From Thalassovita litoralis (GTDB taxonomy: Bacteria; Pseudomonadota; Alphaproteobacteria; Rhodobacterales; Rhodobacteraceae), in the NCBI RefSeq assembly GCF_900182725.1, contig NZ_FXTO01000005.1:1-64000 (forward strand): a stretch of 64,000 nt of DNA. Direction: 5' to 3'. The notes under the pieces are model-generated. The model was not told where the DNA came from and searched no databases. It was given only the letters and a program-made list of their open reading frames with translations. Below are positions 1 to 64,000 of the stretch, in pieces. Made by a program: the position numbers and the translations under genes. The first letter of the stretch is position 1, and every line of letters starts with the position of its first letter.

Positions 1-60
1 GGGAAAGAACGGTCGCAGCCGCGCCATCTGTTCGTCGGTCAGCCAAAATAGATTGCTCAT
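1..60 (-). CDS. IS5-family transposase, N-terminal end only (cut by window edge)
   Basis: The reverse strand reads from an ATG at position 60 and gives a 20-residue start, MSNLFWLTDEQMARLRPFFP. This matches the well-conserved N-terminus of IS5-family DDE transposases (MSNLFWLTDEQMARL...PFFPKS). The frame runs out of the window, so the catalytic domain is not visible and it cannot be said whether the element is complete. The gene points away from the rest of the window. The call rests on the N-terminal motif alone, but that motif is distinctive. Confidence 0.82.
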   Translation of the reverse strand, partial: MSNLFWLTDEQMARLRPFFP

Positions 61-133
61 GATACCCCCTGAAAGTTTGGGGATTTGAAGCATGCGACCA
101 ATGCGATCTCAAGCCGATTAATGGGTCCTGAGC
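1..133 (-). mobile_element. IS5-family insertion sequence, one end
   Basis: About 70 bases lie between the transposase start codon and the stop region of the neighbouring acyl-CoA synthetase gene, a usual length for the untranslated left end of an IS5-family element. A plausible terminus is GGGTCCTGAGC at 123-133, followed by CTAA at 134-137. CTAA fits the YTAR target preference known for part of the IS5 family. The other end lies outside the window, so neither the inverted repeat nor the target duplication can be confirmed. Confidence 0.5.
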
Positions 134-1989
134 CTAAATAAGGAAAGCAGGGACTGGACCTTTTCCATATCTGGCAGGCTGACCGTTTCCGGCAGGATAA
201 CGCGCGCCAAGGGGCCGCGGCGTGCGTCCATGACGCAATGCACCACAACATCAGGCACATCCGGCAATGCGGCGGCAATCCTGTCAGATATGACCCTTTG
301 CGCCGCCAGCAGACGCAGTTCGGGCTTGAATATCTTCCCAACAGCGGTTGTGGGTAACGTCTCCAGCACCACAATCGCGGCGGGCAACGCCGCCCGTTCC
401 GCGATCCTGTCACGGGCGAAATCCCGCAATGTTTCAGGATCGACACTGGCCCCGGTCTTGAGCTGCACAAAAGCCATTGGCAATTCCCCGGCATATTCAT
501 CCGGTTGACCGACTGCCGCCGCAACCTCAACAGCCGGGTGGGTATATAACACCTCCTCGATCGTCAGGGGGTCAATGTTGTGGCCCCCGCGAATGATCGT
601 GTCCTTGGCCCGCCCGGTCAGCCAAACATATTCTTCTGCATCCATCCGCGCCAAATCGCCGGTGTCCAGCCACGGGCCGCCAATGCTCCAGTCCGGGGCG
701 ATTTCGTTTTCTTGCGGTTCGACCCATGCGCCTTGGTTATGGGCCGGGTCCAGATAACCGGGAAACACCTGCGCCCCGCGCACCAGCAACCGACCGATTT
801 CATCCGGGGCACATTGCCGGGTGATCCGACCCTGTTCAACCTGCGCCACGCACAGTTCCACAAACGGCACACGATGCCCGACAGACCCGATGCGGCATTC
901 CCCCAGTCCGGGGTTCATGGTGCCGAACCCGTGCAATTCGGTCATACCCCAACCCTCGACGATCTGGCAGCCCAGGGTCCGTTCCACCGTTTTTGCCATT
1001 TCCACCGGCATCGCGGCCCCGCCCGCATGGCATAACCGAACCGAGGACACATCGGCCCCATCCACAGGCGTATTCAGCGCCGCGCCCCAACTGGTTGGCA
1101 CCATCGCCAGCACTGTTGGGCGGAACCGTTCCACATGTTTCCACAGGTTACCGATCAAGTCGCGGTTCCGCATTCCGGCGGCGGTGGCAATGATCACCCG
1201 CGCCCCCCGCGTCAGCGGCATCAGTCCCGCCGCATAGCCACCGCCCACATGGAACGGCGGCAACCCGTTCAAAAACACATCCTGCGGATCACCATGCCAC
1301 GCCTGCGCCATAACCCACGCATGTCGCAAAATTCCACCATGCGTATGACCGGCCAGCTTCGGAGCGCTGGTGGTGCCGCCGGTATGAAACAAAGCGGCCA
1401 AATCCTGTGCTGCGGGCGGGGTCCAGAACACAGGCCGCGTGGTTGGCATATCAGCGATAGCTTCGGCCAGTGCCGGGATGTTCCCCTGTACCGGGCCACC
1501 CACCCGATAAACGGCGATCGGCTGATCCAGCTTTGCCAGAATATCGGGCAGCTTTTCAATAATCCCCGGCAGCAGCCCCTCATCCGGCACCAATAGCACC
1601 CGCGACTGTGCAGCCTGCAACAGCGCAGCAATATGATCCGGCTCCAACATGAAATTGATCGGATTGGCACGCCCCACCAAATGAGCGGCAAACATGGCTG
1701 CAAATGTGTCTGCGGTGCCGGGCAGCAGCATGGATACCGCGTTATGTGACTCTACCCCGATATGATGGAACAGATGCGCCATCTGATGCACCCGCGCCAA
1801 AAACTGGCCATAGGTCACATCCTCGACAGGTGTATCAACCGCCCCGGTTTGCATGAAACTGACAGCAATCGTATCGGGTTGACGCAGCGCCTGTTCAGCC
1901 ATCAGTTCATACGCTGTGCTGGCCCGAACCTGTTGATCAAAAGGCACCTGTTCTAGCGCTTTGATGTCCTGCAACGACGCAAATGGCAT
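118..1989 (-). CDS. Acyl-CoA synthetase (AMP-forming), C-terminal tail altered by the adjacent IS
   Basis: A 623-residue ANL-superfamily ligase that would activate a carboxylic acid to its CoA thioester through an acyl-adenylate. The AMP-binding P-loop region LFHTGGTTSAPKLA lies near residue 200. The motif GWGMTELHG follows, then LDTGDLARMD and the C-terminal lysine motif TAVGKIFKPEL. Roughly 60 residues follow the catalytic lysine, as in the longer acyl-CoA synthetases of proteobacteria. The last few codons (reading FRLRTH then stop) lie in or next to the IS terminus, so the native C-terminus was probably slightly different. It is divergent from the next synthetase across a 190-base gap. The substrate cannot be read from sequence. 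Confidence 0.85.
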   Translation of the reverse strand: MPFASLQDIKALEQVPFDQQVRASTAYELMAEQALRQPDTIAVSFMQTGAVDTPVEDVTYGQFLARVHQMAHLFHHIGVESHNAVSMLLPGTADTFAAMFAAHLVGRANPINFMLEPDHIAALLQAAQSRVLLVPDEGLLPGIIEKLPDILAKLDQPIAVYRVGGPVQGNIPALAEAIADMPTTRPVFWTPPAAQDLAALFHTGGTTSAPKLAGHTHGGILRHAWVMAQAWHGDPQDVFLNGLPPFHVGGGYAAGLMPLTRGARVIIATAAGMRNRDLIGNLWKHVERFRPTVLAMVPTSWGAALNTPVDGADVSSVRLCHAGGAAMPVEMAKTVERTLGCQIVEGWGMTELHGFGTMNPGLGECRIGSVGHRVPFVELCVAQVEQGRITRQCAPDEIGRLLVRGAQVFPGYLDPAHNQGAWVEPQENEIAPDWSIGGPWLDTGDLARMDAEEYVWLTGRAKDTIIRGGHNIDPLTIEEVLYTHPAVEVAAAVGQPDEYAGELPMAFVQLKTGASVDPETLRDFARDRIAERAALPAAIVVLETLPTTAVGKIFKPELRLLAAQRVISDRIAAALPDVPDVVVHCVMDARRGPLARVILPETVSLPDMEKVQSLLSLFRLRTH

Positions 1990-2179
1990 ATCTGATCTTT
2001 CTGGTTTGGAACGGATAGCCTAGTTTTTTCGACGAATGCGCAAGATACTTGCGCAAAGATGCTGGAAACTGAAACGGCGCAAACCCACAGCTTTGCCTTT
2101 AGCAATTTAGCGCAAGTTAGCGTTCCCGTCGCCATGTCACACTTTGCCATAGCACCGCGACAAACCGGAGGAGTGTAAG

Positions 2180-3739
2180 GTGAGTCAGAATTTCGATGGG
2201 GGTGTCACCCCGCCGGGCGCAATCGCGCGTATTTCTATTGGCGACATCCTGCGCCGGACTGCCCGCCGCCTGCCGGATCATGTGGTCCTGATCGACGGGG
2301 ACCGCCGTGTCACATATGCGGAACTGGATGCACAGGCCAACCGGCTGGCACATCACCTGATCGCGCGCGGGGCCAACCCCGGTGATCGTTGTTCAACCGT
2401 CTGCGCGAATACCGTGGAACTGGTTGCCGCGATTTTTGCGCTGCACAGGGCGGGGCTGATCTGGGTGCCGATTAACCTGATGCTAGAGGACGAAGACGTG
2501 GAATACACGCTGACCCATGCCGGGGTCAGTCATGCCATCATCGGCCCGGAATTTGAAAACCACCCCAATCTGGGAACGGTGATCCAACGGCTCGGTATTT
2601 CCTATGACGTAACGCAGCCCGGTTTCCCGATGGCGCAGCACCACCCGGCGACCGAGCCTGATGTTGAAATTGACCGCGATGACATTGCCGCAATCATCTA
2701 TACCAGCGGCACCACATCAAAGCCCAAGGGCGCGATGCACACCCATCAATCTATTTTCATGGCGGTCATGTCGAACACTATAGAATGGAGCCTGACCCGA
2801 ACAGACGGCATTCCGCTGCAACTGCCGCTGTTCCATTGCGGGGCGCATTGTCTGCTGTTGTCCTTCATGATGGTGGGGGCGCGCTGCGTTCTGTTGCGCG
2901 GGTTCGATGCGGGTGCATTGCTGCGGGTGATCGACGAAGAACAAATGTCTGTCTGCGTTGGTTTGCCGATGATGTATACCGCGATGCTGGACCACCCGGA
3001 CCGGGCGAAATATTCCACCAAATCCCTGCGCTTCGGTCTGCACACGATGGCCCCGATGTTCGAACCGCTGATGCGCCGGATGATTGACGAATTTTGCCCC
3101 ACGTTCATGCAAACCTCGGGGCAGACGGAAATGTATCCGATCACCACGATCTCCATGCCGGATCGGCAACTGGCGCGGTTCGGCAATTACTGGGGCGAAG
3201 CGGCCGTGGTCAACGACATGGCAATCATGGATGATGATGGCAATTTGCTGCCCCCCGGCCAAATCGGCGAACTGGTGCATCGCGGGCCGAACGTCATGTT
3301 CGGGTACTATAAAAACCCCGAAGCCACCGCCGAGGCGCGCAAATTCGGCTGGCACCACACCGGCGATTTGGGCCTGATCACCGAAGACGGCGAATTCCAG
3401 TTTCTGGACCGCAAAAAGGACATGATCAAGACAGGCGGCGAAAACGTATCCACCATTCAGGTCGAAGAACAGCTTCTGGCCTGCCCCGAGGTCGAGGCGG
3501 CGATTGCCGTAGGCCTGCCACATCCCCGCTGGGGCGAGGCGGTCACCGCCTTTGTCGTAGCGCGGGACAAGGCTGCACAGGACCCGACCCCGATCATGGA
3601 TCGCATCACGGCCCATCTGAGCGGTTTCCAGATGCCCAAGAAAATCGTTTTTGTGGATAGCGTCCCCACCACGGCCACCGGCAAGCTGCGCAAGGTGGAA
3701 TTGCGTCAGCAGTATCAAGATCTGTACGCCGCTGAATAA
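2180..3739 (+). CDS. Acyl-CoA synthetase (AMP-forming)
   Basis: A 519-residue class I adenylate-forming ligase of normal length for medium-chain or aromatic acyl-CoA synthetases. Visible motifs are the P-loop IIYTSGTTSKPKGAMHTH (about residues 172-190), QTSGQTEMYP, HHTGDLGLITEDG, the hinge region FLDRKKDMIKTGGENV and the C-terminal lysine in TTATGKLRKVEL. GTG at 2180 is taken as the start because GGAGGAG sits just upstream. It lies alone between the divergent synthetase and a FadR-type regulator gene. The regulator probably controls this catabolic block, but the acid activated is unknown. Confidence 0.88.
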   Translation: MSQNFDGGVTPPGAIARISIGDILRRTARRLPDHVVLIDGDRRVTYAELDAQANRLAHHLIARGANPGDRCSTVCANTVELVAAIFALHRAGLIWVPINLMLEDEDVEYTLTHAGVSHAIIGPEFENHPNLGTVIQRLGISYDVTQPGFPMAQHHPATEPDVEIDRDDIAAIIYTSGTTSKPKGAMHTHQSIFMAVMSNTIEWSLTRTDGIPLQLPLFHCGAHCLLLSFMMVGARCVLLRGFDAGALLRVIDEEQMSVCVGLPMMYTAMLDHPDRAKYSTKSLRFGLHTMAPMFEPLMRRMIDEFCPTFMQTSGQTEMYPITTISMPDRQLARFGNYWGEAAVVNDMAIMDDDGNLLPPGQIGELVHRGPNVMFGYYKNPEATAEARKFGWHHTGDLGLITEDGEFQFLDRKKDMIKTGGENVSTIQVEEQLLACPEVEAAIAVGLPHPRWGEAVTAFVVARDKAAQDPTPIMDRITAHLSGFQMPKKIVFVDSVPTTATGKLRKVELRQQYQDLYAAE

Positions 3740-3744
3740 CCACT

Positions 3745-3788
3745 GGTGGCGCGAAACCGCTTTTGATCGAAGTTGTTTTCGCGCCACC
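3745..3788 (+). terminator. Inverted repeat just after the acyl-CoA synthetase gene
   Basis: GGTGGCGCGAAA at 3745-3756 and TTTCGCGCCACC at 3777-3788 form a perfect 12-base stem with a 20-base loop, starting six bases after the stop codon. There is no clean T-run after it, so it could be a weak terminator, an RNA-stabilising hairpin or a protein-binding site for the downstream regulator. Confidence 0.45.
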
Positions 3789-3933
3789 TGTAACAAACCG
3801 GGTTGGTCTGATCCGACAATCGGAATTATCGGAATTCTTGTGTGATCCTGTAAACATTCCGTATTATAGGGACCCATTATTGCGGCTACGCAACAAAACG
3901 CGTGGGATATGAACCAAAGGACCCTGACGAAGA

Positions 3934-4584
3934 ATGCCTCGCACCCCAGAAACCAACGCGACACCCAGTTCGTCAGCCGCGATTGTGCGGGATGTGATCC
4001 GTGGCTTGTACGAAGGCCGCTATGTTCCCGGTCAACGTCTGGCAGAACCCGATCTGGTTGCCGATTACGGGCTGAGCCGTGGCACCGTCCGCGAGGCGCT
4101 GAAACAGCTTGCATCAGACGGCGTGGTTATCGCCCATCCTTATAAAGGGGCGCAAATCCGTTCCCTGACCCGCCCCGAAGCCGCAAATATCTTTGCCGTG
4201 ACCGAGGTCATTCTGGGCCTTGCCGCCCGGCAAGCGGCGCATAACATCGACACCCCCGGCGCACGCGAAACAATCACCACGCATTTCAACGCGATTGCCG
4301 CCCACAACAGCGAAAGCGACAGGTTCGAATTTATCCGCCAACGCAATCGCTATTTCCGGGCACTGATCGAAATCAGCGGCAATGACGAATTGCGCACTAT
4401 CCTGCCGCGATTACAGGTGCATCTGATCCGCAACCGTCTGGCGGTGCCACCTGCGGACCGCGTGCATGGCTATCACAATATCACACAGGCCGTTCTGGAG
4501 GGCGCACCTGATCGGGCAGAACAGGCCGCCCGCAGCTATGTTGCGAAAACGGCAGCCTGTGTGCTGCCGCATTTCCCAGCATAG
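3934..4584 (+). CDS. GntR-family regulator with FCD (FadR-type) effector domain
   Basis: A 216-residue regulator. The N-terminal winged helix includes LAEPDLVADYGLSRGTVREALKQLASDG, typical of GntR proteins. The C-terminal FCD-type all-helical domain starts near residue 90 and carries the usual metal/ligand-binding histidines and aspartates. Proteins of this kind usually bind an organic acid or acyl-CoA and repress nearby catabolic genes. It lies between the acyl-CoA synthetase and the convergent carboxylase operon, which are its likely targets. A short repeat TTGCG-GCTA-CGCAA at 3880-3893 lies upstream and is the only operator-like element seen. Confidence 0.87.
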   Translation: MPRTPETNATPSSSAAIVRDVIRGLYEGRYVPGQRLAEPDLVADYGLSRGTVREALKQLASDGVVIAHPYKGAQIRSLTRPEAANIFAVTEVILGLAARQAAHNIDTPGARETITTHFNAIAAHNSESDRFEFIRQRNRYFRALIEISGNDELRTILPRLQVHLIRNRLAVPPADRVHGYHNITQAVLEGAPDRAEQAARSYVAKTAACVLPHFPA

Positions 4585-4596
4585 CCCGCCGCCGGG

Positions 4597-5370
4597 TTAT
4601 TTCCCCGTGAACTGTGGTTTGCGCTTTTCGTTGAAGGACGCCAGCCCCTCTTGGGCGTCTTCGGTCAGGGTCATCAGGCCCAGTTGCCCCTCGGCAAAGG
4701 CGATGGCCTGATCGAAGGTCATGCTGTCCATCGCGCGCGCGGCGTATTTTCCCCGCCGCAGGGCCGAAGGTGACGCTTTGCACAGGCTGTCCACCAAGGC
4801 CTGTACCGCTGTCGGGAACTCTGCCGCCGGGACGACCTGGTTCAGCAACCCGGCCTCCTGTGCCTCGGGCGCGTCGAACAGATCGCCGGTCAGCATCCAG
4901 CGCCGCAACACGCGGGGCGGCACGATCTGTTTCATCAGCGCCAGAACCTGCATCGGGAACAGGCCGATCCTGGCCTCGGGCAGGCCGAATTTCGCGTGAT
5001 CCACCGACACCGCCAGATCGACCATCGACAGCAGCCCCATGCCCCCGGCCACACAGGTGCCGTTAATCGCCGCCACCAAGGGCAGCGGGCAGTCCTGCGC
5101 CGCCCGCAGCAGATCGCCGTATGCGCTGCGCGGATTGGCGAAATCGAAATTGAACCCGCCGCCGGGTTGCAAATCGCCGCCCGCACAGAACGCCTGATCC
5201 CCTGCCCCGGTCAGCACGATCACCCGGATGTCAGGATCGGCACAGGCCGCATCCATCCCCGCGCGGATACCGGCGATCAGATCGGCGTTGATCGCGTTGC
5301 GCTTTTCGGGGCGGTTCAGGGTGATCCAGAACGCCGCCCCGCGTTTTTCATGAAGAACGATATCGGTCAT
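4597..5370 (-). CDS. Enoyl-CoA hydratase/isomerase family protein
   Basis: A 257-residue crotonase-fold protein. The oxyanion-hole segments FCAGGDL (near residue 62) and NGTCVAGGMGL (near residue 105) are present, as is a carboxylate in LPEARIGLFP. The first catalytic glutamate position of classical hydratases appears to be replaced (GMGLLSMVD instead of GGGCELA), which is seen in many side-branch members. The start codon overlaps the end of the carboxylase alpha gene by four bases (ATGA), so it is translated with it as the last gene of the operon. A hydratase acting on the carboxylated enoyl-CoA product, as AtuE or LiuC do, would fit the context. Confidence 0.85.
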   Translation of the reverse strand: MTDIVLHEKRGAAFWITLNRPEKRNAINADLIAGIRAGMDAACADPDIRVIVLTGAGDQAFCAGGDLQPGGGFNFDFANPRSAYGDLLRAAQDCPLPLVAAINGTCVAGGMGLLSMVDLAVSVDHAKFGLPEARIGLFPMQVLALMKQIVPPRVLRRWMLTGDLFDAPEAQEAGLLNQVVPAAEFPTAVQALVDSLCKASPSALRRGKYAARAMDSMTFDQAIAFAEGQLGLMTLTEDAQEGLASFNEKRKPQFTGK

Positions 5371-7313
5371 GCCGGGTCTACCTCGACCACGATGGAATGA
5401 GCCGTGACCTGCGCCCCGGCGGTGACATGTACGGCGGACACGATGCCGTCCACGGTGCTGATATGCGTGTGTTCCATCTTCATCGCCTCTAGCACGACAA
5501 CCTTTTGCCCGGCGGTCACGCTGTCGCCCACGGCCACGTCCACAGACACCACCGCCCCGTTCATCGTGGCGCGGACCTTGCCATCGCCCCCGGCCGCATC
5601 CGCCGATACCGTCGGGGCAAAGGTCAGGTCGCTATAGTCCAGCACCTGCCCGTCCAGTTGCAAAACCGGCCCGTCAGCCCCCTGCCCCAAAACCGCGTGA
5701 TGCAGGCTGTCGTTCAGTTCAAAAGCCACCTCCTGCCCGGCGCGGCGCAGCACCCGCAGGTCCATATCCGGTGCGTCGGGCATTGCCACATGACAGGCGC
5801 CGTATTTGAAGGCCCGCACCTGTGGCACGAATTCCGCATCATTGCGCGACAGGCGCAGCGGCGTGGGGAAGTCGTGGTTCAGCCCCGTATCCGGCCCCGC
5901 CCGCAACAGCGCCGCCAAAATCATCGCGCCGCGTGCATCGGCCTGCGCGGGATCGGGCAGGACAGCATCCGCGTTTTCCGCGATAAACCCCGTCGTCGCC
6001 TGCCCGGCGGCGAACACGGGATGGGCCAGACAGGCGGACAGGAAAGTTTGGTTCGTGCGCACGCCAAAGGCCCGCGTCTCCGCCAGCCCCGCCAGCAGTT
6101 TGCGGCGGGCGTCTTCGCGGGTTGCGCCATAGCTGATCAGCTTGGCCACCATGGAATCGTAATAGGGCGGGATTTCGGCCCCGTCACGCAGCCCGTGTTC
6201 CACCCGCAAATCCGGTGCGGGCCGCCATGTGTTCAACACCCCGCTTTGCGGCATGAACCCGGCGGCGGGGTCTTCGGCGCACAGGCGCACCTCGATCGCG
6301 TGACCGCGAAACTGCACATCATCCTGTGTCAGCGGCAGCGTCTCGCCTGCCGCGACGCGCAATTGCAGCTCCACCAGATCCAGCCCGGTGATGGCCTCGG
6401 TCACGGGATGTTCCACCTGAAGGCGGGTGTTCATTTCCATGAAGTAGAAATTGCCATCCGCATCCAGCAGGTATTCAAACGTCCCCGCGCCCTCGTATCC
6501 AATCGCCTGCACCGCCGCGACCGAGGCCGCGCCCATCCGCGCCCGCAAATCCGCATCGACAGCGGGGGATGGGGCTTCTTCGATCACTTTCTGGTGGCGG
6601 CGCTGCACCGAACAATCCCGTTCGCCGCAATGGATCGCGTTACCATAGCGGTCCGCCATGATCTGAATTTCCACATGGCGCGGGTTGATGATCGCCTTTT
6701 CCAGCAGCACTACATCATTGCCAAAGGCCGATTTTGCCTCGGATTTGGCCGAGATCAGATGATCGGCAAAGCTGCTGTCGTCCGTCACCAGCCGCATTCC
6801 GCGCCCGCCGCCCCCGGCGGTGGCCTTGATCATCAGCGGGAAACCGATGCGCCGCGCCTGTTCCAGCAGGGTGTCGGGGGATTGGTCATCGCCCTGACAC
6901 CCCGGCACACAGGGCACGCCCGCGTCAATCATCAACGCCTTGGCCCCGGCCTTGTCGCCCATGCTGCGGATCGCCTGCGCGGATGGGCCGACAAACACGA
7001 TCCCGGCGGCGGCACAGGCCGCTGGCAGCCCTTCGTTTTCCGCCAGAAACCCATAGCCGGGATGAATGGCATCCGCCCCGGTATCCTGCGCGGCCTGAAT
7101 GATGCGGTCGATCCGCAAATAGCTGTCGGCGGGCGCATTGCCACCGATGCAGACCGCCTGATCGGCCAGCGCCACATGTTCCGCCCCGGCATCGGCCTGT
7201 GAATAAACCGCCACGGTGCGATAGCCCATCGCGCGGGCGGTGCGCATCACGCGCACGGCGATTTCCCCCCGGTTGGCAACCAGCAGCTTTTTGAACGGTG
7301 TTTTCTTGTCCAT
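5367..7313 (-). CDS. Acyl-CoA carboxylase alpha subunit (biotin carboxylase plus biotin carrier)
   Basis: A 648-residue protein of the propionyl/methylcrotonyl/geranyl-CoA carboxylase alpha family. It carboxylates biotin with ATP and bicarbonate. Seen in order are the biotin carboxylase N-domain (KKLLVANRGEIAVRVMRTA), the ATP-grasp with the glycine-rich loop KATAGGGGRGMRLV, the motif FYFMEMNTRLQVEHPVTE, and a C-terminal biotinyl domain with EAMKMEH and the acceptor lysine near residue 612. The gene follows the beta subunit by 26 bases and overlaps the hydratase gene by four, forming one operon. The substrate is set by the beta subunit. Confidence 0.92.
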   Translation of the reverse strand: MDKKTPFKKLLVANRGEIAVRVMRTARAMGYRTVAVYSQADAGAEHVALADQAVCIGGNAPADSYLRIDRIIQAAQDTGADAIHPGYGFLAENEGLPAACAAAGIVFVGPSAQAIRSMGDKAGAKALMIDAGVPCVPGCQGDDQSPDTLLEQARRIGFPLMIKATAGGGGRGMRLVTDDSSFADHLISAKSEAKSAFGNDVVLLEKAIINPRHVEIQIMADRYGNAIHCGERDCSVQRRHQKVIEEAPSPAVDADLRARMGAASVAAVQAIGYEGAGTFEYLLDADGNFYFMEMNTRLQVEHPVTEAITGLDLVELQLRVAAGETLPLTQDDVQFRGHAIEVRLCAEDPAAGFMPQSGVLNTWRPAPDLRVEHGLRDGAEIPPYYDSMVAKLISYGATREDARRKLLAGLAETRAFGVRTNQTFLSACLAHPVFAAGQATTGFIAENADAVLPDPAQADARGAMILAALLRAGPDTGLNHDFPTPLRLSRNDAEFVPQVRAFKYGACHVAMPDAPDMDLRVLRRAGQEVAFELNDSLHHAVLGQGADGPVLQLDGQVLDYSDLTFAPTVSADAAGGDGKVRATMNGAVVSVDVAVGDSVTAGQKVVVLEAMKMEHTHISTVDGIVSAVHVTAGAQVTAHSIVVEVDPA

Positions 7314-7339
7314 GATCTGTTCTTTCCGGTTGCGCAGGA

Positions 7340-8956
7340 TTACGGGCGGGCCACGCCGAATTGTATCTTGTTGGGCTGACGTGCGGCTTCGGCGCGGGTG
7401 ATTTCCATCAGTTCGATCAGCAATTCGCGGGTGTTGCGCGGGTCGATCACCCCATCATCCAGCAACCGGGCCGAGGTATAGACCGCCCCCATCTGGCTGT
7501 TGAAATTGTCGATGATCTTTTGCTTCAGCGCGTCCAGCCTGGCGTGATCCACCTCCTCGCCCAGACGCGCGGCGCGGGCTTCCTGAACCACGGCCATCGT
7601 TCCGGCGGCCTGTTCGCCCCCCATCACGGCGGTGCGGGCATTCGGCCATGAGAAACAGAACCGCGGATGGAACCCGCGTCCGCACATGCCGTAATTCCCC
7701 GCCCCAAAGGACGCCCCGCAATAGATGGTGAATTGCGGCACGGTGGCGTTGGTGACGGCCTGGATCATCTTCGATCCGTGTTTGATGATCCCCGCCTCCT
7801 CATAGGATTTGCCGACCATGAACCCGGTGGTGTTGTTCAGATACAAAAGCGGGGTGCCCGCCTGACAACAGGCCTGAATGAAATGCGTGGCCTTGGACGC
7901 GCCTGCCGGATCAATCGGGCCGTTGTTGGTGATGATCCCGATGGGCCAGCCGCCGATTTTGGCGTTGCCGCACACCGTAGCCCCGCCATAGCGTTGCCCG
8001 AATTCCACGAAATCCGAGCCATCAACCAAACGGGCGATGACCTCTTTCATGTCGGCGGGCTGGCGGTGATCCAACGGCATCACGCCCAGCAATTCCTCGG
8101 CATCATAGGCGGGCGGGATGACATCGCGCGCCGGTTCCGCCGCGCCGTTCCATTCGATGTTGGACAGGATCGACCGCGCCAGCCCCAGCGCCTCGCGGTC
8201 ATCTTCGGCCAGATAATCGCCAAGGCCGGAAATCCCGGTGTGCATGTCCGCGCCGCCCAGGTCTTCTTCGGTCGCGATCTCGCCGGTGGCGGCTTTCAGC
8301 AACGGCGGTCCGGCCAGAAACGCCCGCGTGCGCCCGCGCACCATGATGATGTAATCCGACAGCCCGGTTTGATACGCCCCGCCCGCCGTGCTGCTGCCAT
8401 GCGTGACCGTGATCACCGGCAGGCCCGCCGCCGAAAACCGCGCCAGATTGCGGAACAGGCTGCCGCCCTGCACGAAATCCTCGACCCGGTAGGCCATCAG
8501 GTTCGCGCCCGCGCTTTCGACCAGTTGCACATAGGGCAGCTTGTTTTCCAGCGCGATTTCCTGCACCCGCAGGATTTTATCCAGCCCCTTGGGCTGCAAC
8601 GCCCCCGCCGCAATCCCGCTGTCGCTGGCGTTGATCATGCAGCGCACCCCGGACACATAGCCGATCCCGGCAATGATCCCGCCGCCCGGCACCGATTTGG
8701 CCGGGTCGGGATGATCCAGCCCATAGCCCGCCAGTTTCGACAGTTCGATAAACGGCCGCCCCGGATCCAGCAACAGCGCCACCCGGTCGCGCGGCAGCAA
8801 TTGATGGCGATCCTCGAACCGCTTGCGCGACCGCTCCGAGGCCGCCCGCGTGCGCCCTTCGATCTGCGCCAACTCCTCCAACAGCGACAGCATCCCGGCG
8901 CGGTTGGTTTGGAAACTGTCCGAATTGGGGGAAAGGGAACTCAGGATTTTTGCCAT
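7340..8956 (-). CDS. Acyl-CoA carboxylase beta (carboxyltransferase) subunit, methylcrotonyl/geranyl-CoA type
   Basis: A 538-residue carboxyltransferase that moves the carboxyl group from biotin to an enoyl-CoA. The two crotonase-like halves are clear: the N-half with GGGIIAGIGYVSGVRCMI and GSSTAGGAYQTGLSDYIIM, the C-half with FGAGNYGMCGRGFHPRF and WPNARTAVMGGEQAAGTMA. The stretch ASDSGIAAGALQPKGLDK and overall length resemble geranyl-CoA carboxylase (AtuC) and methylcrotonyl-CoA carboxylase more than propionyl-CoA carboxylase. Choosing between those two needs a phylogeny. It is the first gene of the beta-alpha-hydratase operon and is divergent from the BKACE gene. Confidence 0.87.
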   Translation of the reverse strand: MAKILSSLSPNSDSFQTNRAGMLSLLEELAQIEGRTRAASERSRKRFEDRHQLLPRDRVALLLDPGRPFIELSKLAGYGLDHPDPAKSVPGGGIIAGIGYVSGVRCMINASDSGIAAGALQPKGLDKILRVQEIALENKLPYVQLVESAGANLMAYRVEDFVQGGSLFRNLARFSAAGLPVITVTHGSSTAGGAYQTGLSDYIIMVRGRTRAFLAGPPLLKAATGEIATEEDLGGADMHTGISGLGDYLAEDDREALGLARSILSNIEWNGAAEPARDVIPPAYDAEELLGVMPLDHRQPADMKEVIARLVDGSDFVEFGQRYGGATVCGNAKIGGWPIGIITNNGPIDPAGASKATHFIQACCQAGTPLLYLNNTTGFMVGKSYEEAGIIKHGSKMIQAVTNATVPQFTIYCGASFGAGNYGMCGRGFHPRFCFSWPNARTAVMGGEQAAGTMAVVQEARAARLGEEVDHARLDALKQKIIDNFNSQMGAVYTSARLLDDGVIDPRNTRELLIELMEITRAEAARQPNKIQFGVARP

Positions 8957-9178
8957 GTTTCTTCCGCGTTGTTCATTGGGGGGCGACGGCGTCAGCCCTC
9001 ACCCTGTGCCGCCTTCTAACAAGCGCAAAAACGCCCTTCTTGTGCCGTTGCCCTGCCCACAGAAAATATGCCGCGCGCTGCCGGGTTTGTGGAACTTTGC
9101 GTTTCAGCTTCTTTGCACAAGCGCCGCGCCGTGCCGACGCATAGCTTTGGGACAGATCAAATCGACAAAGGGGGCATT

Positions 9179-10036
9179 ATGTCCAAGGCAATCATCACCT
9201 GCGCCGTGAACGGTGTGCTGACCGATCCAAAACAACACAACGTACCCGTGACACCCGCCGAAATGGCCGCCGAGGCCCGCCGCGCCTATGAGGCGGGCGC
9301 CAGCGTCATGCACATCCATCTGCGTCAGCAAGGCCCGGATCAGGGCCATTTGCCCAGTTGGGACATTGACCTGTCCAACGAAGTACAGGCCGCCATCCGC
9401 GATGCCTGTCCTGATGTGATCATCAACCACACCACCGGCGTTGTCGGCCCGAACTATCAGGAAGCGCTGGATGTCGTTACCGCGACCCGCCCGGAAATGG
9501 CCGCCTGCAATGCCGGATCGCTGAACTATCTGAAAATCCGCGCCAATGGCCAATGGGCATGGCCGCCGATGCTGTTCGATAACCCGGTGGAAAAGGTGCA
9601 GCATTTCATTGACACGATCACCAATGCCGGGGGCATCCCCGAATTTGAGTGTTTCGATACCGGCATCGTTCGCAGCGTGGGCATGTACCAGAAAAACGGC
9701 ATGTTCAAAGGCACAGCGCAGATGAATTTCGTGATGGGTGTCGCCTCGGGGCAACCGGCGCGGGCTGATCTGCTGCCCATTCTGGCCGATCTGGCCCCCG
9801 AAGATTCCCGCTGGCAAGTCACCGCCATCGGCCGCGAAGAAATCTGGCCGCTGCACGCCAAGGCCGCTGAACTGGGCGGGCATCTACGCACCGGGCTGGA
9901 GGACACGTTCTATCTGGCGGATGGGACCAAGGTCACGTCCAACGGGCAATTGATCGAAGAAATGGCCAAAACCGCCCGCAACGCTGGCCGCGACATCGCC
10001 ACCCCACAAGAGGCCCGCGCCATTCTGGGTCTGTAA
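9179..10036 (+). CDS. BKACE-family beta-keto acid cleavage enzyme (DUF849)
   Basis: A 285-residue TIM-barrel protein of the BKACE family. These enzymes use a divalent metal to condense a beta-keto acid with acetyl-CoA, yielding acetoacetate and a new CoA ester. The N-terminus AIITCAVNGVLTDP, the metal-site HIHLRQQ near residue 47 and the NHTTG stretch are diagnostic. ATG at 9179 is preferred because AAAGGGGG lies just upstream and the family starts there; longer in-frame extensions lack family similarity. It stands alone, divergent from the carboxylase operon, and ends at a strong terminator. The substrate side chain cannot be told. Confidence 0.88.
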   Translation: MSKAIITCAVNGVLTDPKQHNVPVTPAEMAAEARRAYEAGASVMHIHLRQQGPDQGHLPSWDIDLSNEVQAAIRDACPDVIINHTTGVVGPNYQEALDVVTATRPEMAACNAGSLNYLKIRANGQWAWPPMLFDNPVEKVQHFIDTITNAGGIPEFECFDTGIVRSVGMYQKNGMFKGTAQMNFVMGVASGQPARADLLPILADLAPEDSRWQVTAIGREEIWPLHAKAAELGGHLRTGLEDTFYLADGTKVTSNGQLIEEMAKTARNAGRDIATPQEARAILGL

Positions 10037-10056
10037 CGGACGCGAAGCAAAAACAC

Positions 10057-10087
10057 GGGCAGGCGGCCATATGGCCCCTGCCCTTTT
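10057..10087 (+). terminator. Rho-independent terminator after the BKACE gene
   Basis: GGGCAG at 10057-10062 pairs with CTGCCC ending at 10083, with an inner GGCC-ATAT-GGCC hairpin, followed by TTTT. It lies 20 bases after the stop codon and between convergent genes. Confidence 0.75.
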
Positions 10088-10131
10088 CTGTGCGGATCAA
10101 ATCCCAGGCCCCCAAGGCCAAAGGAAAGGAA

Positions 10132-10542
10132 TTAGGGGTTATCCGCAGTTTCAGCCGTAGGGTTCATTTCGGCCAGCACCTTTTTGGCGGCGCGGAAACA
10201 TTCCAACCCCTGCGGCACCCCGCAGTAAATTGCAATCACATGTATGATGGCCCGCAGTTCCTGAACGGACACCCCATTGTTAATGGCCCCACGACAGTGC
10301 AATTCCCATTCGGTCATTTTGCCCAAAGCCCCGATCATGGACAGGTTCATCATAGACCGGGTTTTCGCATCAATGACATCGTCGCCCCAACCGAACCCCC
10401 AGCACCACGCGGTCATGGCCTCTTGGAACGGGCGGGTAAAATCATCTGCGGCGGCCAGATTGCGCTCGACATACTCAGCGCCAAGGGTTGCTTTACGTTG
10501 CTCAAGGCCCTTCAGGAACAGGTCTTCGTCAAACGTGTTCAT
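10132..10542 (-). CDS. Carboxymuconolactone decarboxylase (CMD/AhpD-like) family protein
   Basis: A 136-residue CMD-fold protein. The stretch SMMNLSMIGALGKMTEWELHC near residue 62 and NGVSVQELRAIIHVIAIYCGVPQGLE near residue 90 match the PcaC-like branch, which lacks the CxxC pair of AhpD peroxidase reductants. The start MNTFDEDLF at 10542 was chosen over an upstream in-frame start that lies inside the preceding gene. It is the third gene of a GntR, DUF1330, CMD run. It may act on a lactone or cyclic intermediate of the neighbouring pathway, an inference from context only. Confidence 0.8.
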   Translation of the reverse strand: MNTFDEDLFLKGLEQRKATLGAEYVERNLAAADDFTRPFQEAMTAWCWGFGWGDDVIDAKTRSMMNLSMIGALGKMTEWELHCRGAINNGVSVQELRAIIHVIAIYCGVPQGLECFRAAKKVLAEMNPTAETADNP

Positions 10543-10555
10543 ATTGCTGATCTTT

Positions 10556-10858
10556 CTATGAATTGGCCGAAGGTACGCCTTCGACAATGGTGACAATGGC
10601 CCGGCACGCAGCTTCGCGCTGGCTGCGGGCGGCTTGGTATTCCGGGGAATGGTAACAGGCCAATGCGGCGGCCTTGCTTTCGAATTCGATTATAACCTGA
10701 CGTTCGAATGCCGTGCCTTCGACGGTTTCCGCATCGCCCCCGCGGGCCAGAAACCGGCCATTGAATTTTTCAAACGCTGCGGGGGCCAAGACCTGATAGC
10801 CCTTGTATTTTTCGGGATCGGTAACGGTGACCAAAGCGATCCAATATCCTTTTGCCAT
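10556..10858 (-). CDS. DUF1330 family protein (ferredoxin-fold dimeric alpha-beta barrel)
   Basis: A 100-residue protein starting MAKGYWIALVTVTDPEKYKGY, the standard opening of DUF1330. It includes GDAETVEGTAFERQVIIEFES and YHSPEYQAARSQRE, the usual central and C-terminal motifs. These small dimeric proteins resemble EthD-type and monooxygenase-like barrels and often accompany degradation pathways, but no firm activity is known. AGGACG precedes the start. It sits between the regulator and the CMD gene in a short operon. Confidence 0.85.
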   Translation of the reverse strand: MAKGYWIALVTVTDPEKYKGYQVLAPAAFEKFNGRFLARGGDAETVEGTAFERQVIIEFESKAAALACYHSPEYQAARSQREAACRAIVTIVEGVPSANS

Positions 10859-10868
10859 GCCGTGCGTC

Positions 10869-11555
10869 CTATTCTGCTATATCCGTCAGGAATTTTCGGG
10901 CGATCGCCGAGGCAGCCGCGATGTGGGTGATAACCGCCTGTCGGGCCGCTTCGGGATCATTCGCAACAATCGCATCATGTATGGCCTGCAAATGGACAAG
11001 CCCCGGACTTTCGCGGCTTTTGTCGGCAATGGTCATCGCCCGCAGGCGACTGATCCGGCCATTCAGGCGTTGCACGATATCCCATGCGATTGTGTGCCCC
11101 GCCTCAAGGAAAATCAGTTCATAGAAATCTGTCGTCGCCTGTAGATGCTTGGACCATGTTTTATCGGCGGCAGTAGCTTCGACAGCTTTCAGCGCCCTGC
11201 CTAATTTGCCAGCGAACCCTTTTGTTTGCGTGGTTGCGGCCTGTGCGGCGGCGGCGGATTCAAGCTGTTGGCGGATGTCATAGATTTGCCGCGCCTGATC
11301 CCAGTTCAGCGTTGCAACAATCGGGCCGCGATTGGGCAGAATCTCCACCAAACCTTCGGCTTCCAGAAATCGAATTGTTTCCCGAATGACTGTTCGGCTC
11401 ACCCCCAGTTGGTCACACAATGGGCGTTCCACCAAACGATCACCGGGCGCAAAATGGCCGCTTATGATGGCTTCCCTCATCCGCTCCTGCACGATTTCAC
11501 GCAGCGTTTGCGGGGCTTTATCAATTTTCTGAAGGGCTGATGCAGTCTGATCCAT
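10869..11555 (-). CDS. GntR-family regulator with FCD domain, divergent from the flavin monooxygenase operon
   Basis: A 228-residue FadR-type regulator. The winged helix covers about residues 17-80, with RLVERPLCDQLGVSRTVIRETIRFLEAEGL as recognition region. The FCD effector domain follows with conserved polar residues near ATTDFYELIF and HLQAIHDAI. It is divergent from the DUF1185-led operon, and the perfect palindrome ATGGTATACCAT in the shared intergenic region has the shape of operators known for this regulator family. It probably represses that operon and its own gene until a pathway intermediate binds. Confidence 0.88.
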   Translation of the reverse strand: MDQTASALQKIDKAPQTLREIVQERMREAIISGHFAPGDRLVERPLCDQLGVSRTVIRETIRFLEAEGLVEILPNRGPIVATLNWDQARQIYDIRQQLESAAAAQAATTQTKGFAGKLGRALKAVEATAADKTWSKHLQATTDFYELIFLEAGHTIAWDIVQRLNGRISRLRAMTIADKSRESPGLVHLQAIHDAIVANDPEAARQAVITHIAAASAIARKFLTDIAE

Positions 11556-11597
11556 GCGAACCCCAATAGCAGGAAATTTTCGGGATCACAAGAAATC

Positions 11598-11627
11598 TTG
11601 ACAGACAGGATTATGGTATACCATGAT
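11598..11627 (+). promoter_or_regulatory. Probable promoter with GntR-type operator palindrome
   Basis: A TTGACA box at 11598-11603 is followed after 18 bases by CATGAT (11622-11627), a weak -10 candidate. Within the spacer lies the perfect 12-base palindrome ATGGTATACCAT (11613-11624), which matches the TGGTATACCA-like operators known for FadR/VanR-type GntR repressors. A repressor bound here would block polymerase. The arrangement also argues against a TTG start codon at 11598 for the downstream gene. Confidence 0.7.
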
Positions 11628-11663
11628 ACAACCCAACAAGCCGCCACAGGGGAAACCGCACCA

Positions 11664-12266
11664 ATGCCAGCCGAGATTCGCAAAACGCTTTTGCATGTCG
11701 AAAACACCTTGATCGAAGGGGGCAAAGCTGCCGAAACCCCGCTGACGCTGATTGCCGCGATGGCTGTTATCCGCAATCCGTGGGCCGGGCAGGGGTTTGT
11801 TGAAAACCTGACCCCGGCCATCCGCGATTGCGCGCCGGGGCTTGGGGCGCTGCTGACAGAAATGGTGCTGGAGGCTGCCGGTGGCGGCGATAAGGTCGAA
11901 GGCTACGGAAAAGCCGCGATTGTCGGCCTGAACGGCGAGGTGGAACATGCCTCGGGCCTGATTCACACGCTGCATTTTGGCAATCATTACCGCAGCGCGG
12001 TTGGGGCCAAATCGTATCTGTCGTTCTGCAACACGCGCGGCCCGGCGAACGCGCCGCTGCTGATCCCCCTGATGGATAAAAACGACGGCGGACGCCGGTC
12101 GCATTACCTGACGATCCAAACCTCGGTCGCGGATGCGCCGGGGGCGGATGAAATCCTGATTGCGCTGGGGGCTTCGATCGGGGGGCGGCCACATCACCGG
12201 ATTGGCGACCGTTATCAGGATCTGAAGGAACTGGGCCATGACCTTGACAACCCTGCGTCTGTCTGA
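11664..12266 (+). CDS. DUF1185 (amino acid synthesis family) protein
   Basis: A 200-residue protein of the DUF1185 family, named amino acid synthesis family from a structural-genomics label rather than a proven activity. The family start IRKTLLHVENTLIEGG and the motifs IRNPWAGQGFVENLTP, GKAAIVGLNGEVEHASGLIHT and RPHHRIGDRYQD are all present. ATG at 11664 follows AGGGGAA and matches the family N-terminus. The frame is open to a TTG at 11598, but that codon is the -35 box. It opens a five-gene operon with a hydrolase and a two-component flavin monooxygenase, so a role on a ring-cleavage product is plausible but unproved. Confidence 0.83.
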   Translation: MPAEIRKTLLHVENTLIEGGKAAETPLTLIAAMAVIRNPWAGQGFVENLTPAIRDCAPGLGALLTEMVLEAAGGGDKVEGYGKAAIVGLNGEVEHASGLIHTLHFGNHYRSAVGAKSYLSFCNTRGPANAPLLIPLMDKNDGGRRSHYLTIQTSVADAPGADEILIALGASIGGRPHHRIGDRYQDLKELGHDLDNPASV

Positions 12267-13059
12267 GGGCGGTCGGACCGTTTCCTATCGCGACCAAGGA
12301 ACCGGCGTTCCCTTGGTGCTGATCCACGGTGTCGGGTTGCAATCGGCGGCGTGGGGACCACAGATTCAGGCCTTGCAGGAGAGTTGCCGGGTGATCGCGG
12401 TGGATATGCCCGGCCACGGCGGCAGCGCCCCCCTGCCCACGGGCAGCGCCTTGTCTGACTTCGTGGCATGGGGGCAGGCGTTCATCCGGGAACTGGGGCT
12501 GGGGCCGGTGAATTTGGCAGGGCATTCAATGGGGGCGCTGATCGCTGGCGGGCTGGCCTGCGACTATCCCGCCCTGATCCGCCGGGTTGCCCTGTTGAAT
12601 GGTGTGTTTGAACGCGACCGTGCGGCCAGTCAGGCGGTGATCGCCCGCGCCCAACAGATCCAAACCGGACAGCCAGACCTGCATACACCACTGACCCGGT
12701 GGTTCGGCACCGCTGCCGACGCGGCCCCCATCCGGGAACAAGTCGGCGCGTGGCTTCGTCAGGTGGATCAGCGCGGCTATGCCACGGCCTATTCCGCGTT
12801 TGCCCACGGGGATGCGACCTATGCGGATCAATACAGCCAGATCACCTGCCCCTTTCTGGCGATGACAGGGGACGGCGACCCAAATTCAACGCCTGCGATG
12901 TCCGAAGCCATGGCGAACCGCGCCCCATTTGGCAGGTCCGTCACCATTCATGGCCATCGGCACATGATCAACCTGACCGCCCCCGACGCGGTGAACCAGC
13001 ATCTGCGCCACTGGCTGCAATGCCCGACAGAACAGGGATACTGCAATGACACCGATTGA
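12238..13059 (+). CDS. Alpha/beta-fold hydrolase
   Basis: A 273-residue hydrolase of the meta-cleavage/3-oxoadipate enol-lactonase-like group. The oxyanion segment LIHGVGLQSAAW (about residue 30), the nucleophile elbow AGHSMGALIAGG with serine near residue 98, an acid in the TGDGDPN region and the terminal histidine in GHRHMINL complete the triad. Its ATG lies 29 bases inside the end of the DUF1185 gene, and its own end overlaps the flavin reductase gene by 14 bases, so the genes are tightly coupled. It may hydrolyse an amide or ester made by the monooxygenase. Confidence 0.87.
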   Translation: MTLTTLRLSEGGRTVSYRDQGTGVPLVLIHGVGLQSAAWGPQIQALQESCRVIAVDMPGHGGSAPLPTGSALSDFVAWGQAFIRELGLGPVNLAGHSMGALIAGGLACDYPALIRRVALLNGVFERDRAASQAVIARAQQIQTGQPDLHTPLTRWFGTAADAAPIREQVGAWLRQVDQRGYATAYSAFAHGDATYADQYSQITCPFLAMTGDGDPNSTPAMSEAMANRAPFGRSVTIHGHRHMINLTAPDAVNQHLRHWLQCPTEQGYCNDTD

Positions 13060-13954
13060 TCCGCGCGCTTTGCGAAATGCCTTTGGAACCTTCATGACGG
13101 GCGTCACGGTGGTGACGGCATTGGATCATAATAAGGCCCCCATCGGATTTACGGCCAATTCGTTCACCTCGGTTTCGCTGGACCCGCCTTTGGTATTGGT
13201 CTGCGTGGCCAACAGTTCGAAAAACTATGCCGCATTGGCCGGGGCAGACGGGTTTGCCGTAAATATTCTGGCTGAAAACCAGATCGAGATTTCCAACACC
13301 TTCGCGCGACCGTCCGAAGATCGCTTTGCCCATGTTGCATGGCACCCCGGCCCTGCGGGATCCCCCGTGCTACAGGGGGGTTCGGCATGGTTTGACTGCA
13401 CGATGCATCAAACAGTGGATGCCGGGGATCACATGATCCTGATCGGTCAGGTCCGCGCCTTTGACAGCAGCATTCACCCCGGCCTTGGCTATGTGCGCGG
13501 GGCGTATGTAACCCCGTCCACATCAACCGAAGCCATCGCCCAACACGCCAAACTGATCGTTTCAGCGCTGATCGTGCGCGATAATCAGGTGTTGTTGCAG
13601 GACGATGGAAATGGCGGGCTGGCCCTGCCTGAAATCGACGTAACCAAAGGCGGCGCTTCGGATGCGATCAAACATGTGATCGCAAAAACCGGCCTGCGTG
13701 CGGAACCCGGATTTGTGTACGCCCTGTACGAAGATACCGGGCGCAAAATCCAGCACATCGTTTTCTTGTGCCAAGCCTCGGACGGCGCCCCGCATCTGGG
13801 GGCGTTTGTCCCGATTTCGGCCTCGGCCTTCGACGATGTGACAGACCCGGCCACCCTGTCGATGCTGCAACGCTTTGCCACGGAAAGCACGCTGGAAAAC
13901 TACGGTGTTTACTACGGAAACCACAACAGCGGCGAAGTTCGCTTCACCGCATAA
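13046..13954 (+). CDS. Flavin reductase fused to a degenerate Nudix-like domain
   Basis: A 302-residue two-domain protein. Residues 1-160 are a flavin reductase of the HpaC/NtaB split-barrel type (MTGVTVVTALDHN, GFTANSFTSVSLDPPLVLVC, GYVRGAYVTP), which reduces FMN or FAD with NAD(P)H for a partner monooxygenase. Residues about 168-285 look like a Nudix fold (SALIVRDNQVLLQDDGNGG, then KGGASDAIKHVIAKTGLRAE). The Nudix box REXXEE acids are missing, so hydrolysis is unlikely. The usual single-domain reductase is about 160-190 residues. The gene lies directly upstream of the luciferase-like oxygenase it should serve. Confidence 0.83.
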   Translation: MTPIDPRALRNAFGTFMTGVTVVTALDHNKAPIGFTANSFTSVSLDPPLVLVCVANSSKNYAALAGADGFAVNILAENQIEISNTFARPSEDRFAHVAWHPGPAGSPVLQGGSAWFDCTMHQTVDAGDHMILIGQVRAFDSSIHPGLGYVRGAYVTPSTSTEAIAQHAKLIVSALIVRDNQVLLQDDGNGGLALPEIDVTKGGASDAIKHVIAKTGLRAEPGFVYALYEDTGRKIQHIVFLCQASDGAPHLGAFVPISASAFDDVTDPATLSMLQRFATESTLENYGVYYGNHNSGEVRFTA

Positions 13955-13969
13955 ATCAAGAGGTCAAAT

Positions 13970-15007
13970 ATGCGCTTTTCACTTTTTGCACATATGGAGC
14001 GTATGACACCGGATCAGGATCAGCGGCAGCTTTACGACGAATTTGTTGCCTTGGCCCAGATTGCCGATCAGGGCGGAATGCACGCAGTCTGGACCGGCGA
14101 ACATCATGGGATAGATTTCACCATTTCCCCGAACCCGTTTCTGAATCTGGTTGATCTGGCCCATAAAACCAAAAATGTGCGCTTAGGGACCGGGACGGTG
14201 ATCGCCCCATTCTGGCATCCGATCCGGCTGGCGGGCGAAGCGGCAATGACCGATATCATTGTCGGTGGCCGTCTTGAACTGGGCGTTGCGCGCGGGGCCT
14301 ATAGCTATGAATACGAACGGATGATGCCGGGCATGGACGCATGGGAAGCCGGGCAACGGATGCGCGAACTGGTTCCCGCGCTCAAAGGGCTGTGGAAAGG
14401 CGACTATGCACAAGAGGGGCAGTTTCATTCTTTTCCCTCCACCACTGCATCCCCTAAACCCGTGCAACAGGACGGACCGCCGATCTGGGTGGCCGCCCGC
14501 GACCCCAACAGCCATGAATTTGCGGTATCCACCGGCTGCAATGTGCAGGTGACTCCGCTTTGGCAAGGGGACGATGAAATCATCAGGCTGATGGACACAT
14601 TCACCGCCGCCTGCGCGAAATTTCCGAATATCCCCCGCCCGGAAATCATGCTGCTGAACCATACCTATATCGCGGCCGACATGGCCGACGCCCAACAAGC
14701 CGCAGAAGAAATAAACCGCTTCTATTGCTATTTTGGGGCATGGTTCAAAAACGAACGCCCGGTTTCGCAGGGCTTGATCGAACCGCTCGGTGATGCGGAT
14801 ATTGCTGCGCATCCGTTTTATTCCCCGGCGGCGATGTTGCGCGATAATGTTATCACGACAGCGGATCAGGCGATTGACCGGATCAAAACCTATGAACGCA
14901 TGGGTTATGATGAATATTCATTCTGGATCGACAGCGGCATGAGCTTTGATCGCAAAAAAGCATCACTGGAACGCTTCATCCGCGATGTCATGCCCGCCTT
15001 TGCCTGA
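13970..15007 (+). CDS. Luciferase-like (LLM class) flavin-dependent monooxygenase
   Basis: A 345-residue bacterial-luciferase-fold TIM barrel. Visible are the N-terminal strand MRFSLFAHMERM, the substrate/flavin region WTGEHHGIDFTISPNPF, RLGTGTVIAPFWHPIRLAGE and GRLELGVARGAYSYEYERM, all typical of alkanal-type oxygenases. It would use reduced flavin from the reductase encoded 15 bases upstream to oxygenate a substrate, possibly with ring or C-C cleavage. The downstream aldehyde dehydrogenase and upstream hydrolase suggest that an aldehyde and an acid are released. The substrate is not known. Confidence 0.88.
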   Translation: MRFSLFAHMERMTPDQDQRQLYDEFVALAQIADQGGMHAVWTGEHHGIDFTISPNPFLNLVDLAHKTKNVRLGTGTVIAPFWHPIRLAGEAAMTDIIVGGRLELGVARGAYSYEYERMMPGMDAWEAGQRMRELVPALKGLWKGDYAQEGQFHSFPSTTASPKPVQQDGPPIWVAARDPNSHEFAVSTGCNVQVTPLWQGDDEIIRLMDTFTAACAKFPNIPRPEIMLLNHTYIAADMADAQQAAEEINRFYCYFGAWFKNERPVSQGLIEPLGDADIAAHPFYSPAAMLRDNVITTADQAIDRIKTYERMGYDEYSFWIDSGMSFDRKKASLERFIRDVMPAFA

Positions 15008-15017
15008 GGAACGAACG

Positions 15018-16484
15018 ATGCAACATTTTCAGCACTACATCGGGGGCCGCTTTGCGAATGGTGCGGCGCAGTTTCCCAGCACCGACCCCGCCACAGGCGA
15101 AATCTGGGCAATGATGCCCGAAGCCCGCGAAGCCGATGTAAATGCTGCGGTGGATGCCGCGCATTCGGCCTTTGTCTCGCCGGAATGGGCGGACATGACC
15201 GCGACAGGCCGGGGTAAGCTGTTGCAGCGGCTGGCCGATCTGGTTGCTGAAAACGCCCCGAAACTGGCGCAGCTTGAAACCCGCGACACGGGCAAGATCA
15301 TCCGCGAAACATCAGCGCAAATTGCTTATGTGGCGGATTATTACCGCTATTACGCCGGACTGGCCGACAAAATCGAAGGCGCCCATCTGCCAATCGACAA
15401 ACCAGACATGGAGGTGTGGCTGCGCCGCGAACCTGTCGGGGTCGTCGCGGCGGTCGTGCCGTGGAATTCGCAATTGTTCCTGTCTGCGGTCAAAATCGGC
15501 CCGGCTCTGGCTGCGGGCTGCTGTGTCGTGCTGAAAGTCTCGGAACAGGCCCCGGCCCCGATGCTGGAATTTGCCCGTATTTTCGATCAGGCCGGATTTC
15601 CGCCGGGGGTGCTGAATATCATCACCGGGTTTGGCCCCACCTGTGGTTCCGTCCTGACCAGCCACCCCAAGGTGGACCACGTTGCCTTTACCGGCGGGCC
15701 GGAAACCGCGCGGCATATCGTGCGCAACTCGGCTGAAAATCTGGCTTCGACCTCGTTGGAACTGGGGGGGAAATCCCCGTTCATCGTCTTCGAAGACGCC
15801 GATATCGAAAGCGCCGTGAATGCACAGGTGTCTGGGATATTCGCCGCATCGGGCCAAAGTTGCGTCGCAGGATCGCGGCTGATTATTTCCAATAAAATCA
15901 AAGATGCCTTCCTGACCCGGCTAAAGGAAAAAGCCGAAGCCGTCATCATTGGCGACCCAAACGATATGGCAACCGAAATCGGCCCCTTGTGTACGCAAGC
16001 CCAAATTCAAACCGCAACGGACATCATCGCCGCATCGGAGAATGCCGGGGCCAGCGTGATCACCGGCGGCAGGCCTGTGGCGATACGGGGGAATTATTTC
16101 CCTCCAACAATCATAGATTGCAGCGACACCCCAGATGCCCCCTGTCTGACACAGGAATTTTTTGGCCCCGTCCTGTCGGTCGTTGGGTTCGATACCGAAG
16201 CAGACGCCCTGCGTATCGCCAATGATACGGCATACGGGTTGGCATCGGGGGTGTTTACGCGTGATTTAACCCGCGCCCACCGGATGATCCGCAAAATCCG
16301 CGCGGGGATCGTCTGGATCAACACCTATCGCGCGGTCAGCCCGATCGCCCCGTTTGGCGGGCATGGTCTGTCGGGACATGGGCGCGAAGGGGGGATTCAG
16401 GCCGCCCTGGATTATACCAAGGTAAAAACCGTCTGGCTGCGCACCAGCGACGCCCCAATCCCCGACCCGTTCATCATGCGCTAG
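15018..16484 (+). CDS. NAD(P)-dependent aldehyde dehydrogenase
   Basis: A 488-residue ALDH-superfamily enzyme of full length. The Rossmann segment GVVAAVVPWNSQLFL, the catalytic glutamate in ELGGKSPFIVFEDADI and the catalytic cysteine in FAASGQSCVAGSRL are present, as is the C-terminal GLSGHGREGG. ATG at 15018 was chosen: it follows GAGGAACGAACG and matches the family start QHFQHYIGG. An upstream in-frame start lies inside the previous gene. It is the last gene of the operon and would oxidise the aldehyde made by the monooxygenase/hydrolase pair, for example a semialdehyde. Confidence 0.9.
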   Translation: MQHFQHYIGGRFANGAAQFPSTDPATGEIWAMMPEAREADVNAAVDAAHSAFVSPEWADMTATGRGKLLQRLADLVAENAPKLAQLETRDTGKIIRETSAQIAYVADYYRYYAGLADKIEGAHLPIDKPDMEVWLRREPVGVVAAVVPWNSQLFLSAVKIGPALAAGCCVVLKVSEQAPAPMLEFARIFDQAGFPPGVLNIITGFGPTCGSVLTSHPKVDHVAFTGGPETARHIVRNSAENLASTSLELGGKSPFIVFEDADIESAVNAQVSGIFAASGQSCVAGSRLIISNKIKDAFLTRLKEKAEAVIIGDPNDMATEIGPLCTQAQIQTATDIIAASENAGASVITGGRPVAIRGNYFPPTIIDCSDTPDAPCLTQEFFGPVLSVVGFDTEADALRIANDTAYGLASGVFTRDLTRAHRMIRKIRAGIVWINTYRAVSPIAPFGGHGLSGHGREGGIQAALDYTKVKTVWLRTSDAPIPDPFIMR

Positions 16485-16486
16485 TG

Positions 16487-16518
16487 CCCCCGGCACATCC
16501 GGGGTTCAGGCGCCTGAA
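16487..16518. terminator. Two small hairpins between convergent operons
   Basis: CCCCGG (16488-16493) and CCGGGG (16499-16504) form a tight stem, directly followed by the perfect palindrome TTCAGGCGCCTGAA (16505-16518). They occupy the 63-base gap between convergent genes. No T-run follows, so termination strength is uncertain. Confidence 0.5.
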
Positions 16519-16547
16519 AACTGGCTCGGATAGCTGACCAGAGGTGC

Positions 16548-16847
16548 CTAAACCTCCATCTCCAGCAGGACCGAGGCCAGACATTTCCCATGCGCATCCA
16601 ATGCCAGCGATCGGGTGACACCCCCCGTCAGCGCGCCGCGGATCACGAAATTCATCGCTTGCAACTGCGGCAGCACATAGCGCGTCACCACCGCCGGATC
16701 GGCATGGCCCAAATACGCAGCCACCCGCGCTTCGGTTACGCGCTCTTGCAGCAGCGGCCAGTCTTCGGCGCGATAGGCAATGACAGAGATATTGGAAATA
16801 TCGCCTTTATCCCCGGTCCGGGCATGAGCCAGTTCATGCAGTTTCAT
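16548..16847 (-). CDS. AtuA-related small protein (AtuA C-terminal ferredoxin-fold domain)
   Basis: A 99-residue protein starting KLHELAHARTGDKGDISNISVIAY. This is the highly conserved opening of the domain that forms the C-terminus of AtuA in pseudomonads. Here it is a separate gene overlapping the larger AtuA part by 14 bases. The ARTGDKGD motif suggests a ligand-binding loop. The activity of the family is unknown; atuA is needed for acyclic terpene use in Pseudomonas, but close relatives occur with many other pathways. Confidence 0.85.
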   Translation of the reverse strand: MKLHELAHARTGDKGDISNISVIAYRAEDWPLLQERVTEARVAAYLGHADPAVVTRYVLPQLQAMNFVIRGALTGGVTRSLALDAHGKCLASVLLEMEV

Positions 16848-18177
16848 GGGATACCTCCGTCATCTCGAACCGCACCGGCACCAGATCGGCAGGCATCAGC
16901 GCCGCTGCGATACCGATGATTTCACGCACCTGACGACTGACGCCGCCCCCTGCGGCAGGGCCACATAGATACAGGCTTTCGACCTCCTCGGCGACCTGTT
17001 GCGCGGTATCCTGATCCAGACACCGCGCAGCGTACCGCAGCCGCACCTCGGGCAGGTCCATCGCGCGGCGTGTCACACCGGGCGCAATCGCGTTCCACCC
17101 GATCAGATCGCCCCGCGCTTCGGCAATGCGGTCGCCGCAAATCGACAAGCGCTCCTGCAACAGTCCCAGCGCCAATTCCCCACGCGCCACACATTGCGCC
17201 CCGGCATAGGAAATCTGCCCCTCGCCCAGCCAGCCATCGCGATAGCCAACCGATACTTTCAGAAGCCCCGTTGCTGCCGAACCCGACGCCCCCGTCAAGG
17301 CCACCCGATCCGGTCCGATTTCCGTGATCTGAACACGCGAAAAATCCGCCACCACATCGGGCTGTAAATACCGCGCCGGATCGTGGATTTCATACAACAA
17401 CTGTTCCGTACAGGTGGCCCGACTGACCACACCACCCGTTCCCGGCAGTTTGGTCAGCACCGCATTGCCATCCTCGGACACTTCGGCCAGCGGAAATCCG
17501 ATATTGGCCAGATCAGGCACGGATTTTCGCCCCGGATCGGCGAAATATCCGCCCGTCACCTGCGCCGCGCATTCCAGCATATGCCCCACCAACGTGCCAC
17601 GCCCCAGACGGTCCCAATCGTCCATTGCCCAGCCGAACCGATGCACCAGCGGGGCCAAAAACAGCGCCGGGTCCGATGCCCGCCCACAGATCACGATATC
17701 CGCCCCGGCATCCAGCGCCGCCACAATCCCGCGACAGCCGATATAGGCGTTGGCCGACACCAGCCGCGCACCCAGATCGGCGGCGGGCTGGCCGGTTTCT
17801 TCCAAACCGAACGGCCCGATCCGATCCACGACATCATCGCCCATCACAGCCGCGATTTTCACCGACAGGCCCAGATCCCGCGCCACCCGCGCCGCGCAGG
17901 CCGCCGCGCCTTGTGGGTTGGCCGCGCCCATGTTGGTCACGATCCGGGTGCCATTGCGCACACAGCCCGGCAATACCGCCCGCAAGCGCCGCGCCAGCAA
18001 AGGGTCGAACCCTGCTTCAGGCGTTTTCAGACGGGCCTGTTGGGCCAGCGCAATGGTCCGTTCCGCCAGACATTCAAACACCAGAAAATCCAGATTTCCC
18101 CGTTCCGCCAGATCAACCGCAGGTGCAATCCTGTCGCCCTGAAATCCGGCCCCTGCCCCGATACGCACGATTGTCAT
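16834..18177 (-). CDS. AtuA/DUF1446 family protein, large part
   Basis: A 447-residue DUF1446 protein. Visible family motifs are RIGAGAGFQGDRIAPAVDLAERG at the start (cut here at the conserved glycine-rich region), IVTNMGAANPQGAAA, DIVICGRASDPALFLAPL and GVVSRATCTEQLLYEIHDP. ATG at 18177 was chosen because it overlaps the TRAP permease stop codon (ATGA) and matches the family N-terminus; the frame stays open far upstream by chance. With the small partner gene it makes a full AtuA equivalent. Linked transport genes suggest that the substrate is imported by the TAXI-type TRAP system. Confidence 0.87.
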   Translation of the reverse strand: MTIVRIGAGAGFQGDRIAPAVDLAERGNLDFLVFECLAERTIALAQQARLKTPEAGFDPLLARRLRAVLPGCVRNGTRIVTNMGAANPQGAAACAARVARDLGLSVKIAAVMGDDVVDRIGPFGLEETGQPAADLGARLVSANAYIGCRGIVAALDAGADIVICGRASDPALFLAPLVHRFGWAMDDWDRLGRGTLVGHMLECAAQVTGGYFADPGRKSVPDLANIGFPLAEVSEDGNAVLTKLPGTGGVVSRATCTEQLLYEIHDPARYLQPDVVADFSRVQITEIGPDRVALTGASGSAATGLLKVSVGYRDGWLGEGQISYAGAQCVARGELALGLLQERLSICGDRIAEARGDLIGWNAIAPGVTRRAMDLPEVRLRYAARCLDQDTAQQVAEEVESLYLCGPAAGGGVSRQVREIIGIAAALMPADLVPVRFEMTEVSHETA

Positions 18178-20033
18178 GCCACTGCCTTTCGTTCTGCCCG
18201 CCCCAGCGCCCGCGCGCCCAGAAACAGGGCCAGCGCCAGAAACGGTGTCACCGGCTGCGGCCAGATCGCCAGCCCGATGACAGCCAGCAAGACCGCCAAA
18301 TCCACCGCCCGGCGCCCGGTCAACGATGCCCCGCTGAGCAACGCAGGCACAGCCAGCACAACCGCCAGCCCCGCCACGGCTGCCTCGATCACGGCAAAGA
18401 CACCGCCGTTCATCGTCATCCCCGGATACAGCAGCAACAGGAACGGCACCAAATAGGTCACAGCGCCCAGCCGAACCGCCTCGCCTGCGGCGGGCAGCCA
18501 GTTGGTTTTGGCAATGCCGGACCCCACGAAGACCGCCACGCAAACTGGCGGCGTGATCACCGAAATCGTCGCGAAATAGAACACGAACAGATGCGCCGCC
18601 AACGGATCAACCCCCACGGCCGTCATCGCCGGGGCCAGCACCGCCGCCACCAGCACATAGGCCGCAGTTGTCGGCAGCCCCATCCCCATGATCAGGCACA
18701 CCGCCCCGACGATTATGGCCACCAGAACCACGGAATCCCCAGCCATCGACACGATCAGCGACGACAGCGTAACCCCGATCCCCGTCATGTTGATCATTGA
18801 AACCAACACCTGCGCCCCGGCCAGCAATACGCCGATGATCACCATGCCTTTGCCTGCGTCCTCCAGTCCGCTGACAATCCGGCCCAGCATATCACGCGGG
18901 GATAACCGCCCCGCCTGCGTCACCACAAAAGCCAGCAACAACCCGATCACCCCATAAAAGGCCGAGGTCGCAATCGACCGCCCCAGCCAAATGCCCAGCC
19001 CCAGCCCACCAAGCGCGGCCAGAATGGGCAGCACCCGGCGCGGTGCGGCGATTGTGGACCAGTCGGGCAATTCGTCTTCGGGGACAATGGCCAACCCGCG
19101 CCGCAGCGCCACGAAATGCACCGTCACGAATACCGACAGGTAAAACATCACCGCGGGCAGAATGGCCGCCGCGATAATCGTCACATAGGACACCCCCAGA
19201 ATTTCCGCCATGACAAAGGCCGCAGCCCCCATAATCGGCGGCGCGATTTGCCCCCCGGTAGAGGCCACCGCCTCGACCGCGGCGGCAAAGGGTCGGGGAT
19301 AGCCCAGCCGGACCATCATCGGGATGGTGAAATTGCCCGTGGTCGCCACATTCGCCACGGCAGACCCGGAAATCATGCCGAACAGGCCACTGGCAATCGT
19401 CGCGATCTTGGCCGCTCCGCCCGGTTGCCGCCCGCCCAGCCGCATCGCCAGATCCATGAAGGCCTGTCCGCCCCCGGTATGCAGCAATAACGCCCCGAAC
19501 AGCACAAAGGCGGCGATCACCGTGGCCGCGACCCCGGTCAGCATTCCCCAAATCCCCAGGTCGCCCAGAAAAATCGTTTCCGTGACAAAGGCGCTGTCAA
19601 ATCCGCGATGCCCCAGTGCCCCCGGCAACAGGTTGCCAAACAGGGCATAGCTGATCCCAAGTACCACCAGCACCGGAAAAATCAGCCCCACCGTGCGCCG
19701 CCCCAGCTCCAGCACGGACAGCACCAACCCAAGCGTCAGCGCCTGATCCAGCGTTGTGGCCCACGGCAGCGTTGTCATGATCGTATCGTAATTCCAGACC
19801 ACATAGCCACAGGCCGTCACGGTGACGGCACATAGCAACAGGTCAATGATCACCCCCGCCGGGCGCCAGCCTTTGCCAGCCCCCAGCGGATAAAGCGCGA
19901 CCCCAAGACAGCAGACCAGCGCCAGAAAAATCGCACGCTGAATCAGCCCCTCGAACGGGCCGGTGGCCGCCGTGTAAAACACAAAGCCCCCAACAAGGAC
20001 CGCCAACAGTTTTTGGACGCGCTTCAGGGTCAT
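18174..20033 (-). CDS. TRAP transporter fused permease (TAXI-associated, DctQM-like)
   Basis: A 619-residue inner-membrane protein rich in hydrophobic helices from end to end. The first 150 residues correspond to the small DctQ-like part and the rest to the DctM-like channel part (GSAVANVATTGNFTIPMMVRLGY, GGQIAPPIMGAAAFVMAEI, MGMGLPTTAAYVLVAAV). This fused form normally works with a TAXI-family binding protein, which is encoded directly upstream. It overlaps the AtuA-type gene by four bases, so transport and metabolism are co-expressed. Transport is expected to be cation-driven. Confidence 0.9.
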   Translation of the reverse strand: MTLKRVQKLLAVLVGGFVFYTAATGPFEGLIQRAIFLALVCCLGVALYPLGAGKGWRPAGVIIDLLLCAVTVTACGYVVWNYDTIMTTLPWATTLDQALTLGLVLSVLELGRRTVGLIFPVLVVLGISYALFGNLLPGALGHRGFDSAFVTETIFLGDLGIWGMLTGVAATVIAAFVLFGALLLHTGGGQAFMDLAMRLGGRQPGGAAKIATIASGLFGMISGSAVANVATTGNFTIPMMVRLGYPRPFAAAVEAVASTGGQIAPPIMGAAAFVMAEILGVSYVTIIAAAILPAVMFYLSVFVTVHFVALRRGLAIVPEDELPDWSTIAAPRRVLPILAALGGLGLGIWLGRSIATSAFYGVIGLLLAFVVTQAGRLSPRDMLGRIVSGLEDAGKGMVIIGVLLAGAQVLVSMINMTGIGVTLSSLIVSMAGDSVVLVAIIVGAVCLIMGMGLPTTAAYVLVAAVLAPAMTAVGVDPLAAHLFVFYFATISVITPPVCVAVFVGSGIAKTNWLPAAGEAVRLGAVTYLVPFLLLLYPGMTMNGGVFAVIEAAVAGLAVVLAVPALLSGASLTGRRAVDLAVLLAVIGLAIWPQPVTPFLALALFLGARALGRAERKAVA

Positions 20034-20039
20034 GATCCG

Positions 20040-21002
20040 TCAGTTCCCGGCTTGCAGTTTGGCAGGCAGATCATAGCCGTTTTCGCGGAACCACCGCGCG
20101 GCGCCCGGATGCAGCGCAATCGTGCCGTAATCCAGCGTCATTTGCGCCAGATCGGCCCCTTTCAGGCTGGCCATCGCATTCGCCTGTGCGCTGTCATCCG
20201 CCATGATGACTGACACGATTTTATAGGCCGTATCGTCATCCATCGTTGCAGGGGCCGCGACACCCACGCCAAAGCTCCAGGTTTGATAGGCAGGGATGCC
20301 ATCCGCCGCCCCCGCCGGAATATCCACCACTGAAATATCCGGCATGTCCGAGCGCAGCTTGTCAGCCTGCGCCGCCGTCAGTCCGATCACCCCGATATCA
20401 ACGGATGTGGCAATATCCATCGTCGATCCGTCCAGTTTCTGACCCGACCCGGATTTCACATAACCTGCAACGCGGTTATCCTTGATCGCGCCCACGATAT
20501 CGGTGGTCGATCCGCGTACATAATCCGCGCTCAGCCCCAGCGTTTTGAAAACCGCCTCGGTCGTGGCTTCGGTGCTGGACCCTTTGATGCCCGGATTAAA
20601 CCGCACACCGGACAGCCCGGCCAAATCGGTCACACCCGCGTCCTTGCGGACCACCACGTTTTGCGGCGCGTTGGTATAAACCCAAAGCAGGCGCAAATCC
20701 TGCGGCTTGCCGTCAAACGCATTTTTACCTGCAACCGCGTGCTGTACCGTGTTCGTGGTCACAAGCCCCAGATCAACCTGCCCGCGTGCCATCCGGCGGA
20801 TATTGTCCATCGTCGCGCCGGTTTCCACCACGGACGCATCCAGCCCTTCGGCCTTTTCGTTGATCAACTGGCCCACGGCCACGAAATACCCGTAATGGCT
20901 GGATGATGCAGACGTGGACCCGATCAGCAGATCCTTGTTTTCCGCCAGCGCCGGACCGGCCAGCAGGGTCGCTCCCATCAGGGCGATCAGTGCATGTTTC
21001 AT
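20040..21002 (-). CDS. TAXI-family TRAP transporter substrate-binding protein
   Basis: A 320-residue periplasmic binding protein. The signal peptide MKHALIALMGATLLAGPALA is followed by the mature start ENKDLLIGSTSASSSHYGYFVAVGQLINE, typical of TAXI proteins. Further family segments are DLGLVTTNTVQHAV and FNPGIKGSSTEATTEAVF. ATG at 21002 places the signal peptide at the N-terminus and follows GGAGGAAACCA; a longer frame upstream would bury it. It is the first gene of the minus-strand operon with the permease and AtuA pair, divergent from a LysR regulator. Confidence 0.9.
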   Translation of the reverse strand: MKHALIALMGATLLAGPALAENKDLLIGSTSASSSHYGYFVAVGQLINEKAEGLDASVVETGATMDNIRRMARGQVDLGLVTTNTVQHAVAGKNAFDGKPQDLRLLWVYTNAPQNVVVRKDAGVTDLAGLSGVRFNPGIKGSSTEATTEAVFKTLGLSADYVRGSTTDIVGAIKDNRVAGYVKSGSGQKLDGSTMDIATSVDIGVIGLTAAQADKLRSDMPDISVVDIPAGAADGIPAYQTWSFGVGVAAPATMDDDTAYKIVSVIMADDSAQANAMASLKGADLAQMTLDYGTIALHPGAARWFRENGYDLPAKLQAGN

Positions 21003-21081
21003 TGGTTTCCTCCCAAACTGTCCCCACATGGGGCTGTGCGCAGTTTGCCCGAAACCATCCATTGCCAGAAGTGAACTTATC

Positions 21082-21096
21082 TGCATAATTGATGCA
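21082..21096. promoter_or_regulatory. Candidate LysR operator in divergent promoter
   Basis: TGCATAATTGATGCA is an inverted repeat (TGCAT/ATGCA) with the T-N-A spacing of LysR boxes. It touches the regulator's own start codon, as expected for an autoregulatory site. Confidence 0.45.
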
Positions 21097-22022
21097 TGAT
21101 ACGCAACAATATCGACATTGCCGATTATCAGGCCCTGCTGACCCTGATCCGCGCGGGATCGTTCCGGGCGGCAGCGGATGAACTGGGCCTATCCCCGTCC
21201 GCCATGTCCCGCCAAATTTCCGCGATCGAGGAAAAACTGAACACCCGCCTGTTTGACCGTGACACCCGCAACGTCACCCCGACCCTGTCGGGTCAAGTGC
21301 TGGCCCGGATTGCGGAACGGATGCTGAATACCGCACAGGACGGGCTGGCAGAATTCGAAGCCCACCTGTCCGCCCGAAACGGCCACCTGACCATCGCGGG
21401 ATTGCCCTCGGTCACGGCGGGCCTGTTGCCCGGTCTGCTGAAAAGTTTCACCACCGATTATCCCGATGTGGACCTGCGGATTATGGATGCCCTGTCTGGC
21501 AGCGTCCTTGACGCAGTGGAAGCAGGCGTTGCCGACATCGGCTTTACCGCTGGCACGGTTTCAGCCCGCAGCCGCCTGTCCTTTCAGCCGCTAATGGATG
21601 ATACCTTTGTCGCCATCGGCGCGCCGGATGGCCCATTGGCCGAAGATCGCCCCTATCGCTGGTCCGAAGTGATCGCCATGCCATTCATCGCCATGGCACA
21701 AGGCACCAGCGTGCGCGAATTGCTGGATGCGGCCTGTCTGCGGATCGGCATGTCCCTGACCCCCCGATTTCAGGTGTCCCATCTGGCCACCGCCGGAGCG
21801 CTGGTTGCCGAAGGTCTGGGCATTACCGCCCTTCCCAGCCTGACCTTGCCGGTATTGCGCACCGAAACATTGCTTCTGCGCGACATCAGCGATTTCGGGG
21901 CACGTCGCCGGATTGGTCTGGTGCGGCGTTCGGGCCGGTCACTGTCCCCCGCCTCGCAGGCGTTTCTGGATCATGTCCACCGCTACGATTTCCCCAAAAC
22001 CCAATGGCGCACGGCATTGTAA
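21096..22022 (+). CDS. LysR-family transcriptional regulator
   Basis: A 308-residue LysR protein. The winged helix-turn-helix is at residues 6-65 (LLTLIRAGSFRAAADELGLSPSAMSRQISAIEEKL). The periplasmic-binding-like effector domain follows from about residue 90 (LTIAGLPSVTAGLLPGLLKSF). It is divergent from the TAXI transporter/AtuA operon and probably activates it in response to the imported compound. The end, at 22022, borders 257 bases without a convincing gene. Confidence 0.9.
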   Translation: MIRNNIDIADYQALLTLIRAGSFRAAADELGLSPSAMSRQISAIEEKLNTRLFDRDTRNVTPTLSGQVLARIAERMLNTAQDGLAEFEAHLSARNGHLTIAGLPSVTAGLLPGLLKSFTTDYPDVDLRIMDALSGSVLDAVEAGVADIGFTAGTVSARSRLSFQPLMDDTFVAIGAPDGPLAEDRPYRWSEVIAMPFIAMAQGTSVRELLDAACLRIGMSLTPRFQVSHLATAGALVAEGLGITALPSLTLPVLRTETLLLRDISDFGARRRIGLVRRSGRSLSPASQAFLDHVHRYDFPKTQWRTAL

Positions 22023-22279
22023 CGCTTTGTCGGCAACCAAGGCAGTCAACGAGCGTTCAAAACTGGCCCGGCTATCGAACGGCGATACCAACGCGGCAGA
22101 TGGGTCAACCTTGCACGACTATTCACATGACCCCAGATTTATACGGCGCTTTACACCTTAAAATATTACAATAACCGCCGCGCCTTGGCATTTCGATCTA
22201 TGTCCAATAAGTTTGCATCATCCGGCATAGAAACCTAGACTGAAAACCTACAACATCTTCTCGCCGGGTTCATTGGAAA

Positions 22280-23377
22280 ATGGCTTTCAAGACTGACAAA
22301 CCGACATTATCCCCCTCAGATGCACTTGTGGATGCCCCGGCTGGCGACGGGGAGCACCGGGACCGAAACGCCATTGCCCTGCCCTCTCATGTCGCGGGGT
22401 CTGGCGCGATGGATCGGCTGGTGGATACGGCACGCGGCTATGCCCGCGCGGCAGCCTCGGACAATACGCTAAAGGCCTATGCGAAGGACTGGGCGCATTT
22501 TGCACGCTGGTGCCGATTGAAGGGCACCGATCCCCTGCCCCCTTCGCCGAACCTGATCGGGCTTTATCTGGCGGATCTGGCGGCCCCTGCGGACAAGACC
22601 CCTGCCCTATCGGCAGCCACCATAGACCGCCGCCTGTCTGGCCTTGTCTGGAACTACGCGCAGCGCGGCATGGTGCTGGACCGGCGCGACCGTCACATCG
22701 CCAGCGTGTTGGCCGGGATCAAGCGCAAGCACGCACGCCCCCCGGTGCAAAAGGCCGCGATCGGGGCCGAAGACATCCGCGCCATGATTGCCACCCTGCC
22801 CTATGACCTGCGCGGTCTGCGCGACCGGGCGATCCTGTTACTGGGCTATGCCGGGGGCCTGCGTCGGTCCGAGATCGTCAGCATTGATGCCCACAAGGAC
22901 GACACCGCGGATTCGCGGGGCTGGGTCGAGATCACAGAGCAAGGCGCCCTGCTGACTCTGAACGCCAAAACCGGCTGGCGCGAGGTGGAAATCGGGAGTG
23001 GATCGTCGGAACAAACCTGCCCCGTACATGCGCTGGAACAATGGCTGCACTTCGCCCGGATCGACTTTGGCCCGATCTTTACCGCCACATCGCGCGATGG
23101 CAAACGGGCGCTGGACAGACGCCTGAACGACAAGCACATCGCCCGACTGATCAAGCAAACGGTGCTGGATGCTGGCATCCGGTCTGACCTGCCAGAGCGT
23201 GAGCGGCTGGCGCTGTTTTCCGGCCACAGCCTGCGGGCGGGTCTGGCCAGCCACGCCGAGGTGGACGAGCGGTATGTGCAAAAACATCTGGGCCATGCCA
23301 GCGCCGAAATGACCCGCCGCTACCAGCGCCGCCGCGACAGGTTCCGCGTCAACCTGACCAAAGCCGCCGGGCTGTGA
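22280..23377 (+). CDS. Tyrosine recombinase / site-specific integrase
   Basis: A 365-residue tyrosine recombinase. A SAM-like core-binding domain covers about residues 50-160 (NTLKAYAKDWAHFARWCRLKG). The catalytic domain shows the first arginine in GYAGGLRRSEIVSI, the HxxR box in GHSLRAGLASHA, the second histidine in HLGHASAEMTRRY and the nucleophilic tyrosine in that same stretch. It neighbours the parAB genes and may resolve replicon multimers, as plasmid-borne XerC/D-like enzymes do. It ends next to two parS-like palindromes. A role in integration is the alternative. Confidence 0.87.
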   Translation: MAFKTDKPTLSPSDALVDAPAGDGEHRDRNAIALPSHVAGSGAMDRLVDTARGYARAAASDNTLKAYAKDWAHFARWCRLKGTDPLPPSPNLIGLYLADLAAPADKTPALSAATIDRRLSGLVWNYAQRGMVLDRRDRHIASVLAGIKRKHARPPVQKAAIGAEDIRAMIATLPYDLRGLRDRAILLLGYAGGLRRSEIVSIDAHKDDTADSRGWVEITEQGALLTLNAKTGWREVEIGSGSSEQTCPVHALEQWLHFARIDFGPIFTATSRDGKRALDRRLNDKHIARLIKQTVLDAGIRSDLPERERLALFSGHSLRAGLASHAEVDERYVQKHLGHASAEMTRRYQRRRDRFRVNLTKAAGL

Positions 23378-23400
23378 CCCTTCCCTGAACAGCAAAAGAC

Positions 23401-23416
23401 CTTCCCCGCGGGGAAG
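23401..23416. repeat. parS-like palindrome 1
   Basis: CTTCCCCGCGGGGAAG, a perfect palindrome that extends to 22 bases (23398-23419), lies between the convergent recombinase and parB genes. It is one of six related sites around parAB and is the likely ParB-binding centromere. Confidence 0.8.
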
Positions 23417-23448
23417 GTCCATTTCATAACCGCACTGGCCAATCCAAT

Positions 23449-23464
23449 CTTCCCCGCGGGGAAG
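23449..23464. repeat. parS-like palindrome 2
   Basis: A second perfect copy of CTTCCCCGCGGGGAAG, extending to 20 bases (23447-23466), sits 48 bases from site 1 and ends 10 bases before the parB stop codon. Confidence 0.8.
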
Positions 23465-23475
23465 ATCGTTCTGCT

Positions 23476-24630
23476 TCAGTCCAGATTATCCAGCAGCAAG
23501 CGCACCGCCTGTTCCAGCTTGCGGCGGTCGATGGTGCTAAAGTCACGGCTTAGCCTGATCTCCAACCGTCCAGCGGCGGCGGTGCATTTCGCCCGTCCCT
23601 CGCGCCGTTCAAGCTGGAAGCTGGTCTTGGCCTTGCCCGCGACCGGGGTCTTGGGCATTGCCGGGGCGACTGGTGCGGCTTCCCCTGCACTCTCCACCTC
23701 TTGCTGAACCAATCCGGCGGCCTTGCGCAGCACACCCAGTTCGTCCGTGATGGAGCGGTTATCCCATCCCTCCAACTCGAGCTTGACGCGATCAGACAGC
23801 CCCGCGTCCTCTTCCAGTCGCTGCGCCAACGCCAGGCCCAAGGAACGGGGGATTTCCTGCGGATAGACCAGCACGCCCCCCAACCGCGCAATCACCTTGA
23901 TGAAGCCCCGGATATAAGACCGCTTCTGGTAGCCCGCCGATTTGAACAGCACGGCCACAGCCTTGTCCGGGTCGCTTTCGGCGGTATCCGGATCAGCCGC
24001 ATAGTCCACCGCCAGCTTCGCCATTTCAGCAAAGGAGATGTCCTTGCGCACCAGATTTTCATCGACCATCCGGCGATACAGCGATTCCAGACTGTCCCCC
24101 TGTTGGGTGATCGCTGCGGGGATACGCGCCCATGTATCGTCCCCGGTTTCCTCTAGCAGGGTGCGATAGGCAGACAGGCGGCGGAAGCCTTGGATCAGTT
24201 CATATTTACCGTCAGCGCGGGGTTCCACCCGGATCGGGTTGGACAGGCCGATGGCCTGAATGGACTGCTTCAGCTCCTCCAGCTCGGGGTCGAAACCGGG
24301 GGCGCGGTCGCGGGTCAGCTTATAGGTTTCCACCGCGTCCAGCGGCACGGTTTCCAGCACCAGACCCAGCTTTTTCAGCCGGACATGTTCATGCGCCAGC
24401 GCGTCATTTTCAGCCCTGATTTGGGCCTCGACCTGCTGGCGTTCGCGGGCGGCCCCGGCGGTTTCGCTGATGGCGGTGGCCATCGGTCCCCGGCGGGCCG
24501 TGCGGGTTTCCTTCCCCGTGGGGAAGGTTTCAGGCGACGGGGCAGGGGGGTCGGCGGGGGCGTCGGACGGCGCGACGTCTGGCAGGTCCGTCGGCATGGA
24601 GATGTCGAAGATGCGGCGTTTGCGGCTCAT
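23476..24630 (-). CDS. ParB-like plasmid partition protein (RepB type)
   Basis: A 384-residue ParB-family protein. The ParB N-terminal (CTPase/nuclease-like) domain is seen near residues 105-200 (FDPELEELKQSIQAIGLSNPIRV, ELIQGFRRLSAYRTL). A helical DNA-binding domain follows (residues about 200-290, LVRKDISFAEMAKLAVDYA). ATG at 24630 was chosen because GGAGGGAATC precedes it and the family start SRKRRIFDISMP follows. It lies 10 bases after parA. It is expected to bind the palindromes nearby. Site 3 lies inside this gene and encodes FPTGK. Confidence 0.9.
   Translation of the reverse strand: MSRKRRIFDISMPTDLPDVAPSDAPADPPAPSPETFPTGKETRTARRGPMATAISETAGAARERQQVEAQIRAENDALAHEHVRLKKLGLVLETVPLDAVETYKLTRDRAPGFDPELEELKQSIQAIGLSNPIRVEPRADGKYELIQGFRRLSAYRTLLEETGDDTWARIPAAITQQGDSLESLYRRMVDENLVRKDISFAEMAKLAVDYAADPDTAESDPDKAVAVLFKSAGYQKRSYIRGFIKVIARLGGVLVYPQEIPRSLGLALAQRLEEDAGLSDRVKLELEGWDNRSITDELGVLRKAAGLVQQEVESAGEAAPVAPAMPKTPVAGKAKTSFQLERREGRAKCTAAAGRLEIRLSRDFSTIDRRKLEQAVRLLLDNLD
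24511..24526. repeat. parS-like palindrome 3 (inside parB)
   Basis: CTTCCCCGTGGGGAAG differs from the consensus by one central base. It is within the parB coding sequence, near the N-terminal linker. Confidence 0.75.
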
Positions 24631-24640
24631 GATTCCCTCC

Positions 24641-25936
24641 TTAAATCTTGTCCCAGGCCGCGACGACCGTGGCCTTGAACTCTTCGTATCCACGGTCAAA
24701 CGTGGCGCGGGCGCGCCGCCATGTTTCGCGGGTCATGTCGCGGTAGTCGATTTCATAGACCGAGGACAGGAAGCGCCCGGACTGTTCGACCGCTCGGGTC
24801 ATTTCAATCGGGTGTTCGGTGACGTGATCGCCAAACACTTTGCGGAACGCTTCGAGCATCGCGCGATGCAGATCGTTTCCGGGTTCATATCGTGTCATGA
24901 CGAACCGAATATCGGCGAACGCCTTGGGCAGGCCGATCTTCCCCGCGGGGAAGGTGGCATCGAACCCGTGGCTCAGATCCTCCAGCGCCTCGGACAACTG
25001 GCCGATAAAGCTGGTGGTGGAATCATATTCCCAATAGCCGGGACCAGACGGGACATAGAGCATGTCAGCGGCAAAGACCGCGTTCATCGACTGGTAGCCG
25101 ATGGCAGGCGGGCAGTCGAACAGGATCAGGTCATAGTCATCATCGTTCAGCGTATCCAAGTAGCGCGACACCGCAGCGAAGAAGGACCATTCCGGGTTCA
25201 GGTGCCGGTACTGGGCGCTGGCGAACTCAACGAAGGCCGCGTTGGCGCAGCTTGGGATGATGTCGATGGTCGACCATGCCGTTGGCTTGATGAAGTCCGG
25301 GGTGCGCAGGTTTTCCAGCCCCATGTCACGGATCGACGCGGGGATCTTGCGCTGGGGCAGGGCGGTGCCGCTGGCCGCGCCGGTGATGGCGGCATTCATG
25401 CGGTCGGTTTCGCGGATCAGGTCACGGGCCATGATGCCCCAGACCGTGTAATCTTCGGCCACATCGGTCAGGCCCATCGAATGCGACAGCGTGGCCTGCG
25501 GGTCAAAGTCCACGACCAGAACGCGGTAGCCATCCAGTGCGGCGGCATGGGCCAGATGCAGGGCAACGGTGGATTTCCCCGAGCCGCCCTTGAAGTTGGC
25601 CACGGCGGCGCGGAAGGCCCGCTTGCCCGCGGGGCGGGGGGGCAGCAGCGATTTGCGATTCACCTTCATCCGGCGGCGCAGCTCGTTGATTTCTTCCAGG
25701 CTGAACCAACGCTGACGACCATCTGGTTCGACTTCCCCGCCGGGAAGGTTCGGTTCAGCCGCCAGCCGACCGCGAAAGGTGGATTGGTTGATGCCAAGGA
25801 TCAATTCCGACACCTCCCAGCTAGAGAAACGGCGCAGGCGCTTGGCGTTCTCTGGGCTGAATGTCTGCTGCCTGATCCAGCTTTGCATCTTGAGTGACTG
25901 CGCCTGTAAGCGCGCGAGGTCTTCGTGGGTGTACAT
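24641..25936 (-). CDS. ParA-like partition ATPase (RepA type)
   Basis: A 431-residue ParA-family ATPase. The N-terminal 120 residues contain a helix-turn-helix (RRFSSWEVSELILGINQSTF), as in plasmid ParA proteins that also repress their own operon. The deviant Walker A is FKGGSGKSTVALHLA and the Walker A' region is VLVVDFDPQATLSHSMG. The Walker B equivalent is DLILFDCPPAIGYQS. It is the first gene of the parAB pair and divergent from the DnaA-like initiator gene. Two parS-like sites are embedded in its coding sequence, encoding FPAGK and LPGGE. Confidence 0.92.
   Translation of the reverse strand: MYTHEDLARLQAQSLKMQSWIRQQTFSPENAKRLRRFSSWEVSELILGINQSTFRGRLAAEPNLPGGEVEPDGRQRWFSLEEINELRRRMKVNRKSLLPPRPAGKRAFRAAVANFKGGSGKSTVALHLAHAAALDGYRVLVVDFDPQATLSHSMGLTDVAEDYTVWGIMARDLIRETDRMNAAITGAASGTALPQRKIPASIRDMGLENLRTPDFIKPTAWSTIDIIPSCANAAFVEFASAQYRHLNPEWSFFAAVSRYLDTLNDDDYDLILFDCPPAIGYQSMNAVFAADMLYVPSGPGYWEYDSTTSFIGQLSEALEDLSHGFDATFPAGKIGLPKAFADIRFVMTRYEPGNDLHRAMLEAFRKVFGDHVTEHPIEMTRAVEQSGRFLSSVYEIDYRDMTRETWRRARATFDRGYEEFKATVVAAWDKI
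24938..24953. repeat. parS-like palindrome 4 (inside parA)
   Basis: A perfect copy of CTTCCCCGCGGGGAAG within the C-terminal third of the parA coding sequence. Confidence 0.78.
25732..25747. repeat. parS-like palindrome 5 (inside parA)
   Basis: CTTCCCCGCCGGGAAG, one mismatch from the consensus, lies in the part of parA encoding the region between its DNA-binding and ATPase domains. Confidence 0.7.
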
Positions 25937-25976
25937 GAGTGCCTCCTTGAACTGAACGTAAAATCTGCCTCAATCC

Positions 25977-25995
25977 GCAAATACGCTTTATTTGC
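25977..25995. promoter_or_regulatory. Inverted repeat upstream of parA, candidate ParA operator
   Basis: GCAAATA (25977-25983) and TATTTGC (25989-25995) are separated by five bases and lie about 40 bases upstream of the parA start. The position suits autoregulation by the helix-turn-helix of ParA. No binding evidence exists. Confidence 0.5.
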
Positions 25996-26029
25996 AAAAA
26001 TGGCAAAGAAAAGATTAAATGATCGTGAC

Positions 26030-26045
26030 CTTCCCTGCGGGGAAG
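26030..26045. repeat. parS-like palindrome 6
   Basis: CTTCCCTGCGGGGAAG, one mismatch from the consensus, lies in the parA/initiator intergenic region, close to the iteron-like repeats. Confidence 0.72.
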
Positions 26046-26138
26046 ATAACGCCTTGGGAATAAGGGGGCTGGGGCCGAATCGGTCCGGGCAGACAAAGAT
26101 CAGGGCAAGCAGGGCGAAGGCTGGGAAATAGGCCTAAG

Positions 26139-26220
26139 TTTAGGGGACATGATGACACCCTATACTGCATTTAGGGGGACATTTTGCCCACAATAGGGGA
26201 CAGATAAGAATGTCCCCCAT
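26139..26220. other. Probable replication origin with iteron-like GGGGACA repeats
   Basis: Four copies of a TTTAGGGGACAT-like motif occur in 82 bases: 26139-26150, 26170-26182, 26193-26203, and one inverted copy at 26210-26220 (read as ATGGGGGACAT on the other strand). The last two form an inverted repeat, GGGGACA and TGTCCCC, eight bases apart. The cluster lies upstream of the DnaA-like initiator gene in the 520-base non-coding stretch 25937-26456, which also holds parS-like site 6 and the parA operator candidate. No canonical DnaA box (TTATCCACA) was seen. The layout is that of a plasmid oriV. Confidence 0.65.
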
Positions 26221-26456
26221 AACCATAGAACCTCTTCTTTCTACGAAATAAGGGTTAAGGGATGCAGGCCGAAAGGAAAGCGCCCTTGACAGAATCGGAG
26301 TTCTGGACGCTAATTGGCGAAGATGAGTAAAGAACGTTGCTGTTACGAATTCTTTACCAATTCAGAGGCAGAACATTCCCCGGCGTTGTCGTGGATTTTA
26401 CAGAACGCAAAAAACACATCGCACCAACGCGATGGGGCAGGGCAAAGGAGCGTGCG

Positions 26457-27146
26457 ATGCAAATCGCCAAGCCAGTGGGCCGGGACGCGGCCAGCCGGAA
26501 ATATGATATTCTGTCGGCTTTGATGGCTTTCGCACTTTCTCAGGATAAAGTGGTGCAACGGCAGGTGTTGCGGGTTATGTCGTTGATCACCACACGTTAT
26601 AATTGGCAACGGGATGAACTGTCGATGGGGCAAGAGGATATTGCCCGGCTGTGGTGCGTCGACACACGGACCGTCAAACGCGAAATGGCCCGGCTGCGGG
26701 CAAAGGGCTGGCTGGTCCTGAAACGGCAGGGCGCGCGGGGGCGGGTCAGTGTCTATGGGCTGGATTTGGCTCTGATGTTGGAAGATACGCGGCCTGTCTG
26801 GGATCACGTAGGACCGGATTTTGTGGCGCGGCTGAATCCGGGGCAACCACAACAAGACAGCCAAAGCGATAATGTGGTGCCGCTGCGGGCCGCTACATCA
26901 AGCAGCCCCAAGGACGATGGCACCCTATGGGCCGAGGTGCAGAAGGAATTGCACAGCATTGATCCGGCGGTCTACGGGGCATGGTTCCACGGCATGACCG
27001 AGGTGGCAGTGGGCGGCGGGCGGTTGCATTTGATTGCCCCGTCCCGGTTCCATGCGTCCTATGTCAAAACCCACTTGATGAGCCGCGTCGTGGCCGTGGT
27101 GCGGCGGGTCGATCCAAGCATCGCGGATGTGGTGATCGAGGTATAG
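26457..27146 (+). CDS. DnaA-like plasmid replication initiator
   Basis: A 229-residue protein. The N-terminal half (about residues 1-110) holds a winged-helix-like region (LSMGQEDIARLWCVDTRTVKREMARLRAKGW). The C-terminal 75 residues resemble domain I of DnaA (LWAEVQKELHSIDPAVYGAWF, LHLIAPSRFHASYVKTH). The ATPase domain of true DnaA is absent. Proteins of this type are the replicases of the DnaA-like plasmid class known from Rhodobacterales. ATG at 26457 is preferred because AAAGGAG lies six bases upstream; the frame is open to a TTG at 26337. It is divergent from parAB and next to the iteron-like repeats. Confidence 0.82.
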   Translation: MQIAKPVGRDAASRKYDILSALMAFALSQDKVVQRQVLRVMSLITTRYNWQRDELSMGQEDIARLWCVDTRTVKREMARLRAKGWLVLKRQGARGRVSVYGLDLALMLEDTRPVWDHVGPDFVARLNPGQPQQDSQSDNVVPLRAATSSSPKDDGTLWAEVQKELHSIDPAVYGAWFHGMTEVAVGGGRLHLIAPSRFHASYVKTHLMSRVVAVVRRVDPSIADVVIEV

Positions 27147-27193
27147 CAGCAGACCGCCCTGTGACGCCCCAGAGAGCGCCGCAGGGGAGGGGG

Positions 27194-27991
27194 CTAGGCC
27201 GGGCTGCCGAATTGCGTACCCATGCCCCCATCGACGCGTAGATCGACCCCTGTGATGAAGCCAGCGGCGTCCGAGGCAAGGAACAGCGCCGCTTCTGCCA
27301 CGTCCCAAGCGGTGCCTTGGCGTTTCATGGGAACTTTGGCGGCACGGGCGCGGGCCAATTCCTGTGCATCCACATCCGGCCCAATGAAGCTGGCGGCGTG
27401 GGGGGTGTCGATCATCCCCGGCAGGATACAATTGGCCCGAACCCCGCGGGCAGCATATTCAATCGCCACGCTTTTGGACAGGCGTTGCAGCGCAGCCTTT
27501 GACGCCTCGTACCCGACATAGCGGTACGGCCCGTTGGATTCCCCCGCAAGGCTGGAGATATAGACAATCGCGCCGCCCCCATCCGCCAGCAGGGGCAGCG
27601 CCGCCTGCGTGCAGTGAAAGGCCGCATCCAGATTGACGGCAAAGACCTTTTGCCAGTCCGTGAAAGCGGTGGTTTCGATGCCGCCGGGGGTGCTGATGCC
27701 GATGTTGAAATGCAGCACGTCCAGCCCGCCCATGTGATCCTGTGCAGCCTGTGCCATAGCGCGGGCGCTGTCCGGGTCTGTCATGTCCCCGGCAAAGGCA
27801 AAAGCGGTGCCGCCTTCGTCTGTGATGATCTGCGCGGTTTCGCGAGCGGCGTCGGGGTTGCGGTCCACGCACAGCACTTGTGCCCCTTCGCGGGCGAATA
27901 GCGCGGCGGCGGCTTTGCCGTTGCCCCAGCCGGGGCCAACCGATCCGGCACCGATCACGGCGACGCGTTTCCCCTGTAGACGGTTCGTCAT
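27194..27991 (-). CDS. SDR-family oxidoreductase
   Basis: A 265-residue classical short-chain dehydrogenase. The nucleotide motif is VAVIGAGSVGPGWGNG, a variant of TGxxxGxG. The catalytic serine is in VYISSLAGESNG and the YxxxK motif is YVGYEASKAALQRL. The segment ILPGMIDTPHA follows. The odd cofactor loop (GAGSVGPGWGNG) is close to that of some SDRs annotated with NAD preference. Its start overlaps the TRAP large permease stop by four bases, so it is the last gene of the DctP-DctQ-DctM-SDR operon and probably oxidises the imported compound. Confidence 0.87.
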   Translation of the reverse strand: MTNRLQGKRVAVIGAGSVGPGWGNGKAAAALFAREGAQVLCVDRNPDAARETAQIITDEGGTAFAFAGDMTDPDSARAMAQAAQDHMGGLDVLHFNIGISTPGGIETTAFTDWQKVFAVNLDAAFHCTQAALPLLADGGGAIVYISSLAGESNGPYRYVGYEASKAALQRLSKSVAIEYAARGVRANCILPGMIDTPHAASFIGPDVDAQELARARAAKVPMKRQGTAWDVAEAALFLASDAAGFITGVDLRVDGGMGTQFGSPA

Positions 27992-29355
27992 TCAAACACC
28001 ATTCGCGGCAGCCACAGCACCAGATCGGGCCACAGCATCGCCGCGCCCAAGATCACGATTTGCAGCAGGACAAAGGGGATGATCCCCAGATAAATATCGC
28101 GCATCGACAGCAGATGTCCCGCCGCGCCTTTCAGATAGAACAGGGCAAAGCCAAAGGGCGGCGTCAAAAAGGACGTTTGCAGGTTCAGCGATACAAGGAT
28201 GGCGAACCAGTAAATCATTTCCGACCGCGCGACGTGATCGCCAAGGTCCATCGTCTGCACGATGGGGGCAAAGATCGGCAGCATGATCAGCGTGATTTCG
28301 ATCCAGTCAAAGAAGAACCCCATGACAAAGATCATCACCATCATGGTCAGCAGCAGACCCCAGTTCCCAAAGGGCAGGGCGCTGGCGGTTTCCACGATGA
28401 AATGTTCCCCACCGACCTTGCGGAAGATATAGGAAAAGGCGGTTGCGCCGACGAAGATGAAAAACAGCATTCCCAGCGTTTTCACCGATCCGTCCATGCT
28501 TTCGTTCAGGGTGGCCCGGTTCAGACGCCCGCGCAGCGCCCCCAGCAACAGCACGGCAAAAACACCAACGCCCGAGGCTTCGGTCGGGGTGGCGACACCG
28601 CCAAGGATGGACCCCAGAACGGCAACGATCATCACCAGCGGGGCCAGAACGGATTTCAGGCTTTCCAGCCACAGACCTTGTTTTTCATCGGCGGTCAGGG
28701 GCGGGGCTTTGGGGGCGATGGATGGCTGGGCGGCACTGCGCAGCACGATATACAGCACATACGCCAGCGACAGCAGCAGACCGGGCAGCAGGGCCGCGAC
28801 GAACAGATGCCCCAGCGAAATCGACAGCAAATCCCCCATGAACACCAGCATGACCGAGGGCGGGATCAGAATCCCCAGCGTTCCGGCGCTGGCCACGGTG
28901 CCAGCGGCCAACCCCTTGTTATAGCCGCGTTCCACCATCGTGGGGATGGCCAGCGCGGTCAGCATTACGACGGACGCGCCGATGATCCCGGTGGCGGCGG
29001 CCAGAATGGTCCCCATCAGCACCACCGCCAACGCCAGACCGCCGGGGATCACGCGCATCAGTCGTTGGAGCGTCAGCAGAAGATCCTCGGCGATGCGGGT
29101 TTTTTCCATCAGCAGGCCCATAAAGATGAACATGGGGGCCGCGACCAGAACGGGGTTTTCGATGGTGCCGGAAAAAATGCGGTTGGGCAGCAGCGTGGCA
29201 TGTACCAGCCGCATATCGCCGGTCCAGACGGCCAGCAGCCCGAACACAAGGCTGATCCCCATCAGCATGATGGCAACAGGCGCGCCGGAAAACAGCGCCA
29301 CGACCAGCGACAGGAACATTGCGCCGGGTAAAGAGGCGGAAATCAGCTCGATCAT
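27988..29355 (-). CDS. TRAP transporter large permease (DctM)
   Basis: A 455-residue polytopic membrane protein. The helices and glycine-rich motifs are typical of DctM (AAATGIIGASVVMLTALAIP, LGILIPPSVMLVFMGDL, GGVATPTEASGVGVFAV, LQTSFLTPPFGFALFYLKG). It carries out cation-driven uptake with DctQ and the DctP-like binding protein encoded upstream. It overlaps both neighbours by four bases. The TRPF of the last motif and its length suggest the DctM subtype used for larger organic acids, without a specific substrate call. Confidence 0.92.
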   Translation of the reverse strand: MIELISASLPGAMFLSLVVALFSGAPVAIMLMGISLVFGLLAVWTGDMRLVHATLLPNRIFSGTIENPVLVAAPMFIFMGLLMEKTRIAEDLLLTLQRLMRVIPGGLALAVVLMGTILAAATGIIGASVVMLTALAIPTMVERGYNKGLAAGTVASAGTLGILIPPSVMLVFMGDLLSISLGHLFVAALLPGLLLSLAYVLYIVLRSAAQPSIAPKAPPLTADEKQGLWLESLKSVLAPLVMIVAVLGSILGGVATPTEASGVGVFAVLLLGALRGRLNRATLNESMDGSVKTLGMLFFIFVGATAFSYIFRKVGGEHFIVETASALPFGNWGLLLTMMVMIFVMGFFFDWIEITLIMLPIFAPIVQTMDLGDHVARSEMIYWFAILVSLNLQTSFLTPPFGFALFYLKGAAGHLLSMRDIYLGIIPFVLLQIVILGAAMLWPDLVLWLPRMVFE

Positions 29356-29879
29356 AGGGCGTCCTCTACCAGATCGGGGCGTTTGAGCGCGGTAATGGCG
29401 CGGAACAGCACGGACAGGCCGCCCAGAATGGTCAGGGCTGCGCCGATTGGGATGGCCGATTTGATGATCCAGCGATGCGACAGGCCAACGCCGCCGGGGC
29501 TGCCCTCGCCACGTTGAAAGGATCGCAGGGTGAAGTCATAGCCATACCAGACCAGAAGGGCCATGAACGGGATCAGGAAGGCAAGGATGGCGAAAATCTC
29601 GATCCACAGGCGGGTGTTGCGGCGCAGGTGTTGCGACACAAGATCAATCCGCACATGGGCGTTTTCGATATAGGCATAGCCAAAACACAGAACCGCAATC
29701 GCCCCGTGCAGGTGCCATTCCAGTTCTTGCAGTTTGAAAGAGCCGGTGGCGAAGAACCTGCGCCCGATCACATCGTAAAGGATTACGGCCATCAGAACCA
29801 ACAGCAGCCAGCCGCACAGTTTTGCAACAGCGCGGCAGGGCGCGGCCAATCTGTTGGACCAGATCAGAAACGTGTCCAT
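29352..29879 (-). CDS. TRAP transporter small permease (DctQ)
   Basis: A 175-residue protein with four predicted membrane helices (LCGWLLLVLMAVILYDVIG, HGAIAVLCFGYAYIENAHV, ILAFLIPFMALLVWYGYDF and a C-terminal helix near ALTILGGLSVLF). EWHLHGAI and NAHVRIDLV are family motifs. It follows the binding protein gene by 62 bases, a gap that holds a hairpin, and overlaps dctM by four bases. Confidence 0.9.
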   Translation of the reverse strand: MDTFLIWSNRLAAPCRAVAKLCGWLLLVLMAVILYDVIGRRFFATGSFKLQELEWHLHGAIAVLCFGYAYIENAHVRIDLVSQHLRRNTRLWIEIFAILAFLIPFMALLVWYGYDFTLRSFQRGEGSPGGVGLSHRWIIKSAIPIGAALTILGGLSVLFRAITALKRPDLVEDAL

Positions 29880-29902
29880 CGCTCACCTATGTCTTGGGGG
29901 TA

Positions 29903-29927
29903 GGGTGGCGGCGCGGGGCAGCCACCC
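29903..29927 (-). terminator. Hairpin between dctP and dctQ
   Basis: GGGTGGC (29903-29909) and GCCACCC (29921-29927) pair in the gap between the binding-protein and small-permease genes. Such hairpins commonly allow more binding protein than permease to be made, by partial termination or mRNA protection. Confidence 0.5.
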
Positions 29928-29941
29928 TTGGGTGTAGAAGA

Positions 29942-30964
29942 TTACTTCAGGTAGGCCAGTCCGGTCCACTTGGAGTAGTCACCAAGGAAGCCGGTCAGGC
30001 TTTCCCATGCGCGTTTGAAATCGGCGTCAGCGGCAACCTGTTCGGCCACGACTTCGTCCCATGCGCTGCGGAAGGTCGACATCATTTCGTCGTTCCAAGT
30101 GTGGATTTTCACGCCTGCGGCTTCCAGATCGGCCAGCGGTTGAAGCTGCGAGGCTTCGCCACGCGCCGAGGTATAGGCCACATTCGCTGCGCAAGAGGTT
30201 TCAATCGCATAGCGTTGCTGATCGCTTAGCCCGTCCCACACGTCCTGATTGGCGATAAAGGTGATCAGCGAAGTTTGCTGATGCCAGCCGGGGAAATAAT
30301 AGTTCTTGGCGTAGTCGTTCATCGACACCGCTTTGTCGATCAGCGGGAAGGACACCTCGGCGGCGTCGATCGTGCCAAGGCGCAGGCCGGTCAGCGTGTC
30401 GGCAACGGGCATGGATTGCGCTTCGACGCCCAGTTTCTGCATCACCTGCGCACCCAGACCGAAGATGCGCATTTTCAGGCCCTTCAGGTCTTCGGGTTTG
30501 TTGATTTCCTTGGCGAACCAGCCCGATGCTTCGGGAACCAGAATGGCGCACAGTTCGGTGTGGATGTTATAGGGTTTGGTAATGTCGGCCCAGATTTCCT
30601 TGCCGCCGCCATGATACCACCATGCGGTATAGCCGCGAATGTCCGGGCCAAACGGAACCGAGGTGAAGATCGCAGCCGAAGGGATGATCCCCTGCGCGAA
30701 ACCGGGCGAATACCATCCCGCATCTACAGCGCCGGTGGAAATTGCATCCCACATTTCATTGCCGCCGACGATCGCGCCGGGTTCGTTGAATTCGATTTTC
30801 AGGTCGCCGCCGGTCAGCATTTCCACCTGTTCGGTCAGGCGTTTGCCGCTGTCGCCCAGCAAGGGCAGCGACGACGGATAGATCGACTGCATCACAAGCG
30901 TTTCGGCATGTGCCGCGCCAGCGACCAAAGCGGTTGCCGCCAGCAAAGTGCTGATTTTCTTCAT
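29942..30964 (-). CDS. TRAP transporter substrate-binding protein (DctP)
   Basis: A 340-residue periplasmic protein. The signal peptide MKKISTLLAATALVAGAAHA is followed by ETLVMQSIYPSSLPLLGDSG. The substrate-contact region DLKGLKMRIFGLGAQVMQKLG near residue 160 carries the conserved arginine that binds a carboxylate in most DctP proteins. GGAGGAAATCAG precedes the start. It leads the DctPQM-SDR operon and is divergent from an IclR regulator, with an operator-like site in its promoter. Confidence 0.91.
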   Translation of the reverse strand: MKKISTLLAATALVAGAAHAETLVMQSIYPSSLPLLGDSGKRLTEQVEMLTGGDLKIEFNEPGAIVGGNEMWDAISTGAVDAGWYSPGFAQGIIPSAAIFTSVPFGPDIRGYTAWWYHGGGKEIWADITKPYNIHTELCAILVPEASGWFAKEINKPEDLKGLKMRIFGLGAQVMQKLGVEAQSMPVADTLTGLRLGTIDAAEVSFPLIDKAVSMNDYAKNYYFPGWHQQTSLITFIANQDVWDGLSDQQRYAIETSCAANVAYTSARGEASQLQPLADLEAAGVKIHTWNDEMMSTFRSAWDEVVAEQVAADADFKRAWESLTGFLGDYSKWTGLAYLK

Positions 30965-31011
30965 CTGATTTCCTCCCAGTGATGATGCCCGACGGTGTGT
31001 GTCGAAAGGTG

Positions 31012-31024
31012 TTCATAATGTGGA
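31012..31024. promoter_or_regulatory. IclR operator candidate, transporter side
   Basis: TTCATAATGTGGA matches 10 of 13 bases of the perfect palindrome at 31141-31153. It lies about 50 bases upstream of the dctP start, where a repressor could block transcription. Confidence 0.55.
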
Positions 31025-31140
31025 CATCATTTCGCGGACTAGGTAAGCCGGGTTTGCCGTTATTGTAAACAGAAAATGTGATTTCTGCTTGTTTGCGGAT
31101 TTGAAATAACGCAGCATAAAAAGGAAATCAGGCCAGGGTA

Positions 31141-31153
31141 TCCATATTATGGA
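31141..31153. promoter_or_regulatory. IclR operator candidate, regulator side
   Basis: TCCATATTATGGA is a perfect palindrome around a central T. It overlaps the start codon of the IclR gene (ATG at 31149), fitting autoregulation. Confidence 0.6.
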
Positions 31154-31961
31154 CGTTTTAGGAGCAGGAAAGGACAGTGGCGGCGCGCAAAGCGTGGACC
31201 GGGCCTTGGCCCTGTTGTCGCTGGTGGGGCAGGGCGGTGGCAGCCCTGTTCCGATGACCGCGCTGACCGATGCGACCGGGCTAAGCCGCCCCACCGTGCG
31301 CCGCCTGATGCTGGCGCTGATCCGGGCGGGAATGGTGGAGCAGGATGCCAAAACCCGCGCCTATGTGCTGGGGTCCGAGGTGTATCAACTGGGCCTGATG
31401 GCGGCGCGGCGGATGGATGTCTTGGGGGCTGCGGCGGACAGCCTGCAACGGTTGGCGGCGGAAAGCGGGGACAATACCTATTTGTCGCTGCGGCGCGGGT
31501 CTTATGCGGTGTGCGCTCACCGCGAGGAAGGCACCTATCCGATCCGCAGTCAGGCGTTGAAAACCGGCGACCGGCATCCGCTGGGCGTGGGCGCTGGTGC
31601 GATGGCGTTGCTGGCGGCGCTGGACGATGACGACCGCGCCGGGGTGCTGGACGTGATTACCCCGCTGCTGGCCGAAGGCTACCTTGGCTATACGCCCGAT
31701 GTGGTGGCGCGGTCGGTGGTGGAAACGCAGGCGCGGGGCTGGGCGCTGAATCCGGGGCTGTACCTGTCGAATTCATGGGCCATCGGCGCGGCGTTGCACG
31801 GGCCGGGGGGCGAAGTTCTGGGCGCGATTTCCATCGCGGCGATTGATACGCGGATGCAGCCGGACCGGCAGGAAAAATTGGCGGCGCTTTTGCGGCGCGA
31901 GGTGGCGCAGGTGGAAAGCAACCTGCGCAAACAGATGCAGTCGGGCCATGCCCCGGACTGA
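31149..31961 (+). CDS. IclR-family transcriptional regulator
   Basis: A 270-residue IclR protein. The N-terminal winged helix lies at residues 15-75 (SVDRALALLSLVGQGG, ATGLSRPTVRRLMLALIRAGMV). The effector-binding GAF-like domain follows (GDNTYLSLRRGSYAVCAHREE, LGVGAGAMALLAALDDDD, GAISIAAIDTRM). It is divergent from the TRAP operon and directly upstream of the thiolase operon, so it can control both. A pair of related palindromes in the divergent gap supports this. Confidence 0.9.
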   Translation: MDVLGAGKDSGGAQSVDRALALLSLVGQGGGSPVPMTALTDATGLSRPTVRRLMLALIRAGMVEQDAKTRAYVLGSEVYQLGLMAARRMDVLGAAADSLQRLAAESGDNTYLSLRRGSYAVCAHREEGTYPIRSQALKTGDRHPLGVGAGAMALLAALDDDDRAGVLDVITPLLAEGYLGYTPDVVARSVVETQARGWALNPGLYLSNSWAIGAALHGPGGEVLGAISIAAIDTRMQPDRQEKLAALLRREVAQVESNLRKQMQSGHAPD

Positions 31962-31978
31962 TGGGAGAGGATAAACAG

Positions 31979-33148
31979 ATGACACAGCAAGCGCAGATCG
32001 TGGGCTGGGCCCACTCGAAATTCGGAAAAGCCCCCGAGGAAACCCTGATCGAGCTGATGGCCAACACCGTCCCCGAGGCGATGGCCCATGCCGGGATCGG
32101 TGCGGGCGATGTGGATGGGATTTTCGTGGGCACCTATAACAACGGCTTTTCCAAGCAGGCGTTCGAGGGGGCATTGGTCGGCATGGCGGTGCCTGCACTG
32201 GCGCATGTTCCGGCGGTGCATCTGGAAAATGCCTGTGCCACCGGATCGGCGGCGCTGTACGCGGCGCTGGATTTCATCGCAGCCGGGCGGGGTAAGATCG
32301 CGCTGGTGGTTGGTGCGGAAAAGATGACCGCCACGCCGGGGGCCGAAATCGGGGATATCCTGCTGACCGCCGCCTATCGCGTAGAAGAAGGCGGCGCGGC
32401 GGGGTTCGCCGGTGTGTTTGGACAGATCGCCAGCAGCTATTTCCAAAAGCACGGGGATCATTCGATGGAACTGGCCATGATCGCGGCCAAGAACCACGCC
32501 AACGGCGCACTGAACCCCTATGCCCATATGCAAAAACCGTTCACGGCGGAATTCTGCAATACGGTCAGCGATAAGAACCCGCTGGTGGCGGGGCCATTGC
32601 GGCGCACGGATTGTTCGCTGGTGTCGGACGGGGCGGCGGTGCTGGTGGTGGCGCATCCCGATGTGGCAGCGGATATGCAGCGGGCGATTGCCTTTCGCGC
32701 GCGCAATCAGGCGAATGACGTGCTGGCGCTGTCGCGGCGCGACCCCACCGAATTTGCCGGACCGCGTACCGCCTGGGCGAAGTCGCTGGAACAGGCGGGG
32801 ATCACGCTGGACGATCTAGACATGGTGGAAACCCACGACTGTTTCACCATCGCCGAATTGCTGGAATACGAGGCGATGGGTCTGGCCGAACGCGGGCAGG
32901 GCGGGCGCGTCATCCGCGACGGGATTACCGCGCGCGATGGCAAATTGCCGGTGAACCCCTCGGGCGGGTTGAAGGCACGCGGGCATCCCATCGGGGCAAC
33001 GGGTGTGTCGCAACATGTGATGGCGGCGATGCAACTGACCGGCACCGCAGGCACCATGCAGTTGGATGATGTGCAACTGGCCGGTGTGTTCAACATGGGC
33101 GGCGCTGCCGTGGCGTCTTATGTGTCCATTTTGGAGCGCGTGAAATGA
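31979..33148 (+). CDS. Thiolase-family protein (SCP2/acetyl-CoA acetyltransferase type)
   Basis: A 389-residue thiolase. The nucleophilic cysteine is in HLENACATGSAALYAA (residue 86). The C-terminal motifs are HDCFTIAELLEYEAMGL and GGLKARGHPIGATGVSQHV, with the second catalytic histidine. This pattern fits the SCP2-thiolase/lipid-transfer branch, which is often involved in degrading branched or steroid-like acyl-CoAs. ATG at 31979 was chosen because GGGAGAGG lies upstream and the frame above it extends from the IclR end. It overlaps the downstream acyl-CoA synthetase by four bases. Confidence 0.88.
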   Translation: MTQQAQIVGWAHSKFGKAPEETLIELMANTVPEAMAHAGIGAGDVDGIFVGTYNNGFSKQAFEGALVGMAVPALAHVPAVHLENACATGSAALYAALDFIAAGRGKIALVVGAEKMTATPGAEIGDILLTAAYRVEEGGAAGFAGVFGQIASSYFQKHGDHSMELAMIAAKNHANGALNPYAHMQKPFTAEFCNTVSDKNPLVAGPLRRTDCSLVSDGAAVLVVAHPDVAADMQRAIAFRARNQANDVLALSRRDPTEFAGPRTAWAKSLEQAGITLDDLDMVETHDCFTIAELLEYEAMGLAERGQGGRVIRDGITARDGKLPVNPSGGLKARGHPIGATGVSQHVMAAMQLTGTAGTMQLDDVQLAGVFNMGGAAVASYVSILERVK

Positions 33149-34755
33149 GCGCAAACCGCGATCCGAAATTGCCCTGGTCGGTGCGCAGCCACAACCTTGC
33201 GCATTTCCTGACCAAGAACGCCGCGCGGCTAAAGGACCGCCCGGCGATCATCTGGGGCGACCTGACGATCCGTTGGGGCGAACTGGATCAGCGCGTCAGT
33301 GCGCTGGCCGCCGCGATGCAACAGGATTTTGGCGTCCAGCCCGGCGACCGGGTTTTGGTGCAAACGCCCAATAACAACCAGATCACCGAAATCATGCTGG
33401 CCTGCTGGCGGATCGGGGCGGTTTGGGTGCCGTCGAATTATCGGCAGCGCCCGGACGAGGTGGCCTATCTGGCGCAGAAATCCGATGCGTCGCTGATGTT
33501 CTGCGAACAGGATTTCCCCGATCATGTCACCGCCAGTATCGAGGCCGCACCGCGCCTGTCGCAGGTGATCTGTATCGGGCAGGGGTTTGGCGTAGCCTAT
33601 GACGATGTGATTGCCCGCCACATGGGAACCCATGTCCCGAATGTGGCGGTGGATCGTGATGCCCCGGCGTGGTTGTTCTTTACCTCGGGGTCTACAGGAC
33701 GGCCAAAGGCGGTGGTGCTGACGCATGGGCAACTGACCTTTACCGCACTGAACCATTTGCACGATCTGACGCCGGGCAGCACGCCTGACGACATGAGCCT
33801 TGTCGTGGCACCGCTGTCGCACGGCGCGGGGATGCACCAGTTGATGATGATCGCGGGCGGTGTTGGGTCTGTTCTGGTGCCGTCGGGGCGGTTCGATCCG
33901 GCGCAGGCGTGGGAACTGGTGCAGCGCTATGGCGTGACCAACATGTTCACCGTGCCAACCATCGTGAAAATGCTGACCGAACATCCTTCGGTGGATCAGT
34001 TCGACCATTCCAGCCTGCGGTTCGTGATCTATGCCGGGGCGCCCATGTACCGCGAGGATCAGAAATACGCCTTGCGTAAGCTGGGGCCGGTTCTGGTGCA
34101 ATATTTCGGGCTGGGCGAGGTGACGGGCTGTATCACCTATCTGCCCCGCGAGGATCATTCGGCCGAAGATGGCCCTGATGTACGGATCGGTACTTGTGGG
34201 ATTGAACGCACCGGGCTGCATGTCAGCATTCAGGACGACGACGGGAACGAGGTTGGACCGGGCGAAACCGGGGAAATCTGCGTGGCCGGGCCTGCGGTGT
34301 GCGCGGGCTATTACATGGATGATGCCGCCAACGCCAAGGCGTTCCGCGATGGCTGGTTCCGAACGGGCGATCTGGGCCATCTGGATGATGCGCGGTATCT
34401 GTTCATCACCGGGCGGTCGTCGGACATGTATATCTCGGGCGGATCGAACGTGTACCCGCGCGAGATCGAAGAAATCATGCTGACCCATCCCGCCCTGTCC
34501 GAAGTTGCCATTCTGGGCGCGCCGCATCCCCGTTGGGGCGAAGTGGGCGTGGCGGTCTGTACGTTTGAGCCGGGGCAAACCGTTTCCGCGGATGATCTGA
34601 CCGCGATGCTTCAGGCGAAACTGGCCAAGTACAAGCTGCCGCATCATTACGTCTTTTTGGATGAGATGCCCAAAACTGGCTATGGCAAGATCACCAAGAA
34701 ACTGGTCCGCGAGGAACTGGAGGCGCGGGGCATGTGGCCCGGTGCCGCCGCATGA
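33145..34755 (+). CDS. Acyl-CoA synthetase (AMP-forming)
   Basis: A 536-residue adenylate-forming ligase. Motifs are FFTSGSTGRPKAVVLTHGQ (near residue 180), QYFGLGEVTG, WFRTGDLGHLDDARY, FITGRSSDMYISGGSNVYP and the C-terminal lysine in KTGYGKITKKLV. It sits second in the thiolase operon with four-base overlaps on both sides. It would activate the acid that the upstream TRAP transporter imports, with the thiolase acting later. The start ATGAGC overlaps the thiolase stop. Confidence 0.9.
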   Translation: MSANRDPKLPWSVRSHNLAHFLTKNAARLKDRPAIIWGDLTIRWGELDQRVSALAAAMQQDFGVQPGDRVLVQTPNNNQITEIMLACWRIGAVWVPSNYRQRPDEVAYLAQKSDASLMFCEQDFPDHVTASIEAAPRLSQVICIGQGFGVAYDDVIARHMGTHVPNVAVDRDAPAWLFFTSGSTGRPKAVVLTHGQLTFTALNHLHDLTPGSTPDDMSLVVAPLSHGAGMHQLMMIAGGVGSVLVPSGRFDPAQAWELVQRYGVTNMFTVPTIVKMLTEHPSVDQFDHSSLRFVIYAGAPMYREDQKYALRKLGPVLVQYFGLGEVTGCITYLPREDHSAEDGPDVRIGTCGIERTGLHVSIQDDDGNEVGPGETGEICVAGPAVCAGYYMDDAANAKAFRDGWFRTGDLGHLDDARYLFITGRSSDMYISGGSNVYPREIEEIMLTHPALSEVAILGAPHPRWGEVGVAVCTFEPGQTVSADDLTAMLQAKLAKYKLPHHYVFLDEMPKTGYGKITKKLVREELEARGMWPGAAA

Positions 34756-35579
34756 GCCGCGATGTGATCCGCCACCCCGGCCCCGCTGCGGCTGATCCGT
34801 GTTTGGTGGCAATGGGGCAGGGGCGCGTTGTGCGCGCTACCCTGACCGGGGGGCAATCGCTGATGGCGGCGGTTTCCGATCTGATGGATCGGACGGGCTG
34901 TGACAGCGGCGTGATCGTGGTCGATGGGCTGACGATGGGACCATATGATTACGTGATGCCGGGGCCATCGGATGACGGGATTCATGCGGCGTGGTACAGC
35001 GCCACCCATCACGGCGACCATGCGCAGATCCGGCAGGGTTCGGCCATCGTTGGGCGGCGTGACGGGGCGTGGTGGTTGCATTGCCACGCGATTTGGGAAG
35101 ATGCGGGCGCGGTGAAATGCGGCCATCTGTTGCCCGATGATGTGACCTTGCCCGCGGATTGCGCCGTGGTTTTGTATGCCTTTGACGGGGGCCGGTTCGA
35201 GGTGTCGATGAACGCCGAAACGCTGTTCCCGATTTTCCATGCCACAGGCGGGGAAGCGTCAGGCAATGCGATGATCGTGAAGGTGAACCCGCACCACGAT
35301 ATTCACGCCACCCTGTCCGATGCGATCCGTCAGGCCGGGTTTGATCGTGCGCGGGTGGTGGGGATCGGCAGCCTGATCGGGGCGCAATTTGAAAGCGGCC
35401 CGCCGATGCTGGCCCCGATTTCCGAGGTGTTGCTGCTGTCCGGCGCGGTTTGGCAAAATGGCGTGCTGCGCCTGCCGATGTATTGTGTGGACCCGGATGA
35501 TGGGCAGTTTTCCGGCGATATTCTGCCCGGTGGTGCGCCGGTTCTGATCACATTCGAGGCACTGGTGATCGCGGAATAA
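34752..35579 (+). CDS. Tandem PCC/DUF296-domain protein
   Basis: A 275-residue protein with two copies of the PCC (DUF296) fold. The first holds the likely zinc site WLHCHAIWEDAGAVKCGHLLP near residues 112-132 (split here as HCH and CGH). The second starts around residue 170 (ATGGEASGNAMIVKVNPHHD) and includes RVVGIGSLIGAQFESGPPM. PCC proteins are trimers of unknown general role, DNA-associated in plants. The ATGA overlap with the synthetase fixes the start at 34752 and shows tight coupling with CoA metabolism. Confidence 0.8.
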   Translation: MSRDVIRHPGPAAADPCLVAMGQGRVVRATLTGGQSLMAAVSDLMDRTGCDSGVIVVDGLTMGPYDYVMPGPSDDGIHAAWYSATHHGDHAQIRQGSAIVGRRDGAWWLHCHAIWEDAGAVKCGHLLPDDVTLPADCAVVLYAFDGGRFEVSMNAETLFPIFHATGGEASGNAMIVKVNPHHDIHATLSDAIRQAGFDRARVVGIGSLIGAQFESGPPMLAPISEVLLLSGAVWQNGVLRLPMYCVDPDDGQFSGDILPGGAPVLITFEALVIAE

Positions 35580-35583
35580 AGAG

Positions 35584-35613
35584 GGCGGCCCGATCATCCG
35601 GGCCGCCGCTTTG
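35584..35613. terminator. Bidirectional terminator between convergent genes
   Basis: GGCGGCCCG (35584-35592) pairs with CGGGCCGCC (35599-35607) around a six-base loop, and GCTTT follows. It is the only element in the 36-base gap between the PCC-protein and SDR genes. Confidence 0.7.
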
Positions 35614-35615
35614 GA

Positions 35616-36368
35616 TCAGACGCGCAGCGCGGGCAGGCCAACCCCGGTGCTTTGGAACCCGCCGTCAACGGCAACGATTTGCCCGGTGACATAGCTGGCC
35701 TTGTCCGAGCACAGGAAGGTGATGACATTGGCCAGCTCGTCCTCGGTCCCGTAGCGGTTCAGCGGGATCGCGTCGTGATAGGCGTCAATGATTTCCTGCG
35801 AATGCACAGCCATTGCCAGCTTGGTGCGCACCGGGCCGGGGCAGACGCAATTGGCGCGGATGCCATATTCGCCCAGTTCCGCCGCCTGCTGCTGGGTCAG
35901 TTGGATCACTGCCGCCTTGGACGTGCCATAGGCCACCCGCAGGGTCGAGGCACGCAGGCCGGAAATCGACGCGATGTTCAGGATCGCCCCCTTGGTTTCC
36001 TTGAGCGCCGGGGTGGCGGCCTGAGAGCACAGAAACACGCCATCAAGGTTGGTTTCCATCACGCGGCGCCAGCGGGTGAAATCGGTTTCTTCGATCGGGC
36101 CGAAATCCGCCACGCCTGCATTGTTCACCAACACGTCAACCCGGCCAAAGGCGTTCAGCGTGTCCGCCACCATTGCTTCGGCGTTTTCGGGGATGGAAAT
36201 ATCATAGGGCAGACCGATCACGTTTTCGCGCAGGTCTTCGATGACTTTGTTCAGTTCCGGTTCGTCCCGGTCGACAAGCGCCACGGCAAATCCCTGTTCC
36301 AGAAACTGTTTGGCCGTTGCCAGTCCGATGCCCCGTGCCGCCCCGGTGACGATGGCGCATTTTTGCAT
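35616..36368 (-). CDS. SDR-family oxidoreductase
   Basis: A 250-residue classical SDR. The cofactor motif is CAIVTGAARGIGLATAKQFLEQG, followed by LVNNAGVADFG, the serine of LNIASISGLRA and the catalytic YGTSKAAVIQLTQ. The acidic residue at the end of the second strand (VALVDRDEPE) suggests NAD(H) preference. ATG at 36368 is preferred because GAGGAGAAAATC lies just upstream. It converges on the thiolase operon, so it is separately transcribed, probably from the 343-base region upstream. Confidence 0.88.
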   Translation of the reverse strand: MQKCAIVTGAARGIGLATAKQFLEQGFAVALVDRDEPELNKVIEDLRENVIGLPYDISIPENAEAMVADTLNAFGRVDVLVNNAGVADFGPIEETDFTRWRRVMETNLDGVFLCSQAATPALKETKGAILNIASISGLRASTLRVAYGTSKAAVIQLTQQQAAELGEYGIRANCVCPGPVRTKLAMAVHSQEIIDAYHDAIPLNRYGTEDELANVITFLCSDKASYVTGQIVAVDGGFQSTGVGLPALRV

Positions 36369-36590
36369 GATTTTCTCCTCGCTCATGGTTGCGGGACGGT
36401 ACACTGACCGTATGCGGAAGCAAAGACCGCGCTGATTGAAAACGGCGAAAATCCCAAGGTTCAAATCACATTAGAATCGGCGTTTTTGATCGTTTGGTGC
36501 AACTTTCGGATGTTCCGCGGGCCGGATCATACAGGTGGCGGGCAGCGGAATGACCTGTGCGAATTTGCGAATATGTATCGAATGGAAAAC

Positions 36591-36603
36591 TATGGACTCC
36601 ATA
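36591..36603. promoter_or_regulatory. Palindrome in the 36369-36711 intergenic region
   Basis: TATGGACTCCATA is a perfect palindrome around a central C. It carries the same TCCATA/TATGGA half-sites as the IclR candidate sites at 31 kb, but facing outward. The region of 343 bases divides the SDR gene from the adhesin locus and must hold promoters for both. Apart from this palindrome and AT-rich stretches nothing else was identified. Confidence 0.4.
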
Positions 36604-36711
36604 AGATAGTTTTTGCACCCGTTGTTGCCAGCGCAGCGACGGCTCGATGCAGGTAAACTCGATCAGAGTATCCGCAATGACGGATTGGGCAAACCGCAGC
36701 GAGGCAGAACA

Positions 36712-37383
36712 ATGCGACAGATCGAGTTTTCTGAGAAGCGCCCATCGGGCGATTTTCGCCGTTCAGGGCAAGGTTATCAAAAATCACTGATGTTGGCGGC
36801 GGTTCTTGTCGGGGCTTCGGCGTTGTCTGTGCAGGCGAATGGATTGGGTGAAGACCGATCCTGGCAGTTTGATACCAGCGCGGACAAGGCGAATAAGGCT
36901 GCGGTGCTTGATCTGATCGAACGTAAAAAGGGCGGGTATTTCGATAGTTTCGACACGACCGTTAACTATTACATCGGGACGCAGATCAATTGCAGCAATA
37001 CCGCATCCGCGACCGGGAACATCGCCGATAACGCGCAGACGGGGAATGCACCTGATGTTTCTGCTGATGGCACACTGACGGCCGATTCCACGGGGAACAT
37101 CAGCGATAGCACCAGCACCACCGACGGGCTGGGCGATAGCGGATCTGTTGATGGCTCGCAGACCAATACGGGCGATGTCGATTCGTCGGTTTGGGGAAGC
37201 CGTGTTGATGGCAGCAACGTGCTGAACCTGGATGGTAGCAATCAGCATCTTGACAATATTCAGGATAACTCGGGCGACCAGATTGCGACGGTGGACAACA
37301 GCACCGCCTGCGACATGGGGGGGAGCACCCTGACAGGAAACGTTACTGTTGATCCGACCGGGACATCCGGCGCGTTGAATTGA
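36712..37383 (+). CDS. Small secreted protein of the adhesin locus, HfaA-like position
   Basis: A 223-residue exported protein. After a charged N-terminus comes the hydrophobic signal LMLAAVLVGASALSVQA and a likely cleavage before NGLGED. The mature part is low in hydrophobics and rich in Ser, Thr, Asp and Asn, with two cysteines (QINCSN and STACDM) that could pair. The stretch NTASATGNIADNAQTGN matches the repeat motif of the 1601-residue protein downstream. ATG at 36712 follows GAGGCAG; the frame opens further upstream without a signal. It may be a minor subunit or anchor of a surface fibre. No known family was recognised with confidence. Confidence 0.72.
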   Translation: MRQIEFSEKRPSGDFRRSGQGYQKSLMLAAVLVGASALSVQANGLGEDRSWQFDTSADKANKAAVLDLIERKKGGYFDSFDTTVNYYIGTQINCSNTASATGNIADNAQTGNAPDVSADGTLTADSTGNISDSTSTTDGLGDSGSVDGSQTNTGDVDSSVWGSRVDGSNVLNLDGSNQHLDNIQDNSGDQIATVDNSTACDMGGSTLTGNVTVDPTGTSGALN

Positions 37384-37394
37384 GGGCATTTATC

Positions 37395-38303
37395 ATGAGC
37401 AAATTTCGAATTCATGCCCTTTTGGGCGGGGTCGCTGTGGTTGTCGCCGGATGTGCGGAACCGCAGCCCGATATGAAACGGGTACAACTGGCCGAGGATC
37501 AGTTGCCGGTTTTGTTGTCGTCGGGCGTGCGCCCCAATAATACGCCGGTCACTCCGGCGTTGCGGTGTTATGGCAAGGAACTGAAAAAAGCGGGCAAAGG
37601 CGGCATCGGCATCGCGGTGGGCGATATTCGCGATTACACCGGCAAACAGAACGATGGCGAAGGCACCGAGATCACCCAAGGCGGGGCTTTGATGGCCTAT
37701 TCCGCGCTGGGGGAAATGCAGCCGGGTATTTCGTTGTATGAACGGTTTGACACGCGGATTGCGGATGCGGAACTGAATTACATCTCGCAACGGCAACTGG
37801 GCGATGGCGGCACGCACGAGGTCGACGACCCCAAGACCGGCGAAAAGAACGAAGTCAAATGGAAGCCGTATTTCGGCGGCTCTGTTCAGCAATCGGATTA
37901 TTTCATCGTCGGTGGGATTACCGAGCTGAATTACAACATCCAGTCCGGCGGGGGCGAGGCGTCCGTGAATAACGTGGGGCCGTTGGGTCGGACCTTTACC
38001 ATGAATGTTGCGGTCGATCTGCGGATCGTCGGAACGCAATCGCTGCGGGTCTATGACACGGTCAGCGTACAAAAACAGATCAGCGGTTACGAGGTGGGTT
38101 TCGATATTTTCCGCTTCTTCGGATCGGATCTGTATGACCTGAATCTTGGCGCGAAAAGCCAAGAACCGCTGCAACTGGGTGTGCGCATGGCGATTGAAAC
38201 CGCTGTGCTGGATCTGGTGCAGACAGTGACGGATTTACCCTTTGAATCCTGTGCAAATCAGCCGCCGTTGGTGCCTGCGGATGCGCCGCTGAACAAGCTG
38301 TGA
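37395..38303 (+). CDS. CsgG/HfaB-family outer-membrane secretion lipoprotein
   Basis: A 302-residue lipoprotein of the CsgG superfamily. The signal ends in a lipobox VVVAGC with cysteine 21. Family motifs are GIGIAVGDIRDYTGKQND, ALMAYSALGEMQPGISLYER, DYFIVGGITELNYNI and TMNVAVDLRIVGTQSLRVYDT. CsgG forms the outer-membrane channel for curli, and HfaB anchors the holdfast in Caulobacter. The gene starts 11 bases after the small secreted protein and precedes the large repeat protein, so it is the likely exporter or anchor of both. Holdfast-type loci place hfaB between hfaA and hfaD in the same order. Confidence 0.88.
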   Translation: MSKFRIHALLGGVAVVVAGCAEPQPDMKRVQLAEDQLPVLLSSGVRPNNTPVTPALRCYGKELKKAGKGGIGIAVGDIRDYTGKQNDGEGTEITQGGALMAYSALGEMQPGISLYERFDTRIADAELNYISQRQLGDGGTHEVDDPKTGEKNEVKWKPYFGGSVQQSDYFIVGGITELNYNIQSGGGEASVNNVGPLGRTFTMNVAVDLRIVGTQSLRVYDTVSVQKQISGYEVGFDIFRFFGSDLYDLNLGAKSQEPLQLGVRMAIETAVLDLVQTVTDLPFESCANQPPLVPADAPLNKL

Positions 38304-38334
38304 CCAGTCGGGTGTGAGTTTGCGCGAAAGAGAT

Positions 38335-38375
38335 ATTCAGGCAACCGAATGCCCTCAGCGGGCGGGTGCCTGAAT
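38335..38375 (+). promoter_or_regulatory. Hairpin between the CsgG-like and repeat-protein genes
   Basis: ATTCAGGCA (38335-38343) and TGCCTGAAT (38367-38375) form a nine-base perfect stem with a 23-base loop in the 160-base gap. It is not followed by a T-run. It may protect or attenuate the downstream message, setting different protein amounts. Confidence 0.5.
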
Positions 38376-38463
38376 GTGATCTAACGAAAATGTGTGTCGC
38401 GGTGATGGTTCGGAGATTCCCGTGCTTTGCCCGGCAGACCATTTGAAACAAAGGAAAAATATC

Positions 38464-41400
38464 ATGAAGCAGACTGAGAGTCTCAAGGGTCGTGTCGGCA
38501 CTGCTGGTCGCGCCCTTCTGCTTGGAAGCGCGGCTGGTGTCACGCTGTCCATGTTCATGGCCGTTGGCGTGGCAAATGCACAAAGCGCGTCAGTGGCGCT
38601 GTCGCTGAACACAACTTCGGTCGCAATTGCCGATCTGCCTTCGGTGCTGGATCAAGACAACACAGCCGCTGTTGCAGCAACCGCAAGCGGCGCAGCCCTG
38701 TCGATCATCGAACGTACTTCGGGTAACATCACGCTGTCGTCCGTGACGGGCGTTCTGGCGGATAACCTGGTTTCGGCATCCGCAACGGGCAACACCAGCG
38801 ATTCGACGGTTCAGCTGAACGTCAGCCCGACGCTGGCGGACGACACAGTGGCCGTGGCGACTGGCCAGTACAGCAACGGGACCGTTTCGGCGCTGGCCGA
38901 AGACAACGTTCATCGCGTTCTGATTTCCGGCGTTTCGGGCGGAACGGCAACGCTGACCGGCACGCTGGCCGTGACGAACAACGATGTGACGGCAACCGCC
39001 ACAATGAACAACGCGGATGCGTCGATCACCGTTGCGGGTGGCGTCAGCCTGGCAGGCACAGATTCGGGTGCGTCGGTGGCTACCGATGCAACGGCTGTCG
39101 CAAACCCCGATCTGGTCGGTTCCGCCGATCTGGTGATCGCAACTGTTCAACAGGCAGATGCATCGACCACAGCCGAGATTGACGGTTGGGACGTCGAAGA
39201 TACCGTCGATGTGATGATTGAATCCGCGCTCAATGCAACCGTGACCGTTTCGGGTAGCGATCTGGCGGCTTCGGCCACCGGCAACACGCTGACCGCGGCA
39301 CTGGATGCGACCGACACCAGCACAAACGCAGTTGGCGCTTCGGTTGCGGTGGCTGGTTTCCAGGTTCTGGACGGCAGTGTTGCAGCTACTGTCACTGACG
39401 GCGATATCGGGTTGGAAGTTGGTGTTGACGAAGAGTGGAATGTATCCGGCTACATCGGCAGCTCGACTATTGCTGAGACCGGGAACAATGTAACGGCATC
39501 CGCAACCGGCAATAACAGCGATCAGAGCGTGGCGTTGACCGCGAATTCGCTGGTTGGCGATGTTGCAACGGCTGGTCTGAGCGATTCATCGACGGCAGCA
39601 TCTGGCGGTATTCAACTGCTGGCGACCGCAGACGTCGTTGTGACCAACGTGCAAGAACAGGATGCCTTGGCATCTGTGACCGCAATGGTTGACGAGTCTA
39701 CCATTGCCATGCGCCTTTCGTCTGCAAGCAACAATGTTACCGGCTCGACCGCGAACCTGACTGCCAACCGTTTGGCCGCGCAGGCCGTGGGGGCTGTGGC
39801 CTCTACCGACCTGACGCTGACCGCCAATGCGATCGACGCAACCGGCGCAGTGGCCAGCGTGCAGTCCAACGATGGCGATGTGACGGCGACGGTGCAGTAT
39901 GGCGATATCGTTCTTACGAACGATGACGATTATACCAATTCGTCGGTCCATGTGGATGACAACCGGATCACCGCGCTGGCAGCGGGTGTGCAGGCGGCTT
40001 CGTCGCTGACGATTGCTGAAGGCACCAACAACCTGTCCATCGCCGGAAATTCGGGTGGTGTGACCACGGTTGCCTTGGCGACACCCACTGAAACCATGCA
40101 GCCGACCGTGAACGCGGCCTATGCGCTGAGCAACGATCAGTCCTCGACCGGGGATGTTGCGGCTGAAAACCTGTGGAACGCCATCTCGGTTTCTGGTGCA
40201 GATGATAGCTGGTCCAGTGTGACCACGTTGGACAACAACGTTCTGTCTGCTGCGGCAAATGCCCAGACGGCCAGCAACGCTGTTTCGCTGTCCTTCAACA
40301 ACCTGACCGGAACGGCAACCACGGAAACCGGATCGACCACGGTATTGGCTGCTGCCGCAAATGCACAGACATTCGCGGGCGGGTCGGTGTCGGCCGTGAC
40401 CTATGGGTCTTCTGGCAACCCGCTGAGCTCGTCCTATAATGACGAAGCCCCGGATTCGTCGATCAGCACCTCGTCCAACATCGTGTCTGCCAGTGTCATT
40501 GGCAACCGGACGTTGGAAAACAGCGTGACTGTTGATCCGACCAATCTGGTTATGGCGTCCAACAGCCAAGTGGGTTCTATCTCCTCGGTTGAAGGTGTTG
40601 AACAGTCTGCGCATCTGATCGTGACCAGCTTGCAGGAAGTTCAGGATGCAACCCTGATCGCCAGCCAGAACAGCGGTGGCAGTTCCAACCTCATCAGCAC
40701 CGATGTGTCGAATTGGGAGCTTTATAACTCGTCTGTTGTATCGGACAGCAACCTGATGACCGTATCCGTCACCGCCAACAGCGCGGTTAACGATATGGCC
40801 GTTGGCAGCGCCGCCACCGCAGAAGTGACCGCATCGTCGGCCTTGGTGAATGGTCAGATCGTCGACGCCACCAATCTGACGGCAGAGCTGGGGATCGAAG
40901 GCGTTGAAGGCTATGCCGGTTATTCGACGGCCAGCACGTCAAATGCTGCGACAAGCAGCGGCGGGAATGTTGTTCAGACTGGTGGTTCGACCACTCCGGC
41001 TGATACGACCGATGACACGTATGTGAACCAAGGTAATGACATCACGTTGACCTTCACAGGAGCGTTGACGACCGAGGAACAGGCGGCCCTGACGGCAGCA
41101 GGTTTCAGCAGCGTTACCGCAACGTCGGCGGTCTTCGCCAGCGGCGCAACGGTTACGAATATCGCCTCGGTTTCGATGCTTGTGGATATTGGTGACTCTA
41201 TCGCAGTCGACGAAACCATCACCGTGACTGGCTTCACCTTTGAAGGTCAGGCAACGACGCCGAACGGCGCTGGTGTTACGGTCTTCTCTGACGATCTGGT
41301 GGCCTCGACGGTATCTGTCAGCGACAACACGCTGGCCAGCACCATTCTGGGCAACCAAGCTGTGAACACGCTGGCGGCAGAAGCCACCACGCTGGGCACG

Positions 41401-43269
41401 GTGCAGGTTAACGTTGCTGGTGCGGACATTACGACCGGTACTCCAAGCACTGCGGTTGTGACTGCGGACCATGCGCTGCTGAACGAGCAAATCGCTGTTG
41501 CCAGCGCTGCGACCAGCACTGTTTACGGTACGTTCGCGATTGACATCAACGACAACAATGGTGCGTCGGGTTCGACTGTTCTGGTTGATGGTAACACCAT
41601 CGAAGCTTCGGCAACTGCGAACAGCGCAACCAATGCTGTGAACCTGACGGCGACGAACGCCGATACCACGGCTGGTCTGGCAAACACGCAAGACAACTTC
41701 ACGGATGTGATCACCACTGCGGATATGATGGTGTACACCAACGCCGCATCCATTGACTCGACCGTGTCCATGTCTGACAACGTGAACCAGAGCCTGGCAA
41801 CCGGCAACAGCGCGTCCAACAGCGTTGCGATGGCAGCCACCAACGTCGGTTCGGTTTCGGGTGACGATGCGTATTACGATGGCGCTGCTACGGCAGACCT
41901 GACGCTGATGTCGTACCAGAATTCCGAATTCGGTCCCGGTTTTGGTTCGGGTGTTTCGGCTGTCGCTGATACCACGATCTTCAACGGCGATATGTTGGAT
42001 ACCGATGTCAGCCCGATCGAAACCAGCACCTTTGCTATGGACGGTAACGTGACGGTTGCGCAGGCAACTTCGAACACTGTGGCGAACGTTATGTCTGTCG
42101 GGTCGGCTGACACGGCAAACACCAACGCCAGCGCGTTCTTGGGCAATGCTCAGGACAGCACGCAGTTCGTGACCGCAACCAGCACCGCGTCGCAGGAACT
42201 GACCTTGGAATCTACCTTGGATACGATCCTGAACAGCAGCGTATCGGTTGATGGCAACGTCACTACCGCACGCGCAACGGCCAACAGCAGCACCAACCAG
42301 ATGTCTGTGGCTGGGGCCAATATCATTGCGGGTTCGGGTAACGATGCTTATGCGGATCTGGATTATTGGGCATTTGACGCGGCATATGTCGTTGCAAACG
42401 ATCAGTATTCCAACAGCGCGATCAATGCGACCGCAAGCGCAACCAACAGTGTTGACCTGACATCGTCTGACAATGCGCTGGATGCTTCTACGGTTAGCCT
42501 GAATGGCAACGTTGTGCAGGCTTATGCAACTGCGAACATGGCATCGAATTCGGTGCTGAATGTTGGCGGGTCCGCAACGGCCAACCTGAACGCAACTGGT
42601 CTGCTGTACAACGAGCAGGACAGCGATGGTCCGGTTGTTCAGGCCTATGCAACCAGCGTTGTGACTGCAACGGCGGATGCGGTGGATGCTGCAACTGTTG
42701 GCGCGGCATTGAACGGCAGCTCGCTGTCGATCGAAAACAACGTGTCGGTTGCGCTGGCACGGGGTAACGTTGCCAGCAACAGCATGAACGTTTCGGCGGT
42801 TAATGCGACGGTTGGGAACGGCGCTGCTGCAATCAACGATAGCTTGGGTGTCGTGAGCGCAAGCTACGCAGTGATCAACGATCAGTCCAACTATACGTCG
42901 ATTACGGCTGTCAACGACGGTTCGACCTATGGCGCAGCACTGAACGGTGGCCTGTTCTATGATGGCGAAAGCGCAATGCTGGGCAGCAGCCTGTCTGTGA
43001 CTGGCAACGTTGTTCAGGCGGCTGGCTATGGCAACATCGCCACCAACAGCCTGACGCTGACCTCGCTGAACAGCGTGGACAACGATGCGACTGCCGCAGT
43101 CTACAGCACCCAGTACAACACTGGCACTGTGACCTCGACCGTATCGAACGCGTCGATCGGCAGCAGCAGCCTGGGCGCTCTGACCACCGGCACCGTTTCG
43201 GTTGGCGGCAACACGGTCAGCGCATCTGCGGTTGGTAACCTGGCCACCAGCACGATCACCCGCAACTAA
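38464..43269 (+). CDS. Giant secreted repeat protein, putative HfaD-like or curli-like adhesin
   Basis: A 1601-residue protein. The Sec signal ends near residue 39 (GVTLSMFMAVGVANA). The mature chain has no visible cysteine and is dominated by Ala, Ser, Thr, Asn, Val and Asp. About 15 imperfect units, roughly 90-110 residues apart, share a strand-like motif of the form S-x-V-S-x-x-x-N-x-V-x-A-x-A-x-G-N-x-A-x-N-S, for example SLSIENNVSVALARGNVASN. Most units also carry an N-D-Q or N-E-Q motif some 45 residues later (ALLNEQIA, VVANDQYS, AVINDQSN). ATG at 38464 follows AAAGGAAAAAT. This suggests a beta-solenoid or amyloid-type fibre exported by the CsgG-like protein. Confidence 0.75.
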   Translation: MKQTESLKGRVGTAGRALLLGSAAGVTLSMFMAVGVANAQSASVALSLNTTSVAIADLPSVLDQDNTAAVAATASGAALSIIERTSGNITLSSVTGVLADNLVSASATGNTSDSTVQLNVSPTLADDTVAVATGQYSNGTVSALAEDNVHRVLISGVSGGTATLTGTLAVTNNDVTATATMNNADASITVAGGVSLAGTDSGASVATDATAVANPDLVGSADLVIATVQQADASTTAEIDGWDVEDTVDVMIESALNATVTVSGSDLAASATGNTLTAALDATDTSTNAVGASVAVAGFQVLDGSVAATVTDGDIGLEVGVDEEWNVSGYIGSSTIAETGNNVTASATGNNSDQSVALTANSLVGDVATAGLSDSSTAASGGIQLLATADVVVTNVQEQDALASVTAMVDESTIAMRLSSASNNVTGSTANLTANRLAAQAVGAVASTDLTLTANAIDATGAVASVQSNDGDVTATVQYGDIVLTNDDDYTNSSVHVDDNRITALAAGVQAASSLTIAEGTNNLSIAGNSGGVTTVALATPTETMQPTVNAAYALSNDQSSTGDVAAENLWNAISVSGADDSWSSVTTLDNNVLSAAANAQTASNAVSLSFNNLTGTATTETGSTTVLAAAANAQTFAGGSVSAVTYGSSGNPLSSSYNDEAPDSSISTSSNIVSASVIGNRTLENSVTVDPTNLVMASNSQVGSISSVEGVEQSAHLIVTSLQEVQDATLIASQNSGGSSNLISTDVSNWELYNSSVVSDSNLMTVSVTANSAVNDMAVGSAATAEVTASSALVNGQIVDATNLTAELGIEGVEGYAGYSTASTSNAATSSGGNVVQTGGSTTPADTTDDTYVNQGNDITLTFTGALTTEEQAALTAAGFSSVTATSAVFASGATVTNIASVSMLVDIGDSIAVDETITVTGFTFEGQATTPNGAGVTVFSDDLVASTVSVSDNTLASTILGNQAVNTLAAEATTLGTVQVNVAGADITTGTPSTAVVTADHALLNEQIAVASAATSTVYGTFAIDINDNNGASGSTVLVDGNTIEASATANSATNAVNLTATNADTTAGLANTQDNFTDVITTADMMVYTNAASIDSTVSMSDNVNQSLATGNSASNSVAMAATNVGSVSGDDAYYDGAATADLTLMSYQNSEFGPGFGSGVSAVADTTIFNGDMLDTDVSPIETSTFAMDGNVTVAQATSNTVANVMSVGSADTANTNASAFLGNAQDSTQFVTATSTASQELTLESTLDTILNSSVSVDGNVTTARATANSSTNQMSVAGANIIAGSGNDAYADLDYWAFDAAYVVANDQYSNSAINATASATNSVDLTSSDNALDASTVSLNGNVVQAYATANMASNSVLNVGGSATANLNATGLLYNEQDSDGPVVQAYATSVVTATADAVDAATVGAALNGSSLSIENNVSVALARGNVASNSMNVSAVNATVGNGAAAINDSLGVVSASYAVINDQSNYTSITAVNDGSTYGAALNGGLFYDGESAMLGSSLSVTGNVVQAAGYGNIATNSLTLTSLNSVDNDATAAVYSTQYNTGTVTSTVSNASIGSSSLGALTTGTVSVGGNTVSASAVGNLATSTITRN

Positions 43270-43282
43270 GTGGATGCTCGAT

Positions 43283-43307
43283 CCCTTCCGCCCTTTGGGC
43301 GGGAGGG
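43283..43307 (+). terminator. Hairpin after the repeat-protein gene
   Basis: CCCTTCCGCCC (43283-43293) pairs with GGGCGGGAGGG (43297-43307), one G-T wobble, around a three-base loop. It precedes the terminator at 43321 and may help stabilise the 3' end. Confidence 0.5.
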
Positions 43308-43320
43308 GCAGAAAAAATGG

Positions 43321-43352
43321 GATGGCGGGGGAATATCCCGCCATCTTTTCTT
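43321..43352 (+). terminator. Rho-independent terminator of the adhesin operon
   Basis: GATGGCGGG (43321-43329) and CCCGCCATC (43337-43345) form a nine-base perfect stem with a seven-base loop, followed by TTTTCTT. It separates the adhesin operon from the next gene at 43371. Confidence 0.85.
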
Positions 43353-43370
43353 GAAAAGGGATAAAGATAG

Positions 43371-43988
43371 ATGAAACGCACGATGAAACTTGCCGCTGGG
43401 TTTGCGTTGGCTCTGGGTGGGCTGACGACAGGGGCAGGGGCCGCAACAGACGCCGGTCTTTTTGCCGCGCGCGGAATTGGGGCGCGGGCCTGCGGCGATT
43501 TGGCTGTGGCCTCGAACGAGCAGCAAGTCACGGCCCTGCGGATGGAGCTGGCGGCATGGATCGCGGGCTACATGTCTTCGGTAAACCGGACCTCGGGGCA
43601 GACGTTTGATGCTATTCCGGTGCAGAATGTTCAGGCGTTGGCGGAACTGACCCGCGGCATCTGTGCCAATAACACTGATAAGCTGGTTGAAAACGTATTC
43701 AGCGCGTTGGTGAATGGCTTTGCGGCGCTGGCGCTGGCTGGGCAGTCTGAAATGACCACGCTGCGCAACGATAAATATCAGGTTGCCGTGCGGGCCGATA
43801 CGCTGACGGCTGTGCAGAACTTCTTGGTGGCGAACAGCTATCTGGACGCGAAATTCGCCGACGGGCAATATGGCCCCAAAACCGCGACTGCCCTGAAGGC
43901 ATTTCAGGAAAAGCGCAAGATCGTACAGACCGGCGTGCCGGATGCGATGACCCTGTTCCTGATTGCAGAAGCCCTGAAAGCGAACTGA
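43371..43988 (+). CDS. Exported protein with C-terminal peptidoglycan-binding-like domain
   Basis: A 205-residue exported protein. The signal MKRTMKLAAGFALALGGLTTGAGA is followed by a helical, cysteine-containing region (RACGDLAVAS and RGICANNTD, two cysteines that could pair; residues about 40-120). The last 65 residues resemble a PG_binding_1 domain (LTAVQNFLVANSYLDAKFAD, GPKTATALKAFQEKRKI). It may sit in the periplasm at the cell wall and support the secretion apparatus upstream. It lies after the adhesin terminator and 31 bases before a glycosyltransferase gene. Confidence 0.72.
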   Translation: MKRTMKLAAGFALALGGLTTGAGAATDAGLFAARGIGARACGDLAVASNEQQVTALRMELAAWIAGYMSSVNRTSGQTFDAIPVQNVQALAELTRGICANNTDKLVENVFSALVNGFAALALAGQSEMTTLRNDKYQVAVRADTLTAVQNFLVANSYLDAKFADGQYGPKTATALKAFQEKRKIVQTGVPDAMTLFLIAEALKAN

Positions 43989-44019
43989 TTCAGTTCTGCC
44001 AGCTCGGAAAGAGATCCCC

Positions 44020-45252
44020 ATGACCCAGAAGAAAAAAGTCCTGTTCCTGAGTGAATCCTGTGTGCTGGACCCCAACAGCGGGGCGGCGATTGAAATGATG
44101 GGCTGGCTGAACATCTTGACGGCCCGTGGCTATGACTGTTCGTCGGTCACGATGTCATTGTTTGACGGGACTACCGAATTCCCGATGGGCAAGGATATTT
44201 TCCCAAATCTGGACCTGTCCCAGAATGTCGGAAAACGTCTGCGCTGTTTCATCAACAAGGTAGAACATAATGTGTTCTACACCGGGACCAGCATTGGCCC
44301 CAAAGTCACGGTGTCGATGGTGGACAAGTTCATCATGGCCGCCGCCGAGGATATTCGGCGGATCAGCCCGGATGTGGTGGTGTGTTACGGCGGGCGGAAC
44401 CTGATACCGCTGTTGAAACTGGCGCGGTCCAAAGGGGCGCGGACGGTGTTCTATCTGTGCAACGCCAGCTATCAGCAAGACCGCCGCGAAGTGTTCGATT
44501 ATATTGATCAGGTCGTGACGCCTTCGGATGCGCTGGGGGATTTGTACCGGGATCGGCTGGGGCTGGAAGGTATCCAAACGGTGCCGAACCGTGTGCAGCG
44601 GTTCTTCCCGGCCAAATCCCTGACCCAGAAATTCCTGTTGGAACGGCAGCGCAACGGCTTTGTGACCATGATCAACCCCGATCTGTCCAAAGGCGGGTCG
44701 ATCTTCCTTCAGGTTGCCAACCTGTTGCAGACGCGGCGGCGGCCCACGACCTTTTTGGCCGTAGAAAGCCGCGCCACGCAAGAAGAGGTCGAGGCCATGA
44801 TCAACGGTGCCAGCCAGATCCGCAATATCTGGTGGGTGCAGCGGCAGACCAATATCCGGGCCGTGCTGGCGCGGACGGCGGTCTTGATGGTGCCGTCGAT
44901 TTATTTCGAAGCTGCGGGCCGTGTGATCGCCGAGGCGATGCTGGCGGGCATTCCGGTTCTGGCCACGCGCAATGGCGGTATCCCCGAACAATTGAACGGC
45001 GGCGGCACGTTGTTTGACATTCCGGCTGGGTTCAGCGGCAAGAACGCGCAATACATCCCGACGTTGGACGAGGTTGCCCCTTGGGCCGATCGTATCGACG
45101 AACTGATGATGAAAGACGCGGCATATGTTGCGGCCTGTAAACGCGCACTGACTGCCGCCGATAAATTCGCCGCCGAGTCCGTGGATCAGATGATTGTCGC
45201 GGTTATCGAAGGGGCCGATGTACAGGCAGAAATCGCCGAACCCGTGGCCTGA
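44020..45252 (+). CDS. Glycosyltransferase family 4-like protein
   Basis: A 410-residue GT-B-fold glycosyltransferase. The N-terminal domain opens VLFLSESCVLDPNSGAAIEM and the C-terminal donor-binding domain carries VLMVPSIYFEAAGRVIAEAM and AGIPVLATRNGGIPEQL, the conserved EX7E-type region of GT4 enzymes. It would transfer a sugar from a nucleotide donor in the cytoplasm, probably onto a surface glycan. A small membrane protein gene starts two bases after it. Confidence 0.82.
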   Translation: MTQKKKVLFLSESCVLDPNSGAAIEMMGWLNILTARGYDCSSVTMSLFDGTTEFPMGKDIFPNLDLSQNVGKRLRCFINKVEHNVFYTGTSIGPKVTVSMVDKFIMAAAEDIRRISPDVVVCYGGRNLIPLLKLARSKGARTVFYLCNASYQQDRREVFDYIDQVVTPSDALGDLYRDRLGLEGIQTVPNRVQRFFPAKSLTQKFLLERQRNGFVTMINPDLSKGGSIFLQVANLLQTRRRPTTFLAVESRATQEEVEAMINGASQIRNIWWVQRQTNIRAVLARTAVLMVPSIYFEAAGRVIAEAMLAGIPVLATRNGGIPEQLNGGGTLFDIPAGFSGKNAQYIPTLDEVAPWADRIDELMMKDAAYVAACKRALTAADKFAAESVDQMIVAVIEGADVQAEIAEPVA

Positions 45253-45253
45253 C

Positions 45254-45541
45254 ATGTCGGGGGCTGCGGGACAGGTCCGGCTGTACCGGGTCAGGTTTAC
45301 ATGTCGTGATGACGATGGGTATCCCTGCACCCGGACGGATCGTGTAGAAGCTGCCAACGCGGACGAAGCGCTGGCGGCGGTTCGCAAAAGCAGGGGGGAT
45401 GCGGTTTTGCGATTTGATCGCGTCGACCGCATCGGCGCCCCGGATCAGCCGCCGCCCCGCAAAGGGTGGGCGCATTATGTGCTGATCGGGCTGAGTCTGG
45501 TGATGCTGGCTGGCTTGATGGCCGGACAATTCGGGCGATGA
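45254..45541 (+). CDS. Small single-helix membrane protein, unknown function
   Basis: A 95-residue protein. The first 65 residues are charged and contain RVRFTCRDDDGYPCTRTDRVEA, resembling a short beta-rich domain. A single membrane helix follows (WAHYVLIGLSLVMLAGLMAG). ATG at 45254 is used because the stop codon of the glycosyltransferase lies immediately upstream. It overlaps the next gene by four bases, so it belongs to the glycan operon. No family was recognised. Confidence 0.68.
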   Translation: MSGAAGQVRLYRVRFTCRDDDGYPCTRTDRVEAANADEALAAVRKSRGDAVLRFDRVDRIGAPDQPPPRKGWAHYVLIGLSLVMLAGLMAGQFGR

Positions 45542-46998
45542 AGTTCAATGTCGTGATCCTTCAGCCACCGGGCTATGTGCAGTCGATGGTGTTTCTGGAG
45601 GCTGCCGACTATGTGCGCCATGCGCTGCGCCGGGCCGGGTATCAGGCGGGATTGACGAAAAACCGAATGCAGCCCGATGCTATCAATGTGGTGTTCGGGT
45701 CGCATTTGCCTATGCCCGAGGTGCTGGAGTTCCCGCCGGGGACTGTGCTGTTCAATACTGAACAACTGGAAGGGAACGCGCTGTTGGTGACGGACGCGTA
45801 TCGCGCCCTGTTACATCAGCATTTCGTTTGGGATTATTCGGCGTCCAATCTGCGGGCGGTCGGGCATGACCGGGTGGCGCTGTTCCCGTTCTCCTATGTG
45901 CCGGAATTGGCGCGGGTGGCGAAACCGGAAACGCCGGATGTGGATCTGGTGTTCTATGGGTCGATGAACCCGCATCGGCACGCACTTCTGACGGAATTGC
46001 GCACCCGCGGCCTGCGCGTGGCCGAAGTGAACGGCCTGTTCGCGGATGAACGCGATGCCGTGATGGCGCGGGGGCGGGCGGTGTTGAACCTGCATTACTA
46101 TCCCACGCAGGTGTTGCAGCAGGTGCGCTGCTTTTATGCCCTGTGTAACGGGATTCCGGTGATTTCGGAAAACTATCCGGTGGACAGCGCCCCAGCGGTG
46201 TATCAGGACAGTTTGCTGACACCCGGACCCCGCGATTTTGTGGAATATGTGGTCGACCTTTTGGGGCATGAGGACGCGTTTCAAGATGCGTCGCGGCAGT
46301 CGTTGCTGGCGTTTCAGGGATCAAAGGACGCCCCGGTTCTGGCCGGGACAATTGCGCAGACGATAAAGGCGCAGGCCCCGCAGATGCAGATGGCGGGCAC
46401 GGTGCGGGTGCCGGATCGGATCAATCTGTGCGATGGCGGCACCTATCGGCCGGGTTGGCTGAATATCGGAACCGTGGCGCGACATGTGCCGGATATATCG
46501 CTGAACTTGTCCGCCCCATTACCCCAGAGCGCCGGTTCGGCGTTGTGGGGCGATGTTCCCCTGATGCCGGGCATGGCGACGCAGATTGATCTGGGGGATA
46601 TGCCCGCGCGTGTCGTCGATTTGCAGGGGTTGATGCAAAACTGCCTGACCTTGCTGCAAGACGGCGGAGAACTGAAGGCCAGCGTGCCGTTCGATTTGTC
46701 AGCCAACCGCCACCCCGATCATTTGCGCCAGTTCACCATTGAAAGCTGGCGCTGCTATACGGACAGGTTTTGGGAACAGGGATGGTTCACGGAACGGTTC
46801 ACCCTGACGCGTTGTGACTATGTGTTGTCGGCGATGGGGAAACAACGCCACGCCAACGGCACCGGACCAGAGGAACTGCTGACCATCCCGCGTGCCGTGG
46901 ATGCAATGCGCGTGGTGCTGACGAAAACCCGGACGACTCCACAGGACCGAACCCTTGCGCGCGGCCAAAGCGAGGATTGGGCCGGGGCGCTGATGTAA
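45538..46998 (+). CDS. Glycosyltransferase-like protein with C-terminal methyltransferase-like domain
   Basis: A 486-residue protein in two parts. Residues 1-270 look like a GT-B-type transferase (DLVFYGSMNPHRHALLTEL, RAVLNLHYYPTQVLQQVRCF, CNGIPVISENYP), close to the family that often carries a CgeB-like fold. Residues 300-470 resemble a SAM-methyltransferase fold whose usual GxGxG is not evident (RPGWLNIGTVARHVPDISLN). That half may be inactive or have another role. It follows the small membrane protein with a four-base overlap. Confidence 0.68.
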   Translation: MKFNVVILQPPGYVQSMVFLEAADYVRHALRRAGYQAGLTKNRMQPDAINVVFGSHLPMPEVLEFPPGTVLFNTEQLEGNALLVTDAYRALLHQHFVWDYSASNLRAVGHDRVALFPFSYVPELARVAKPETPDVDLVFYGSMNPHRHALLTELRTRGLRVAEVNGLFADERDAVMARGRAVLNLHYYPTQVLQQVRCFYALCNGIPVISENYPVDSAPAVYQDSLLTPGPRDFVEYVVDLLGHEDAFQDASRQSLLAFQGSKDAPVLAGTIAQTIKAQAPQMQMAGTVRVPDRINLCDGGTYRPGWLNIGTVARHVPDISLNLSAPLPQSAGSALWGDVPLMPGMATQIDLGDMPARVVDLQGLMQNCLTLLQDGGELKASVPFDLSANRHPDHLRQFTIESWRCYTDRFWEQGWFTERFTLTRCDYVLSAMGKQRHANGTGPEELLTIPRAVDAMRVVLTKTRTTPQDRTLARGQSEDWAGALM

Positions 46999-47046
46999 AC
47001 ATGTGACAAGGGGCAGGCCGTTGCGGGCGTGTCCGGGACGAACGAT

Positions 47047-47682
47047 ATGCCCATTATTCGCTGGAACACGAAACTGATCTATTTCGCGCATATCCCGAAA
47101 TGTGGCGGTGCGTCGGTCGAAGCTTATCTGCAAACCGTTACACGGGGCGGATTGGGATTTCTGGATAATTCATATCTTCTGCGGGACAGCGATGCGCGTT
47201 GGGGTAAGACATCGCCGCAACATGTGGATGGTGCGACGGTGGGGCATATATTCGGCACGGGGTTCTTTGATGCGCAATTCGCGGTCTGCCGCGATCCGGT
47301 TTCCCGGTTCCAAAGCGCATTCCGGTTTCAGCGACAGGTGGAACGGACGCTGCCCCCGGATTTGGACGTTGATACCTTTATCGACGGGTTGAGCGCGGGG
47401 GATATTCAGAAAAACGGGTTTCTGGACAATCATTTCCTGCCGCAGTCGGCCTTCCTGATACCGGAAAAGCCCTGCCATATTTTCAAAATCGAAAACGGGT
47501 TGGGCCGGGCAAAGCAATTCATCGACGATTTGCTGTTTGGCAATGCGCTGAACCAACCAATGCCCCATCGCAATCGCGGGGTAGACGGGGGGCAAGGGAT
47601 TGAAATCTCCGAAGGTGCCAAGCGCAAATTGTATGCGCTTTATGCGCAGGATTACGACCTGTTGGGCTATGCAAAAGGCTGA
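47047..47682 (+). CDS. Sulfotransferase-family protein
   Basis: A 211-residue protein with the PAPS-binding loop FAHIPKCGGASVEAYL at residues 13-28 and a second site in FAVCRDPVSRFQSAFRF, both typical of bacterial type 2 sulfotransferases. It would move a sulfate group from PAPS to a glycan, a common decoration of marine surface polymers. ATG at 47047 is preferred over a GTG 18 bases upstream because of the GGGACGA upstream. It closes the glycan gene run. Confidence 0.8.
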   Translation: MPIIRWNTKLIYFAHIPKCGGASVEAYLQTVTRGGLGFLDNSYLLRDSDARWGKTSPQHVDGATVGHIFGTGFFDAQFAVCRDPVSRFQSAFRFQRQVERTLPPDLDVDTFIDGLSAGDIQKNGFLDNHFLPQSAFLIPEKPCHIFKIENGLGRAKQFIDDLLFGNALNQPMPHRNRGVDGGQGIEISEGAKRKLYALYAQDYDLLGYAKG

Positions 47683-48072
47683 TGGATACCAGCAGGGGTA
47701 AAGCAGAGGCAAAAGATTGGGCCGTGCGCTCTTGCGGGGGCGCAGATTCTAAAGCGTGTTAGATCGGAGTGGGATCACATGGTTTAGTAAGCGTGTCGCT
47801 AGGGTGGCTGGCTGATCGGGAAGCCCCGACATGTCCCAGTTGGCTGCTCTGCACTGCCCGGCTGTGTTGAACTGCACATAGCCACGCCATTCCTGGCCCG
47901 GACCTTGTGTCCGGGCATTTTTTCCAAAAGAGATGCTGGCCGCTATCTTTTGACATCGAACCATCCGCTTGCGTGGTTTTGCTGTCCTTTCCCCAACCTA
48001 TCCTGCCTTTGCTCAGTCCGAAGCGTCAGCCGATATTGGTAAACTGGTTTCATATGGCAAAGCGAGGACGCT
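47683..48072 (+). other. 390-base region without a gene; ends in a terminator
   Basis: No convincing coding frame was found. A candidate small RNA or long 3' untranslated region runs to a strong terminator at 47896. The stretch 47750-47780 (AAAGCGTGTTAGATCGGAGT and following) looks like a reusable intergenic element, but it was not seen elsewhere in the window. The last 150 bases precede the next gene and should hold its promoter. Confidence 0.4.
47896..47923 (+). terminator. Rho-independent terminator
   Basis: GCCCGGAC (47896-47903) and GTCCGGGC (47909-47916) form an eight-base perfect stem with a five-base loop, followed by ATTTTTT. It ends the glycan operon or a separate short transcript. 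Confidence 0.85.
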
Positions 48073-48618
48073 ATGGAACTGGGACATAAAGCCGTGACCG
48101 CACCGGGGATCGCAACGCAGTTGTGGCAGGCCTTGCGGCATGTTGCATCGGTTTCTGCCGTGGCCGAGGCAGAGCCAAGCATGGCAGAACGGTTGGGCTA
48201 TGGCGATGCGCCTGCAATCATGATCGGGACCGACCGGGCCGGTTTGGTGCTGCGTCCGTGGATGCGGGATGCCGGGTTTCGGATGCAGTCGGTTGGTGAT
48301 CTGGCGGCGACGATCACCCGTTTGTGCCATTGCCCGGATCAGGCCAGCTTGGCGATGGTGTCGATTGATGGGTTCGGCGGGATTATTGAAACGATCGAAC
48401 CGCTGCGCCAATTGCGTGAATGTGCGCCCCATTTGCCGCTGATCGTCATGAGCGCCGAAGTGGAAGGCAGCGATTTCAGCACCGAACGGTTGGCGCTGTG
48501 CGATGTGACGCTGAAAACGCCGGTGGGTCCGGCGGCGCTGCGGCGCGCCCTGATCGACGCAAAGGACAATAACGCGGTTTGGCAGGCGCGCGTCCGGGAT
48601 TTACGACAGGCGCATTGA
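48073..48618 (+). CDS. Receiver-like (pseudo-receiver) protein, unknown function
   Basis: A 181-residue soluble protein. Residues about 45-165 follow a response-regulator-like pattern: IMIGTDRAGLVLRPWMRDAGF, LAMVSIDGFGGIIETIEPL in place of the phosphorylation loop, PLIVMSAEVEG and LKTPVGPAALRRAL with the conserved lysine-proline end. An aspartate is present in the SIDGF loop, but the acidic pair at the first strand is missing. It may be a non-phosphorylated receiver. GCGAGGACG precedes the start. It converges on the next gene and lies near two sensor kinase loci. Confidence 0.62.
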   Translation: MELGHKAVTAPGIATQLWQALRHVASVSAVAEAEPSMAERLGYGDAPAIMIGTDRAGLVLRPWMRDAGFRMQSVGDLAATITRLCHCPDQASLAMVSIDGFGGIIETIEPLRQLRECAPHLPLIVMSAEVEGSDFSTERLALCDVTLKTPVGPAALRRALIDAKDNNAVWQARVRDLRQAH

Positions 48619-48637
48619 TCCGGTTGAATGGGTAAAA

Positions 48638-48670
48638 AGCAAGGCGCGGGTTCATGCCGCGCCTTTTTGC
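48638..48670. terminator. Bidirectional terminator between convergent genes
   Basis: GGCGCGG (48643-48649) and CCGCGCC (48657-48663) pair around a seven-base loop and are flanked by an A-rich stretch on one side and TTTTT on the other, giving termination in both directions. Confidence 0.82.
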
Positions 48671-48685
48671 TTGCTCAGGTCTGGT

Positions 48686-49645
48686 TCAGGTCTGGGGCAG
48701 GCTTTCCAGGAAAAGCTCGGCGGGTACGCCTGCTTTGCTGGCGGCGGTGACTTGATCGCGGAACAGGCGGATCATCGAAGGATCTTCGGTGCGCAAATAG
48801 CCGCCCATCAGATAGATGCTCAGGATGCCTTCGCCGCCCAGAAAACCGGTGCTAATCTGGTGTTTCTTGTAGTCCGTGACCCGGATGTGAAGATCAGGAC
48901 GGGGCAATTGCGTGATCCATCGCAGAACGGAAAGCTGATGGCGGGCTTCTTCGGGGGTCAGGGACCGATAGGGGCCGCTGCGGGTGGCCAGATCCATCAG
49001 GGTGCCGCCATCCATCAGAATGCAGCCTTTCAGCGGCCGTGACAGTGCAGTTTGCAGCAAGTCCTGCATCCGTGCGCCATAGTTGGCGGTCGATGGCTCG
49101 GGGGTTTCCAGCGCCAGAACGGCGGGGGTTTTCAGCGGCTCTGGCAGCGATACGCAGACATACAGAAAGTCAGACGCAGCATCCCGCAAAAACGTGTTTT
49201 CTGCGCTAAGGTTCGCGTCTGAAAACGCCTGTGAATAATATTCCGCGTGAAACGGAATGACATCTTGGACCGGGGCAAAGATTTTGCGGAACAGGGCCAG
49301 CTTCTCGGACAGGGTCGAATGGGTTGAATGGCTTGCTGTGCTGCGCCGCCATTCCGCCGGAAAGGCCAAGGCGATTTCGTCACTGATGACCAGTTTCAGC
49401 AAGGCCAGCGTTTTGACGCCCAGCCGGGGGATCAGTTGTATTTCCCGCAGCATTTGTTCCGGCGCCTCAAGGATATGGGCCAGCGTCGAATGCGTGAAAA
49501 AATCGTGGGTCAGCGCACTTTGCCGAAATTTTGATTTGGTTTCGTGGCTGCGCAAAACGTCCCGGATTGGCAGATGCAGCCGCGCGGGCATGTCCGGCTG
49601 ATGCAGGGACGGGTGCAGGGTTTCGGTGGGTACGTGTTTGATCAT
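48686..49645 (-). CDS. Conserved-looking cytosolic protein of unknown function
   Basis: A protein of about 319 residues with no signal or membrane helix. It has a helical N-terminal half (RLGVKTLALLKLVISDEIALAF) and a more mixed C-terminal half (DLHIRVTDYKKHQISTGFLGG, GILSIYLMGGYLRTEDPSMI). No family was recognised. ATG at 49645 (IKHVPTETLHPS) is taken as start; a TTG at 49714 keeps the frame open, and neither has a clear ribosome site, so the start is uncertain. It lies beside a NarL-type regulator gene, which may imply a signalling role. Confidence 0.55.
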   Translation of the reverse strand: MIKHVPTETLHPSLHQPDMPARLHLPIRDVLRSHETKSKFRQSALTHDFFTHSTLAHILEAPEQMLREIQLIPRLGVKTLALLKLVISDEIALAFPAEWRRSTASHSTHSTLSEKLALFRKIFAPVQDVIPFHAEYYSQAFSDANLSAENTFLRDAASDFLYVCVSLPEPLKTPAVLALETPEPSTANYGARMQDLLQTALSRPLKGCILMDGGTLMDLATRSGPYRSLTPEEARHQLSVLRWITQLPRPDLHIRVTDYKKHQISTGFLGGEGILSIYLMGGYLRTEDPSMIRLFRDQVTAASKAGVPAELFLESLPQT

Positions 49646-49929
49646 CGCGGTTACATCATTCTGGGACGTAAGAAGGACAAAGTGCAAAAGATCGCCCGAC
49701 CCGATTGGCGTCAAAGCGGTTAGGTTGGCTTGTATTACATAATAATTTCATGTGGTTCGCCCTGCAATCTGGCGGCGCATTGCATCCGGTTCCACGGTGG
49801 TGCAAATGGGTGTTCCCGATTTGCCGACAGTTGGTTTTTCAGACATTTGGCAATGCACCGTTTAATCAGAAACGGGGTGCGCCAAATGGGGGCTGTGTGC
49901 AACATTTGCCAACTGGCGCAGTCCGTGAC

Positions 49930-49956
49930 GCGGCCCCGCCTTCCGGGCGAGGCCGC
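49930..49956 (-). terminator. Hairpin downstream of the response regulator gene, in a 319-base gap
   Basis: GCGGCCCCGCC (49930-49940) pairs with GGCGAGGCCGC (49946-49956), one wobble, around a five-base loop just after the end of the minus-strand regulator gene. No T-run follows. The rest of 49646-49964 holds an AT-rich patch (49730-49750) that could be a promoter, and nothing else was identified. Confidence 0.5.
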
Positions 49957-49964
49957 AACAGTGA

Positions 49965-50582
49965 TCAGGCGATTCCTGCTTCGCGGGCCAGCATGGCGGC
50001 GTGGGTGCGGTTTTTGGCGCCCAGCTTGTTACAGATCGCGCGCAGGTGCATTTTCACCGTGACCTCGGTCAGGTCTTGTTCGCGGGCGATTTCCTTGTTG
50101 GTGTTGCCGGTGCAAAGTGACCGCAGGATGGACCGTTCCAGTGGGTTCAGGTTCTGGATCGGCGGGCCGTCGGTTGGGCCTTCGATCTGATCCTGATGAA
50201 ACGCGGCGGGCAAAAAGATTTCACCCGATGCGATAAACTGAATGGCATTGGTCAACGACCGGGCCGGTAGGGTTTTCGGGATGAACCCGCGTGCGCCCAG
50301 ATTGATTGCATCGTTGACCGTTTCACGGCGGGCTGTCCCGGAAAACAGAACGGTCGATCCGGGGGCGTTGGCCGCGACCACGGTTTGCAGTCCTTGCAGC
50401 CCGTGCATTCCCGGCATCGCAACATCCAGCAGGATCACGTCAAAGCTGCCTGTGTCTTCGATTTGCTGAATCACCTGATTCACGTTTTCGCTTTGGGATA
50501 CTTCAAAATCACCGCCTTTTTCCAAATGCGAGGCGACGATTTCGCGGATAAGTTTGTGGTCATCAGCTACCAGAATACGCAT
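49965..50582 (-). CDS. NarL/LuxR-type response regulator
   Basis: A 205-residue regulator. The receiver domain has the acidic pair in ILVADDHKLIRE, the phosphoacceptor aspartate in VILLDVAMPG and the lysine in FIPKTLPARS. The LuxR helix-turn-helix is at residues 140-200 (NTNKEIAREQDLTEVTVKMHLRAICNKLGAKNR). ATG at 50582 follows AGGAGGTCC, and longer upstream frames lack similarity. It probably serves the hybrid kinase encoded 225 bases upstream. It is paralogous to the regulator at 56755. Confidence 0.9.
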   Translation of the reverse strand: MRILVADDHKLIREIVASHLEKGGDFEVSQSENVNQVIQQIEDTGSFDVILLDVAMPGMHGLQGLQTVVAANAPGSTVLFSGTARRETVNDAINLGARGFIPKTLPARSLTNAIQFIASGEIFLPAAFHQDQIEGPTDGPPIQNLNPLERSILRSLCTGNTNKEIAREQDLTEVTVKMHLRAICNKLGAKNRTHAAMLAREAGIA

Positions 50583-50807
50583 TTTGCTCGGACCTCCTGT
50601 CCATTTTCTTTTTGCGTTTTGCAAGGCGGTTTCGTTCGGGCAGTCGGAAAAGCAAACAGCGCCCGGTCCGTCCGGTTGGATTTGAGTTGAGTGAAAGTAG
50701 CCCAACGGCATGGCCCGGTGTATAGGGGCGAAACTTTATTTCCCGGAACTATCTTTTGCGCACCCGATCAGCGTTGCCCAAGGGGGTGGTGGGGGTGTTC
50801 AGCGGGA

Positions 50808-53372
50808 TTACAGCCGGAATTCACGGCGGCTTTCTTCCAGCAGGTGAGTTGCGATTTCGGCAAGATCGCTATTGGCGGGGTCGCGCCCGGCCAGTGCCAT
50901 GCACTCGGCCTCGGATAGGGTTTCTGACAAATCCAGAAGGCCCATAACCCCACAAGACCCCACGGCATTATGAATTGTCGCCGCACGTTGCGGCAGGGGC
51001 AGGGCGGCGGCCTGCATGGCTTCGATGGCAAGGGTGGCGTCGGCCAAGGTGGCCCGCATCAGGTGAACGGCGGTATCGGCCCCCATCAGTTCCTTCAGTT
51101 CCTCCATCCGGGGCGATGGGGCGTCAGGTGCGGGTGTGGGGGCAGGGCTGTGGGCGGGGGATGTACCCAGAAATTTTTGCAATGTTTCGTTTAGCTGGCT
51201 TTGGCTGACGGGTTTGACCAGCACCTCATTCATCAGCTGTGCCGGGCCTTTGCCTGCGGTGGCGTCAATCAGCGCGGTCACGCCAAGGATCACGGATTGC
51301 GCCGAAGGGCCGCCGCCAGTGCGGATGGCATGGGTGGCGGCGGGGCCATCCATGACGGGCATGGAAAAATCCATCAGGATAACGTCATAATGCCGCTGCT
51401 TTGCCTTTTGGACCGCGACTTGCCCGTTATGGGCAGGATCGGCGCGATGGCCCAGCCGTTTCAGCATTTCGCACATCAGGGTCAGGTTGACCTCGTTATC
51501 CTCGACCACAAGGATATCCAGATTATCCAGAGCGCGCGCCGGGACGGGTGCGGGGGTGGTGGCGACGGGGGCGGGGGTGTCCAGATTGGACAGGCTGACG
51601 GGGATGGTGAAATAAAACCGGCTGCCCTGTCCAACGACGCTGTCCAGATGCAGTTGCCCGCCTTGCTGTTCTACGGCCAGATTGGCGATGGACAGGCCCA
51701 GCCCGGTCCCCATATTCGCGTCAATTTCGCTGCGGCCCACGGTTTCAAAGGTTCTGAAAATCCGTTCCTGATCTTCGGGGGCGATGCCAATCCCGGTGTC
51801 TTCGACGCTGACGTTCAGGCGCAGTTGATCGTGGGCGTCGCATTCCAGCGTCAGGGTCAGCGTGATCTGCCCGTTCTGGGTGAATTTGACCGCATTGCCC
51901 GCCAGATTGTACAGCGCCCGCGAAAAGGCAAAAGGCAAGCCCTGTAGCCGGTACAGATCATGCGGGCCGCGGGTGATCAATTGCAGCCGGTTGTTGCGCT
52001 GCGTGGCCAACGGCTGCAATTCATCAATAATGTCGGCGGCGATCCGGCTGGGCGAGAATTCCTCGGGGCGTGATTGGATTTCGCCCATCCGGGTCAGTTC
52101 CAGCACATCGTTCACCTGTGCCAAGGCGCGTTCGCTGCAATCGCGTGCGGTTTTCAAAAGGGCTTGATTGGCGGCGTTCAGGTCGTGTTCGTCGATCAAC
52201 CCCAATGAGGCCATCAGCCCATGCAGGGGGGTCCGCATTTCATGGCTCATGGTGGCCAGAAACATGCTTTTGGCTTGGGCGGCTTGCTGGGCCTGTTCCA
52301 GCGCGTCCTGTAGCTTTTCCCGCGATGTGACCTGTTCGGATACATCGCGGATATAGGCAACGATGACCGGCTTTCCGGAAATGTCGGTATCAGAAACAAG
52401 GGACACTTCGACAAACAGATCCGATCCGTCTGCATGTCGCGCCGGAAGCAGCACCGGGCCTTTGCCCATGACCCAGCCCTGTCCGGTGTCACGGTACTTT
52501 TCGACCTTTTTGATATGCCCCTCGACCATATGGTCAGGGATGATCAGGGTTTCGATGCTTTGGCCGACCATTTGTTCGACCGGATAGCCGAAAATCTGTT
52601 CGGCCATGTCGTTGCAGAACAGAACGCGGGCGTCGAGATCGGCAATAATCACGGCGCTGAGGGTCGAATTGAACGCCGTCGTCAGGGATGACGCGACGCG
52701 CGCGGCCTGAACCGTGCGTTTTTCCAATTCCCGCCAAAGCCGCACGATCAGATAGGTGCCAATCCCCATCAGCACGAACAGAATAAGGGACTGCGCCAGA
52801 AAGCGGATGAACAGCCTTTCCTCTTGTGCGCGTCTTTCTGCGGCGACGTAGGCAAATATCTGTACGGCATCGACGGCAACGCTGCGGACAAGGGGGGCCA
52901 TGTCCTCTAGCTCGCGGTGCAGTTTTTCTATTGTTGGGTCCAGATCGTTTACGGTCAGCGCGTCGATCTGTGCGGCCATTTCATCCCGAGAGGCCACCAG
53001 CCGGGCAAGTTTGGCTTTGTACCCGTTCGAAAGATTCAGACGCCGCATTGCGGTTTCAAGTATATCTATGCGGCTATAGTAAACATCGAATTCGCGCCGG
53101 ACCGCAGACAGGTATTTTTCGGTTTCGTCTGCGGTCCGTGGTGTGTGTTCAACGGTCAGCAAAAGGCCCTGATAATCGACCTCTAGCTGTGCGGTAATCC
53201 AGCCTTTGTTATCGGAATCGGCAGAGCGTACAGCCTCTAGTCGTTGCCGGAAATTCATCGCGCTGGCCAGCAGTGCGATACATGTCACCAGCATCAGAAA
53301 CAGCAGGATTGTGATATGCACCTGCTTTGGCTGTAGTCTGCCTTGAGGAAAATCAAAGGCTGCGCGTATCAC
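50808..53372 (-). CDS. Hybrid sensor histidine kinase (PAS, HisKA, HATPase, REC, HPt)
   Basis: An 854-residue membrane kinase. Helices near residues 20-40 and 190-215 flank a helical periplasmic sensor region. A PAS domain follows (about 230-345), then the H-box MSHEMRTPLHG, the ATP-binding region (DTGIGIAPEDQERIFRTFE, GTGLGLSIANLAVEQQGG), a receiver with its aspartate in VILMDFSMPVMDG and a C-terminal HPt-like domain (ATIHNAVGSCGVMGL). It starts with GTG overlapping the stop codon of the sulfite-oxidase-fold gene, so the two are translated together. Phosphorelay to the adjacent NarL regulator is likely. Confidence 0.9.
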   Translation of the reverse strand: MIRAAFDFPQGRLQPKQVHITILLFLMLVTCIALLASAMNFRQRLEAVRSADSDNKGWITAQLEVDYQGLLLTVEHTPRTADETEKYLSAVRREFDVYYSRIDILETAMRRLNLSNGYKAKLARLVASRDEMAAQIDALTVNDLDPTIEKLHRELEDMAPLVRSVAVDAVQIFAYVAAERRAQEERLFIRFLAQSLILFVLMGIGTYLIVRLWRELEKRTVQAARVASSLTTAFNSTLSAVIIADLDARVLFCNDMAEQIFGYPVEQMVGQSIETLIIPDHMVEGHIKKVEKYRDTGQGWVMGKGPVLLPARHADGSDLFVEVSLVSDTDISGKPVIVAYIRDVSEQVTSREKLQDALEQAQQAAQAKSMFLATMSHEMRTPLHGLMASLGLIDEHDLNAANQALLKTARDCSERALAQVNDVLELTRMGEIQSRPEEFSPSRIAADIIDELQPLATQRNNRLQLITRGPHDLYRLQGLPFAFSRALYNLAGNAVKFTQNGQITLTLTLECDAHDQLRLNVSVEDTGIGIAPEDQERIFRTFETVGRSEIDANMGTGLGLSIANLAVEQQGGQLHLDSVVGQGSRFYFTIPVSLSNLDTPAPVATTPAPVPARALDNLDILVVEDNEVNLTLMCEMLKRLGHRADPAHNGQVAVQKAKQRHYDVILMDFSMPVMDGPAATHAIRTGGGPSAQSVILGVTALIDATAGKGPAQLMNEVLVKPVSQSQLNETLQKFLGTSPAHSPAPTPAPDAPSPRMEELKELMGADTAVHLMRATLADATLAIEAMQAAALPLPQRAATIHNAVGSCGVMGLLDLSETLSEAECMALAGRDPANSDLAEIATHLLEESRREFRL

Positions 53373-53863
53373 ATGCCACCCACAGAGATTTTATTCAGTT
53401 GCCAAACACAAAGCGCAAAGATTTCTTCCGAGTTGAAATTGGGTGCCTGATCAAAGGGAAAGATCACCCAAAGCGGCCCCTTGCGGCGCAGCGGGAAGGG
53501 TTCGCCATCTATCCGGTTGGCGATAATCGGGGCCGTGTCATGCAGGTTTTCCACCGGAAATGGCACGTTATAGTCATTGACGGCATATAGCTTCAGGCCT
53601 TTGGCAGGCATGTCCGCATCTTTCAATACGGCCTTCAGGGTTGGCCCTGAGAAGGTTTTCACCCCTTCGGTCCAGATCGTGCTGGTCCGAAAGCTGGTCT
53701 GGGGCAGGGCCAGCAAATCCGCATCGGTATAGTTCTTGGTTGCCCCTGTTACCGTGTTGGTGACTGACAGCACGATTTGATCGTCAGCAGCCATCGCCAA
53801 GGGGGCAGTCGCAAGTGACAGCCCAAGCCCGCCAACAAGATTCAGAAGAGTTCTGCGTTGCAT
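53369..53863 (-). CDS. Exported sulfite-oxidase-fold (molybdopterin-binding-like) domain protein
   Basis: A 164-residue exported protein. The signal peptide MQRRTLLNLVGGLGLSLATAPLAMA starts with paired arginines, though the hydrophobic core also suits Sec export. The rest matches the molybdopterin-binding oxidoreductase fold (TFSGPTLKAVLKDADM, YAVNDYNVPFPVENL, GPLWVIFPFD). The metal-binding cysteine expected early in catalytic family members is absent, and the only cysteine is near the end (FALCVWQ). It may be a periplasmic ligand-binding partner of the kinase whose gene it overlaps, an inference from coupling. Confidence 0.7.
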   Translation of the reverse strand: MQRRTLLNLVGGLGLSLATAPLAMAADDQIVLSVTNTVTGATKNYTDADLLALPQTSFRTSTIWTEGVKTFSGPTLKAVLKDADMPAKGLKLYAVNDYNVPFPVENLHDTAPIIANRIDGEPFPLRRKGPLWVIFPFDQAPNFNSEEIFALCVWQLNKISVGGM

Positions 53864-53939
53864 GGTTTCATTGCCTCCGGCCGTTGATATGATTGAAGTT
53901 TATCGGCGGACCTTAAAAGGCTATTTTGGAAATTGCATT

Positions 53940-56096
53940 CTATCTAAAGATAGTATCGCCATCCAAAGGAGAAGGGTCGGTCACGGGCAGGTGCAATTCA
54001 AACCGGGTGCCGGTTGCTTGATTGGGGGCCACCCGAAGCGTACCGCCAAGCTGTGTGGCCGTGTTATGGGCAATATACAGCCCCAGGCCCGACCCGTCGA
54101 CGGTGGCGCGTTCGCCGCGTTTGAAAGGCTCGAACAAGGCTGCGGCATCCACAGGGGACAGGCCAACCCCGTCATCCGTGACGGTCCACAGAACCGCATC
54201 CTGATTGCACAGGGCGGGGTCTTTGGGGCGCAACTGCACAGACAGGCGAATGGTGCGGCCCCCCGAATGCAAAATGGCGTTGCGGATCAGGTTGCCCAGA
54301 ATTTGCTGAATGCGTGTTTCGTCCAGCCGCAGATTTGCGGGGGCTGTGTTGGGTTGGTCAATGGTCAGCGACATACCGGCCTGTTGCGCGGCATGGGCGT
54401 ACATCGTTTCCAGACGTTTCAGAATGTGCAGCGGCGGCAGGTCCAGTTTGCGCGAGGGCAGGTTGAGTTCAGGATTAATGGACAGGCGCATGTTGCCCAG
54501 CGTTTCCAAGGCCTGATCGCAGGCTTGTTTCATCGCCGGACCAGAGGTGGACCAATCGCCATCACGGTTCATCTGATCAATCAGCATCGCCATCACGGAC
54601 ACGGGCGCCCGCAATTCATGCCCAATGACCGAAAAAATGCGGCCCTGTTTCTGGCTTTCTTCCTCCAGCCGTTTCAGGGCAAAACGCAGCTTTGCCTCTC
54701 GTTCCTGTTCCCGTGTTACATCCAGCAAGAAGCCGTGGCCGATCAGTGTTTGGCCGGGTTGGATTTCGTACCAGATGTACACTTTTAAATCCTGCGCGGC
54801 GCGTGTGTCGCAAGCGGCCAGATGCAGGACGGCGCTTTCAAAGCTGCGGGGGTTTTTCATGTCCAGATGGGACAGGCTGTCGGCGCGTAATGCGTTCATG
54901 AAATCAAGCAAGCCGACGACGCGGGGGCAGGATACGATCTGTTGGGCGGCGGCATCCAGCACAATTTCCTGACGGGGGAAATCGACGATAAAGCGCCCGA
55001 CATCGGCAAAGCCCTGAATTTTTTCCATCCGGCGCAGATGTTCGTCGAGGTGTTGCGCCTCGTGGCTGCGGACCTGACGGATGGCGACGTTAAAGGCCAG
55101 CACTAACGCCAGAATGGATGACAGGGCTTCGGTCGTGGTCAGCCCGTGATGCGGCATCAACGACGGCATGGTGAAAACCCCGGTGGTAAAGGCAAAAGGC
55201 ACCGCCCCAAACAGGATAGCCCGCGCCGTTACCCCCGGTGGCATCAGGTTGGCGAAGGCCAGCAACAGAACGGTCACTTCCAGTTCTGGGAACAGCATAT
55301 GTTCCGTGATTTGCAGCCAGTACAGCAGCGCAAAAATCGGCACCACGCCAAGAAGCAACAGTTTTTGCTGTTTCGTCAGGGGCAGGCACAGGGCGACCAA
55401 TGCCATTTGTCCGACCAAGGCCAGCCGGATACTGCGCTGCACGATATGGGCGGTCAGTTCCATCCCGTATCCCAGCGTAGACATAATTTCCGCTGGCAGG
55501 TGTAGCCCTTGTGCCAGTACTTTGCCGGTAAACAGCAACAGAAGACCGTTCAGGATCGTTGTCAGGAAAACTGTACCAATGATCAGCAGATCGGGCGTGA
55601 CGCGCGGATCGCTGCGCCCATAGCGCTGCCCGAAATGCTGGGCCAACAGGCCCGAACCAATCCCAAGGCCCAGCGTCAACAATCCCATCAGGACGACGAA
55701 TATCTTGACCGCCGTGGCGTGTATGGCGGGGACATAGATTGAATCTGCCAGCCCCAAAATGAACAGGCCGCCAAACAGGGCCGCCATGAACCACCAATGT
55801 TTGCGTGGTAACAACAGCACCCCAAAGACCGGCACCAGATAAGCCGCATGGGGGGATGTGCAGACCGCAGGCCAACAGGTCGTGTTCTGAAACAGCACAG
55901 ACGCGGTGTATCCGGTTGTCCACAGCAGCCATAGGATTGAAAACAGCGCCAGTGTGCGCAGCGGCATTTTCTGCGCGGCACCGCGCAATTGGGCCAGACG
56001 ATTCCCGCCGACAAAGCCAAAGAACAGCGGTGTTCTTTGGGGTGGCTCCAGATTGGGTCTGGATGTCACTTTCGGTTCGTCGTGCATGTCGGCCAT
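53940..56096 (-). CDS. Membrane sensor histidine kinase
   Basis: A 718-residue kinase with an N-terminal block of about eight membrane helices (residues 45-310, for example TLALFSILWLLWTTGYTASV and LVPVFGVLLLPRKHWWFMAA). A PAS-like region follows, then the H-box FSVIGHELRAPVSVMAML and the ATP-binding domain (NLIRNAILHSGG, VTDDGVGLSPVD, GSGLGLYIAHNTATQLGG). There is no receiver or HPt domain. ATG at 56096 is preferred because it starts the conserved soluble segment; a longer frame extends into the flanking repeat. It probably pairs with the regulator at 56755. Confidence 0.87.
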   Translation of the reverse strand: MADMHDEPKVTSRPNLEPPQRTPLFFGFVGGNRLAQLRGAAQKMPLRTLALFSILWLLWTTGYTASVLFQNTTCWPAVCTSPHAAYLVPVFGVLLLPRKHWWFMAALFGGLFILGLADSIYVPAIHATAVKIFVVLMGLLTLGLGIGSGLLAQHFGQRYGRSDPRVTPDLLIIGTVFLTTILNGLLLLFTGKVLAQGLHLPAEIMSTLGYGMELTAHIVQRSIRLALVGQMALVALCLPLTKQQKLLLLGVVPIFALLYWLQITEHMLFPELEVTVLLLAFANLMPPGVTARAILFGAVPFAFTTGVFTMPSLMPHHGLTTTEALSSILALVLAFNVAIRQVRSHEAQHLDEHLRRMEKIQGFADVGRFIVDFPRQEIVLDAAAQQIVSCPRVVGLLDFMNALRADSLSHLDMKNPRSFESAVLHLAACDTRAAQDLKVYIWYEIQPGQTLIGHGFLLDVTREQEREAKLRFALKRLEEESQKQGRIFSVIGHELRAPVSVMAMLIDQMNRDGDWSTSGPAMKQACDQALETLGNMRLSINPELNLPSRKLDLPPLHILKRLETMYAHAAQQAGMSLTIDQPNTAPANLRLDETRIQQILGNLIRNAILHSGGRTIRLSVQLRPKDPALCNQDAVLWTVTDDGVGLSPVDAAALFEPFKRGERATVDGSGLGLYIAHNTATQLGGTLRVAPNQATGTRFELHLPVTDPSPLDGDTIFR
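53949..53980. repeat. Near-direct repeat, copy 1, at the end of the kinase gene
   Basis: GATAGTATCGCCATCCAAAG and the next 12 bases closely match 56176-56206 (GATAGTATAGCCATTCAAAG and following), with substitutions at a few sites. The copy here overlaps the 3' end of the sensor kinase coding sequence. Confidence 0.5.
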
Positions 56097-56175
56097 TCGT
56101 TTTTGTGTGACTTTTCGTTTTAAGGACAACGAAAGGTGTAAGTCACGTGATCTTAAGATGGGTCGATATCCATTG

Positions 56176-56206
56176 GATAGTATAGCCATTCAAAGGAATA
56201 GGGCGG
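56176..56206. repeat. Near-direct repeat, copy 2, upstream of the kinase gene
   Basis: The second copy lies about 80 bases upstream of the kinase start, in its promoter region. The two copies bracket the kinase gene in the same orientation. Confidence 0.5.
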
Positions 56207-56322
56207 GGTTGGGCATTGGGTTCATGCGGGGCTGCGAACGTAAAAATGGCCTGACCTTATGCAAAGGTCAGGCCATGAATGCCAGTTCCCAAGACAACTT
56301 TCCGCGGCAGGGCAGGGGTGTC

Positions 56323-56490
56323 TTAGGTCAGAATACGCCACAGGCCGATCAGCAACCATGACCAGGCGAGCAGGCCAAGAGCCGCAAATGGAATGATCCA
56401 CCACCCATGGGCAGGGCGTCCAAAGGACTTGGGGGTAGATTGAACGCGGTGAGTGGTGGACAAGACCGGGCTTAGATCATTGTATTGCAT
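56323..56490 (-). CDS. 55-residue single-helix membrane protein
   Basis: The reverse strand from ATG at 56488-56490 to TAA at 56323-56325 encodes 55 residues. The N-terminus is polar (MQYNDLSPVLSTTHRVQS) and one membrane helix follows (WWIIPFAALGLLAWSWLLIG), ending LWRILT. A ribosome site AGGATC is four bases upstream. It lies in the gap between the sensor kinase and the divergent response regulator, and might modulate the kinase or be a membrane accessory. No family was recognised. Confidence 0.6.
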   Translation of the reverse strand: MQYNDLSPVLSTTHRVQSTPKSFGRPAHGWWIIPFAALGLLAWSWLLIGLWRILT

Positions 56491-56754
56491 GTCGATCCTG
56501 CGACGTTATTCAGGCACGTTTTATGTTTTGCAGGCGCGGCCGGGCAATTCCAGCGGGTAAAAGTATGGTGACAAGGCGCGAAAGCGTGCCAATATGTCAA
56601 AAGTATATAGCCGTAGCGGCGTCGGGAAATATTCGCCTTTATGGCGATATTAGCCTTCGCTCATGTCTATTGTACGGTGGTAGGGGGCGAAGCGGGATGA
56701 TAGACTCAACCCGGCTGTCAGATATGGCCCCGGACCGGGCCGGAAAGGATATGC

Positions 56755-57405
56755 GTGAGCCTGACGGATATACCGAGCCAAGCGAAGCAAGGGCTTCGTG
56801 TCTTGATTGCGGATGACCATGCCTTGATCGCGGATGCGGTGGCCAGTGTCCTGCGTGCCTTGCCAGATTATTCGGTTGTCACCAGCGGCACCTTGCCCGC
56901 CGCGCTGGAACAGATCAGCGCCCAGCCACCCTTTGATATTGTGCTGTTGGATTTGCGGATGCCGGGCATGGAAGGGCTGCGCAGCGTTCAGACGGTCGTG
57001 GAACGCGCAGCCCCGGCCAAGGTGGTTTTATTCACCGGGATGGTCGAAAAACCATTTCTGCATTCGGCGCTGGATTCAGGCGTGTGTGGGTTGATCCCGA
57101 AAACCATGCCGCTGCAATCGCTGGACAGCGTGATCCGGCTGGTTGTGTCCGGTCAGGTCTATTTGCCGCTGACCGCCACCATGACAAACGAAATGGCGCC
57201 AAAACAAGATAACGCAGGCCTAAATCAGAACGAGCTAAAGGTGCTGCGGCTGGCGGCGGATGGGCTGACCAACAAGGAAATCGCCCGCGACATGGGGGTG
57301 ACAGAGGTCACGATCAAAATGCACATGCGCGGGATTTGCAAAAAGCTGGGCGCGCGCAATCGGGCACATGCGGCGATGATCAGCCGCGAACGGCTGTTGA
57401 TCTGA
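56755..57405 (+). CDS. NarL/LuxR-type response regulator
   Basis: A 216-residue regulator with a receiver domain (acidic pair in VLIADDHALIAD, aspartate in IVLLDLRMPG, lysine in LIPKTMPLQS) and a LuxR helix-turn-helix (LTNKEIARDMGVTEVTIKMHMRGICKKLGARNR). It is close in sequence to the regulator at 49965. GTG at 56755 follows GGAAAGGAT. It is divergent from the sensor kinase gene at 53940 and is its likely partner. Confidence 0.9.
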   Translation: MSLTDIPSQAKQGLRVLIADDHALIADAVASVLRALPDYSVVTSGTLPAALEQISAQPPFDIVLLDLRMPGMEGLRSVQTVVERAAPAKVVLFTGMVEKPFLHSALDSGVCGLIPKTMPLQSLDSVIRLVVSGQVYLPLTATMTNEMAPKQDNAGLNQNELKVLRLAADGLTNKEIARDMGVTEVTIKMHMRGICKKLGARNRAHAAMISRERLLI

Positions 57406-57479
57406 CTGCACAAGATATCCTGACAGGTTGCGGAAGCTGGGGTATAGCTTTGGCTTATTCTTTTTGATCGCGGCGTAGC

Positions 57480-58529
57480 ATGACCAGACCGACCGACAAA
57501 ATCAGACCAGTGACCGAACTTGTCCCCTCGGGGGCATTTTCCTATCCGATCAAGATGCCAAAGCCAACGCGCTGGTTCGGGTTTCTGTTGCTGCCGGAAT
57601 TTACGCTGCTGGCGTTCAGCTCTGCATTGGATACGCTGAGGATTGCCAACCAATTGGCGCAAAAGCCGCTTTATGGCTGGGTGGTCCTGTCGGAAAACGG
57701 GGGGGCGGTCATGTCGTCCTCGGGGGTACAGGTGGGCGTGCATGGCGGGCTGGACGAACTGGGAACGGATTTGCATGTGCTGGTGTGTTCCGGCAATCAC
57801 GGAACCGAAGCGGCATCGCCCGCTGTGTTAGGTGCCATTCGGCGGCACGCGAAATTCGGCGGGCAGATCGGTGGGGTGTGTACCGGGGCGGCTGCCTTGG
57901 CGCGCGCGGGGCTTTTGGGGAACCGGCGGTTTACCCTGCATTGGGAAAATCAGCCCGGATTTATCGAAGCCTTCCCGGATCTGATCCCCAGCACCCGCCG
58001 GTTCGAGGTGGACGGCCCGCTGATGACCTGCGGCGGTGGGGCGGCGGCAACGGAAATGATGATTTCCATCATTGCCGAAGATTACGGCGAGGATTTCGCC
58101 GTTGCGGTGGCCGATATGTGCCTGAACCGTGCAGATCAGGGGCAGCGGCTGGAACAGCGGTCTTCGATTGCCAAGGCGATCAATTCACGCAATCCGAAAA
58201 TTCTGACGGTGCTGCGGGCGATGTACGATCATATCGAAGACCCGCTGACGCTGGATGATATGGCCGATCGGGTCGGGGCATCACGGCGGCAGATGGAGCG
58301 GTTGTTCAATCGCTATATGGGCGAAAGCCCGGCGCAGACCTATCGCAATATCCGGCTGGATCGGGCGCGCAGCCTGTTGGCGGAAACCGATATGTCGGTG
58401 TTGGATGTGGCCACCGCCAGCGGGTTTAATTCTGCTGATTTGTTTTCGCGGCATTTCCGGGCGCGTTATGGCGAAACCCCGTTCGGGGCACGGACCAAGC
58501 TGCGCAAGGCCGCCCGGCAAGAGGATTAG
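57480..58529 (+). CDS. GlxA-family AraC-type transcriptional regulator
   Basis: A 349-residue regulator. The N-terminal DJ-1/PfpI-like domain covers about residues 25-200 (FLLLPEFTLLAFSSALDTLRI, GGVCTGAAALARAGLLGNRRF). The AraC helix-turn-helix follows (LDDMADRVGASRRQMERLFNRYMGES, ATASGFNSADLFSRHFRARYGETP). This is the architecture of GbdR/CdhR-type regulators of quaternary amine and amino acid use. The nearby D-amino-acid operon is a possible target, but there is no direct evidence. Confidence 0.88.
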   Translation: MTRPTDKIRPVTELVPSGAFSYPIKMPKPTRWFGFLLLPEFTLLAFSSALDTLRIANQLAQKPLYGWVVLSENGGAVMSSSGVQVGVHGGLDELGTDLHVLVCSGNHGTEAASPAVLGAIRRHAKFGGQIGGVCTGAAALARAGLLGNRRFTLHWENQPGFIEAFPDLIPSTRRFEVDGPLMTCGGGAAATEMMISIIAEDYGEDFAVAVADMCLNRADQGQRLEQRSSIAKAINSRNPKILTVLRAMYDHIEDPLTLDDMADRVGASRRQMERLFNRYMGESPAQTYRNIRLDRARSLLAETDMSVLDVATASGFNSADLFSRHFRARYGETPFGARTKLRKAARQED

Positions 58530-58635
58530 GCCGCCCCGCCCACCCCTGCCTGCGAGTCATTATCAAGAGCAAATTCAGTGGGTTGATTGGTTTCGATTCG
58601 GGCTGTATGCCCGCGGCAACCTGAAAGGACTGCCT

Positions 58636-59526
58636 GTGTCGACTGCCCTGAAAATTGCCATTGGAAGCATTCTAATCGGTACGGCTGTGCTGTGCCTGAA
58701 GGTCTTTGCGTGGTGGATTACGGGGTCTGTGGCGCTGTTGTCGGACGCGCTGGAAAGCACGGTGAATCTGGCAACCGCCTTTGCCGCGCTGGTGGCGATT
58801 CAGGTGGCGGCGCGGCCTGCGGATGCCAATCACCCCTATGGCCATCACAAGGCGGAATATTTCAGCGCAGTGCTGGAAGGGGTGATGATCATCATCGCGG
58901 CCCTGTTCATCTTGCGCGAAGCCTATGATGGGCTGATGAACCCACGCGTGATGGATGCCCCGCTCGAAGGGTTGTTGATCAATGGGGCGGCGACGGCGAT
59001 CAACGGTATGTGGGCCTTTGTGCTGGTCCGGCAGGGGCGGCGGCTGAAATCGCCCGCGCTAGTGGCGGATGGCAAACATCTGTGGACGGATGTCGTGACC
59101 TCGGCCGGGGTGGCTGTGGGCGTGTTGCTGGCAGTGGTGACGGGTTGGTGGATTCTGGACCCGCTGATGGCCGGGCTGGTGGCCGTCAATATCCTGTGGT
59201 CCGGGTCGCTGGTGGTGAAGGAATCGCTGAGCGGGTTGATGGATGAAGCTGTCCCCGATGAGGTGCTGACGAAACTGCGGGACATTATTTCAACCCACGC
59301 AACAGGCGCGGTCGAGGCGCATGACCTGCGCACGCGTCATGCCGGTAGCGCGACCTTTGTGGAATTTCATCTGGTGGTGCCGGGGGAAATGAGCGTATTC
59401 GACGCCCATGAAATCTGTGACCGGGTGGAAGCGGCAGTGAAACAGGCATTGCCGGATGTCCAGATCACCATTCATGTGGAACCCGAACATAAATCCAAAC
59501 ACACCGGGATTGTTGTTCTGGATTAA
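58636..59526 (+). CDS. Cation diffusion facilitator (CDF) transporter
   Basis: A 296-residue CDF protein. Six membrane helices are expected. The metal-site helices show GSVALLSDALESTVNLATAF (D and D of the HD-DD type) and LVADGKHLWTDVVTSAGVAVG. The C-terminal cytoplasmic domain includes HDLRTRHAGSATFVEFHLVV and ITIHVEPEHKSKHTG. GTG at 58636 is chosen because AAAGGAC precedes it and the family length then fits; the frame stays open further upstream. It exports divalent cations such as zinc or iron by proton antiport. Confidence 0.86.
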   Translation: MSTALKIAIGSILIGTAVLCLKVFAWWITGSVALLSDALESTVNLATAFAALVAIQVAARPADANHPYGHHKAEYFSAVLEGVMIIIAALFILREAYDGLMNPRVMDAPLEGLLINGAATAINGMWAFVLVRQGRRLKSPALVADGKHLWTDVVTSAGVAVGVLLAVVTGWWILDPLMAGLVAVNILWSGSLVVKESLSGLMDEAVPDEVLTKLRDIISTHATGAVEAHDLRTRHAGSATFVEFHLVVPGEMSVFDAHEICDRVEAAVKQALPDVQITIHVEPEHKSKHTGIVVLD

Positions 59527-59538
59527 GGGGCGCGCGCC

Positions 59539-60729
59539 TTACCCTTTGTCCAACAGATCCGCCAGAATATGCCCCGTGGTGGGGCCAAGGGTGAAACCCT
59601 GATGGCCGTGGCCAAAGTTGAACCACAGGCCGGGGTGATTGTTGGCCTTGCCGATACGGGGCAGCATTTCCGGCAAACAGGGGCGGTGGCCGTGCCAGAT
59701 TGCGCCATCCCCATCGGTGACATCTGGGATCAGACCGCGAACCGCGTGCCGGGCATGGGACAACTGATCGGGGCGTTGGGGGCGGTTTTGCCCTGTCAGT
59801 TCTGCGCCTGACGTCAGTCGCAGCCCCGCCCGCATCGGTGCTAGAACATAACCGTGTTCGGCATCCAGATAGGGGCGGATGGGGGCGCTGGGGGCGGTCA
59901 TGTGGGTGTGATAGCCGCGCTTCAGCACCATCGGCACCTTATACCCGAACCGTTTGACAAAGACGCCAGACCACGGACCCAACGCCACGACCGCATGTTC
60001 TGCGCTCATAAGGCCGCTATCCGTCTGGACCTGCCAGCCATTGCCGGTCTGGTGCAGGCTGTTGGCGTCGCCTTGCTGAACCGCGCCGCCGCGCTGTTGG
60101 AACAGATCGGCATAGGATTGCACCAGTGCGCCGGGGTCGGTGCAGCTCCAGCTATCGTCCCAGATCAGCGCCCCGGCGATGTCGCCCTGAATGGCGGTAT
60201 CTTCGGCCCGGAGCCGACTGCCATGCAGCACTCGCAGGTTCAGGCCATAGGTTTCGGCCTTGCGCTGCGCGTCCTGAATGGCGGGGGTCAGGGCGCGGTC
60301 GGTGCGGTAAATCTCGCCCAGTCCGGTGCGTTGGATCAGATGATCCGCCCCGGCGGCGTCAATCAGCGCGCCGTGATCCTGACGGACCTGTGCAATCATC
60401 CGGGCGTACACCTTGGACACTTCGGCATGATACCGCGGGGTCGAGGCCATGAAATACGACAGCACCGGGCGGGCAAACTGTGGTAAATCCCGCCAGCGTA
60501 TTTTGACATCGTTGCTGCGCCCCAGCGCATAGTGCAGCAGGGTCAGCGGTGCGCGGGGCATGGCATAGGGTTCCATCGCCTCGGCCTGAATGACACCGGC
60601 ATTGCCGAAACTGGTTTCCTGCCCCGGCGCGCGCCGGTCGATCAGCGTAACGGCATGACCCCGCGCCTGAAGGGCCAGCGCGGTGCCGACCCCAACCATT
60701 CCAGCGCCCAGAACGATGATTTCAGACAT
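59539..60729 (-). CDS. D-amino-acid dehydrogenase-like FAD oxidoreductase (DadA family)
   Basis: A 396-residue DAO-family flavoprotein. The FAD motif IIVLGAGMVGVGTALALQARGHAVTLID opens it (given here in parts: GAGMVGVGTA and VTLIDRR). GNAGVIQAEAMEPYAMP and the C-terminal FNFGHGHQGFTLGPTTG are typical of DadA. It would oxidise D-amino acids to 2-oxo acids with release of ammonia at the membrane. It is the last gene of a TRAP-RidA-DadA operon, eight bases after ridA, so the imported substrate is probably a D-amino acid or derivative. Confidence 0.87.
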   Translation of the reverse strand: MSEIIVLGAGMVGVGTALALQARGHAVTLIDRRAPGQETSFGNAGVIQAEAMEPYAMPRAPLTLLHYALGRSNDVKIRWRDLPQFARPVLSYFMASTPRYHAEVSKVYARMIAQVRQDHGALIDAAGADHLIQRTGLGEIYRTDRALTPAIQDAQRKAETYGLNLRVLHGSRLRAEDTAIQGDIAGALIWDDSWSCTDPGALVQSYADLFQQRGGAVQQGDANSLHQTGNGWQVQTDSGLMSAEHAVVALGPWSGVFVKRFGYKVPMVLKRGYHTHMTAPSAPIRPYLDAEHGYVLAPMRAGLRLTSGAELTGQNRPQRPDQLSHARHAVRGLIPDVTDGDGAIWHGHRPCLPEMLPRIGKANNHPGLWFNFGHGHQGFTLGPTTGHILADLLDKG

Positions 60730-60736
60730 GTGTGGC

Positions 60737-61078
60737 CTATGCGCGTGCCTTGGCGATCACGGTGATTTCCACGACCGCCTTGGGCAGCATCAGAAAACAA
60801 CCCACCGTGGTGCGCACTGGATAGGGTTCGGCAAAGGCTTCGGCGTAAATCGCGTTGAAGGCGGCAAAATCTGCGGCATCTGTCAGATAACAGGTGCAGG
60901 ACAGCACATCGGACAGGTCCAACCCCTGCGTCGCCAGCGTCTTGCGGATGTTGGCAATGCAGTTGCGGGTTTGGGCTTCGACACCGTCGGGCAGGGTGCC
61001 GTCCGCGTCAAAGCCCAGTTCCCCGGACAGATACAGCGTGTCACCATCCCGGCGCAGTTTGGACAGGGGGATATTCAT
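60737..61078 (-). CDS. RidA-family protein (enamine/imine deaminase)
   Basis: A 113-residue RidA protein that hydrolyses reactive enamine/imine intermediates to 2-oxo acids. Family features are GDTLYLSGELGFDADG, GVEAQTRNCIANIRKTLATQG and FAEPYPVRTTVGCFLMLPKAVVEI with the conserved arginine. ATG at 61078 overlaps the TRAP small permease stop by four bases. It fits the dehydrogenase next to it, whose product is an imino acid. Confidence 0.88.
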   Translation of the reverse strand: MNIPLSKLRRDGDTLYLSGELGFDADGTLPDGVEAQTRNCIANIRKTLATQGLDLSDVLSCTCYLTDAADFAAFNAIYAEAFAEPYPVRTTVGCFLMLPKAVVEITVIAKARA

Positions 61079-61605
61079 TGGATCTCCGTTTCGGATTTGG
61101 TGGTGATTGGGGTGTCGTCGGCCCAGCGGGCGGCAAGATGGATCAGGATGACGGTGATTGCCAGCGGCACGGCGCTGACGATCCAGACCATTTGAATGCC
61201 CAGCGTGTCGGCGGTCAACCCCGCCTGCCGCGCCAGATAGCCCTTTGCAAACCCGCCGCGCAGACCGATGAAGCAGAAATACAGCACTGGCAGGGTAAAG
61301 CACAGGATTGCGGCGCTTCGGATTGCCTCGGCCAGTGTTCCCAGAACTGAGGGACGGTCAGGAAAAACGCTGTCCAGCAGAACCGCATCGGTGCGGGTTT
61401 TGAACGACAGGGTCGCCCCCAACAGGCCCGTCCACACCATCATGTAGCGGGCCACGTCCTCGGTCCAGACGGGGGGCGAGGAAAACACATACCGCGCCAA
61501 CACCTGTGTCATCACCGTCAGGAACATCACGCACAGCGCCCCTATGGTCGCGTAGCGTGCGACTGTGTGCAGGCTGTCAGACAGGGTAACGATGAAACGG
61601 CGCAT
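61075..61605 (-). CDS. TRAP transporter small permease (DctQ)
   Basis: A 176-residue protein with four membrane helices (ATIGALCVMFLTVMTQVLARY, WTEDVARYMMVWTGLLGATL and further segments). ATG at 61605 (MRRFIVTLSD) is preferred because GAGATACC precedes it; another ATG lies 15 bases upstream. It follows the binding protein gene by 54 bases. Confidence 0.87.
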   Translation of the reverse strand: MRRFIVTLSDSLHTVARYATIGALCVMFLTVMTQVLARYVFSSPPVWTEDVARYMMVWTGLLGATLSFKTRTDAVLLDSVFPDRPSVLGTLAEAIRSAAILCFTLPVLYFCFIGLRGGFAKGYLARQAGLTADTLGIQMVWIVSAVPLAITVILIHLAARWADDTPITTKSETEIQ

Positions 61606-61659
61606 TGGTATCTCTTTCATGGTGGCAGGCCGCGCTGGCGGCCCGCCGGTTGGGTTGGA

Positions 61660-62634
61660 TTAGCGTGTGCTGTTGGACAGCGCGATCCATGCGTCGGCAT
61701 CTGCGTCCGTCAGCACACCCGAGCGATAGACCGGGGCGGATTTTTCGCGGAACACGGCGCGTTCTTCGTCGGTCAGGCGCTGAACGGTCACGCCCGCCTC
61801 TTCCAGTGCGACAAGCGAGCTTTCGGAGACTTCGGCCAGCCAGTTGCGCACCGCGGCGTTCCCGGCGTCGATCCCTTGGTCCACGGTGGCGCGTTCCGCA
61901 TCCGACAGGCCATCATACCACATCGAGGATACCAGAACCGCCCGCAGCGGAATGATCACCCGCGCGTCCGAGAAGTTTTTCACGAAATCCGTCTGTCCGA
62001 ACATGATCGGCACAAAGGCGGAATTCAGGTAGCCGTTGATGACCCCGGTTTGCAGACCAGCGGGAACTTCGCCCCACGGTACAACGGTTCCGGCGGACCC
62101 CCACGCCTGATACATGGCGATCTGGGCGTCATCCAGCGCACGCATCCGCAGGTCAGCCATATCGGCGGGGCTGCGCACGGCCTTGTCCGTGGTGATGATC
62201 CCCGAAGACGGCCCCAGCGGCACCAGCGCCACCAGTTTCGCATCCTGCGCGGCCAGCGATTTGTTCAGCTTGGCGAAAACATCGCCCTTTTCCATCGCGC
62301 GGTCCATATGCGCCATATCGTCAAAGATATAGGGCATCCGCACACCATACATGAACGGATCAATCGACGCGACCGAACGCACATCGGACAGGGACACTTC
62401 CAACAGGCCGGTGGAAATCTGATCCAGCTTTTCCGCTTCGTTCCCGACGGACCCGCGCGGCATTTCCCGCACGTCCATCCCGGCATCGGTCAGGGTTTTG
62501 CCAAAAGCGGCGATCCAGTTATACGACCCGGACAGCGCCAGATCGGGTTTGCTGTCCAGCGCGATCTTGACCTCGGCCAGCGCGGGGCTGGTCAGTGCCA
62601 TCAGCGATGCAAGCGTCAGTGCCTTGAGTTTCAT
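61660..62634 (-). CDS. TRAP transporter substrate-binding protein (DctP)
   Basis: A 324-residue periplasmic binding protein with signal peptide MKLKALTLASLMALTSPALA. The mature part is typical of DctP (TDAGMDVREMPRGSVGNEAEK, DLRMRALDDAQIAMYQAWG with the substrate-binding arginine, NGYLNSAFVPIMFG). It lies between dctM and dctQ in an operon that continues to ridA and dadA. The order M-P-Q is less usual than P-Q-M. Confidence 0.9.
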   Translation of the reverse strand: MKLKALTLASLMALTSPALAEVKIALDSKPDLALSGSYNWIAAFGKTLTDAGMDVREMPRGSVGNEAEKLDQISTGLLEVSLSDVRSVASIDPFMYGVRMPYIFDDMAHMDRAMEKGDVFAKLNKSLAAQDAKLVALVPLGPSSGIITTDKAVRSPADMADLRMRALDDAQIAMYQAWGSAGTVVPWGEVPAGLQTGVINGYLNSAFVPIMFGQTDFVKNFSDARVIIPLRAVLVSSMWYDGLSDAERATVDQGIDAGNAAVRNWLAEVSESSLVALEEAGVTVQRLTDEERAVFREKSAPVYRSGVLTDADADAWIALSNSTR

Positions 62635-62653
62635 GGGGTTCCTCCCTTAGGTG

Positions 62654-63937
62654 TTATTTTGCCGAAAAACCGGCCAGATGGGGCAGGCTCAGGCTGATTT
62701 GCGGCCAATAGGCCAGCGCCAGCAGAACCAGCAATTGCACGGCGATAAAGGGCAGCGTGGCTGCGGCTAGTCGCCAGTAATTCGTGTTGGTCATGGCGGA
62801 AACAACCACCAGACATTTGCCCAACGGGGGCGTGATCAGCCCGATACACAGGTTGAAGCACAGCACGATCCCCAGATGCACCGGGTTGATGCCCTGCGCG
62901 ATGGCCTGCGGCACGAACAGCGGGATCAGCAGGGTCATCGCTACGGGCGTATCCATGAACATCCCGGCCACCAGAAAAATCAGCAGCAGGAAAAACAGGA
63001 ATTTCGTGCCGGTCAGCCCCAGTTGTTCCACCCAACCCGACAGGATTTGTGGCCAGCCCATTTGCCCCGCCAGAAACCCAAGGATCGAAATCGCGGCCAG
63101 AATGATGAAAATCGTCCCGGTCATCCGGGCCGTGGTTTCCAGCGCATCGCGCAGCTTGTCCAGCGTCAGTCCGTCATAGAATTGCCCGGCAATCAGCGCG
63201 ACCAGAACGGCGATGGCCGATCCCTCGGTCGGGGTGGCCAGCCCGAACACCAGCGATCCAAGGATCACCGCAGGCAGGCACAGCGCGGGCAGGGCGCGTT
63301 TCAGGCTGGGCAGGAATGGCGGCAGATCGTCATGCCGTCCGCCGGGGTGGTTGTTCATATAGGCCAACCCGCCGTTTAGGGCCATCAGCGACCCGGCCAA
63401 CAACAGCCCCGGCAAAATCCCCGCGATAAACAGCGCGGCCACGGATGTGCCGGTCAAGCCACCATAGACGATCATGATAATCGACGGCGGAATGATTGGC
63501 CCGATCATGGATGACGCCGCCGTAACCGCCCCCGCGTAATAGCGCGAATAACCGCGCGCCACCATTTCCGGCACAAAGATCCGCGACAGCGCCGCACTGT
63601 CAGCCACTGCCGACCCGGAAATCCCGGCAAAGAAGATGCTGGTCATGATATTCACATGACCCAGTCCGCCCTTGAACCGGCCCACCAGCGACATCGAAAA
63701 ATCAATCAGGCTGCGCGTCACCCCGGCGCGGGACATGATTTCAGCGGTCAGGATGAACATCGGCATCGCCATAAAGGCAAACACGTCCAGTTGCGCGAAA
63801 ATGCGTTGTGGCATCACCGACAGGTATTGTGCCTTGTCCGCCATCACGAAGGACAGAACCGATACTGCCCCCATCAGATAGGCAAACGCCGTACCCGACA
63901 GCAGCAACAGGACAAAGACGGCAAGAACGATGAACAT
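62654..63937 (-). CDS. TRAP transporter large permease (DctM)
   Basis: A 427-residue polytopic membrane protein with DctM motifs (AGISGSAVADSAALSRIFVPEM, IGPIIPPSIIMIVYGGLTGTS, ATPTEGSAIAVLVAL, GLITPPLGKCLVVV). Ribosome site GGAGC lies upstream. It is the first visible complete gene of the operon, ten bases after the end of a gene cut by the window edge. Confidence 0.91.
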   Translation of the reverse strand: MFIVLAVFVLLLLSGTAFAYLMGAVSVLSFVMADKAQYLSVMPQRIFAQLDVFAFMAMPMFILTAEIMSRAGVTRSLIDFSMSLVGRFKGGLGHVNIMTSIFFAGISGSAVADSAALSRIFVPEMVARGYSRYYAGAVTAASSMIGPIIPPSIIMIVYGGLTGTSVAALFIAGILPGLLLAGSLMALNGGLAYMNNHPGGRHDDLPPFLPSLKRALPALCLPAVILGSLVFGLATPTEGSAIAVLVALIAGQFYDGLTLDKLRDALETTARMTGTIFIILAAISILGFLAGQMGWPQILSGWVEQLGLTGTKFLFFLLLIFLVAGMFMDTPVAMTLLIPLFVPQAIAQGINPVHLGIVLCFNLCIGLITPPLGKCLVVVSAMTNTNYWRLAAATLPFIAVQLLVLLALAYWPQISLSLPHLAGFSAK

Positions 63938-63946
63938 GTCTGCTCC

Positions 63947-64000
63947 TTATACGGCCGAGCCGACCTGAACGCTGTGGTCAGGTGTGGCATCCGGGGCAAC
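63947..64000 (-). CDS. 3' end of an upstream gene (cut by window edge)
   Basis: The reverse strand reads VAPDATPDHSVQVGSAV then TAA (63947-63949), ending ten bases before the dctM start with the dctM ribosome site in the gap. This suits the last codons of an upstream operon member. No function can be read from 17 residues. Confidence 0.45.
   Translation of the reverse strand, partial: VAPDATPDHSVQVGSAV

Follow-up and report, generated by a model that had tools for sequence, protein, structure and literature searches.

A candidate branch of CsgG/HfaB-dependent surface-fibre systems in Thalassovita litoralis

A three-gene module and its neighbours

A stretch of 64,000 nucleotides from Thalassovita litoralis, referred to here as the window, carries three consecutive genes on one shared strand (+), with a fourth gene following them. 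The features of this locus are given below.

36712..37383, + strand: gene A, small secreted protein of 223 aa, proposed anchor or nucleator
37395..38303, + strand: gene B, CsgG/HfaB-type outer-membrane lipoprotein channel of 302 aa, with predicted lipid-bearing Cys20
38464..43269, + strand: gene D, giant secreted repeat protein of 1601 aa with 15 core repeats, proposed fibre subunit
43321..43345, no strand assigned: inverted repeat with a 9-bp stem and a T-rich stretch after it, lying between D and E; possible terminator
43371..43988, + strand: gene E, secreted protein of 205 aa with a C-terminal PG_binding_1 domain, accessory

A check of the open reading frames and their starts agreed with the coordinates, strand and lengths of A, B and D in the original prediction. 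Gene B begins at ATG 37395 and its lipobox ends in Cys20, and gene D runs from ATG 38464 to a stop codon ending at 43269. The start of gene A was set by choice at ATG 36712, within an open frame that extends back to TTG 36613. Between 36400 and 44100, 9 terminator-like sites were found versus 8.1 expected from shuffles. On the 3' side of E, 44020-45252 encodes a glycosyltransferase and 47029-47682 a sulfotransferase-like protein.

Only B, among the three core proteins, belongs to a named Pfam or NCBIfam family; neither A nor D matched any such family above chance. The earlier identification of B as a CsgG/HfaB-type channel is upheld by its match to CsgG (PF03783; 58.4 bits, cut-off 20.8), and the CsgG domain is present in all 36 aligned B proteins, including that of the window. 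NF037935 likewise matches 36 of 36, and a B profile searched against the PDB finds CsgG structures at 6.6e-15. Most relatives of the window's B carry an OmpA-like C-terminal extension, which matches Pal/OmpA among PDB profiles at 9.3e-6 and which is missing from the window protein.

The comparison set comprised 81 loci, namely the window and the best 80 HfaB-like loci from a genome scan. Every one of the 81 has gene A immediately 5' of B. D was recognised in 73, of which 71 have it downstream of B on the same strand; in three loci (L095, L098 and L099) D went unrecognised despite long flanks. The arrangement A-B-D (small, channel, giant), which had been likened to hfaA-hfaB-hfaD, is thus seen in the window and kept across loci. 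When flanking proteins were clustered by BLAST, A was found in 77 loci, B in 80 and D in 66, far above the next clusters (EAL, 17 loci; PAS/kinase, 16; E, 15). Genes A, B and D therefore form a conserved module, and other neighbouring families are far rarer. Its carriers include Variovorax, Comamonas, Sphingomonas, Novosphingobium and relatives of Roseobacter.

Gene E adjoins the module in 15 of the 81 loci, a count reduced from 19 by excluding four far-upstream matches to the E profile in Comamonas (63-66 bits). It is present in all four short-B loci of Rhodobacteraceae type with DNA past D (the window, L025, L027 and L029) and was not found at the short-B loci L069 and L102. The idea that E replaces the OmpA-like extension of B fits only in part, since E also adjoins longer B proteins.

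Within the bacterial family, gene A occurs in 3 of 394 genomes, a very patchy distribution, and no A-B-D DNA appeared among the matches listed for the other eight genomes of the genus. A relative of the module in Variovorax resides on a complete plasmid; the neighbour of B there is a giant gene whose annotation reads 'S-layer family protein'. A tblastn search for D on plasmids gave no match; the low-complexity filter of the search probably accounts for this, because that giant gene does adjoin B on the Variovorax plasmid. Patchiness and the plasmid-borne relative fit the proposal that the module is movable between strains, but they do not amount to proof of transfer for the window copy. The accompanying claim of an extrachromosomal replicon fared less well. 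Contig C5 (174,981 bp), which carries the window, yielded neither RepC nor RPA, the two types covered by the replication search, whereas in the same genome RepC is encoded on C24, C27 and C33, and C15 carries an RPA gene. No tRNA genes were found on C5, which is compatible with either a plasmid or a chromosome.

The giant repeat protein and its small partner

The repeats of D exceed chance expectation: the core pattern matches 10 times, whereas 500 composition shuffles average 1.09 matches and never give more than 4. A repeat profile grown from this core recovers 15 copies from window D; among 74 D proteins searched, 73 have copies, 937 in total. The unit spans about 60-95 residues and has recurring Asn and Gln. 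Across 130 aligned units, two Asn positions are conserved at 98% and 97% and a Gln at 100%, where both Asn sit within the core by which the units were located and the Gln lies outside it. When 32 chosen D C-termini are aligned, 24 columns are invariant, and N or Q occupies 20 of them. The mature window protein contains no Lys, no Cys, 9 Arg and 146 Asp plus Glu, and its relatives range from about 950 to over 2000 residues.

AlphaFold2 confidently predicts the last 572 residues of D to be all-beta, consisting of strands only (pLDDT 85.0, pTM 0.86). The predicted structure reaches the C-terminus, and no cap domain is seen there. An unrelated autotransported protein, the outcome that would have counted against a fibre system, is not what the analysis found: D has no autotransporter barrel by Pfam, and its repeat units and all-beta model continue to the C-terminus. 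Structural comparisons of this model were less instructive. Foldseek gave a best PDB match at E 0.31, which is not significant. In VIA, the curlin CsgA (8c50; Z 8.8, rmsd 8.3) is one of many middling matches that include unrelated beta-helices, adhesin passengers, Vag8 (Z 9.5) and RsaA (Z 6.4); no fold there is clearly closer to D than curlin, and the comparison is uninformative either way. A viral fold library returned one match at E <= 0.001, with a TM of 0.13-0.15, which was not regarded as meaningful.

Protein A has a signal peptide followed by a WQF.T..DK.N motif and a predicted helix, after which come repeats rich in N, Q, S and T with TGN and Q.N.G motifs. Its single-chain model is poor (pLDDT 49.9). 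The N-terminal WQF motif prompted a comparison with the CsgF plug, but hhalign against E. coli CsgF gave a probability of 0.1%, and its score of 9.6 was lower than the 11.1 averaged by 60 shuffles.

An ASATGN-type motif common to A and D had been proposed, and it is present, but the resemblance is weak. Window A aligns to the D core at 8.0 bits, a score reached by none of 50 shuffles. Of three other A proteins, just one outscores all 50 shuffles. Counting window A, the resemblance to the core is therefore not upheld for two A proteins out of four, and the same number fail with the full unit. A profile-profile comparison of A with the D unit gave a probability of 33.8% (P 4e-4, 64 columns).

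Relation to curli and the holdfast anchor

Curli, the best-studied functional amyloid, are exported by a CsgG-type channel. The module resembles this system in its CsgG-domain channel, in the N/Q-rich repeats of D with their regular Asn and Gln, and in the pairing of a small partner with a repeat partner. At the constriction of CsgG, formed by Tyr51, Asn55 and Phe56, alignment indicates that the loop of B is shorter and that all three residues are missing in the window protein. Identification of D as a curlin is unsupported: the curlin Pfam model matches none of the window proteins, and QxGxxN occurs nowhere in window A or D, whereas CsgA and CsgB of E. coli contain it five times apiece (31 times in total across all 74 D proteins and five times across all 82 A proteins). 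The D unit of about 60-95 residues also differs from the 23 +/- 5 residues given for curlin in PMC10192328. CsgF (PF10614) has no match in the organism's own genome, although the E. coli control was found; its absence is not decisive, because about half of alphaproteobacterial curli genera lack CsgF according to PMC3521004.

Within the same family there is a sister locus linked to CsgG (G014, G066 and a Loktanella plasmid), which encodes an A-like short protein (E about 1e-7 in G014 and G066) and a B-like channel of 33-34% identity. The repeat proteins of G014 and G066 are of another type (Q..A.N by eye) and do not match the D profile. Polysaccharide export genes lie nearby in G014, from reading the letters, and on the Loktanella plasmid, from its annotation.

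The other natural comparison is with Caulobacter. Its holdfast, a very strong natural adhesive, is anchored by HfaABD according to PMC6707917, and export of the anchoring proteins is believed to run through CsgG-type channels. It is possible, though unlikely, that the module works in the same way, with B exporting A and D to bind an exopolysaccharide at the surface and no fibre of its own being formed. The two systems share the order small-channel-large on one strand, an HfaB-family channel, and small and large secreted partners rich in N, S, T and Q, in which A.GN and Q..N.G motifs can be picked out by eye; the glycosyltransferase and sulfotransferase-like genes after E would also suit a role of this kind. 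These sugar genes are absent, however, from the flank clusters common to at least four genus labels. Furthermore, window B scores 211.7 bits against the HfaB equivalog NF037935, for which the cut-off is 300, and the B proteins of many relatives differ by their OmpA-like extension. In a tree, the 7 rows labelled HfaB by the analyst group together as a clade of HfaB alone (100/96), whereas window B falls in a separate clade of 31 rows from the present system (99/99), and 6 further system rows lie outside both.

None of 40 A proteins matched the HfaA model NF037934 at E <= 1, and the organism's own genome has no HfaA by this model, although the Caulobacter vibrioides control was found. The HfaD model NF037936 matched neither the 1601-aa D nor anything in the genome, again with the control found. 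Direct comparison did not place A in the HfaA family: hhalign gave 12% over 20 columns, merely aligning a Q-N-G-Q-A stretch. A small search matched the HfaA of L119 to the A profile at 14 bits (E 5e-4) and gave nothing for the other HfaA proteins. Evidence on D as an HfaD is mixed: profile comparison of the D unit with the HfaD alignment gave 0.4%, but when the D unit HMM was run on four HfaD proteins, two beat all 50 shuffles and two did not. Four HfaD-like proteins taken for comparison measure 224-416 aa, which makes window D about 4-7 times as long. The curated models thus reveal no close HfaA or HfaD homologues, and the separate clade of B agrees with the original suggestion of a new branch that has no obvious similarity to classical Hfa or Csg proteins.

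Proposed assembly and significance

Taken together, the locus probably represents a separate branch of CsgG/HfaB-dependent surface-fibre systems, apart from curli and the Caulobacter holdfast anchor and composed of three genes with an optional fourth. Gene order, conservation, family assignments, repeat pattern and the confident all-beta model for the last 572 residues of D are the parts of this picture read from sequence; for export through B, the roles of A and E, polymerisation and adhesion, we infer the following scheme. A, B and D would exit the cytoplasm by means of Sec signals, with B becoming a lipoprotein. B would then build a channel of CsgG type in the outer membrane, and the chain of D, which has no Lys or Cys, could thread through it unfolded; once outside, the repeated beta units of D may fold into a long rod resembling a beta-solenoid. 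A might also be exported through B and hold or nucleate D at the surface, as suggested by its D-like repeats and its conserved, partly helical N-terminal part. Attachment of the channel to peptidoglycan would fall to E or, for most other lineages, to the OmpA-like extension that B carries there. The product could be a surface fibre or a fibrous coat.

No description of an A-B-D system was found among the results listed for the open-licence PMC literature. A fibre system of this kind would add a conserved third CsgG-channel arrangement, one in which a curated family was found for only one of three core proteins. It would also offer a new tractable model for the passage of a huge chain through a small channel and its assembly outside, and it could explain surface proteins that are annotated merely as hypothetical or S-layer. 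A more ambitious and tentative version, which may well prove wrong, holds that this is a third major lineage of CsgG-dependent fibres across the alpha-, beta- and gammaproteobacteria, with a giant single-chain beta-solenoid subunit of its own repeat type that is started at the surface by a dedicated, channel-plugging nucleator-anchor.

A quite unlikely alternative is that B exports D as a tethered adhesin or S-layer-like coat, a rod or sheet that neither polymerises nor requires nucleation, with A as an export accessory. The length of D might by itself suffice for a stalk, and both the annotation of the Variovorax plasmid homologue and the adhesin passengers and RsaA among the middling structural neighbours could be read in this way. 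Repeat motifs weakly common to A and D argue against it, as does a modelled C-terminus that stays beta to its end with no visible cap domain. Lastly, it is highly improbable that D is an adhesin exported as an autotransporter or by type I secretion and only happens to adjoin a CsgG homologue. Autotransporter passengers such as Vag8 do occur among the middling neighbours, but D shows no barrel domain by Pfam, its modelled repeats stay all-beta to the last residues, and the A-B-D linkage is kept across many genera.

Anatomy and family membership of the module

The features of the window considered here, with the small secreted protein A (223 aa), the CsgG/HfaB-type channel B (302 aa), the giant secreted repeat protein D (1601 aa) and the secreted peptidoglycan-binding protein E (205 aa), are as follows.

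22280-23377, + strand, phage-type integrase gene, some 13 kb ahead of the module
36712-37383, + strand, gene A, small secreted protein; 11 bp to gene B
37395-38303, + strand, gene B, CsgG/HfaB lipoprotein; 160 bp to gene D
38464-43269, + strand, gene D, giant repeat protein
43321-43345, inverted repeat between genes D and E
43371-43988, + strand, gene E, 3' of the inverted repeat, carrying the peptidoglycan-binding domain PG_binding_1
49965-53372, - strand, LuxR-type response regulator and PAS hybrid histidine kinase, a few kb downstream of the module

Sec-type signal peptides at the N-termini of A and D, and a lipoprotein signal ending at Cys20 of B, were read from the sequences by eye. Judged from sequence, A-B-D has the anatomy of a CsgG/HfaB-dependent system for export and surface assembly. 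Family knowledge and gene linkage suggest that B would export D, that A might nucleate or anchor, and that attachment to peptidoglycan could be provided by E or by an OmpA-like extension. In outline the module works like curli and like the Caulobacter holdfast anchor HfaABD, but by the tests run it is a member of neither. No description of the system was found in the open-licence PMC papers searched, and an earlier description elsewhere is possible.

Pfam and NCBIfam searches of the window proteins, with matches accepted at E up to 10, returned nothing for A and a single match at E 10 for D, the D scan covering the window protein only. The HfaA model matched none of 40 A proteins from relatives; 12 other families each produced one or two matches among them (best E 0.044 or worse). 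Window B matches CsgG PF03783 at 58.4 bits (cut-off 20.8). Its HfaB equivalog score of 211.7 bits lies below the cut-off of 300, and thus it is not an HfaB member by NCBI's own rule. Both models match all 36 B proteins of relatives.

In a tree of 62 CsgG/HfaB proteins, window B groups with Roseobacter relatives in a clade of 31 rows of the system (99/99). HfaB rows, labelled from locus content and model matches, form their own clade (n=7; 100/96) apart from it, and E. coli CsgG also falls outside it. Because six more rows of the system (Halomonas, Arenicella, Stagnimonas and three alphaproteobacterial), whose order is unresolved, fall outside the 31, a single origin of all B proteins of the system is not proven. 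One alphaproteobacterial genome, G104, has five CsgG-type genes (L008, L019-L022), which belong to a group placed beside the HfaB clade at modest support (85/83).

The loop of B at the CsgG constriction is shorter and different. B open frames reach at least 436 residues in 69 of 81 loci, some with over-long starts. As a profile, the extra part of the longer proteins matches Pal and OmpA structures, but the Pfam OmpA model matches only 5 of 36 B proteins taken singly; window B is without this extension.

The small and giant secreted proteins

The 82 A proteins have the consensus ANn.gEn.aWQFqT..Dk.n.Aa..D.i.kkk.GyY, next an NC, followed by the motifs atGN and Q.NsG and, at the C-terminal end, the stretch Q.N.G.Q.AsV.gStAC, with some members, such as that of locus L094, deviating. 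An alignment of 40 A proteins has five invariant positions, including two cysteines. The structural model of A is poor, and its mature part is predicted helical only in short stretches (50-53 and 56-73). By sequence, A bears a modest resemblance to the D unit.

Window D contains 15 matches to a core profile seeded from window motifs (consensus SSVSVSGNSVSASATGNSATNSLTL), and 73 of 74 D proteins together contain 937; start-to-start spacings peak at 60-74 and 80-99 residues. Among 130 aligned units from 21 chosen proteins, drawn from 455 units of 68-95 residues, two core positions are Asn in 98% and 97%, frequencies that are high partly by construction because the core served to find the units; a third position, outside the core, is Gln in 100%. 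Lys and Cys are both absent from mature window D. In the 69 D proteins longer than 900 residues, excluding the first 60 residues, median Lys is 0.53% and Cys is absent from 58.

An AlphaFold2 model of the last 572 of the 1601 residues, made with 32 sequences as input, contains strands alone (mean pLDDT 85.0, pTM 0.86). From the repeating strand pattern and the structural neighbours, this C-terminal part is read as a predicted solenoid. Foldseek against solved structures gave no significant match (best E 0.31), and among the structural-neighbour (VIA) rows beta-helices and solenoids with many functions predominate, including SufB (Z 11.7), Vag8 (Z 9.5) and CsgA 8c50 (Z 8.8, rmsd 8.3). The modelled arrangement may therefore be new, although an absent match is no proof.

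Conservation across loci

Bacterial and archaeal genomes were scanned with an alignment of five B sequences, which yielded 358 relatives. The best 80 and the window form a set of 81 loci that, being chosen by B similarity, does not speak for the 278 lower-scoring relatives. In all 81, B is preceded by A on the same strand. D was recognised in 73: downstream on the same strand in 71, upstream in L102 and divergent in L103. The best D frame exceeds 900 residues in 68 of the 73 (raw open frames 953 to 2375); the others are shortened at contig ends or split into several frames. Among the eight D-less loci, L041, L064, L092 and L096 stop within about 0.7 kb of B and L088 extends 2.4 kb beyond it; in L095, L098 and L099, with long flanks, no D was recognised. 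In Allopusillimonas (L031, 11504-20834) there are four consecutive D-like open frames, a pattern suggestive of duplication of the giant gene.

BLAST clustering of 1111 flank proteins, with domain names resting on a few members and each MAG without a genus name treated as one genus label, recovered A, B and D in 77, 80 and 66 loci, respectively. Cluster E occurs in 15 loci (12 genus labels), a PAS/kinase cluster in 16 (12) and an EAL cluster in 17 (8), and thus A, B and D stand apart, with E no commoner than the regulators. Some window proteins cluster with regulators near certain other copies of the module.

Among the hosts that carry names in the scan are Marivita, Shimia, Roseovarius, Pseudotabrizicola, Aureimonas, Sphingomonas, Novosphingobium, Variovorax, Comamonas, Ramlibacter and Halomonas. 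A 3.3-kb Planctomycetaceae MAG contig (L026) clusters with Roseobacter rows in the B tree and may be a binning error.

Replicons, close relatives and a sister locus

A protein search for B gave matches in 17 of 147 genomes, the window's own counted, and the ten other same-family matches all group in the tree with CsgG proteins of other types. Of 394 genomes of the family, 3 gave a match for A: the window's own, G574 (probably the same MAG as L103) and, weakly, G066, in the sister locus. Among the matches listed in the eight other genomes of the genus, none is A-B-D DNA, and all are confined to genes flanking the module. No RepC, RPA or tRNA genes were found on the contig, and other contigs of the same genome carry three RepC and one RPA.

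A complete circular plasmid of 292,938 bp in Variovorax paradoxus VAI-C carries the module, its giant gene assigned by position, length and annotation; a gene for replication initiation lies about 6 kb ahead of the small gene.

L152 6336-17728, plasmid CP063168.1, VAI-C module; EAL-domain genes either side, Crp/Fnr regulator downstream

These neighbours suggest c-di-GMP control of the VAI-C module. Among plasmids, 12 records have a B-like channel, with query coverage of at least 80% in just one.

A sister CsgG-linked locus in the same bacterial family combines an A-like short protein with a B-like channel (33-34% identity).

L140 5902-10185, genome G014
L139 5999-10997, genome G066
L153 5402-9613, Loktanella salsilacus plasmid

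Its repeat proteins measure 381-502 aa (raw frames, L139 and L140) and show Q..A.N repeats by eye. Both L140 and the Loktanella plasmid have polysaccharide export genes close to the locus.
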